38,104 nt of DNA, taken from assembly GCA_016935315.1 (NCBI GenBank), contig JAFGRD010000021.1, positions 1 through 38,104 on the forward strand, in the 5' to 3' direction. This DNA comes from Pirellulales bacterium (GTDB lineage: Bacteria; Planctomycetota; Planctomycetia; Pirellulales; Thermoguttaceae). This document shows, one piece after another, positions 1 through 38,104 of the stretch. Under the pieces are notes generated by a model. The model was not told where the DNA came from. It searched no databases and worked only from the letters and a program-made list of their open reading frames with translations. How positions within the stretch are numbered: position 1 is the stretch's first letter; each line of letters opens with the position of its first letter. Made by a program: the position numbers and the translations under genes.

Positions 1-92
1 CATTGCGAATGATCCAGGCCGACCAACGGGAGGCCGGCAGAATCGGGCTCCCGTTGGTCGCCCTCGCGCATTGACTGTGCAGGCGTCGATAG
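1..92 (-). repeat. Dispersed palindromic repeat, copy A (cut by the window edge)
   Basis: This is one member of a family also found at 4962-5073 and 27991-28100, with a half-copy at 31113-31142. Read on the minus strand it has an outer arm (CTATCGACGCCTGCACAG), then CAATGCGC, then a perfect 13-bp stem CGACCAACGGGAG (20-32 paired with 48-60) around a 15-nt loop, then the start of the second outer arm, which runs off the window. It lies just downstream of the Rrf2 stop codon. It looks REP- or MITE-like. No transposase or REP-associated tyrosine transposase is present in the window. Confidence 0.8.
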
Positions 93-111
93 AAACCGGG
101 TTTAGGACTCC

Positions 112-564
112 TTACACTGGAGCGGTCTTATGGCTGATCGGGGCCTCGGCCGGCTGGCCGCGCGCGGGACCATCGGCGATCAGATGGGTCAGCTTGACCG
201 CTGCCAGTTGCTCTCGTGTCGCGCGAGTGACTCTGCACAGGACATCCCGCAGGCGCGCGGTGGATTCTCCGGAAAAGCCGACGTTCATGGGCAGCCCCGC
301 CGAGAGGGGGCCGTCGACCGCTTCGATCACGTCCAACAGCGAGATCTCATCCGGGGCGCGTTCCAGCATAAAACCCCCTCCTCCGCCTCGGCTCGATTGC
401 AGGATTCCTTGCTTGGCGAGGTCGCGGAGGATTTGCAGGAGAAACCGCTCCGGCATGTTTCCCAGTTGAGCAAGCCGGCCGCACGAGACGGGAACCGACG
501 CGTTCTGTTCCGCCAATCGCAGCGCGGCCTGCACGGCATACGTCACGCTCTGAGAGAGTTTCAT
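112..564 (-). CDS. Rrf2 family transcriptional regulator without Fe-S cysteine cluster
   Basis: A 150-residue protein of the usual Rrf2 size. The N-terminal winged helix-turn-helix is clear: MKLSQSVTYAVQAALRLA at residues 1-18, the recognition region around NMPERFLLQILRDLAKQGI (36-54) and the wing SSRGGGGGFMLER (57-69), followed by the dimerisation helix after 75. Family members such as IscR, NsrR and RirA bind a cluster through three cysteines around residues 90-106. Here that stretch has none; the only cysteines are C28 and C110. Cluster sensing in the IscR or NsrR manner is therefore unlikely, and a CymR-like mode (partner or ligand control) is possible. It is transcribed divergently from the chemoreceptor, with a terminator-like hairpin in its own leader. 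The ATG at 564 is the natural family start. The target genes are unknown. Confidence 0.88.
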   Translation of the reverse strand: MKLSQSVTYAVQAALRLAEQNASVPVSCGRLAQLGNMPERFLLQILRDLAKQGILQSSRGGGGGFMLERAPDEISLLDVIEAVDGPLSAGLPMNVGFSGESTARLRDVLCRVTRATREQLAAVKLTHLIADGPARGQPAEAPISHKTAPV

Positions 565-601
565 CTGTCGGTCCTATTTGGCTAGGGGACCAACAGGGCA
601 C

Positions 602-638
602 AAAAAAACCTCACCCTGCGCGATCGCACCGATGAGGT
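602..638 (-). terminator. Intrinsic-terminator-like hairpin in the rrf2 leader
   Basis: On the minus strand ACCTCA (638-633) pairs with TGAGGT (613-608), with an inner TGCG/CGCA stem and an ATCG tetraloop, and a run of T follows directly (607-602). It ends 37 nt before the rrf2 ATG, and no minus-strand gene lies upstream. It is therefore either a leader attenuator or a block against antisense transcription. Confidence 0.5.
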
Positions 639-757
639 CTTCTTATAAACACCCTGCCCTTCGAAAACGGAGACTATCCAACGTATTTTCGTATTTCGAC
701 CGTTTGCCTCGTGAGACTCCAGGAGATTTACGCAGGATTTGTGGGCGCGGTCCACAC

Positions 758-793
758 CTGACACAACCGTAACCTATGGTACAGACGGGTTGT
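758..793 (+). promoter_or_regulatory. Possible chemoreceptor promoter overlapping an inverted repeat
   Basis: CTGACA (758-763) is followed after 16 nt by TACAGA (780-785), a weak sigma-70-like pair. An inverted repeat, ACAACCGT paired with ACGGGTTGT (one extra G), spans 763-793 and would overlap the -10 region, as an operator could. It lies about 100 bp before the chosen ATG. This rests on pattern only. Confidence 0.28.
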
Positions 794-890
794 TTCGCTG
801 ACGGGGTGGTATTGCCGCCCGGGTGTCCGGCACGCCATGCGTTTCACTGAAAGCGTGGGCTTCCGTGCGGCGCGGGATAAGGAAGTGCTC

Positions 891-3800
891 ATGGGGATCT
901 CCGTCAAGATGCTCCTGATCGGGGCCGTGGCGGCTGTCGGCATGGCGGCCGTCGCGGCGGTCACCTGGTGGTCGTACGACACCACGAAGCACACCTTGGC
1001 CCACAGCGAACAGCGCAACGTGCAGGCGGCGTTCTGCAGGAAGGTCAAAGACGTCCAAACGGCATTGCAGCTGGCCGCCAAAGATTCGATCATCGACCGG
1101 GCTGACGGGAAACCGACCGGCAAGCGGTTGGCGGCGATCAACGAGTCGGCCAGGTTCCTCGCCGACAACGTATCACGGTTTGCCCAATACGCCGACACGC
1201 AGCAAGAGAAGACCGCAGCGAGAACCCTGCAAGAGAACATGGGAAGGTTCACCCATGCCATCCGCGTCACCCTGCCGGGTCTTCTCGAAAGCAGCGGCAA
1301 TCTTGAACTCCAAGCCAAGACCGATTTCGCCCGCCTGCACGAGGAGTTGGACCAGCTTGGTGACACCGTGGAGACCGTACTGGACAAGATCGAAGTGTCG
1401 GTCCGCCGACAATTGGCTGCCGGTGGCGATCGGGAGAAGCTCTTGACGGCAATGGATCTGATCGGCCGGTTGCACACGGGTCGCTCGGAACTGATGCTGG
1501 CCGCCAGGGATTCGATCTTTGACAGGGAGGCAGGAAGAATCTCCGGCCGGCGGATGGGCAGCATTCACAAAAACTGGGAGCTGCTGCAGTCGAATTCGGC
1601 CGACTTGACGGCGCTGGCCGCCACCACGGAAGAACAGGGCTTGGTGGAGGCCGTGAACCGCGCGTTGGAGAAGCTGGGCCAGGCGGCCCAAACGGATCTG
1701 GTGCAACTGATCGAGACCGGCGCGAAGAGATCACAGGCCATCGAGACGGCGTTCGTGAAAATCGACAACGATCTGGACGCACAGGCCGACGGCATGGTCA
1801 AGGCGTTGGACGGGATCGAAGTCTCCGTGCGCAAACGGCTGGCCAAGACCGGCGGCAATGAACGGTTGATCGCGGCCGTCGATCTAATCGGCCGCTTGCG
1901 CATCGCGCAATTGGACGTGATGCTGGCGGCCACCGGCGCGATCGTCGATCAGCACCAAGGAAAGATCGCCGAACAGCGCCAGGCGAGCATCGACGCTGAT
2001 CTGGTGCTGCTGAAATCCGCAGTGGACGACCTGGCGGGCACGGCCGAGACGCCTGAGGAAAGGCAGTCCGCCGAGGCACTGAGGACGGCGGCTGCGCACC
2101 TCGAAAAGGCCATTCAGAAAGACCTCCGGCGGCTCGCTGAGAGCGGGGCCGAGAAGACCAGAGCCATCGAGGCCGCGTTCGAGAGGGTCGCCGAGAACCT
2201 CCACACGCATGGGGACGCCGTTGCCGCCTCGCTGGAAGCGTTGGAGACTGTGGTGCGCAAACGCGTGGAGGAACAGGGTCCCAGTGATCTTCCCGGCCAG
2301 ACGTTGCAGCGGATGGCCCGATTGCGGGCGACCCATCTGAAGCTGATGCTGGCCGCCGTCGGTGCGCTGATCGATCGGGCGGAAGGGCAAATCGACGAGC
2401 GCCGGACTGCTGCCGTTCGTGCCGCCGTGGCTTCGCAAGAGAAGGATCGAGAGGAGTTGTACGCGCTGGTCGAAACCGAGGAGGAGCAGGAACTGCTTCG
2501 GCACCTGGCACGCGCTTTGGAGACACTGGGCGACCTCGTCCAGGTGGACCTCGTCCGAGTCATCGAGGAGAACGCTCGGGAAGCCAGGGCCCTGGATGAG
2601 GCGTTCGCGGCCTTCGGCAGCGTGCTGGACAAGCACGGCGGCGAGTTTCGGGATTCCTTGGCGGCGCTCGAAGCGCCGATCCGCACTCGCCTGGGCTCGG
2701 CCGATACGGCCGGAATGCTCGCGACGGTCGACCTGATCGGCAGGATGCGAGCCACTCATCTGAACCTGATGCTAGGCGCGAAGGACGCGATCATCGACAG
2801 AGAGCAGGGAGTCGTGGGAGAACAGCGCAGGGAGGGGATCCATGCCGCGGTGGCCTCGCAGAGGGCCGACCATCGGACGCTTCAGGCGACGGTCGCCACG
2901 GAGGACGAGAAGAAACTGGCTTTGGCCGTCGGGTTCTCGCTCGAGGCGTTGGCCGAGAGCATCCAAACCGATCTGATCGAATGGACCGTCCACAGCGCAA
3001 AGGAGGCCCAAGCCATCGATGCCGCGTTTGTCAAGATCGACGCGGTGCTCGATGAGCAGGGCGACAAGTGTCGCGATTCGCTGGTCGCGCTGGAGACTTC
3101 GTTCCAACAGCGGTTGCGGAAGACCGATACGGCCCGATCGACGCAAACGCTTGATCGGATCGCTCCGATGCGCAGCTCGCTGCAGGCTCTGATGCGCGGC
3201 GTGATGGAGGCCATTGTCGATCGGCATTCCGGCGAAATCGATCCAGAGCGAATGGACGACATCAACCGCTCGATTGCGACACTGAACACGAAGCAAGCCG
3301 AACTGGTCGGCCTGGTTGCGCCCGGCGCCGAGAAACAGACAGCCGGGTCGATACGGAGTGCGACGGAGAAGCTGGCCCAGGCCGTCCGGACGGATCTGGT
3401 CCAAATGATCCGAGAGACTGCCGTGAAGGCTCACGACGCCGAAGAGGCCTTTGCCGAAGTCCACAAGCAGATCGACCAGAGTGGGGAGACCATTGGCCAG
3501 GCGTTGGCGTCGATGGAGACGTCCCTTCGGAACGACCAAGCCGAGACGGCCGGAGCGATCGCCGGTCGACTCGATTTCTGGTTCATCATCACCCTGGCGG
3601 CAACCGGGGTCACCTTGCTGTTGGTCGTCGGCATCCTCGCCGTCGTCGCCCGCGGCACCGCCGGCCCGCTGAACCGGATGGTCGCCACGTTGGAGGCCGT
3701 GGCCGAAGGCGATTACTCGCAGCGGCTGGACGTCGGCGGCAAGGACGAAATCGGTCGGCTGGCCGTCGCGGTGAACGCGGCCACCGACGCTGTGGGCAGG

Positions 3801-5069
3801 GCGGTGCACGAGGTCAAGGACGCCGCCGAACGCGCGCGGCGGATTCAAGCCGAGAAGGCTGAAGAAGGACGACGCCTGGCCGAAGAGGAGCGACGCCGGG
3901 AAGTCGAGGAGGCCGAACAGCAACGGCTGCGGATGGACAAGGAACGCCGCCGCCTGGAGGCGGAAGCGGAAAACGAACGACGGCAGGCCGAGGCCGAACG
4001 GGCCGCTGCCGAAGCAACGCGCTGCAGGGTCGACCAATTGTTGGAGGTCGTCGTCGCCGCGGTCGAAGGCGATCTGACGAGGCAGGTCGCCGTTGAGGGT
4101 GACGAGCCAATCGACGAGTTGGCCGCCGGCATCCGCCGCATGCTGGCCGATTTCTCCGGAGTCATCGGGCAAGTCACCGATAGCGCGGCGCAGGTCCACG
4201 AAGGCTCGCGGTTGATCACCGGGAGTTCGCACAACCTGGCCCAAGGGGCCCAAGCACAAAACTCCAGCATTGAAGAGATGTCGGCTTCCATCGAACAGTT
4301 GACCCGCTCGATCGAAGCCGTCAAGCAGAGTGCCGGCGAGGCAGACCACGTGGCCAGACGGACCGATGTACTGGCCGAAGAGGGTGGGGTGGCCGTGCAG
4401 AAGTCGATCGAAGCGATGGGACTGATCAAGAGCAGCTCCGCACAGATCGGCGAGATCATCCAGGTCATCTCCGAAATCGCCGGACAGACGAATCTGCTGG
4501 CCCTGAACGCCGCCATCGAGGCAGCCCGGGCCGGCGAACACGGCATGGGATTCGCCGTTGTGGCCGACGAAGTCCGCAAGCTGGCCGAACGCTCCAACCA
4601 GGCTGCCGGAGAAATCTCTACTCTGATCCGCGAGTCGAGCCATCGAGTGGAGGAGGGCGCTCAACTGAGCGAGCAAACGGGCGAGTCGCTCAAGAAGATC
4701 CTTGCCGGCGTCGAGGCGACCGCGGGCAAGATTGGCGAAATCGCTGCGGTCACGGCCGAGCAGGCCACCAACGCCCGCGAGATGTCCGCCTCGATCCAGA
4801 GCGTGGCCGACATGACCGAGCAAACCGCAGCCGACAGCGAGGAGATGGCCTCCGGCAGCGAGGAACTCGGGGCCCAGGCCGCCGCGTTGCGGAAGTTGGT
4901 CGGCCGTTTCAAAACGGAATCCGGCGGCGCCGAGCCGGAACCCGTGAAGGAATCGTCTGCAGCCTTGTTGACGCTTACACACTCAATGCGCAAGGGCGAC
5001 CAACGGGAGCCCGGCTTGTCCGGCCTTTCGTTGGTCGGCCTGGGTCATTCACAATGCAAACATCAATAA
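891..5069 (+). CDS. Methyl-accepting chemotaxis protein with six tandem extracytoplasmic repeats
   Basis: A chemoreceptor of 1392 residues, against about 550 for a typical MCP. I chose the ATG at 891 over the in-frame ATG at 837 because AAGGA precedes it and the TM helix starts at once. Order: TM1 about residues 5-27; a huge ectodomain of six units whose motifs [50 protein letters not shown] and [10 protein letters not shown] start at residues 61, 203, 345, 487, 628 and 769; TM2 about 896-922; HAMP about 922-975; a charged coiled coil about 980-1040; a second HAMP-like segment; and the MCP signalling domain with the hairpin tip [18 protein letters not shown] near 1197-1215. The last 35 residues come from a dispersed DNA repeat. 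The cheW gene follows, but no cheA, cheR or cheB is in the window. The ligand is unknown. Confidence 0.93.
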
Positions 5070-5073
5070 ACGC
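4962..5073 (+). repeat. Dispersed palindromic repeat, copy B, overlapping the chemoreceptor 3' end
   Basis: The left arm GCCTTGTTGACGCTTACAC (4962-4980) matches the left arm of the copy at 27991 with few changes. The core stem is CGACCAACGGGAG (4997-5009) facing CTTTCGTTGGTCG (5025-5037), with two mismatches. The right arm ends in ACATCAATAAACGC. The chemoreceptor reading frame runs through the element and uses the TAA at 5067-5069 inside its right arm. Confidence 0.8.
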
Positions 5074-5141
5074 CTGAGAAGGATCTCCCCAAGGGCAAAG
5101 AACGGAGGACCCCCAACCCCCGACACCATGGGAGACCGAGA

Positions 5142-5669
5142 ATGTCTGCAACTTCACGTTCCAGTCAGGAAACCCCCTCGCAGCAGAGCAGCCTTTCCGA
5201 GGCGACCGGCACGACGCAACTGGTCAGCTTTCGATTGGGCAAGGAGGAATACGGAATCGAGATCACGAAGATCCGGGAGATCATCTTGATGGGGGAGATC
5301 ACCCGGATTCCCCAAACGCCCGACTACGTGAAAGGGCTGATCAACCTCCGCAGCACCGTGATTCCCGTAATCGATCTGCGCATCCGCTTCGGGTTGCCCG
5401 AAACGGAGCTGACCGACGAGAGCCGGATCATGGTACTGCACGTCGGCACCAAGACGATCGGCATCATCGTCGATGCGGTCAGCGAAGTGTTGCGGGTCTC
5501 GCCCGAGATGATCGCTCCCCCACCGCCGACGGTTGCCGGGCTGGGACGCGAGTATCTCACCGGTCTGGTGAAGCAACAAGACCGGTTGCTGATCCTGCTG
5601 GACATCGACAAGATCTTCTCCACGGAGGAGGTCGCGGCCATGGAAACGATCACAGCCTCCGCGCAATGA
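5142..5669 (+). CDS. cheW: CheW-like chemotaxis adaptor
   Basis: A 175-residue adaptor that couples chemoreceptors to the histidine kinase CheA in the cytoplasm. After a Ser/Gln-rich leader (1-24) there is one CheW domain: TTQLVSFRLGKEEYGIEI (24-41), the conserved VKGLINLRSTVIPVIDLR (63-80) with R70 at the position of the essential CheW arginine, and the second subdomain from about 95 to 160 ending in LLILLDIDKIF. GGGAGA precedes the ATG. It sits 72 bp after the chemoreceptor and is probably cotranscribed, although a palindromic repeat lies between the two genes and could reduce read-through. No CheA is present nearby, so the pair must dock to a kinase encoded elsewhere. Confidence 0.95.
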   Translation: MSATSRSSQETPSQQSSLSEATGTTQLVSFRLGKEEYGIEITKIREIILMGEITRIPQTPDYVKGLINLRSTVIPVIDLRIRFGLPETELTDESRIMVLHVGTKTIGIIVDAVSEVLRVSPEMIAPPPPTVAGLGREYLTGLVKQQDRLLILLDIDKIFSTEEVAAMETITASAQ

Positions 5670-5692
5670 CGGAACCAGAATGACGGAACCAG
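5665..5692 (+). repeat. 14-bp tandem duplication at the cheW stop codon
   Basis: AATGACGGAACCAG occurs twice head to tail. The first copy contains the cheW stop TGA (5667-5669). It is a small slippage-type duplication with no evident function. Confidence 0.75.
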
Positions 5693-5986
5693 GGCGAAGC
5701 GAGTTATCGAGCGACGTCGCGCGCTTGGGCAAGGGCGGCTTGCGCGCCCCGCTGATTGGCCTCGGTAGTGGGCCCCCCATACGCGAGAATTCCGCTTCAG
5801 CCGCCTCACGCATGCGCGGGCCTTCGGCGAGGGATTCTCGGAGGCATAACTCCTCTTTCCAATGGGACTTGCGACGGCGACGCTGCCTTTGGCAAGCGGG
5901 AACTGCCCGGAGAAACGGGGGCGGGCCCTGCGGGGGTGCCCCCCGATAAGGGATATCCCGGCCGGTGGTTTGCCAACAGCGCATCA

Positions 5987-6024
5987 GGCCCCTGGCCATC
6001 GCTGCGGTCGGGGGCCGTTTTGTT
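5987..6024 (+). terminator. Possible terminator downstream of cheW
   Basis: GGCCCC (5987-5992) pairs with GGGGCC (6011-6016), and the downstream arm is followed by GTTTTGTTT. The loop is long (18 nt) but could fold further. It lies about 320 bp after cheW and directly before the next promoter candidate. Confidence 0.4.
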
Positions 6025-6052
6025 TGCGTTTTCCGTGCGCGCCTACTAGAAT
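6024..6052 (+). promoter_or_regulatory. Candidate sigma-70 promoter of the C25 peptidase gene
   Basis: TTGCGT (6024-6029), a 17-nt spacer, then TAGAAT (6047-6052). The -10 box matches the consensus at five of six positions, the -35 at three. The predicted leader is about 90 nt. The same TAGAAT hexamer appears in the candidates at 22733 and 24477. Confidence 0.45.
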
Positions 6053-6151
6053 CACTGACTAATCGCTCCCTTTTTTTCGTACAGCCGGTTTGCCCTCGGG
6101 CTGGTAGTCTTGGAACCGGCTTCCGTGGCGCGGAATAGGTGTTGGTGCGGC

Positions 6152-9100
6152 ATGACCACAAGCCGATTGTCGGAAGCGTTCGCCCATTTCGCTCAACGGG
6201 GACGCCGTTGGTGCGGCGGGTCGCTGAGGCGGTCGGCGCGCGACTTCAGCCGCGTGAACCGCAGGCGTTTCTGCCGGCTGGAAGCGCTCGAACAGCGAAG
6301 GCTGCTGAGCCTCGACGGAACGGACCTCCTCGCGCTTGCCCAACCGCGTCCGATCGAATCGCTCGATTTCGCTTTGGGCCCGTATGTCGAAGGGCAAGGC
6401 GTCTGGCTGGACTTCGACGTCAACGACGGCTTCAACCCGGGGACAGCGGCCGAGGTGAAGATCACCAGCGTCACCGAGCAAAGCGTCTTCGGTTGCGTGA
6501 CCCTCGCCGGGGTCTGGCTTGAGCCGCTCGCGCTGGGCCAGATCGGATTCACGCAGTTGAGCATCCCCGGCAGTGGATACACTGATCTGGTTGGCGCACC
6601 GAAGCTTCCGGTCGTCCGCAGCCTGCTGTCCGTTCCGCAGGATGCCCCGATGTCGGTCGAGATCGCCGGGACACCGCAACGGCTGTCCATGACCGATCTG
6701 GGCTTCGACGCGCCGCTGGTTCCGCGACAGGCCCCGGTCGAGAAGCTGCCCGGCCGAATCGAGGCCGACACCTTGGATTTTTGCCAGGCGGTCTATCAAA
6801 CGGACGGGTATCTGCCCGAGGCGGGGGGGCGGCTGGAGGAATCCGGATCGCTGGCCGGCCAACGTCTGGTAATGCTCGAGGTGGCCCCGATATCCTACAA
6901 CCCGGTCCGCGCGGCGATCAGCGTTTACGATGCGCTGACGTTTACGATAAGCGTCGAGGGCAGCGGGACGACGGCAGCGTCGAGCACTCCCGACCAGACA
7001 GCCGGGCTGGAAGGGGTTGCTGCAGCCTCGGTGGCTTCTGGAGCCGAAGCGGCCAAGAACGGCAAGCGGTTGATGGTGATTGTCCACGATGATTTTGTGG
7101 CCGACATGGTCGCCTACGTCGCCCACAAGAGCAGCTTGGGCTGGACCGTGGATCTGGTCGACACGCAAACGGCCGGGACCACCAACACGGCGATTCGCAG
7201 CTACATTCAATCGCAATATGCCGACCTTGGCACGCGGCCGGACGCGGTGTTGTTGGTCGGCGACACCGACAGGATTCCGCACTTCGTCGGCTTGGGGGCC
7301 GATAGCCCCGCGACCGATCTCTATTACGGCTGTATGGACGCCGGCGACGATTGGTATCCGGAGATTCCCGTCGGGCGGTTCAGCGTCGCCGACACGACCC
7401 AATTGAACGACGTGATGGAAAAGACCATCTGGTACGAGACCTCGTCCGTCGGCTCCTGGACGAAGCACGCCACGTTCATGGCCGGCAACGACAACTACGC
7501 AATTACCGAAGGCACTCACAACTATGTGATCGATACGTACCTGGATCCGTCGGGCTACACCAGCGAACGGCTTTACGAGGCGACCTACGGCGCCACCACG
7601 CAGGACGTTCGCGATTCGTTCAACGCCGCAACGGCACTGGGGGTTTACTCCGGACACGGCGAGAGGGGCTCGTGGACCGACGGACCACGGTTCACTCAGA
7701 CCGACGTGGGCAATCTCACCAATGCCCAGATGTATCCGCTGGTCTTCAGTTTCGCCTGCCTGACCGGCGACTACGCGGTGAGCGAGTGCTTCATGGAGAG
7801 TTGGCTGCGCCGGCCGGCCCGGGCGGCGGTCGCGGCAGTCGGGGCCAGCGTGACCAGCTTCTGGACCGAGGACGACTTCCTGGAGAAGTCGCTTTTCGAG
7901 GCCGTCTACCGCGAGGGCAACACGGCTGTCGGCAACGCCTGGCTGCGAGCCAAGGAGCTCTTCTTGTTGCATTTCGGCGCCGGTGACACGACACGCCGCT
8001 ATTTCGAGATGTACAACGTTTTGGGCGATCCCACGCTGGGAGTCCTGGGGCTGGAGCTCAGCGTTACCTCGCCGGCGGAGTTGCCGACGGCCTACCGGGG
8101 ACAACCCTACCAGGTCACACTCTCCGCCCGCAGCGGCACTCTGCCCTACACCTGGAGTCTGACCGACGGCGCCCTGCCGGACGGTTTGGAGCTTGATCCG
8201 ACCACGGGCACGATCAGCGGCACGCCGACTGCCCCGCAGACGGCCACGTTCGTCGTCGAAGTGACCGACGCGGCCTCGGCCACCGCAAGCCGCCAATTCC
8301 AACTGCCGGTGGTTGTCGCCTTGGAGATCGCCACCCCGGCCCAACTTCCCGCGGCGTCGCTCAATCGGCCCTACGACACGACGCTTCGGGCCGAAGGTGG
8401 AACGGCCCCCTATGTTTGGATACCGATGGGTACGGGAGAGTACGTCGAAGGCGATGGCGACTCCGGCTATCTCGGCGGCGGCACGGCGATGGACTGGAAA
8501 GACGACGACGAAAGCTGGTCGTTGGCCTTGCCGTTTGCCTTTCGGTTCTATGGGATCGAGTACGAATCGATCTACGTTTGCAGCAACGGCTTCATCGACT
8601 TCGAGCGCGGTTCGGCCGACTTCTCCAATTCCCAGAACGAGCTGATCAACACCGCCCGCATCGCCGTGCTGTGGGACGATCTGACCACCACCGGCTCCGG
8701 TGACGATATCTACGTAACGCAGACGGCCGAATACGTGGCGGTCCGCTGGGACGCGCACGCCTTGATGACGGCAACGGAGGTCGACGCGGAAGCCGTGCTT
8801 CACCGCAACGGGCGGATCGAGTTCAATTACGGTCAGGCGCATTCCGGGCTGACGCCCACCATCGGCCTCTCGTCGGGCGACGGCACCCACTACACGCTCT
8901 CGCACCGCGACGGAACCGACGCCATTGGGGCCAACGAGTCCTCGCTGTTCGCCCGCCGGTTGCCGCTTCCCGCGGGGCTGGAGTTCGACCTGGCCACCGC
9001 CCGAATTCATGGCACGCCGACCGAGATGGGCCATTTTGCGATCGTCGTCGAGGTGACCGACTCCGGCGTCCCGCAACAGCTCCAAACGCGAGAGTTTGTC

Positions 9101-9943
9101 TTGGACGTGGGGCCCGAAGTCTACGGTTCGGTCGTCGGTCGTCACGTTTTCTACAACGATTGCCGTTTCGACGACTACGGCAAGGACGCCGGCGACGAGG
9201 ACGACGAGGCCATCGCTCCGGACAAAGCGGCCTTGTTACCCGGCCAGACGGCCACCTTCGCCAACTACACCAGTTACAGCCGCGGCATCAACGGGATTAT
9301 GGTGGACATCGACGGTTTTCCGGCGGATGCCACGCCGACCGTCGCCGACTTCCAGTTTCGTGTGGGCAACGACGACGAGCCGGGGGGCTGGGACGCGGCG
9401 CCTCCGCCCGAGACCGTTGCTCTGCGCCGGGGCGCCGGGATCAACGGCTCCGACCGGCTGACGATCACCTGGGAGAACCGCGCCATCGTCGGGCAGTGGG
9501 TACAGGTGACTGTGCTGGCCAACGCACAAAGCGGCCTGGCCCAGCCCGACGTATTCTACTTCGGCAACGCCAGCGGCGACGCCGGGAACTCGACCAGCGA
9601 TGCCCAGGTCAACGCCGTGGACATGCTTCTGGCCCGCAACAATCCCCGCCACTTCCTGGACCCGGCGCCCCTCGACTTCGCCTACGACTACAACCGTGAC
9701 GCCCGGGTCAACGCCACCGACATGCTCGTGGCGCGCAACAACCAGACACATTTTCTCGACGCATTGAAGCTGATCACCGTGCCGGGCACGCCAAGCAAGC
9801 TGAACACGCCGAGCAGGCTGAACACGCCGAGCAAGCTGGCCTGGTGGTTCGAGCTGCCGCAGCCGAAGTCGCGATGGCGGTCGGCCGAGCCGATCAGTCA
9901 GGCGGGCCCCGCCGTTGGCCCCTGGGACTGGCCTTCGCAGTAG
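6152..9943 (+). CDS. Secreted C25 (gingipain-family) cysteine peptidase with He_PIG domains and dockerin
   Basis: About 1263 residues. I chose the ATG at 6152; a TTG at 6110 would add 14 residues. The N-terminus has the planctomycete LEPR-XLL-type export motif LEALEQRRLLS (near 45-55). A region resembling the gingipain propeptide follows (about 70-270), then the C25 catalytic domain (about 300-635). The His/Cys dyad is visible as H502 in YSGHGERG and C536 in FSFACLTGD, so it should be active on proteins outside the cytoplasm. Next come a He_PIG Ig-like domain (about 638-721), a second He_PIG interrupted by a nidogen-like insert (about 767-928, with SNGFIDFERG), a module common before dockerins in planctomycetes, a dockerin-like pair (DAQVNAVDMLLARNN and DARVNATDMLVARNN, about 1143-1208) and a TPSKLN repeat tail. 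A cohesin partner is not visible here. Confidence 0.88.
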   Translation: MTTSRLSEAFAHFAQRGRRWCGGSLRRSARDFSRVNRRRFCRLEALEQRRLLSLDGTDLLALAQPRPIESLDFALGPYVEGQGVWLDFDVNDGFNPGTAAEVKITSVTEQSVFGCVTLAGVWLEPLALGQIGFTQLSIPGSGYTDLVGAPKLPVVRSLLSVPQDAPMSVEIAGTPQRLSMTDLGFDAPLVPRQAPVEKLPGRIEADTLDFCQAVYQTDGYLPEAGGRLEESGSLAGQRLVMLEVAPISYNPVRAAISVYDALTFTISVEGSGTTAASSTPDQTAGLEGVAAASVASGAEAAKNGKRLMVIVHDDFVADMVAYVAHKSSLGWTVDLVDTQTAGTTNTAIRSYIQSQYADLGTRPDAVLLVGDTDRIPHFVGLGADSPATDLYYGCMDAGDDWYPEIPVGRFSVADTTQLNDVMEKTIWYETSSVGSWTKHATFMAGNDNYAITEGTHNYVIDTYLDPSGYTSERLYEATYGATTQDVRDSFNAATALGVYSGHGERGSWTDGPRFTQTDVGNLTNAQMYPLVFSFACLTGDYAVSECFMESWLRRPARAAVAAVGASVTSFWTEDDFLEKSLFEAVYREGNTAVGNAWLRAKELFLLHFGAGDTTRRYFEMYNVLGDPTLGVLGLELSVTSPAELPTAYRGQPYQVTLSARSGTLPYTWSLTDGALPDGLELDPTTGTISGTPTAPQTATFVVEVTDAASATASRQFQLPVVVALEIATPAQLPAASLNRPYDTTLRAEGGTAPYVWIPMGTGEYVEGDGDSGYLGGGTAMDWKDDDESWSLALPFAFRFYGIEYESIYVCSNGFIDFERGSADFSNSQNELINTARIAVLWDDLTTTGSGDDIYVTQTAEYVAVRWDAHALMTATEVDAEAVLHRNGRIEFNYGQAHSGLTPTIGLSSGDGTHYTLSHRDGTDAIGANESSLFARRLPLPAGLEFDLATARIHGTPTEMGHFAIVVEVTDSGVPQQLQTREFVLDVGPEVYGSVVGRHVFYNDCRFDDYGKDAGDEDDEAIAPDKAALLPGQTATFANYTSYSRGINGIMVDIDGFPADATPTVADFQFRVGNDDEPGGWDAAPPPETVALRRGAGINGSDRLTITWENRAIVGQWVQVTVLANAQSGLAQPDVFYFGNASGDAGNSTSDAQVNAVDMLLARNNPRHFLDPAPLDFAYDYNRDARVNATDMLVARNNQTHFLDALKLITVPGTPSKLNTPSRLNTPSKLAWWFELPQPKSRWRSAEPISQAGPAVGPWDWPSQ
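9788..9838 (+). repeat. 18-bp minisatellite coding TPSKLN/TPSRLN
   Basis: Units at 9788-9805, 9806-9823 and a 15-bp partial at 9824-9838 differ by one or two bases. They encode a short repeated linker after the dockerin of the C25 peptidase. The copy number is likely to vary by slippage. Confidence 0.8.
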
Positions 9944-9954
9944 CTCTCCCTTCC

Positions 9955-9980
9955 GAAGCCCCCTCTTCTCGGGGGCGTTC
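9955..9980 (+). terminator. Probable terminator hairpin after the C25 peptidase gene
   Basis: GCCCCC (9958-9963) and GGGGGC (9971-9976) enclose a 7-nt pyrimidine loop, and the stem extends through GAA/TTC with one bulged G. It starts 12 bp after the stop codon. No T-tract follows, so Rho-independent function is uncertain. Confidence 0.42.
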
Positions 9981-10087
9981 GCAGTGTGGTCAGCCTTGGC
10001 GGAGTCGAGAAGATGCTATCGTTATGAAGTGACGGAATTCCGAATCGCGCAAGCGTCAATATCTGATTCCTCAGTGGGAGAGACACT

Positions 10088-10483
10088 ATGGATCGAGCTC
10101 GATGCGTGATGAGCAGCCAGGTGATCACGATTCACGACGATGCGACCCTCGGAGAGGCAATTGCCACGCTTCTCAAGCACAAGATTAGCGGGATGCCCGT
10201 GGTGGACGACCAGCAACGACTGATCGGCATCATCAGCGAATTCCAACTTCTCGAAGCCGTCTACACGCCCGCGATCAAGCGAGACTATGTCCGCGACGCC
10301 ATGACCGAGGACGTGATGACCGTGGCGGAGGACGCGAGCCTCTCGGAGATCGCCACGCTTTTCGTGCTCCACCGGATTCGGCGGATTCCGGTGGTTCGCG
10401 GCGACAAGGTGGTCGGTATCGTGACGCGCCGCGACCTGCTCCGCAATGTCGCCGAGACGGAGCAGTTGGCCGCCAAGGCCTGA
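10088..10483 (+). CDS. CBS-domain pair protein
   Basis: A 131-residue cytoplasmic protein made of just two CBS domains (about 5-58 and 70-122), a Bateman module. Typical pieces are visible: ISGMPVVDDQQRLIGIIS (33-50) and IRRIPVVRGDKVVGIVTRRD (97-116). Such modules bind adenine nucleotides (AMP, ATP, SAM) and act as energy or metabolite sensors, usually on a partner protein. GGGAGAG upstream supports the ATG. The gene stands alone between a terminator-like hairpin and the FAH/ALDH promoter, so the target cannot be read from context. The domain call is secure; the role is not. Confidence 0.92.
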   Translation: MDRARCVMSSQVITIHDDATLGEAIATLLKHKISGMPVVDDQQRLIGIISEFQLLEAVYTPAIKRDYVRDAMTEDVMTVAEDASLSEIATLFVLHRIRRIPVVRGDKVVGIVTRRDLLRNVAETEQLAAKA

Positions 10484-10528
10484 CGGCTCACGAATCTTGC
10501 CCTCGGCGGCCGCCGTCGTGTCGCCCCC

Positions 10529-10557
10529 ATGACACCGGGCCTCCCGACTGCTAAACT
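10529..10557 (+). promoter_or_regulatory. Candidate promoter of the FAH/ALDH unit
   Basis: ATGACA (10529-10534), a 17-nt spacer, then TAAACT (10552-10557). The -35 matches the consensus at five of six positions, the -10 at four. A start near 10564 gives a short leader containing the GGGAGGT ribosome site of the next gene. Confidence 0.52.
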
Positions 10558-10578
10558 GGTGGCCGGGAGGTCAGCCGG

Positions 10579-11415
10579 ATGAGTGTCTGGGCATATCGGA
10601 CGCCTCGGGGCGTCGTGCTGCAAGTGGGCTCGCAGTATTTCGATCTGACGGGTGTCGATTGGGACGATCTGTTCTGCCGTCCCGATGAGGGCCAGAGGCT
10701 TGCCGAACGGGCCGCGTCCCGGCAGCCCCTGCCTTGCAAGCCGGCGGCCAGCGACCTGCTCCCGCCGATCGGCAGCCAAGAGGTCTGGGCGGCAGGGGTC
10801 ACGTATTACCGGAGCCGATCGGCGCGGATGGAGGAATCGTCCGAGGCGGGCGGGGGCGACTTCTACGATCGCGTCTATTCGGCCCCGCGGCCGGAATTGT
10901 TTTTCAAGGCCAGCCCGCACCGTGTCGTCGGGCCCCGCGGCAAGGTCCGCATCCGCGGCGATGCCCGCTGGAACGTCCCCGAGCCGGAGTTGGCTGTCTG
11001 TGTTTCCCCGGCAGGCAAGGTCGTCGGATACACCGTCGGCAACGACATGAGCAGCCGCGATATCGAGGGCGAGAACCCGCTCTACCTGCCCCAGGCCAAG
11101 GTCTACGACGGCTGCTGTGCCTTGGGGCCCGGCATCCTGCTGACCGGAGAGCCGCTCGACGATTCGACGGAAATCGAGTTGGTGATTCGTCGCAACGGGA
11201 AGGAGGCTTTCTCCGGCAAGACGCAACTGGCGCAGATGAAACGCCGGCCGGCAGAGCTGATCGGCTACCTGCTGCGCGACAATAGCTTCCCGGCCGGCTG
11301 CTTCCTGCTGACCGGCACCGGCGTGGTGCCGCCCAACGATTTCACGCTTCAATCCGGCGACCAGATCCGCATTACGATCGAACCGATCGGCACGCTGGAG
11401 AACACGGTAGCGTAA
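10579..11415 (+). CDS. Fumarylacetoacetate hydrolase-fold protein, probable 2-keto-3-deoxy-pentonate dehydratase
   Basis: A 278-residue FAH-superfamily enzyme. The catalytic domain starts at about 68. The metal-binding acidic residues of the fold are visible as E135 and E137 in VPEPELAV and D156 in GNDMSSRD, and the conserved lysine as K174 in [15 protein letters not shown]. The family includes hydrolases, decarboxylases and the dehydratases that convert 2-keto-3-deoxy-arabinonate/xylonate to alpha-ketoglutarate semialdehyde. The last reading is favoured because the next gene, 74 bp downstream, encodes the dehydrogenase that consumes that semialdehyde, and because AKVYDxxCALGPxI resembles the dehydratase branch. 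GGGAGGT lies 8 nt before the ATG. Family membership is firm; the substrate is inferred from context. No sugar dehydrogenase, lactonase or transporter is in the window. Confidence 0.85.
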
Positions 11416-11489
11416 TCAGAGCACGGCAGCACGGAACACGGCAACGTAATCGACTCAAAGCGATTCATCCGACCAGGAGTCATGCGACC

Positions 11490-13085
11490 ATGCCATTGCA
11501 CGGCAAGAACATTATCGGCAACCGGCTTTCGGCCGAAGGCAAGCGAACGCGCCACGCGGTGAATCCGGCGACGGGCGAGAGGCTCGCAACCGCGTTTCAC
11601 GATGCCACGACGGGCGAGGTAGACCGGGCGTTGACGCTGGCCGACCGGGCTTTCCGCCACCGGCGCCCGAGAAACCCGCAACAAGACGCCGACCTGCTGA
11701 AGCGGATTGCTGACGAGATGGAAGCCTTGGGCGACGAGCTGATCGACCGCACCGGGGCGGAGACGGGCTTGCCCGAAGGCCGGCTGAAGATGGAGCGCGG
11801 ACGGACCTGCTATCAACTGCGGCTATTCGCCGAGGTCGTTGCCGAGGGCTCCTGGGTCGACGCCCGCATCGACCGCGCGATCGCCGAGCGCAAGCCCATC
11901 CCGAAGCCGGACGTGCGGCGCATGCTGATTCCGATCGGGCCGGTAGTCGTGTTTCCGGCGAGTAATTTCCCCCTGGCCTTCTCGGTTGCCGGAGGCGATA
12001 CGGCGTCGGCCTTGGCGGCCGGCTGTCCGGTGATCGTCAAGGCGCGGCCGGCCCATCCGGGCGCGTCGGACCTGGTTGGCCAGGCAGTGCAAAAGGCCTG
12101 CCTCGAGACTGGCATGCCCGACGGGTGGTTCTCGATGCTCCACGGCACGGGTCGCGAGACGGGCATGGCCCTGGTCCGGCATCCGATCGTTCGGGCGGTC
12201 GGATTCACCGGTTCGCTCAGCGGCGGCCGCACGCTGTTCGACGCCGCCGCCGCGCGGCCCGACCCAATTCCGGTCTACGCCGAAATGGGCAGCATCAACC
12301 CGGTGTTCCTGCTGCCGGGGGCCTTGGCCGAACGGGCCGAACAGATCGCCGAGGGTCTGCACCAGTCGGTCACGCTGGGCGTGGGGCAATTCTGCACCAA
12401 CCCGGGGCTGGTCGTCGCCGTGGCCGACGAGAGCTTGGATCGCTTCCTGGCGGCGACCGGCAGGCTGATCGAAGAGACGGCCCCGGGCACGATGCTGCTG
12501 GAGGGCATTCTGGCGGGATATAGGCAGGGCGTGGAGCGCCTCTCGAAGGTTTCCGGCGTGCGCGTCGCGGCCCAATGCCGGCGGGCGGCCGACCTCAAGA
12601 AGACCCAGGCTGCTGCCGCACTGTTCGTCGCCGAGGGTGATGCCTTTCTGGAGAACTCCGAGTTGGGCCACGAAGTGTTCGGCCCTGCGACTCTCGTCAT
12701 CCGGTGCCGTGATCGGCAACAGATGCTTCAGGTGGCGCGCAACCTGGAAGGCCAATTGACGGCTACCATCCACGCCGCCGAAGACGAGTTGGCCGCCCAG
12801 GGCGAATTGATCGCGATTCTCGAATCGAAGGCGGGTCGGGTCGTGCTAAATGGTTTTCCGACCGGCGTGGAAGTCTGCCCATCGATGAACCACGGCGGTC
12901 CCTATCCGGCAACCACCGACGTCCGCACCACGTCGGTCGGCACGGCCGCCATCCTCCGCTTCGCCCGACCGGCGTGCTATCAGGGGTTTCGCGACGATCA
13001 ACTGCCGCAGGAGTTGCAGGACCGGAACGTGCGAGGGATTTGGCGTCTGGTCGACGGTGTGCTCAGCAAGGACGACGTGCTATGA
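11490..13085 (+). CDS. Alpha-ketoglutarate-semialdehyde dehydrogenase (aldehyde dehydrogenase family)
   Basis: A 531-residue NAD(P)-dependent aldehyde dehydrogenase, about the length of the long KGSADH branch. It should oxidise 2,5-dioxopentanoate to alpha-ketoglutarate, the last step of oxidative pentose (Weimberg-type) or sugar-diacid degradation. The conserved FPASNFPLAFSVAGGDTA (155-172) contains N159, the general base is E265 in YAEMGSINPVF, and the nucleophile is C302 in GQFCTNPG. NHGGPYPATTD near the C-terminus is typical of this branch rather than of betaine or succinate-semialdehyde enzymes. AGGAG lies 11 nt before the ATG; another ATG at 11482 is out of frame. It probably forms one transcript with the FAH-fold gene upstream. 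The family is certain, the exact substrate likely. Confidence 0.9.
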   Translation: MPLHGKNIIGNRLSAEGKRTRHAVNPATGERLATAFHDATTGEVDRALTLADRAFRHRRPRNPQQDADLLKRIADEMEALGDELIDRTGAETGLPEGRLKMERGRTCYQLRLFAEVVAEGSWVDARIDRAIAERKPIPKPDVRRMLIPIGPVVVFPASNFPLAFSVAGGDTASALAAGCPVIVKARPAHPGASDLVGQAVQKACLETGMPDGWFSMLHGTGRETGMALVRHPIVRAVGFTGSLSGGRTLFDAAAARPDPIPVYAEMGSINPVFLLPGALAERAEQIAEGLHQSVTLGVGQFCTNPGLVVAVADESLDRFLAATGRLIEETAPGTMLLEGILAGYRQGVERLSKVSGVRVAAQCRRAADLKKTQAAAALFVAEGDAFLENSELGHEVFGPATLVIRCRDRQQMLQVARNLEGQLTATIHAAEDELAAQGELIAILESKAGRVVLNGFPTGVEVCPSMNHGGPYPATTDVRTTSVGTAAILRFARPACYQGFRDDQLPQELQDRNVRGIWRLVDGVLSKDDVL

Positions 13086-13125
13086 AGCTGACTCGGGCTG
13101 CATCAATGCGAAGTAGCCTTGCTCC

Positions 13126-14046
13126 ATGTCCCAGCATTCGCCGCGCATGCCCAAGCTCACCAAGAGAAGCCTACTGCTGAAGTGGTTGCCGACCGTCGTT
13201 GTCCTCGGCGTGCTGGCGTGGCTCGGTTCGTCGGGCGTGGTGGCCTGGAATATGACCCGCCGTGCTCGGCCGCCGTTTGAGGAACCGGCGCCGGCGGTCG
13301 ATTGGGGCACGCTCGAACCGCATCGGCTGCTGACCTCCGACGGGCAGCAGATCGGTGCCTGGCTGATTCGGGGAGAAGCGTCTCGCGGCTGCGTGCTGCT
13401 GTTGCACGGCAACGGCAAGTCGCGACGTTCGATGCTCCCACTGATGCAGTTGCTTGCGGGCCGCGAGTTGGGCGTAATGGCGATCAGCTTGCGGGCACAC
13501 GGCGATTCGACCGGCTCGACCAACGACTTCGGCTATAGTGCCCGGCTCGACGTGCTGGCCGCCGTCGAATTCCTGGAGGCGGAGTGTCCGGGGCGGCCGA
13601 TCTTCCTGGCCGGGCGATCCTTGGGGGCGGCTGCGGCGGTGTTCGCCGCCGAGACGTTGGGGCATCGTGTAGCCGGATACTTCCTCGAATCGCCCTACAA
13701 GGATCTCCAGAGCGCCACCCGAAACCGGTTGGCCATCTACCTGCCGCCAATGCTCGACGACGTGGCCTCCGCCGGACTTCGTCTCTGGTCCGGGGCCTTT
13801 CTGCCGGTGGCCGCCGCAGAGATTGCCCCGAGCAACCATGCGTCGTCCATTCCCCGGGATGTGCCGGTGGTGGTTCTCGCCGGAGAGAAAGACCGTCGGG
13901 CCACCCCGGCCGACGTTCGGGCCGTCTTCCGGCAAGTGCAGTCGCACGGGGCATACGTCGCGTTCCCGGGAGCGACGCACGGCGATTTATACCGCAGCGA
14001 TCCGGAACGCTACCACCGGGCGTTGCTGGAGTTGGTCTCGCCCTGA
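13126..14046 (+). CDS. Membrane-anchored alpha/beta hydrolase
   Basis: A 306-residue protein with a basic N-terminus and one TM helix (about 19-41), then an alpha/beta hydrolase domain probably exposed outside the inner membrane. HGNG (94-97) forms the oxyanion region, GRSLG (163-167) is the nucleophile elbow with S165, D256 lies in LAGEKDRRATP, and H285 in PGATHGD. The layout resembles the YfhR/Bem46-type hydrolases, whose substrates are mostly unknown. It starts 40 bp after the aldehyde dehydrogenase and may be cotranscribed, but nothing ties it to that pathway. Neither the ATG at 13126 nor the one at 13147 has a good ribosome site, so the start is uncertain by seven codons. Confidence 0.85.
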   Translation: MSQHSPRMPKLTKRSLLLKWLPTVVVLGVLAWLGSSGVVAWNMTRRARPPFEEPAPAVDWGTLEPHRLLTSDGQQIGAWLIRGEASRGCVLLLHGNGKSRRSMLPLMQLLAGRELGVMAISLRAHGDSTGSTNDFGYSARLDVLAAVEFLEAECPGRPIFLAGRSLGAAAAVFAAETLGHRVAGYFLESPYKDLQSATRNRLAIYLPPMLDDVASAGLRLWSGAFLPVAAAEIAPSNHASSIPRDVPVVVLAGEKDRRATPADVRAVFRQVQSHGAYVAFPGATHGDLYRSDPERYHRALLELVSP

Positions 14047-14284
14047 ATGTCACCACGGATATCAGCCCAGCTCACGGGGGAGTACTATCACCTCTGTGGT
14101 GTGTCGCCAGAGTTTTTTGTGTGACAAAACCGGCTGCAATCCGGCCGAATCTAATTATACTAAAGGCTATGGGCAGGCGCACGGGAACCACGTCTGGCCG
14201 GCGCGGTGGCCTTGGCAACCGCACTCTTCAATTCCCCTTCTTCTCGTGGACCCTCGGAGCCACCGACCTTTGAGAACCACAGTC

Positions 14285-15391
14285 ATGCCATTGACCAACA
14301 CCGACGGCGTACCCATTGGTGCGAACCCCCCCACCGACCGCGAGGTCCGTTACGAGCATTCCCTGAACCTGCCCGGTCTGTTGGAGCATCTGCGGGCGAC
14401 ACTGCTGGTGTCTACCTACCAGGCGGGCAAACTCGTCGTGGTGGGTGCGCGCCAGGGGGCACTGTCTTTGTCGTTTCACAACTTCGATCGGCCGATGGGT
14501 GTGGCGACGAAGCCGGGTGCGTTGGCGGTGGCGGCGCGAAACCAGGTTTGGCTTCTCGGCAACAAGCCGGACATCGCTCCCCGGTTGGCCACGCCGGGCA
14601 CGTACGACGCCTGTTACCTGACCCGCTCGTCCCAGGTGACCGGCGAGATCCAGGCCCACGAGATGGGCTTCTCGGCCGACGACGAGCTCTGGGTCGTCAA
14701 CACGCTGTTTTCGTGCCTGTGCACGTTGCATCCGGGTTACAGCTTCGTGCCGCGATGGCGACCGCCGTTCATTTCGGGCCTGGCGCCGGAAGACCGGTGC
14801 CACTTGAACGGCCTGGCCATGGAGGGCGGGCGGCCGAAATACGTGACCGCCATGTCGCAGACCGACACGGCCGCCGGGTGGCGCCCCAACAAAGTGAAGA
14901 CCGGCTGTCTGATCGAGATCGACGGCAGCCAGACGGTGGCCCAGGGATTTGCCATGCCGCACTCGCCGCGGGTGTATCGGGGGCACGTGTGGGTTCTGGA
15001 TTCGGGACGCGGCAGTCTCGTGAAGGTCGATCCGGCCAGCGGAACGGTCGAGACCGTGGTGCAATTACCCGGCTATACGCGCGGACTGTCGTTCTGCGAG
15101 CAGTTCGCCTTCGTGGGGCTCTCGAAGGTTCGCGAGACGTCGACGTTCGGAGGCGTGCCGATCGCCGAGGACCGCACCAAGCTGAAGTGCGGCGTGGCGG
15201 TGGTCGATCTGGACGCGGGCCGCACGGTGGCCACCCTGGCGTTTGAGTCGGGCGTGGACGAGATTTTCGACGTTGCCGTATTGCCGGGAATCCGTGCCGC
15301 GGCCATGCGGGGACCGTTCGCTTTGCAGGACGGACAACCCACGATTTGGGCGGTTCCCGAACCGGGACGCAAGGTACCGGACACGGACTGA
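14285..15391 (+). CDS. TIGR03032/DUF4915 family protein of unknown function
   Basis: A 368-residue protein matching by eye the TIGR03032 family: HSLNLPGLLEHLRATLLVSTYQAGKLVVVG near the start (written here as HSLNLPGL and STYQAGKLVVVG), FDRPMGVA, QAHEMGFSADDELWVVNT, DRCHLNGLAM, MPHSPRVYRGHVWVLDSG and LPGYTRGLSF. The regular hydrophobic repeats suggest a beta-propeller. No signal peptide or membrane segment is seen and no enzymatic function is established for the family. The reading frame is open far upstream, but that part overlaps the hydrolase gene, so the ATG at 14285 was chosen. The 238-bp leader holds a TATACT hexamer (14156-14161) without a good -35 box. The gene ends 111 bp before the giant surface protein. 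Confidence 0.85.
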   Translation: MPLTNTDGVPIGANPPTDREVRYEHSLNLPGLLEHLRATLLVSTYQAGKLVVVGARQGALSLSFHNFDRPMGVATKPGALAVAARNQVWLLGNKPDIAPRLATPGTYDACYLTRSSQVTGEIQAHEMGFSADDELWVVNTLFSCLCTLHPGYSFVPRWRPPFISGLAPEDRCHLNGLAMEGGRPKYVTAMSQTDTAAGWRPNKVKTGCLIEIDGSQTVAQGFAMPHSPRVYRGHVWVLDSGRGSLVKVDPASGTVETVVQLPGYTRGLSFCEQFAFVGLSKVRETSTFGGVPIAEDRTKLKCGVAVVDLDAGRTVATLAFESGVDEIFDVAVLPGIRAAAMRGPFALQDGQPTIWAVPEPGRKVPDTD

Positions 15392-15502
15392 GTGATGCAG
15401 ATAGGGCCATTTGCGGGTCAGAGGGCGGATCGCCGGGGACAACAGCGAACCAAACGAGACATCGTCAGCACAGCAGCGTGAGTCGCTGAAAAGGAGCAAG
15501 AG

Positions 15503-18500
15503 ATGAGGTTCTTTCTGTCTTTGGAGGGCTGGCTGAAATCGCGTAGCCGCCTGAGCATCAAGCGTACCGGGTGGCGTGGGGCCACGGGATACTCACCCCG
15601 TCTGGAGCCGCTCGAGCAGCGGCAGATGCTCTCCGTCGGTCCGGAGCTGCTGGCCGATCTCCGGGCCGGAACGCTCTCTTCGTTCCCCTCCGAATTCGTC
15701 GACGTGGGCGGGACGGCCTTCTTCATCGCCGACGACGGGACCCACGGCATGGAGCTGTGGCGAAGCGACGGCACCGCCGACGGCACCGTGCTGGTCAAGG
15801 ACATCTACCCGGGCGTCAACAGCGAGGACCTCGCTTACTCTTCGACGCCGAAGAACCTGACCAACGTTGGCGGAACCCTGTTCTTCACCGCCGACGACGG
15901 CGCCAACGGCCGCGAGCTCTGGATCAGCGACGGCACCGAAGGCGGCACGGAGATGGTCAAGGACATCTATCCGGGCACTGGATACGCCGACGCCCCGTAC
16001 TCCTCGTCTCCGACGGCGATGACCGAGATGAACGGGCTCCTGTTCTTCACGGCCGACGACGGCCAGAACGGCTGGGAACTCTGGAAGAGCGATGGGACGG
16101 ACAGCGGTACGGTGATGGTCAAGGACCTGCGACCGGGCGAGGGTTTCCAGTATCCGTACGGCTACGGCAACGGTCCCCTTTCGTCGGCCCCGTCCGACAT
16201 GATGGCTATCGGCGGGACCCTCTACTTCGTTGCCTACGACGACACCCACGGCGCCGAGCTATGGAAAAGCGACGGCACCGAGGGCGGCACCATGTTGGTC
16301 AAGGACGTTTTTCCGGGCAAGTTCACGTATGGTGGGTACGACTACCCCAACGGCTCGCGGCCGACGAACCTTACCGACGTGGGCGGGGCGTTGTTCTTCA
16401 CGGCCGAAGACGCCGACAACGGGCGAGAGCTTTGGACGAGCGACGGCACCGAAGGCGGCACCGTGATGGTCAAGGACATCAACACGGACAGCGACTACTA
16501 CGACAATCCTCTCGGCTCCGATCCCACTGCGCTGACCGAATTCGACGGCATGCTCTACTTCGCCGCCGACGACGGGATCAACGGCCAGGAGCTTTGGAAG
16601 AGCGACGGGACGGCCGCCGGCACCGTGATGGTCAAGGATCTGTACACCGGCAGCGGCTACCAGTACTACTACAACGGGCCGTACGACTACGGCTACGCCT
16701 ACGGTCCCAATTCCTCGTCGCCGCAGGAGCTGACCGCCGCCGGCGGAGTGTTGTTCTTCACGGCCGAAGACAGCGTCCACGGCCGCGAGCTTTGGAAGAG
16801 CGACGGGACGGCCGCCGGCACCGTGCTGGTTGAAGACATCGACCCGGAGGTCTTCGGCAGCGTCCCGACCAGCTCCTTTCCCGAATCGCTGACGGTCGTC
16901 GACGGCACGCTCCATTTCACGGCCGACGACGGTAACAACGGCCGCGAACTCTGGATGAGCGACGGCACGGCGCTGGGCACGTTCATGGTGGGAGAAGTCT
17001 ATTCCGGCCCGGCCGATTCGCAGCCGGCGTCGCTGACCGACATCGGCGGAATCCTCTTCTTCGCGGCCAACGACGGCAATACGGGCACCGAGCCGTGGAC
17101 GCACCAGCCGATCACGTCGGCCGATTACGCCACGCTCAGCGGCGTGGTGTTCGAGGACCTTAACGGCAACGGCCTGCAAGAGGCCGGCGATCCGGGCATG
17201 GAAGGCTTGACGGTCTACATCGACTCCAACGACAACTGGCTGCTGGATGACGACGAGTCCTTCACCGTGACCGACGTCGACGGCTCGTACAGCTTCGTCG
17301 TCCCGCCGGGAACGTACGAGCTGCGGCAGCAGGTCCCTTCAGGGTTCGGGCAAACCGCTCCCTTGGACCCCGACACCGATCCGACCAGCTACGTCGTGGC
17401 CGTCGGTTTCTCCGGCGTGGAAAACGATCTCGATTTCGGCAACTACCAGTTGGTGGCGCCGTCGCAGATCGATCTTCTGGCGGCCAGCGATAGCGGTGTT
17501 GCCGATGACGACGACGTCACGAACCTCAATAACGTCTCGCCGGCGACGACCCTGCAGTTTCTCGTCAGCGGCATCGCCGAGGGCGCCTGGGTCTATATCA
17601 AGGCGGACGGCACGCAAATCGGCTTCGGCCTGGCCACTGCCGACACGATCACCATCACCACGTCCGGAACGGTTCCCTTGCCGGAAGGCTCTCGCACGAT
17701 CACGGCCACGCAGACGGTCGGAGGCGTGGAAAGCGACCCGTCGGCGGCAATTCTGCTGACGATCGATACGGTGGCCCCGGCGGCCATTACGACGACCGCC
17801 CCGGTGCTGGCCGAGTACAACCAGGCGTACACGTACGACGCCGAGAGCGCCGACGAGGGCACGGCCGGTGTCGGCTACTCATTGGTCGGCGCGCCGGCCG
17901 GCGCCACGATCGACAACGACGGCATCCTGCAATGGACGCCGACCGAAAGCCAGATCGGCCTGCAATCCTTCGAGATCCGACTGACCGACCTGGCCGGGAA
18001 CTTCACGGCCGAAGCGGTCGAGGTCGTCGTGCTGGGCGTGATCCCCGCCTATCCCGACGCGTACACGGTCGATGAAGACCATGTGCTTCAGATCGACTCT
18101 ACGACCGGCGTGTTGGCCAACGACGGCGACCTGAATTCCGGATCGTTGACTGCCACGCTGGCAACGCCGCCGGACCACGGCACGCTGCAATTGCAGCCCG
18201 ACGGCTCGTTCACGTACACGCCCGACGCCGACTTCTCCGGTACCGATCGCTTCACCTACCTGGCCGGCAACGGCACGGACGTGTCGAACGAAGCGCCCGT
18301 CACGCTGACCATCCAGTGGATCAATGATCCACCGGTCGCAGGGGACGACGCCTACGACGTGGCGGAAGACGACTCGCTCAGCGTCAGCGCGGCCACGGGC
18401 GTTTTGGCCAACGACACGGACGACGAAGGCGATACACTGACCGCCGTGGTGGCGACTCAGCCGGCGCACGGCACGCTGACCTTCCAGACCGACGGCTCGT

Positions 18501-21127
18501 TCCTCTACGTTCCCGATGACGACTTCTTCGGCACCGACGCATTCACCTACGTGGCCAGCGACGGGACGGAAGACTCCGACCCGGCCACCGTGACGATCAC
18601 CGTCGATGCGGCCAACGATCTGCCCGTGACCGCGCCGGATACGTACGACGTCAATGAAGACACCACGCTGGTGGTCGATGCCGTGGAGGGGTTGCTCGCG
18701 AACGATAGCGACGTGGAGGGTGACTCGCTGAGCGTTGTGGTGGTCGATCAGCCCGCCAACGGAACACTGACGCACAACCTCGATGGCTCCTTCACCTACG
18801 TCCCGCGGGCCAACTTCTTCGGCACCGACACGTTCACCTACCGGGCCTCGGACGGCGTGGGCTTCTCGCCGACCACGACGGTGACCGTCGAGGTTGCGTC
18901 CCAGCCGGATCCGCCGGCCGCCGAAGACGATGGGTTCGAGGTGCAGCAGGACAGCGATCTGGCAACGCTCGACGTGCTCGAGAACGACGACACCGAGCCG
19001 GACGGCCAGCAGACGCTTCGCATCATCGCCGTCTCGGCCGGCTCCCAGAACGGCACGATCCAGATCGCCGAGGACGAGGCGAGCGTCGAATACACGCCCG
19101 CGGCCGGCTTTTTCGGCACCGAGACTTTCACCTACACGGTGGAGGACAGCGACGGGCTGGCCGACCAGGCCACGGTGACCGTTACCGTCACGGAGCACGT
19201 GCCCGCCAACAGCAGCATCTACGGTTTCGTCTATTGCGACGCGGACGGCGACGGCGTGCGGGATACGGGCGAAATCGGCATCCCCGGCGTCGAGGTGACG
19301 CTCACCGGCGTCGACGACCAGGGCGACGACGTGGAGATTGCCTTGCTGACCGCCGGCGACGGCTCCTATTACTTCGACGAGCTGCGCCCCGGCACGTACG
19401 AGATCACCGAGATCCAACCCGAGGCATTCCTGGACGGCGACGAGACGGCCGGGTCACTCGGTGGCGAGGTTGCCGACGACCTAATCTCCGACGTCGTGCT
19501 GGTCGACGACGACCACGGGTCGGGCTACCATTTCGGTGAACGGGGCCTGCGGCCGACGTTCATTTCCATCCGGCAGTTCCTCGCCTCCACACCGCCGATG
19601 GACGTCTACCTCCGCGAGGTGGTTGCTGCCGCCGAAGAGTTGGCCGGCAACGCCGACCTGGCCCAGGCCATTCGCGATGGGGCGGGGGAAGCCCCGGAGC
19701 GACCGCCGAACCAGGTGCCGATTGCCGTCGCCGATTCGTATGCCGTCGACGAAGACGACTCGCTAACGGTGACCGCCGACACAGGCGTGCTGGCCAACGA
19801 CACCGATCCGGACGGCGACGCGATGACCGCAACGCTCGTGGCCGGTTCGTCGCACGGTACGGTAAACCTCGGCGCGGACGGCTCGTTTGTCTATGTCCCC
19901 GACGCCGATTTCCACGGCAGCGACGGCTTCACGTATCAGGCCGGCGACGGCACCGACGGTTCGGCCGAGACGAGCGTTTCGATCACGGTGGCATCGGTCG
20001 ACGATGCGCCGGCGTTTGCGCAGATCGCCGACGTCACGTTGCTGGCCGGGGCCCCCTTGCACATTCCGCTGGACGGCTCCCACGGCGACGGCGATGAGCT
20101 GACCTACACGGCTGAGAGCGACAACACCGCGCTGGTCTCGACGCAGATACCCGAAGACAACCGGAGCATGCGGATCTCGGTGGAAGGCTACGGCGACATG
20201 GTGCTGGAACTGTTCGAGCAGCAGGTGCCGGACGTGACCCAGCCGATCATCGAGTACGCCCAGGACGGCCTCTACGACGGCGTGATCTTCCATCGCGTCA
20301 TCGACGACTTCATGATCCAGGGCGGTGATCCGAGCTACACCGGCGGAGACACCTCGGGCCTGGACAACTTCGACGACCAGTTCCACGTCGATTTGCAGCA
20401 CACGGGCAAGGGTGTGTTGTCGATGGCCAAGGCGGGCGACGATACGAACAGCACCCAGTTCTTCATTACCGAAGCCCCCACGCGGTACCTCGACTTCAAC
20501 CACTCCGTCTTCGGACAGCTCGTCGAGGGCGAGGACGTCCGCGACGCCATCAGCAACGTCGCGACCGACACGACCGAAGGAACGGGCACGTCCAACCGGC
20601 CGGTGACCGACGTGGTGATGCAGTCCGTCGATGTCTTCTACGACGAGGAGAACGCCGTGCTGATGTTGAAGGCGCCGGAAGGAAGCAGCGGCGCAACCGA
20701 CGTGACGGTCACGGTGACCGACGAGAACGGCGACGAGTACCAACAGACCTTCCACGTCACGGTCACGCCCGACACGTACAACGGCGGCCCGTTCCTCGCG
20801 CCGATCGCGGCGCAGCAGACCCTGCAGGACACGCCGCTGACGTTCCCGCTTACGGCGATCGACGTCGAAGGCGATCCGGTCCTCTTCAGCGCCAACGTGC
20901 CGACCACCGCGGATTACACGGTCGACGTCAATAGCCAGACGGGCGAGGTCACGTTCACTCCGCCGCTGGGCTACACCGGAGCCATCGAAATCGAGCTGCG
21001 CGTCCGGCCCGAAGGGTCGTCCAGCACCCAGGATCTCTACGACTCGCAACACGTCACGATCAACGTGGTGGCGCCGTCCGAATCGCTCAGCGATGCGGCC
21101 CTCACAGAGGAAGAGGACTGGACGTAG
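15503..21127 (+). CDS. Giant LEPR-XLL surface protein with ELWxSDGT repeats, cadherin-like repeats and a cyclophilin domain
   Basis: An 1874-residue secreted protein; AGGAG supports the ATG. Order: basic leader and LEPLEQRQMLS (about 34-44); eight ELWxSDGT units plus a degenerate one (about 50-545), probably a beta-propeller; an SdrD-B-like Ca-binding domain (about 548-650); Ig/He_PIG-like domains (about 655-850); four repeats of the VLANDxDxxGD type (about 852-1230); a second SdrD-B domain (about 1236-1352); a short helical linker; another VLAND repeat (about 1410-1497); a cyclophilin-type peptidyl-prolyl isomerase (about 1556-1690); and Ig-like modules to the end. The cyclophilin keeps R1598, F1603, Q1652, F1654 and H1667 with spacing close to human CypA R55, F60, Q111, F113 and H126, so it is probably active. 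There is no dockerin or anchor at the C-terminus. Likely roles are adhesion or matrix assembly. Confidence 0.9.
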   Translation: MRFFLSLEGWLKSRSRLSIKRTGWRGATGYSPRLEPLEQRQMLSVGPELLADLRAGTLSSFPSEFVDVGGTAFFIADDGTHGMELWRSDGTADGTVLVKDIYPGVNSEDLAYSSTPKNLTNVGGTLFFTADDGANGRELWISDGTEGGTEMVKDIYPGTGYADAPYSSSPTAMTEMNGLLFFTADDGQNGWELWKSDGTDSGTVMVKDLRPGEGFQYPYGYGNGPLSSAPSDMMAIGGTLYFVAYDDTHGAELWKSDGTEGGTMLVKDVFPGKFTYGGYDYPNGSRPTNLTDVGGALFFTAEDADNGRELWTSDGTEGGTVMVKDINTDSDYYDNPLGSDPTALTEFDGMLYFAADDGINGQELWKSDGTAAGTVMVKDLYTGSGYQYYYNGPYDYGYAYGPNSSSPQELTAAGGVLFFTAEDSVHGRELWKSDGTAAGTVLVEDIDPEVFGSVPTSSFPESLTVVDGTLHFTADDGNNGRELWMSDGTALGTFMVGEVYSGPADSQPASLTDIGGILFFAANDGNTGTEPWTHQPITSADYATLSGVVFEDLNGNGLQEAGDPGMEGLTVYIDSNDNWLLDDDESFTVTDVDGSYSFVVPPGTYELRQQVPSGFGQTAPLDPDTDPTSYVVAVGFSGVENDLDFGNYQLVAPSQIDLLAASDSGVADDDDVTNLNNVSPATTLQFLVSGIAEGAWVYIKADGTQIGFGLATADTITITTSGTVPLPEGSRTITATQTVGGVESDPSAAILLTIDTVAPAAITTTAPVLAEYNQAYTYDAESADEGTAGVGYSLVGAPAGATIDNDGILQWTPTESQIGLQSFEIRLTDLAGNFTAEAVEVVVLGVIPAYPDAYTVDEDHVLQIDSTTGVLANDGDLNSGSLTATLATPPDHGTLQLQPDGSFTYTPDADFSGTDRFTYLAGNGTDVSNEAPVTLTIQWINDPPVAGDDAYDVAEDDSLSVSAATGVLANDTDDEGDTLTAVVATQPAHGTLTFQTDGSFLYVPDDDFFGTDAFTYVASDGTEDSDPATVTITVDAANDLPVTAPDTYDVNEDTTLVVDAVEGLLANDSDVEGDSLSVVVVDQPANGTLTHNLDGSFTYVPRANFFGTDTFTYRASDGVGFSPTTTVTVEVASQPDPPAAEDDGFEVQQDSDLATLDVLENDDTEPDGQQTLRIIAVSAGSQNGTIQIAEDEASVEYTPAAGFFGTETFTYTVEDSDGLADQATVTVTVTEHVPANSSIYGFVYCDADGDGVRDTGEIGIPGVEVTLTGVDDQGDDVEIALLTAGDGSYYFDELRPGTYEITEIQPEAFLDGDETAGSLGGEVADDLISDVVLVDDDHGSGYHFGERGLRPTFISIRQFLASTPPMDVYLREVVAAAEELAGNADLAQAIRDGAGEAPERPPNQVPIAVADSYAVDEDDSLTVTADTGVLANDTDPDGDAMTATLVAGSSHGTVNLGADGSFVYVPDADFHGSDGFTYQAGDGTDGSAETSVSITVASVDDAPAFAQIADVTLLAGAPLHIPLDGSHGDGDELTYTAESDNTALVSTQIPEDNRSMRISVEGYGDMVLELFEQQVPDVTQPIIEYAQDGLYDGVIFHRVIDDFMIQGGDPSYTGGDTSGLDNFDDQFHVDLQHTGKGVLSMAKAGDDTNSTQFFITEAPTRYLDFNHSVFGQLVEGEDVRDAISNVATDTTEGTGTSNRPVTDVVMQSVDVFYDEENAVLMLKAPEGSSGATDVTVTVTDENGDEYQQTFHVTVTPDTYNGGPFLAPIAAQQTLQDTPLTFPLTAIDVEGDPVLFSANVPTTADYTVDVNSQTGEVTFTPPLGYTGAIEIELRVRPEGSSSTQDLYDSQHVTINVVAPSESLSDAALTEEEDWT

Positions 21128-21196
21128 CCGAGGTCACTGCGCCGAGGTCACTGCGCCGAGGTCACTGCGCCGAGGTCACTGCGCCGAGGTCACTGC
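21127..21196. repeat. Five tandem copies of a 14-bp unit
   Basis: GCCGAGGTCACTGC is repeated five times without a mismatch (21127-21140, 21141-21154, 21155-21168, 21169-21182, 21183-21196). The first copy starts on the last base of the giant gene's TAG stop. It lies in the 103-bp gap between two convergent genes. There are no spacers, so it is not a CRISPR. Confidence 0.95.
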
Positions 21197-21230
21197 CCGC
21201 TACGATCGGTCGCCCCGAACCTGCCAGCCC

Positions 21231-22628
21231 TTAGAACCGGTACTCCAGGCCGAAATTCAGCCCCTGCGCCCAGAAATCGGTGGGCACCCACGAGAATTCC
21301 GGTCGCGGCGCCCCGCTGAGCGTGCCTCCCGAGAATTGCGAATCGTTCACGTCGAAGTCGATCTGATCGCCCGGCCTGGCGACTCGGCTCCAGTAGAAGA
21401 GCGTGTAGCCGAACGTCGCCCGCAAACGGCGCGTAAGGTCGTAGCCGACGGTAATCCCCAACTCGGGCATCACCGTGAAATGGTTGTCGTCGTACACGCC
21501 CATGTTCGTGGGCAAGGCCAGCAAGCCGCCCGAAGTGACCACCGGATCTGTATCGGGGGCGGTGGTCGTGGTCGAGCCGTCGATGAAGACACGAGAGTGC
21601 GTATTGCCCAAGGCCAGCTTCATCAACACTTCCCAGGTCCAACGGCGGGTCTTCCTCTCCCAAATGACTCCCAACTCCGCCCCGTGAAAACGGTTCTCCG
21701 TGTCAAACTGATCGAACAGATCGAAGGTTGTGCCCACGGTCAGCGGGTCGGTCGACACGGTGGACTCGCTGATCAGCAGGCCGTCGTCGAGCCGGCCGAA
21801 GCGATAGCCGAACACGAAGTCGGTGTGAGAGGCTTGCTGCCGGAAGAAGGACCGCCGCAGCAACACCTCCACGCCCTGCAGCTCCGTCGTGGCGTCCACG
21901 GCAACCGAGCCGGTCACCAGACCGTCGAACGTGATCAGGCGCGCGTCCTGTTCACCCTCGCCGATGTTGAAGAAGGGCCGGGCGAGGATCGGATCGCCCG
22001 TGCTGGCGGCCCGATACAGCGTGCTCGCGCTGCCGAGCCCAAAATAGCTGCCCTCGATTCCCGTTCGTCGCGCCGGTCCCATCCACCAGGTCATGGCGAT
22101 CCGGCCGCCCGATCGCGATTCGCCCGTCAGGCCCGTGTCGCCGAACAGAATGCTCGTGTCCTGCCCGAGCACGCCGGCCTGGTCGCGCGTCGTGCCTTGC
22201 GGGCTGGTGGTCACCAAAGGCGGCACGGCGCTGCCCTGCGTCCACCAAAGGAGGTATTCCCACCGCGCCTGTAGACCGCTGATCGGGATCAACGGACGAT
22301 AGCAGGCGTAGCCGGGATCGTAGACCGAATCGTCGCAATCTTCGCCGAAGTCGCCGCACGATCCGGCCAGATCGCCCTGAAGGCAACCGGCGCCCTGGTC
22401 GGGATACGCCACGTCGCCGAGGAACTCGGCCCCGGAGTCGTCCTCCGATTCGTAGATGATCTCTTCCTGCACGAGATCCTGTGCCCCGGCCGTAGCCACC
22501 AGCAGGGGCGCGGCCAACAGCAGCGCAACCGCTGCTGAAAAGTGGGCGGCCAGGATTCCTCTCGGCTTGCGCGCCGCGAAGCGGTCTGATATGACTTGTG
22601 GTGTCATGTTTCTAGCTCGACGATTCAT
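21231..22628 (-). CDS. BBP7 family outer-membrane beta-barrel protein
   Basis: About 465 residues from the ATG at 22628 (22607 would remove seven). An N-terminal signal peptide is visible, with a basic start and a hydrophobic core AVALLLAAPLLVATAGAQ (cleavage after AGA likely). After an acidic, Cys-containing segment comes WEYLLWWTQGSAVPPLVTTS, the hallmark of the planctomycete BBP7 family, then GVLGQDTSILFGD, alternating amphipathic strands, and a final GLNFGLEYRF ending in the C-terminal phenylalanine typical of outer-membrane barrels. It should be inserted in the outer membrane; no substrate or partner is known. The longer open frame upstream to 22871 has no signal peptide at its start and is disregarded. 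It is followed convergently by the giant surface protein. Confidence 0.88.
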   Translation of the reverse strand: MNRRARNMTPQVISDRFAARKPRGILAAHFSAAVALLLAAPLLVATAGAQDLVQEEIIYESEDDSGAEFLGDVAYPDQGAGCLQGDLAGSCGDFGEDCDDSVYDPGYACYRPLIPISGLQARWEYLLWWTQGSAVPPLVTTSPQGTTRDQAGVLGQDTSILFGDTGLTGESRSGGRIAMTWWMGPARRTGIEGSYFGLGSASTLYRAASTGDPILARPFFNIGEGEQDARLITFDGLVTGSVAVDATTELQGVEVLLRRSFFRQQASHTDFVFGYRFGRLDDGLLISESTVSTDPLTVGTTFDLFDQFDTENRFHGAELGVIWERKTRRWTWEVLMKLALGNTHSRVFIDGSTTTTAPDTDPVVTSGGLLALPTNMGVYDDNHFTVMPELGITVGYDLTRRLRATFGYTLFYWSRVARPGDQIDFDVNDSQFSGGTLSGAPRPEFSWVPTDFWAQGLNFGLEYRF

Positions 22629-22732
22629 GGGCCAGTCCGTAGCGTCCGCGTAGACGCGCGAATCGCTTGCCTTCGCAGTATCGGCAAATTCGGGATAATC
22701 CTTCAGCATTCCCTGAGCGGAATTGTTGCCTA

Positions 22733-22761
22733 ATTCTACGCATTCATCCCATACTGCGCAG
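22733..22761 (-). promoter_or_regulatory. Candidate promoter of the BBP7 gene
   Basis: On the minus strand CTGCGC (22761-22756), a 17-nt spacer, then TAGAAT (22738-22733). The -10 is good, the -35 poor. It leaves a leader of about 100 nt before the ATG at 22628 and suggests that the gene is not only read through from the thiamine gene. Confidence 0.35.
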
Positions 22762-22800
22762 AACTGACTGGCAGCCAGCGTGGAGGTATGACGTGCTGCC

Positions 22801-24396
22801 TCAGGAGGATTTAAGCACGTCCAGCAGGTCGCGGGCCGCCGAAACCGGGTCGGCCGCAGAGGTAATCGCACCGCTGACGGCGATCCGGCCTATGCCCGTC
22901 GAGAGCACTTCGGAAACGTTCTCCTGAGCGACTCCACCGATCGCAAAGGCCGGAAGCCGAATTTCGGCGGCGACGGCCCGCAATAGCGCCACGCCCGGGA
23001 ACTGCTCGAACCGTTTCGTGCCGGAGGGAAACGTCGGGCCCACGCCGATATAGCTGGCCCCATCGAGGACGGCCTGCCTGGCCTGTTCGATCGAATGGGT
23101 CGACACGCCGATCAGCGTTGTGGGACCGACGATCGTGCGGACGTCTTTCACCGAAAGCTCATTCTGTCCCACGTGGACGCCGTCGGCCCCCGCCAAGGCG
23201 GCCAGATCGGGACGATCGTTCACGACGAACAACGTCCGGCTGCCGGCAGTCCACTCGCGCACCATGCGCGCACGCTGAAGCAGGCGGCGGTCGTCGAGCT
23301 GTTTGTCGCGAAGCTGGACGACGTCGACTCCGACCTCCACCAGCGAACGGACCAGGTTGCCCAGTGCCTCCGGCGACGGGCATCCGTCGATCAGCACGTA
23401 GAGTCTTGCGTGCCCGAGGCGATCGAGACTCGTGCGCGTGATCTCCACCGCTCGCTGCAGCGTGTAGCTTCGATAACGCAACTGCTCCAACTCGGCGGCC
23501 ATGTCGACATCGAGCAGTTTACCGAACTCTTCCAGGCTTCGTAGCCCCTCTTGCAGCCGCGCCAAATTGGCCGCCAGCACGGCGACAGGATCCCTGCGAA
23601 ACTGCTCGGAGGGCGTGGCGACCGCGGTTCCCACGTCGGCCCGGGTTTCCCGGGCACTGAGACGATGCTCGGTCGGCACCCGTCGCAACGCGGCGGCCAG
23701 ATCGTGACGCATCTGCTTGCACAAGCCGGTCAAGTGGCGATCGTCGAGGATGAAGCGGACATAGTCTTCGACGGCGCGCAACCCTTCGCGGGCACGATTG
23801 GCCGCGGCGTCGAGGATGCGCAGCGTGCCAATCCCTTCATCGTTTCTCGCGGGCGAAAGAGGCTGTGGCCACTTCGCAGCGGGGGGAGGCGACGGAACCG
23901 TGTTTTCAGACAGACGGGGCTCTTCATCCATTGGCAGCGATTCCACGGCCAGGGGCCCCGGCTGGTGTCCGTAGAGCCGATGAATCTCGGCTTCCAAGGT
24001 GTCCGGGTCGAAACCCCGCTGCCGCAGCCATGCCGACGCTTCACACCCAGCGGCCACCAACCCCAGTAGGAGGTGTTCCGTGGCCAACTCCAACGGCCGG
24101 GGGTAATCAGCCAACCGTTCGCAGGCAGCCGCCAGGCACAATTCTGTATCGAGGGAAAACGGCGGCAGAACCCCTCCGTCAGCGGGGCCTCTCGGGGACA
24201 ATCCGGTCCACTGGCGCTGCACGGCCTGTGTGTCGATCTGACGGGCGGACAGCATGATCGCCGCGCGGCATTCCGGCTCGGCCAATAATCCCAAGAGCAG
24301 CGCGGGCGGCTCCAACTCGTCAGATTCCGCACGACTGTTCCACTGGGCAGCAGAAATCAACGCTCGGCGGGCACCGGGAGTGAACTCGTATTGCAT
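22801..24396 (-). CDS. thiE: Clp_N-ThiD2-ThiE fusion: thiamine-phosphate synthase with HMP-P kinase-like and ClpC-type N-terminal domains
   Basis: 531 residues in three parts. Residues 1-145 look like a Clp_N double repeat: FTPGARRALISAAQ with ELEPPALLLGLL (6-38), then LELATEHLLLGLV (102-114). Residues about 188-325 match ThiD2, the HMP-phosphate kinase family often fused to ThiE (LRILDAAANRAREGLRAVEDY, here split as LRILDAAAN 192-200 and REGLRAVEDY 203-212, then MRHDLAAALR). Residues about 330-531 are ThiE, joining HMP-PP and thiazole phosphate into thiamine phosphate, with QLRDK (361-365), VNDRPDLA (392-399), DGVHVGQ (405-411), GVSTHS (430-435), GVGPTFPSGTK and AIGGV (485-489) all intact. 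The ATG at 24396 places Clp_N right at the start; the frame is open upstream to 24534. The clpC operon is divergent. The Clp_N part may bind Clp adaptors or tune stability; that is inference. Confidence 0.88.
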   Translation of the reverse strand: MQYEFTPGARRALISAAQWNSRAESDELEPPALLLGLLAEPECRAAIMLSARQIDTQAVQRQWTGLSPRGPADGGVLPPFSLDTELCLAAACERLADYPRPLELATEHLLLGLVAAGCEASAWLRQRGFDPDTLEAEIHRLYGHQPGPLAVESLPMDEEPRLSENTVPSPPPAAKWPQPLSPARNDEGIGTLRILDAAANRAREGLRAVEDYVRFILDDRHLTGLCKQMRHDLAAALRRVPTEHRLSARETRADVGTAVATPSEQFRRDPVAVLAANLARLQEGLRSLEEFGKLLDVDMAAELEQLRYRSYTLQRAVEITRTSLDRLGHARLYVLIDGCPSPEALGNLVRSLVEVGVDVVQLRDKQLDDRRLLQRARMVREWTAGSRTLFVVNDRPDLAALAGADGVHVGQNELSVKDVRTIVGPTTLIGVSTHSIEQARQAVLDGASYIGVGPTFPSGTKRFEQFPGVALLRAVAAEIRLPAFAIGGVAQENVSEVLSTGIGRIAVSGAITSAADPVSAARDLLDVLKSS

Positions 24397-24453
24397 GACA
24401 CGCAAGTCTCGCAAATCGTCCAGGTGTCCGCAATGCATCACCCGGTGTTTGCC

Positions 24454-24482
24454 TTGATTCAACCCGTTTTGGGAGTTAGAAT
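24454..24482 (+). promoter_or_regulatory. Candidate promoter of the TPR protein-clpC unit
   Basis: TTGATT (24454-24459), exactly 17 nt, then TAGAAT (24477-24482); the boxes match the consensus at four and five of six positions. A start near 24489 leaves a 45-nt leader with GGAAGGA before the ATG at 24534. It lies in the region shared with the divergent thiamine fusion gene. Confidence 0.55.
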
Positions 24483-24533
24483 TCGGTGGCCCGGTAGTCG
24501 CTTTGCGGCAGAAGGCTTCGCGGGAAGGATCCA

Positions 24534-25139
24534 ATGATGAAGCGCAAGATGCCTTGGGGTACGTACTTGTGGCCGGGGTTGCCCCAGGCTTGGGTAGACG
24601 GCAGTTGGTCCGCCCTGGCAGTTGCGGTTTCGGTGGCGGCCCTGCTGAACCTGGCGTTGTTGAGCAGCTTTGTGTGGACCGAACTGGTTGCCTGGCAGGT
24701 GCGTAACGGCCTATGGATCGCCTTGTGCGGGGTTTGGCTCGGGGCAGGAGTCATGTCGGCCGTTTGGACCCGCCGGCGGGCTTTCGGATCGGAGGAGGAT
24801 CGGTCCGGCGTTGATTTCGCCGAGGCGGTTCAGTATTACCTGACGGGAGACTGGTTTCGGGCCGAGCGCGAACTTCAAAAGCTGCTCGAGAAAGACGCCC
24901 GAGATGCGGAGGCACGCTTGACGTTGGCCACGCTCTTGCGGCACACGGGCCGGCTCGACGAAGCGGAAGGACAGTTGCAGCGGCTTTCCCGGCTCGAGGG
25001 CGCCGGGAAGTGGGAATTGGAGATAGGACGCGAACGGGAGTTGTTGGCCGACGCGCGAACGAAAGTACCGACCGAGGATGAAGCAGCGGCCGGCCCCGGG
25101 GCCGCCGATCCGTCGGATGAGGTTCGACCGGCGGCCTGA
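24534..25139 (+). CDS. Membrane protein with TPR-like tail, unknown function
   Basis: A 201-residue protein. Two hydrophobic helices (about 25-46 and 55-76) form an inner-membrane hairpin, followed by a cytoplasmic part with about two TPR-like helix pairs: AVQYYLTGDWFRAERELQKL (98-117) and DAEARLTLATLLRHTGRLDEAEGQL (about 123-147). The C-terminus is acidic and low-complexity. GGAAGGA precedes two consecutive ATG codons. It ends 80 bp before clpC with no terminator between, so the two genes are probably cotranscribed. The gene is not recognised beyond the TPR; a scaffold or adaptor role near Clp is a guess from context. Confidence 0.75.
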   Translation: MMKRKMPWGTYLWPGLPQAWVDGSWSALAVAVSVAALLNLALLSSFVWTELVAWQVRNGLWIALCGVWLGAGVMSAVWTRRRAFGSEEDRSGVDFAEAVQYYLTGDWFRAERELQKLLEKDARDAEARLTLATLLRHTGRLDEAEGQLQRLSRLEGAGKWELEIGRERELLADARTKVPTEDEAAAGPGAADPSDEVRPAA

Positions 25140-25219
25140 AGCACTCGAACCAAAGCGGTCCAACCGCAGCAGACAAGACACAAACGGAACAGGACACGAA
25201 CGTCCAAGAGAGATCTGCC

Positions 25220-27775
25220 ATGTACGAGCGATTTACCGACCGGGCCAGGAAGGTCATGCAATTGGCCAACCAGGAAGCACAGCGCTTCAACCACGAATAC
25301 ATCGGAACCGAGCATATTCTGCTGGGGCTGATCAAGGAGGGCAGCGGAGTAGCGGCCAACGTGCTGAAGAACCTCGACGTCGATCTCCGCAAGATCCGGC
25401 TGGAAGTCGAAAAGCTCGTCCAGAGCGGACCCGACATGGTGACCATGGGGAAGTTGCCCCAAACGCCGCGGGCAAAGAAGGTCATCGAGTATTCCATGGA
25501 GGAAGCCCGAAACCTCAACCACAACTACGTCGGAACGGAACACATCCTGCTGGGGTTGTTGCGCGAACAGGAGGGCGTGGCCGCCCAAGTCCTCATGAAC
25601 CTGGGCCTGAAGCTGGAAGAGGTCCGCGAGGAAGTGCTGAACCTGCTCGGCCACGGCGTGGAAGGGCCCGAGGCCACCGAGCGCGGCGGGGGAATCGGAC
25701 CCGGCGCGGGCACGCAGCGCAGCGGCAAGTCCAAGACTCCGGCCCTGGACAGCTTCGGACGCGACCTGACCGAATTGGCCCGACAGGGCAAGCTCGATCC
25801 GGTCATTGGCCGCGAGACCGAAATCGAGCGGACCATGCAGATCCTCAGCCGGCGCACCAAGAACAATCCCGTCCTGCTCGGCGAGGCCGGCGTCGGCAAG
25901 ACGGCCATCGTCGAAGGCTTTGCTCAGCAGGTTGTCGAAGGCAACGTTCCCGAGCTCCTGATGGAGCGCCGGATTGTCGTGCTCGACCTGGCGATGATGG
26001 TCGCCGGCACGAAGTACCGTGGCCAGTTCGAGGAGCGGATCAAGGCGGTGATGAACGAAGTCCGCCGGGCGAAGAACACGATCCTGTTTATCGACGAGTT
26101 GCACACGCTGGTCGGTGCCGGCGGCGCCGAAGGGGCCATCGACGCCAGCAACGTGCTGAAGCCGGCCCTCTCCCGCGGCGAAATCCAGTGCATCGGCGCC
26201 ACCACACTCGACGAATACCGCAAGTACATCGAGAAAGACACCGCGTTGGACCGCCGCTTCCAACTGGTGATGGTCGAGCCGTCGACCAAGGGGGAAACGA
26301 TCGAAATACTTCGCGGGTTGCGCGATCGCTACGAGCAACACCATCACGTGCAGATTACCGACGACGCGGTCGAGGCGGCCGTCGAGCTTTCCGGCCGCTA
26401 CATCACCGGCCGCTGCCTGCCCGACAAGGCCATCGACGTGATCGACGAAGCCGGTGCCCGGATCCACCTGAAATCGATGACCCGGCCGCCCGACTTGAAG
26501 GAGATCGACGAGGAGGTCGAGACCCTCAATCGGGAAAAAGAGGAGGCCGTGGCCAATCAGGATTTTGAGAAGGCCGCGTCATTGCGCGATCAGGCCGACA
26601 AGCTGAAGAAGAAGAAACAGACCATCACTCACGAGTGGCGGGAGAAATCGCGCGAAACCGACGGCGTGGTGGATGAAGACGTGATTGCCGAGGTCGTCTC
26701 GAAAATCACCGGCATTCCGCTGACGCGGCTCTCGACCGAAGACTCGATGCGGCTGATGCAGATGGAAGACGATTTGCACAAGCGGGTGATCAGCCAGCAC
26801 GAGGCGATCAAGTCGATCTCCAAGGCGGTCCGCCGCAGCCGCAGCGGGTTGAAGGACCCCAAGCGGCCCACCGGGTGCTTCGTGTTTGCCGGGCCGACGG
26901 GCGTCGGCAAGACGCTGTTGGCCAAGGCCCTGGCCGAATTCATGTTCGGCGACGACGATGCGCTGATCCAAATCGACATGAGCGAGTACATGGAAAAGCA
27001 CAACGTCAGCCGGCTGATCGGTGCCCCGCCGGGATACGTCGGCTTCGAGGAAGGTGGCCAGTTGACCGAGAAGATCCGTCGCCGGCCGTACGCGGTCGTG
27101 CTGCTGGACGAGATCGAGAAAGCGCATCCTGATTGCTTCAACATGCTCCTGCAGGTGATGGAGGAGGGCCGCCTGACAGACAGTTTCGGTCGCAACGTGG
27201 ACTTCCGCAACACGATCGTGATCATGACCACCAACGCCGGGGCCGAGGCGATCAAGAACGAAGCCTCGTTCGGCTTCCAGAAGCCCGACGACGATGCGTC
27301 CTACGAGAGCATGAAAGAGCGGGTCCAGGAACAAATCGAAAAGGTCTTCCGTCCCGAGTTCCTTAACCGCGTCGACGACGTGATCGTCTTCCGCCACCTG
27401 ACCAACGACGACCTGAAAGACGTGATTGATCTGGAGTTGGGCAAGGTGCGCCAGCGGCTCGAAGAGCGAGGTCTGAGCCTCGTGCTTTCCGACGAGGCCA
27501 AGAAAGTACTGATCAAGAAAGGCTCCAACCTCGATTTCGGCGCCCGGCCGTTGCGCCGCGCGATCGAGAACTACGTCGAGGACCCGCTTTCCGAGGAACT
27601 GCTCAAAGGTGAGTTCCAGGGTATGGACACGATCACCGTGGAGGTCAAAGAGGTCGGCGGCAAGAAGCAGTTGTTCTTCGAAGGCTCGGTCGAAGAGCCG
27701 GCAAAAGCACCCCCGCCGGTCGGCGCCGCGGCTGAAGGAGGTTCCGGCAAGGATTCGCCCGCCGGAGCCGGCTAG
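25220..27775 (+). CDS. clpC: ATP-dependent Clp protease ATP-binding subunit ClpC
   Basis: An 851-residue AAA+ unfoldase that feeds proteins to ClpP. Order: Clp_N double repeat (1-145, with [15 protein letters not shown] and [16 protein letters not shown]); NBD1 with Walker A GEAGVGKT (221-228), Walker B ILFIDELH and [13 protein letters not shown]; the M-domain with a UVR motif (about 428-466), which marks ClpC rather than ClpA or ClpB; NBD2 with GPTGVGKT (558-565) and [13 protein letters not shown]; and a small C-terminal domain. FGF (684-686) sits where the ClpP-docking (I/L/V)G(F/L) loop is expected. The tail after about 820 is Ala/Pro/Gly-rich. No McsA, McsB or CtsR neighbours are seen. 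It is linked upstream to a TPR membrane protein, and a divergent gene carries a second Clp_N domain. Confidence 0.97.
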
Positions 27776-27810
27776 GGTTGGCGGCACATCGACGCCGGGT
27801 TCCCCGCAAC

Positions 27811-27835
27811 ACTTCAGCCGAATCGTAGCTGAAGT
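27811..27835 (+). terminator. Terminator-like hairpin after clpC
   Basis: ACTTCAGC and GCTGAAGT form a perfect 8-bp stem with a 9-nt loop, starting 36 bp after the clpC stop. No T-tract follows, so it may be an mRNA 3'-end stabiliser instead. Confidence 0.35.
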
Positions 27836-27990
27836 CGCCTTGGTTGCCCCGCGCAATCTGCCCTCATTGAGACCCCGGTTCGCGCTGCGCAGGATACCTG
27901 TATCTCCCAGTATGCGCATTCCCTGCTGCCGGGGCAATCGGTAAAGTTCCCTCAAGCCGCAAGCTCGCAATGGCGATTTGAGAGGGAGAA

Positions 27991-28100
27991 GCCTTATTGG
28001 CGTTTGCACGATCAATGCGCGAAGGCGACCAACGGGAGCCCGATTTTTTTGGCCTCCCGTTGGTCGGCCTCGATCCTTGACGATGCAGACATCCATAGGC
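27991..28100 (+). repeat. Dispersed palindromic repeat, copy C (complete)
   Basis: This 110-bp element is palindromic along its whole length. The outer arms GCCTTATTGGCGTTTGCA and, reversed, GCCTATGGATGTCTGCA are imperfect inverted repeats. The core is a perfect 13-bp stem CGACCAACGGGAG (28026-28038) with CTCCCGTTGGTCG (28054-28066), and the loop contains seven T in a row. It lies between clpC and mlaE. Confidence 0.85.
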
Positions 28101-28203
28101 TTGTGACGCGCCGCCTGGGGGGGCGCGACGCCGAATACGCAAACGACTGCCTTCTCCTTCTGCGATTGTCACCAATCGCCAACAGGGCATTGGAACTCCT
28201 CCC

Positions 28204-29082
28204 ATGGCCAGCGGCTCCAACATCTCGCTCTCCGACGACCGGGTCGGCTCCGGCGGTCCGGCACAGGCCGTGGCCGATTGGGTTGCCGACCTGGGCGGCG
28301 TGGTCATCGATTGGATGATCGGGCTGGGCAGCATCGCTGTGTTCGCGCTGCGGACGCTGAGCTGGCTGACCATGCGACTGCCTGCCCGGGAGACCATCCT
28401 GCCGAATTTCTACCAGATCGGCGTATTGAGTCTGCCGGTGGTGGCGTTGACGGGCACGTTCATCGGCATGGTGCTGGTCGTGCAGAGCTACACGCAGTTC
28501 CGCATGATGAATATCGAGACGCAGCTCGGGGCGGTGATCAGCATGTCGCTGGTTCGCGAGTTGGGGCCCGTGCTGGCCGCCACCATGTTGGCCGGCCGGG
28601 TGGGAAGCTCGATGGCGGCCGAGCTGGGGACCATGCGGGTGACCGAGCAGATCGACGCGCTGAGCAGCATGGGTGCCAACCCGATCCACTATCTGGTTGT
28701 CCCGCGCTTTCTCGGCTGTCTGGTACTGATTCCCACGCTGGTGATCATGGCCGACTTCATGGGCGTGGCCGGCGCCGCGTTCTTCGCCGTGTACCTCAAA
28801 GGAATCGACTGGCACCACTACGTGGCCAATGCCCGGCAATTCGTGGGCAACTTCGATCTGTTCGTCGGCGTTTTCAAGAGCCTGTTCTTCGGGGCGGCCA
28901 TCGCCCTGATCGGTTGCCACCGCGGCTTCCATTGCGATCCCGGCGCCGAAGGCGTGGGCCGGGCGGCCACTTCGGCGTTTGTCCACTCGTTCGTCGTCAT
29001 CTTGCTGCTGGACCTGGTGTTGGGGATCGTGCTGGACGCCATCTACTATGCCGTATGGCCCGAGGCCCCCAAGCTCTTCTGA
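28204..29082 (+). CDS. mlaE: MlaE-type ABC transporter permease
   Basis: 292 residues, an inner-membrane permease of the MlaE family (phospholipid transport between inner and outer membranes). Residues 1-30 are polar; about five or six hydrophobic helices follow. Family landmarks are VVALTGTFIGMVLVVQSY (about 80-97), LVRELGPVLAATMLAGRVGSS (here LVRELGPVLAA and LAGRVGSSMAAELGTM, about 119-145), VTEQIDALSSMGANP, and near the end CHRGFHCDPGAEGVGRAAT, which replaces the proteobacterial CYYGY form. It starts a three-gene unit: mlaF begins 22 bp downstream. The ATG at 28204 has no good ribosome site. Confidence 0.95.
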   Translation: MASGSNISLSDDRVGSGGPAQAVADWVADLGGVVIDWMIGLGSIAVFALRTLSWLTMRLPARETILPNFYQIGVLSLPVVALTGTFIGMVLVVQSYTQFRMMNIETQLGAVISMSLVRELGPVLAATMLAGRVGSSMAAELGTMRVTEQIDALSSMGANPIHYLVVPRFLGCLVLIPTLVIMADFMGVAGAAFFAVYLKGIDWHHYVANARQFVGNFDLFVGVFKSLFFGAAIALIGCHRGFHCDPGAEGVGRAATSAFVHSFVVILLLDLVLGIVLDAIYYAVWPEAPKLF

Positions 29083-29104
29083 GACGCGCCGAGTCGAGAC
29101 AACC

Positions 29105-29938
29105 ATGGTCAAAACCACATCCAACCCGAAATCGCTGGGGCCGCCGTTGGTCCGGCTCGAAGGGCTTAGCATCGACTTCGGGCCGCTTCAGGTGCTCCGC
29201 GGGATCGATTTGGAGCTCCGGCGGGGTCAGACGCTGGCCGTCATCGGCGAAAGCGGATGCGGCAAGACGGTGTTGTTGAAGACGATCATCGGGCTCTTGC
29301 AGCCGACCCGCGGCGCGGTTCACTTCGACGGGCTGAATCTGGCCGATCTCAACGAGAAGGAGTTGACGCGGCAACGGGCCCGCTTCGGCTTCCTTTTTCA
29401 GCAGGCAGCCCTGTTCGACAGCATGACGGTGGCCCAGAACGTGGCCTTTCCCTTGCGGCAGCATACCAGCAGAAGCACGGCCGATATCAACGACATCGTG
29501 CTGGCCCGGCTGGCCGAAGTCGGCTTGCCCGAAGACGTGATCGGCAAAAAGCCGGCCGAGCTTTCCGGCGGAATGCGCAAGCGAGTGGGTCTGGCGAGGG
29601 CCTTGGCCATCGAGCCGGAAATCATGCTTTACGACGAGCCGACCACCGGGCTGGACCCGATCATGAGCGACGTCATCAATGAGCTGATGATCCACACCCG
29701 CCGCCAACACCCGGTGACCAGTGTGATCGTCACCCACGACATGCGTACGGCGCGGAAGGTGGCAGACCGCGTGGTCATGCTCTTCCCATCCGCCCGACTT
29801 GCTCCGGACGAGCCGCAAATCCTCTACGACGGACCGCCGGAGGCAATCGACGCGGCGCCCGACGGGCGGGTTTCGCAATTCGTCCGGGGCGAAGCCCGAG
29901 AACGGCTGATGGAAATGCGTCAGGAGAACGGGAGATAG
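29105..29938 (+). CDS. mlaF: MlaF-type ABC transporter ATPase
   Basis: 277 residues, the cytoplasmic ATPase that energises the MlaE permease. Walker A is GESGCGKT with the following VLLK, the Q-loop lies in FGFLFQQAALFDSMTV, the signature is LSGGMRKRVGLARAL, Walker B is IMLYDEPTTGLDP, and the switch histidine is in VIVTHDM. The Met-Lys signature variant (SGGMRKR) is typical of the Mla branch rather than of importers. The ATG at 29105 was chosen because the longer open frame upstream overlaps mlaE. mlaD starts 3 bp after its stop, so translation is probably coupled. Confidence 0.95.
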   Translation: MVKTTSNPKSLGPPLVRLEGLSIDFGPLQVLRGIDLELRRGQTLAVIGESGCGKTVLLKTIIGLLQPTRGAVHFDGLNLADLNEKELTRQRARFGFLFQQAALFDSMTVAQNVAFPLRQHTSRSTADINDIVLARLAEVGLPEDVIGKKPAELSGGMRKRVGLARALAIEPEIMLYDEPTTGLDPIMSDVINELMIHTRRQHPVTSVIVTHDMRTARKVADRVVMLFPSARLAPDEPQILYDGPPEAIDAAPDGRVSQFVRGEARERLMEMRQENGR

Positions 29939-29941
29939 TCC

Positions 29942-31027
29942 ATGAACGAACGGATGATGCAGTTTCGTGTCGGCGTCATGGTCCTGGCCACCTTGTTGAT
30001 CACCGGTATCCTGGTGGCGTTGATCAACGAGCCCCGCGCCCTGATGCCCGGCGCGTCGTACACCGTCCACATCCGGTTCCGCCAGGCCCCCAACGTGACC
30101 CAACACACGCCGATCCGCAAGAGCGGTATCCTCATCGGCCGCGTCGGCAATGTGCGGCTCTTGGACGACGGCGGCGTCCTGGTGACCACCGAGCTCGACG
30201 GCGACAAGCGGCTGCGGCACAACGAGATCTTCCGGATCGTCAACGATCTGTTCGGCGATGCGGTCATCAACGTCGTTCCCAGCGACGACCTCAACGCCGC
30301 GGATACGTTCGTTCGCGATGGCGAGCAGCTCAACGGCGTGGTCGTTCCCAGTCCCGGACAGGTGATCCAGGACTTGGACGAACGGCTCGACGGCGTGATG
30401 GTCACGGTGACCGAAGCGGGCAACGCGCTGACCCGAGCCGGCGAAGATCTGAGCAAGGCCGCCTGCAACGTCAACTCGCTGTTGGACGCCAACGGCCAGC
30501 AGATCACCGATGCCATCGCCCAGGCCAAGGAAACGCTGGCGGCGGTCGAAAAGGTCGCCGACGGAACCAGTGAGGTGTTCGGGGATGAGCAGACCCGGCT
30601 GCGGCTGAGGCGATCCATCGACGGACTGCCCGACACGCTGGATTCCATGGGACGGACGATCGAAAAGGCGGAGTTCGTGCTGCGGCGGTTTGTCGATCCG
30701 TCCGAGCAGACGGGCGAAAGCCGTATCGACCAGATCTTTCGCACCATGGACAGTGTCGATAAGGCCATGGGCCACGTGGCCGTGTTCAGCGAAGAGATGG
30801 AGACCTTCAGCAGGAACCTCAATAGTGAGGACGGCTCGCTGGGCCGGTTCATCCATGACCCCGAGCTCTACACCCACTTGAACCGGGCGGCCAAACGCAT
30901 CGACGACGTCAGTTGGCGACTGGAACCGATCGTTGACGACGTCCGTGTCTTCACGGACAAGATCGCGCGACACCCGGAAATGCTCGGCGTTCGTGGGGCC
31001 CTGGAGCGACGGGCGGGGGTCAAGTGA
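29942..31027 (+). CDS. mlaD: MlaD-type MCE domain lipid-binding protein
   Basis: 361 residues. One N-terminal TM helix (about 9-28) anchors the protein in the inner membrane; the MCE domain follows (about 37-115, with APNVTQHTPIRKSGILIGRVG), and then a long helical region (about 140-345) as in MCE proteins that form a periplasmic tube or needle. This is about twice the length of E. coli MlaD (183), whose C-terminal part is short. GGGAGA precedes the ATG. With mlaE and mlaF it forms the minimal membrane complex; no MlaA, MlaB or MlaC is encoded nearby. The direction of transport cannot be told from sequence. Confidence 0.93.
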   Translation: MNERMMQFRVGVMVLATLLITGILVALINEPRALMPGASYTVHIRFRQAPNVTQHTPIRKSGILIGRVGNVRLLDDGGVLVTTELDGDKRLRHNEIFRIVNDLFGDAVINVVPSDDLNAADTFVRDGEQLNGVVVPSPGQVIQDLDERLDGVMVTVTEAGNALTRAGEDLSKAACNVNSLLDANGQQITDAIAQAKETLAAVEKVADGTSEVFGDEQTRLRLRRSIDGLPDTLDSMGRTIEKAEFVLRRFVDPSEQTGESRIDQIFRTMDSVDKAMGHVAVFSEEMETFSRNLNSEDGSLGRFIHDPELYTHLNRAAKRIDDVSWRLEPIVDDVRVFTDKIARHPEMLGVRGALERRAGVK

Positions 31028-31112
31028 GGACTGGCAAGAGAGGCAACACTTTCGCCCAATGGCGGCTGAGGCGACCCGTGGCCGAATTCACAACAAGTCA
31101 GCTCGCTTGGAT

Positions 31113-31142
31113 ACCTATTGACGTTTGCACAGTCGATGCGCC
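31113..31142 (+). repeat. Half-copy of the dispersed palindromic repeat (copy D)
   Basis: CTATTGACGTTTGCACAG followed by TCGATGCGC matches the outer left arm of copies A and C, but the core stem and right arm are missing. It lies between the convergent mlaD and PEGA genes. Confidence 0.6.
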
Positions 31143-31153
31143 TTCAGCTACCA

Positions 31154-31768
31154 CTATCGCCCACCGCCTCCCGACGGCAACGGATAGACCGACTGCCCGC
31201 CAATACCTTGCGGCGTCGGAAGCGGCTCGGCCACGCCCGTCCGAGGAACGGGCGACAGCGGCACCGCCGACCCGGGATATAAGGGGGCCGTCGGCGCCAA
31301 CGGGGCCAGTGAGGCGGGCGCTGGCACGCCGCGACGCAAACCCTCGGCGCGTCCGAGCAGCTCCTCGGTCGGTACGATCCTCTGTGGGGTCAACTGGTAG
31401 CAGAACTCGCGTTGATCCCGAATCTCGCTCGGGACCACGTTCTCGCTGACGAAGTCCAGCGGCGGAATCTCGTACCATGGCGCGGGGACAGACTGCATTA
31501 CGGTGAGCGTCTCGTAGCCGTCCTTGACCAGGCGGATCTTCCGGGTTCCGTAGTAGAGGTAGCTCTGCGTTACGGGCGTCGTGCCGATTTCGTAGTCGTC
31601 GATGTACACCAGTGCGCCGGGGGGATTGGAGCGGATCGTCATCCGCCGCCGCACACAGCCGCTCTGGCACGCGCAGAGAGCCAGAACGGCCAGCAGACAG
31701 AGGGAGAATCGCTGGCCGCGAGTCCATGCACCGCCGATAGGATGGGAACTGGGGACAGAAAGAGGCAT
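31154..31768 (-). CDS. PEGA-domain lipoprotein
   Basis: About 204 residues from the ATG at 31768 (31825 would add 19). A basic start and hydrophobic core FSLCLLAVLALCAC end in a plausible lipobox LCAC with C34 as the lipidated residue. The PEGA domain follows at once (about 41-90: RRMTIRSNPPGALVYIDD, EIGTTPVTQSYLYYGTR, VKDGYETLTV). The middle part (YEIPPLDFVSENVVPSEIRD) resembles a planctomycete-conserved segment, and the tail is Pro/Ala-rich. It is probably anchored in an envelope membrane. PEGA proteins often bind the cell surface, but no function is established for this group. It is divergent from the PP2C gene and convergent with mlaD. Confidence 0.83.
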   Translation of the reverse strand: MPLSVPSSHPIGGAWTRGQRFSLCLLAVLALCACQSGCVRRRMTIRSNPPGALVYIDDYEIGTTPVTQSYLYYGTRKIRLVKDGYETLTVMQSVPAPWYEIPPLDFVSENVVPSEIRDQREFCYQLTPQRIVPTEELLGRAEGLRRGVPAPASLAPLAPTAPLYPGSAVPLSPVPRTGVAEPLPTPQGIGGQSVYPLPSGGGGR

Positions 31769-31865
31769 TTTCAGACGCTTCGCAGAGGTGCGGTCGGGGC
31801 GGGAGTATAGTGGCTGGGACGCCATTCTCCTAGGCCGCTTCGTCCGGAATCGACCACACCAGGCA

Positions 31866-31895
31866 CTGGCTCGGGATTACGGGCACCGCTACAAT
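31866..31895 (+). promoter_or_regulatory. Weak promoter candidate for the PP2C gene
   Basis: TACAAT (31890-31895) is a good -10 box; the best -35 is CTGGCT (31866-31871) at 18 nt. It lies in the 205-bp divergent region between the PEGA and PP2C genes, about 80 bp before the PP2C ATG. Confidence 0.3.
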
Positions 31896-31973
31896 GCAGA
31901 TGTTGCGTTCCCGAGGGATGAACCCGCAGGTAGGCACATAGACCGCCCAGAAGAGTTACTGCCCGTCGAGACG

Positions 31974-33272
31974 ATGGATCAAGCCGCCACCATTTGGGAC
32001 CACTGCCTTCAGCACACTGCACTGAGCGACGTCGGCCTCAGACGCGCCAACAACCAGGACGCGATGGCTGTGGTCATCGCCGGCAGCCAGGAGCTATGGC
32101 AGCGGCGCGGGCACTTGTTCGTGGTGGCCGACGGCATGGGTGCCCACGCTGCCGGCGAATTGGCCAGTAAATTGGCCACCGACACGATTGCCCTGGCCTA
32201 CAGCAAACGGCTTGATCTCCCGCCGGCCGAGGCGCTTTTTGAGGCCACGCGCCAGGCCAATCAGCACATCCACGATTGCGGGCAGGCCGATCCCGATTTT
32301 CGAGGGATGGGCACGACCAGCACCGCACTGCTGCTGTTGCCCGAAGGGGCCGTGCTGGCCCACGTGGGCGATAGCCGGGCGTATCGGCTACGCGACGGCT
32401 GCCTCGAACAGTTGACGTTCGACCACAGCTTGATCTGGGAAATGCGCTCGGCCGGACAGATTGCGGAAGACAAGATTCCCGACTACATCCCCAGGAACAT
32501 CATCACCCGTTCGCTCGGGCCCAGCACGATCGTCGACATCGATCTGGAAGGACCGTTCCCGATCGAGCCCGGCGACACCTTTCTGCTCTGCAGCGACGGC
32601 CTCTCGGGGCCGGTCAAGGACGGAGAAATCGGAGCCATTCTCCATTGCATGCCACCGGACGAGTCCGCTCGGGCGCTGGTCAACCTGGCCAATCTGCGAG
32701 GTGGGCCCGACAACATCAGTGTGATCGTGGTCCGGGTTGTCGGGCCCCTGCTTGCCCGAACGCAGGGCGCCGGGCCCCGTTCTCCCGCGGTCGCCTCGAC
32801 CGACGGCTCGGGGAACCCCCTGGTTTGGACAATCCCGGGCGTTTGCGGTCTGGGTGCGGTTGGGGCGGCCGTCACCCAGCGCTGGATCCTCGCGCTGATT
32901 TGTCTGATCGGGGCCGTGGCGGCGGGAATCGCCGGCTGGACCCGGCGTTCCGGCGAAAGTCCAACGATCACCTCGCCGCCCGGCAAACCGCTGGGCAAGG
33001 GGCCCTACGTCAGCATCACCTGTCCGGCTGACGGCAAGTTCGTGCAACAGTTGGCCGACATGGTCCAGGACTTGTGTGATGCGGCCATCCGCGAGGACTG
33101 GGTGGTCGACTGGCCACAGCTCAATGCGTTCCGCCAGAAGGCCGCCGCCGCCCGAGAAGCCGCGGCGGACAGCGGGGGCGTGCAAGAGTACTTCCGGGCC
33201 ATCGATTTCGTGATGGGCCAGTTGAAGCGGCAACGCAGGAACGGCAATCCACCCGGCCGCACAGAAGGATAG
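31974..33272 (+). CDS. PP2C-type serine/threonine phosphatase with C-terminal membrane anchor
   Basis: 432 residues. The PP2C domain (about 10-255) removes phosphate from Ser/Thr residues using two metal ions; the metal aspartates are visible as D29 (RANNQDA), D53 (VVADGMG), D208 (LLCSDGL) and D246 (GGPDNIS), with GMGTTSTALL and VGDSRAYRLR between. Two hydrophobic segments (about 284-301 and 304-322) follow, then an approximately 100-residue helical tail that may lie back in the cytoplasm. The open frame extends upstream to 31602 but that part overlaps the divergent PEGA gene, so the ATG at 31974 is used. It probably counteracts Hanks-type kinases, which are abundant in planctomycetes; none is encoded in this window. 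Confidence 0.92.
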   Translation: MDQAATIWDHCLQHTALSDVGLRRANNQDAMAVVIAGSQELWQRRGHLFVVADGMGAHAAGELASKLATDTIALAYSKRLDLPPAEALFEATRQANQHIHDCGQADPDFRGMGTTSTALLLLPEGAVLAHVGDSRAYRLRDGCLEQLTFDHSLIWEMRSAGQIAEDKIPDYIPRNIITRSLGPSTIVDIDLEGPFPIEPGDTFLLCSDGLSGPVKDGEIGAILHCMPPDESARALVNLANLRGGPDNISVIVVRVVGPLLARTQGAGPRSPAVASTDGSGNPLVWTIPGVCGLGAVGAAVTQRWILALICLIGAVAAGIAGWTRRSGESPTITSPPGKPLGKGPYVSITCPADGKFVQQLADMVQDLCDAAIREDWVVDWPQLNAFRQKAAAAREAAADSGGVQEYFRAIDFVMGQLKRQRRNGNPPGRTEG

Positions 33273-33385
33273 ACGCGCCCGCCTGAACAGGTGGATCGAG
33301 GTGTCCGATCCTCCCAGGTTTTCGCGTCTTTGCCTCTCCGGCCCCCGCTGTTTGCCCAAAATACCACCGGAGCTCCTCGCTCGTC

Positions 33386-33415
33386 TTGCCGCGGCACGCC
33401 GTCTGATGGTACACT
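33386..33415 (+). promoter_or_regulatory. Candidate promoter of the two-component genes
   Basis: TTGCCG (33386-33391), 18 nt, then TACACT (33410-33415); both boxes match the consensus at four positions. It lies about 95 bp upstream of the kinase start. Confidence 0.38.
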
Positions 33416-33505
33416 CCGCTGCTGCAAGTTCAGGAGGAACAGTGTCTGGATGGACCCCTTGCGTCCGGGCACGCTTCTATCGCCAGTGCGACAAGGAGGT
33501 CGCCG

Positions 33506-35093
33506 TTGCTCGCGAAGTGGCCGATTCGGGTCAAGCTGTTGGTGGGGTTGTCCCTGCTGGTGCTGGTGGTCGTGATCCTCGCCGGCAGCGGGCTCTATGG
33601 AACCTACGCCTATCGCGCGCTGGTCAAGAGTCTCGGGTGGCGCGTCAGCGAGTTGCCGGTGGCGGTCGAGCTGAGCCGGAACGCCGGCGATCTGCGGATG
33701 ACCATCAGCGAACTTCGCGGGCGGCGCGCCGGCTCGTTTCCGGCCGTCGACGGCGACGACGTGCCGTTGCGCATGCGGATGCTTCGCGATCAATTCCACG
33801 ATCAGCTTGCCGAGGTGGAGGAAACGCTTTCCCGATACCGCCGACGGTTGGAGCAGAAGCTGCTCTCCGGCTCGCCCAAGGCCGACAACCAGCACGAGCG
33901 TGAGACCTTGCGCAAGATCGAAGCGGCCCTGGTCCGGGTGCGCGGAGCCAACCGCGACGAAGCATGGATGCTCGACGACGTGACGGTCGGAGAACTGGAC
34001 ACCGAGCTGGAGAACCTGCGTGTCTTGGCCGCCGCGCTGCCCAGCCATCTGCACCGCGAGCTGGGCGGGTTTCGCGACGAAGTTCGCGGCCAGTACCGGG
34101 TGCTGATCATCGGCACCTGGATCACCAGCATCTCGGCCGCGCTGTTGTTCGCGTTGTTTGTCCGGCTGGCCTGGCAGTGGGTGCTGCATCCGCTGCGTCT
34201 GTTGATTCGCGGCTCGCGCCGGGTGGCTGCCGGCGAGTTCGACTACCGCATCCACCTCGACACCGGGGACGAGATGGCCAAGCTGGCCGAGGCGCTCAAC
34301 GACATGACGGCCCGGTTCCAGCACATCCGCGACGATCTGGATCGCCAGGTTCAAGAGCGGACCCGCCAGGTGGTCCGCAGCGAGCAACTGGCCAGCGTGG
34401 GCTTCCTGGCCGCCGGCGTTGCCCACGAGATCAACAACCCCTTGGCCTCGATCGCCATGTGCGCCGAGTCGCTGGAGGGACGGATGCTCGAGATCCTCGA
34501 AGCGTCGACCGGGGCCGACGCCGAGCAACACGCCGTCGTGGGCAGCTACCTGCGGATGATCCAGGACGAGGCGTTCCGCTGCAAACAGATCACCGAGAAA
34601 CTGCTCGACTTCTCGCGAATCGGCGAGGTCCGGCGCCAAAACGCCGAATTGGGCGAGTTGGTCCGCGGCGTGGTCGACATGGTGGGCCATTTGGGAAAAT
34701 ACGAGCACCGCCACATCGAACTGCTGCCCCCCGAACCCGTGGTCGCGCCGGTCAACGCCCAGGAAATCAAGCAGGTCGTGCTCAATCTGTTGACCAACGC
34801 CCTGGACAGTCTGGAAGACGGCGGCACGGTGCGGATCGAGCTGCGGGCACGCGGCGCCTTCGCCGAGCTGATCTTCACCGACGACGGCTGCGGGATGGAA
34901 CCGGACGTGCTCAAGCACGTCTTCGAGCCCTTCTTCACCCGGCGCCGCGGCGGGCGGGGAACCGGATTGGGGCTCTCGATTACCTATCGGATCGTCGCCG
35001 ACCATGGCGGCGACATCCAGGCACACAGTGCCGGGGCAGGTTGCGGCGCCATCTTCCGGGTGCGATTGCCGCTGACGGAAACGCAGAAGGAGA

Positions 35094-35119
<26 letters not shown>
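33506..35119 (+). CDS. Membrane sensor histidine kinase (NtrB-like)
   Basis: 537 residues from a TTG codon; AAGGAGGT ends 5 nt before it, a near-perfect ribosome site, which decides the start. TM1 about 10-36, a helical extracytoplasmic sensor region (about 37-198), TM2 about 199-222, HAMP about 228-275, then HisKA with the phospho-acceptor H307 in GVAHEINNPLAS. An insertion-like acidic stretch (about 328-345) follows. The HATPase domain has N431 in LLTNALDSL, G1 DDGCGM (459-464) and G2 GTGLGL (485-490). The protein should autophosphorylate and pass phosphate to the regulator encoded immediately downstream, whose frame starts inside this gene. The signal is unknown. The type resembles kinases paired with NtrC/AtoC regulators. 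Confidence 0.94.
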
Positions 35120-36479
<1,360 letters not shown>

Positions 36480-36504
36480 GCCGGCCCGCACGCATGCCGC
36501 ACGA

Positions 36505-36816
36505 CTAATCGTGCCGGCCGCGGATGTGCATGACGGCCCGGTAGACCATCAGGAAGATGCCGCTTCCAAACAGACCCACCAGCAAGCCGAACAAGCCGCC
36601 CACCAGGGCGCCCGCCCAGCGCTGCTCGGCCACGGCCGCGCCGACGAGCGCTCCCAAGAAGAGGCAGACGAAGATGGCGATCGCCTGAAAGAGGTTGTCT
36701 TTGAGGCGGAGGTTCGCCCCGGTGACCGTATCGCTGGCGATGTTGTACGCTTGCCGCCCGGTGATGCCGGCGCCGGGCTTCTCGGTTTGATTTGTCGGCT
36801 CCCCGCGGTCGGACAT
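36505..36816 (-). CDS. Small two-TM membrane protein, unknown function
   Basis: 103 residues. A polar N-terminus (1-45) precedes two adjacent hydrophobic segments (about 46-64 and 70-92, the latter AGALVGGLFGLLVGLFGSGIF-like and glycine-rich) and a short basic tail VMHIRGRHD. Such Gly-rich hairpins are common in small planctomycete membrane proteins with no assigned role. AGGAG lies 7 nt before the ATG at 36816, which decides against the longer open frame. It is convergent with the response regulator gene (25 bp between stops). No function is proposed. Confidence 0.72.
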   Translation of the reverse strand: MSDRGEPTNQTEKPGAGITGRQAYNIASDTVTGANLRLKDNLFQAIAIFVCLFLGALVGAAVAEQRWAGALVGGLFGLLVGLFGSGIFLMVYRAVMHIRGRHD

Positions 36817-37148
36817 TCCACAACTCCTCACTTCCCACGGGTCGTCAGGGCGCCTCTGGCGGCTTGCCCACAGTAGGTGCATTCTTGGTGTATCCAGCCC
36901 TCATTCTCTCAGCCGACGTACCGTCTTCAATCCTCGATGCAGCAACCGCGCGGGAACGACTGAGCAAGCCGGCCTTGCTACCCCGGCAGCCTCCCTCCGT
37001 GCGGGCCACGCGAGACTCAACCTATCCGGCCTCCACCCGGTTGTCAAGCGGCGATAGGCCAGAATTGCTACGTCGGCCGGGCGGCCCATTTTGGATCAAC
37101 AGCGGCAAGGGCGACGGCACGTGAAAATCGAGGATCGTGCACGCCGGC
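36817..37148. other. Intergenic region between the small membrane protein gene and lexA
   Basis: There are 332 bp without a convincing gene. It contains a promoter candidate on the minus strand (37019-37047) facing the small membrane protein gene; nothing else stands out. Confidence 0.55.
37019..37047 (-). promoter_or_regulatory. Candidate promoter of the small membrane protein gene
   Basis: On the minus strand there is a perfect TTGACA -35 (37047-37042), exactly 17 nt, then TAGGTT (37024-37019). The -10 is weak but resembles the TAGGAT of the lexA candidate. It lies about 200 bp upstream of the ATG at 36816. Confidence 0.42.
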
Positions 37149-37757
37149 CTAGGCGACTTTGCGCACCACGCCGACGACGATGCCCAACACCTTGGCGTTT
37201 TTCACGTAGATCGGCTTCATCTTCGAGTTGGCCGGCTCCAAACGGATGCGGCGTTTCTCGGGAAACCAGCGCTTCAGCGTGGCCTCGCCGTCGTCGGTCA
37301 ACGCCACCACGATCTGACCCTTGCCGGCAGTCCGCTGCTTGCGGACCACCACGTAGTCGCCGTCGGCAATCTGGTCTTCGATCATCGAATCGCCGTCGAC
37401 TTGCAGCACGAAGAGCTTCTTGTTGGTCGGGTCGAACATGGCGCCGAAATCGACCCGCTCATCCTGCTCGATCGCCTCGTGCAGCACACCCGCGGCGATG
37501 CATCCGGCCAGCGGCAGCCCCCGCAACTCGATTGGCTCGGCCGCCAGTTGGATCGCCCGCGACATGTGCGGCTCCCGAGTGATCAGCCCCTTGCGCTCCA
37601 GGGCCTTCAGATGGCACACCACGCCGTTGGGCGAGGCGATCTTGAAGCGGGTGCCGATTTCCCGGACGGTCGGCCCGTAGCCCCGGCCGCGGATCTTGTC
37701 GCGGATAAATTCGTAGACGGCCTGTTGTCGTTTGGTCAAACTCTCAAACAGTTCCAT
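37149..37757 (-). CDS. lexA: LexA repressor (SOS response)
   Basis: 202 residues, the usual LexA length. N-terminal winged helix (1-65: LTKRQQAVYEFIRDKI, GYGPTVREIGTRFKI, VVCHLKALERKGLI) binds SOS operators. The C-terminal S24-type autoprotease domain has the cleavage site A89-G90 in CIAAGV, S124 in VDGDSMIED and K162 in EATLKRW, so RecA-stimulated self-cleavage should work. GGGGAG precedes the ATG at 37757. The recognition-helix region (IASPNGVVCHLKAL) differs from the proteobacterial SSxNxVxxHLxAL form only modestly. A palindrome between the promoter boxes upstream suggests autoregulation. No imuA/imuB/dnaE2 or other SOS genes are adjacent in this window. Confidence 0.95.
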   Translation of the reverse strand: MELFESLTKRQQAVYEFIRDKIRGRGYGPTVREIGTRFKIASPNGVVCHLKALERKGLITREPHMSRAIQLAAEPIELRGLPLAGCIAAGVLHEAIEQDERVDFGAMFDPTNKKLFVLQVDGDSMIEDQIADGDYVVVRKQRTAGKGQIVVALTDDGEATLKRWFPEKRRIRLEPANSKMKPIYVKNAKVLGIVVGVVRKVA

Positions 37758-37809
37758 GTCACTCCCCTGTAGGGTGGGTTGATCCTAATCATTGTCTGCC
37801 GACCATTGA

Positions 37810-37839
37810 ATCCTACAATATACGCTTGTACATAGTCAA
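37810..37839 (-). promoter_or_regulatory. lexA promoter with a TACAA-N7-TTGTA operator candidate
   Basis: On the minus strand TTGACT (37839-37834), 18 nt, then TAGGAT (37815-37810). Between the boxes and touching the -10 lies a perfect inverted repeat TACAA-N7-TTGTA (37814-37830). The placement is that of an autoregulatory operator. The sequence differs from the E. coli (CTGT-N8-ACAG) and Bacillus (GAAC-N4-GTTC) SOS boxes. Confidence 0.5.
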
Positions 37840-37926
37840 GAGGGCCTGGCCGGATTCTCGCAGCACTGTGCCCCGGATCGAGCCGTTTGCGTCTCTTGCC
37901 CATTTGCCCCTCCCGGAACTTGTCCG

Positions 37927-37958
37927 CTCCTCTGCTCCCGCGACGTGGAGCAGAGGAG
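37927..37958 (-). terminator. Strong hairpin downstream of the window-end gene
   Basis: CTCCTCTGCTCC and GGAGCAGAGGAG form a perfect 12-bp stem with an 8-nt loop. It lies 60 nt after the stop of the partial minus-strand gene and before the lexA promoter. There is no T-tract on the minus strand, so its function as an intrinsic terminator is uncertain, but the position fits transcription separation. Confidence 0.45.
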
Positions 37959-38018
37959 AGGGGGGCAATGGAATCTGCTGATCGGATTGGCCACGGCCGA
38001 AGACCGCGCCAGAGCGGA

Positions 38019-38104
38019 TCACCCGTCCAGGACCCAGCCTGCACGGTACTTGCGGCTCAGCAGCTCATTGGCTTCGTCGCAGTTGGTCACTCGCCCGGCC
38101 TTGC
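38019..38104 (-). CDS. C-terminal end of an unrecognised protein (cut by the window edge)
   Basis: The minus strand is open from the window end to a TGA at 38021-38019 and reads KAGRVTNCDEANELLS then RKYRAGWVLDG, 27 residues. The composition is protein-like, unlike the shadow frames here, and the position with a hairpin downstream fits a true gene end. The family is not recognised from so short a piece. Confidence 0.5.
   Translation of the reverse strand, partial: KAGRVTNCDEANELLSRKYRAGWVLDG

Follow-up and report, generated by a model that had tools for sequence, protein, structure and literature searches.

Why does an enzyme of thiamine synthesis carry the N-terminal domain of a Clp unfoldase, and does its position beside clpC mean that it works together with the Clp system? 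These questions are raised by a gene in a 38,104-nucleotide stretch of DNA (contig JAFGRD010000021.1, positions 1 to 38,104, referred to below as the window) from a Pirellulales bacterium. The gene occupies positions 22801..24396 of the minus strand, starts with an ATG at 24396 and encodes a 531-residue protein with full-length relatives. A Pfam scan of this protein detected Clp_N, ThiD2, and TMP-TENI domains in this order, all above cut-off. The ThiD2 domain (PF17792, 131 bits) spans residues 193-315 (23452..23820, minus strand) and the ThiE (thiamine phosphate synthase) domain residues 333-511 (22864..23400, minus strand; PF02581, 175.2 bits; TIGR00693, 174.4 against a cut-off of 145.1). In addition, the NCBIfam thiamine phosphate synthase model PRK02615 matched residues 190-529 with a score of 362.9 (equivalog cut-off 335). 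According to the available text of PMC12345177, ThiD2 phosphorylates HMP monophosphate. These family scores, which bear out an earlier note that placed a ThiD2-ThiE enzyme behind the Clp_N part, predict that the ThiD2-ThiE part is an active thiamine phosphate synthase. An upstream TTG start (24534, giving a 577-residue frame) was not favoured, since relatives start at the position of ATG 24396 with an invariant M1, an argument that is partly circular because the starts of the relatives were picked by eye. No TPP riboswitch was matched in the window by Rfam at gathering thresholds, and no CIRCE element was found there with up to three mismatches to the consensus.

The same note had read residues 1-145 as a two-part Clp_N domain. 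Clp_N (PF02861) scored 30.9 bits (cut-off 20.7) at residues 104-141, which correspond to the second repeat; the first repeat, at 14 bits, was below cut-off in this single-sequence profile search. A phmmer search of the PDB aligned residues 4-139 to 8b9o (E 1.6e-8) and 8ad9 (3e-6), both ClpC2 domains and the best sequence matches of the fused N-domain. When a 16-row alignment of fused domains was compared with the N-domain of the window's ClpC, hhalign returned a probability of 97% over 143 columns. An AlphaFold2 model of residues 1-145 (pLDDT 93.6) contained eight helices and resembled the N-domains of ClpC, ClpT, ClpB, and ClpA with Z of about 12-16. The profile match, the PDB hits, hhalign, and the model agreed on a two-repeat, all-helical Clp_N fold, which was assigned to residues 1-142 (23971..24396, minus strand). 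In a full-length model, N-domain and enzyme were both confident, while pLDDT fell below 50 at residues 145-178 and 180-184; pTM was 0.68, and the tool did not report an interdomain error. Residues 143-184 (23845..23970, minus strand), with low pLDDT and low identity compared with the N-domain, are a predicted disordered tether. As modelled, the N-domain hangs on a flexible tether of about 40 residues from an ordinary ThiD2-ThiE enzyme.

The fusion is not confined to this genome. A search with the fusion protein gave matches in 38 of 40 genomes (own genome included), and a profile built from 23 fusions in 383 of the 396 genomes of the window's order. By hand count of the rows, the match began within the first 53 of the 541 model positions in at least 57 genomes of the order; in at least 8 further genomes it began at positions 68-103. 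All 391 genomes of the phylum matched somewhere, some perhaps via ClpC alone. Among 60 fetched planctomycete loci, hand-picked to span groups rather than at random, 39 encoded an N-terminal extension scoring above 20 bits with the fused-domain profile, 20 did not (3 of these fall outside the class) and one (L229) scored 2.6 bits. Some of the 39 fused loci come from genomes used to train the profile; the 14 from families f21, f22, and f23 do not. The 39 loci represent 14 families, and the wider search of the order brought the total with the fusion to 16 family groups, all within one class (f1, f2, f4, f5, f6, f9, f10, f11, f13, f14, f15, f17, f19, f21, f22, and f23). Of the best 80 named loci, 18 scored above 20 bits for the N-domain, all of them from Planctomycetota, including Pirellulales MAGs, a Thermogutta MAG, an Isosphaeraceae MAG, a Gemmataceae MAG, and the complete genome of strain Pan216. 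The PRK02615-type ThiD2-ThiE enzymes of cyanobacteria, Phycisphaerae, and other groups share the domain order of the fusion enzyme and score above cut-offs; however, among these 80 loci the N-domain score was never positive at those from cyanobacteria, Phycisphaerae, Fusobacteriota, or Campylobacterota.

Recurrence of full-length fusions in separate genomes and assemblies led to rejection of chance or an assembly error, the latter having been raised in the earlier note, as their origin. In a Pfam scan of ten fused proteins, Clp_N was above cut-off in eight, below it in the Gemmataceae protein (17.1 bits) and absent from that of locus L026, so that annotation by Pfam alone undercounts the fusion. 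The protein is a new combination of the known parts Clp_N, ThiD2, and ThiE that spans a class. No description of this architecture, of which the earlier note knew none either, was found in the open-access papers searched. Two variants stood apart: L229 (genome G626) has a 224-codon extension before ThiD2 that could be a highly diverged N-domain or something different, and in genus g9 (L195 and L196, open frames of 687 and 734 codons) a long insertion splits the profile match into one piece per N-domain repeat.

Other proteins with a Clp_N fold provide points of comparison. The plant proteins ClpT1 and ClpT2, which bind the Clp core, share the fold (ClpT2 was the top row with Z 15.9, tied with others), but are stand-alone chloroplast proteins. 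Mycobacterial ClpC2 resembles the fusion in having Clp_N without an AAA+ motor; unlike the fusion, it is joined to no enzyme in the description given in the available part of PMC10030653, according to which it binds DNA and cyclomarin, sequesters the latter and represses its own gene. A ClpC2-like decoy or repressor was not recognized in the fusion protein, which includes an enzyme and in which the Pfam scan detected no DNA-binding family. Compared with the ClpC N-domain (PF02861), the fused domain shares the fold, the two repeats, and the positions T7 and E106, but has lost E32, R9, and K85, is one residue shorter near position 117 and belongs to a protein without an AAA+ part. With the ClpB N-domain it has in common the fold, the T and TEH residues, and the missing E32, whereas R11 and E42 are its own and it lies on a separate side of the tree. 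A 228-residue protein with an HTH_17 domain and two Clp_N repeats, similar in layout to mycobacterial ClpC2, is encoded elsewhere in the window's own genome (G000, C52:10081-10764, minus strand; L004:1192-1878, L292). As a candidate class-wide partner of the fusion it was rejected, because its HTH part was left uncovered by the matches listed in the other 29 genomes.

Phylogenetic analysis did not uphold the view that the N-domain is akin to ClpC in particular. In a phylum-wide tree, 47 fused domains occupied a side of their own (support 89, unstarred). For the main family of fused domains, the median tree path was 4.77 to ClpC and 4.69 to ClpB, both longer than the path of 2.47 between ClpC and ClpB. 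With phylum-wide sampling, 38 of the 47 domains preferred the ClpB profile and 9 that of ClpC; an earlier figure of 46 out of 47 for ClpB was discarded as unfair, ClpC having been sampled in one class and ClpB across the phylum. Descent of the main family from the neighbouring clpC was first thought likely and was dropped once ClpB had entered the trees. Within the class, the ClpC N-domain is almost unchanged, whereas the fused N-domain evolves far faster. Grouping with ClpC was observed for none of the 47 fused rows and for the two rows of family f9. All trees were quick searches without bootstrap, and those on fast evolution and with ClpC from one class carried warnings of long branches that meet. 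The tree with one-class ClpC and the two that included ClpB omitted the long-branched rows L229, L192, and L224, as well as L009, which duplicates the window's clpC; L182, from the same genome as L018, was also left out of the ClpB-containing trees and the residue counts. ClpC rows were thinned to 12 in the first ClpB-containing tree and comprised 20 phylum rows plus 2 in the last.

The enzyme has its own history. A ThiD2-ThiE tree with 54 fused and 33 unfused rows (L229 being entered as fused by extension length alone) contained 14 changes of state, at least 4 of them forced by starred branches, and the nearest rows to the window included unfused ones. At a sister locus of the window (L024:2540-2684, genome G003), a 43-residue stump of the N-domain (residues 1-43) precedes an intact ThiD2-ThiE frame, and the stop of the stump overlaps the new start of this unfused enzyme. 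If the draft assembly, in which an error at this locus is possible, is right, L024 represents loss of the domain by deletion caught midway. As read from these genes, the N-domain is an element that was lost repeatedly while the enzyme was kept, which indicates that it is not essential.

Family f9 points to the reverse event. In one of its genomes (L175, G032), the fused N-domain is 58% identical to that of the window's ClpC and a divergent clpC adjoins the gene. In a second assembly (L259, G049), cut by contig ends, the N-domain preceding ThiD2 is likewise ClpC-like, and about 1 kb off on the opposite strand lies another ClpC-like frame, of 844 codons. In the tree with phylum-wide ClpC, both f9 domains nested inside ClpC (22 rows, support 98, starred). 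When ClpC was sampled from one class, a grouping of f9 with the fused domains of the order was not rejected and scored slightly better than the free tree, the p-AU of 0.56 belonging to this one-class tree and not to the phylum-wide one. The f9 domain keeps both glutamates. Apparently, f9 took a fresh N-domain from ClpC once, as judged by sequence relationships.

Among same-genus pairs, median dN/dS was 0.187 for the N-domain, 0.407 for the tether, and 0.152 for ThiD2-ThiE (84 pairs, of which 42 had a usable omega, with many dS values at or near saturation). The low omega of the N-domain indicates purifying selection and hence that the domain is kept by selection. In the pair G314/G023, the N-domain, tether, and enzyme were 97, 48, and 91% identical, with omega values of 0.021, 0.839, and 0.080, respectively. 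In 72 of the 84 pairs, identity was lower in the N-domain than in the enzyme. By hand count of the rows, it was more identical than the tether in 46 pairs, namely 46 of 47 in the window's order and 0 of 37 in family f21, where the tether is short and itself conserved; in genus g147, the short tether was more identical than the N-domain in 36 of 36 pairs. Across genera, N-domains were 20-48% identical to that of the window (alignment A3). Such fast drift would suit a loose or changing partner and also a mere structural role.

The reading that we prefer, and to which we assign a probability of about one half, is that the fused Clp_N is a tethered docking domain for a partner in trans and is dispensable for catalysis. 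The Clp_N surface of the N-domain would bind a protein or peptide, and this binding would place, stabilize, or regulate the enzyme; the N-domain itself would stand outside catalysis, and the enzyme would work without it. This reading draws on sequence and structure prediction, namely the fold, the selection on the domain, the disordered tether, the absence of the domain from relatives in which the enzyme is retained, and the f9 domain derived from ClpC. It also fits the substrates, adaptors, or ligands that known Clp N-domains bind according to the accessible portions of PMC12583610 and PMC10030653. Alternatively, the domain could aid folding, solubility, or oligomer assembly only, with no partner in trans. 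Conservation of the fold during rapid sequence drift would agree with such an accessory, as would the repeated loss of the domain from a retained enzyme. However, a tether of this length parts the domain from the enzyme and the full-length model gives no hint of packing between them. Moreover, if the domain were a neutral solubility tag, its replacement by the N-domain of ClpC in f9 would be unexpected, as would near-invariant charged residues: R11 was present in 35 of 35 fused domains of the order and in 15 of 15 from other families, and E42 in 34 of 35 and 15 of 15, while host ClpB has neither. A purely structural role therefore seems to us somewhat unlikely.

As given in the available text of PMC12583610, the pArg1 site of ClpC includes T7 and E106, the pArg2 site includes E32, and the resting state is anchored by R9 and K85. 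These numbers were mapped to the window's ClpC on motifs and were checked against published primer texts only. The residue counts cover 35 fused domains from the order and 15 from other families (L229 among the latter), 50 in all, f9 being excluded. The T7 position held T in 34 of 35 and T or S in 15 of 15 (overall T in 45 and S in 4 of the 50), and E106 was E in 33 of 35 and 11 of 15 (44 overall); the window's domain keeps both, as T6 and E107 in its own numbering. In contrast, the E32 position was E in 1 of 35 and 0 of 15 (P in the window), the R9 position was never R (0/50) and the K85 position was K in 2 of 50. Host ClpB, too, has the same T and TEH residues and is without E32, so that their retention in fused domains is not specific to phosphoarginine; it may be a general Clp_N pattern, and a reading of the kept pair as a phosphoarginine site was weakened accordingly. 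ClpB mutants at T7, D103, and E109 have reportedly been made; a literature search found no paper on them.

The same residues are the starting point of a proposal that we regard as very unlikely, in which the enzyme is regulated by a small phosphorylated molecule, such as phosphoarginine or a thiamine precursor, that binds in a pocket formed around T6 and E107. Their match to the phosphoarginine-binding pocket of ClpC and the precedent of ClpC2, described in the accessible part of PMC10030653 as a Clp_N protein that acts as a ligand-binding repressor and sponge, speak for it. Yet the residues are the same in host ClpB, and the flexible tether offers no obvious allosteric route.

Coupling to Clp proteolysis was the explanation favoured by the earlier note. 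In this scheme, the domain would bind ClpC adaptors or marks (McsB/phosphoarginine, ClpS), and the enzyme would either be delivered to ClpC or compete with its N-domain. ClpS was detected in 18 of the 20 genomes searched (the window's own among them), fused and unfused alike, and so was a protein of PF00217, the family of the arginine kinase McsB. The presence of both makes an adaptor link possible, and retention of T7 and E106 in most fused domains and the ClpC-derived f9 domain with its two glutamates point the same way. Against this, the main family has lost the E32, R9, and K85 positions nearly throughout, its T and TEH residues recur in host ClpB, and it is equally far from ClpB and ClpC; the idea of shared ClpC adaptors is not supported by these counts. 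Furthermore, the Clp N-domain is a receptor and is not known to be a degron.

Gene neighbourhood does not strengthen the case. As the note had stated, clpC (25220..27775, plus strand, 851 residues) begins about 0.8 kb away and diverges from the fusion gene, but its use as evidence of coupling failed. In the panel, considering loci with upstream sequence of at least 3 kb, a divergent clpC lay within 4 kb at 16 of 34 fused loci and at 13 of 18 unfused ones; these fractions are not rates, as the panel was not random and some fused loci were picked because clpC was missing from the 1.5 kb flank. At named loci, the corresponding numbers were 6 of 14 fused and 6 of 53 unfused, the latter being largely from other phyla and classes. 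L229 (2.6 bits) and the named locus L125 (2.1 bits) were taken as fused in these counts by extension length alone. Since clpC also adjoins unfused genes, its proximity is no evidence of coupling and was rejected as a sign of function; the pairing is a shared gene order that is independent of the fusion. Altogether, we consider Clp-coupled proteolysis or competition unlikely.

In unfoldases, Clp N-domains are known to do the gripping, and in rare cases they are known as free-standing decoys or sensors; here, one is built into an enzyme of vitamin synthesis in sixteen family-level groups of one class. A bolder version of the docking reading, which we hold to be improbable, is that the class-wide B1 enzyme carries its own Clp-type receptor, with which it directly binds Clp adaptors or proteins that are unfolded or phosphorylated on arginine. 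If true, vitamin B1 synthesis would be tied to protein quality control, and selection would have favoured this tie again when f9 acquired its new N-domain from ClpC. These genomes offer a natural experiment, in that some close relatives have the domain and others lack it, and the enzyme occurs with either of two different N-domains; the role of a Clp N-domain without a motor becomes directly testable.

Two further features of the locus were observed. Just past the N-domain, a motif of approximately P-[LI]-[DA]-V-[DEQ] occurs in the window (23941-23961) and at the same place in L218, L220, L223, and L225; in genus g147, conservation of the stretch exceeds that of the N-domain. It is possibly a short docking motif. 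Between the fusion gene and clpC lies an open reading frame for a TPR-like protein (24534..25139, plus strand), relatives of which were detected at 9 of 34 fused panel loci, at 11 of 18 unfused ones and at none of the four f21 loci listed. The N-terminal part of this TPR-like protein is hydrophobic.
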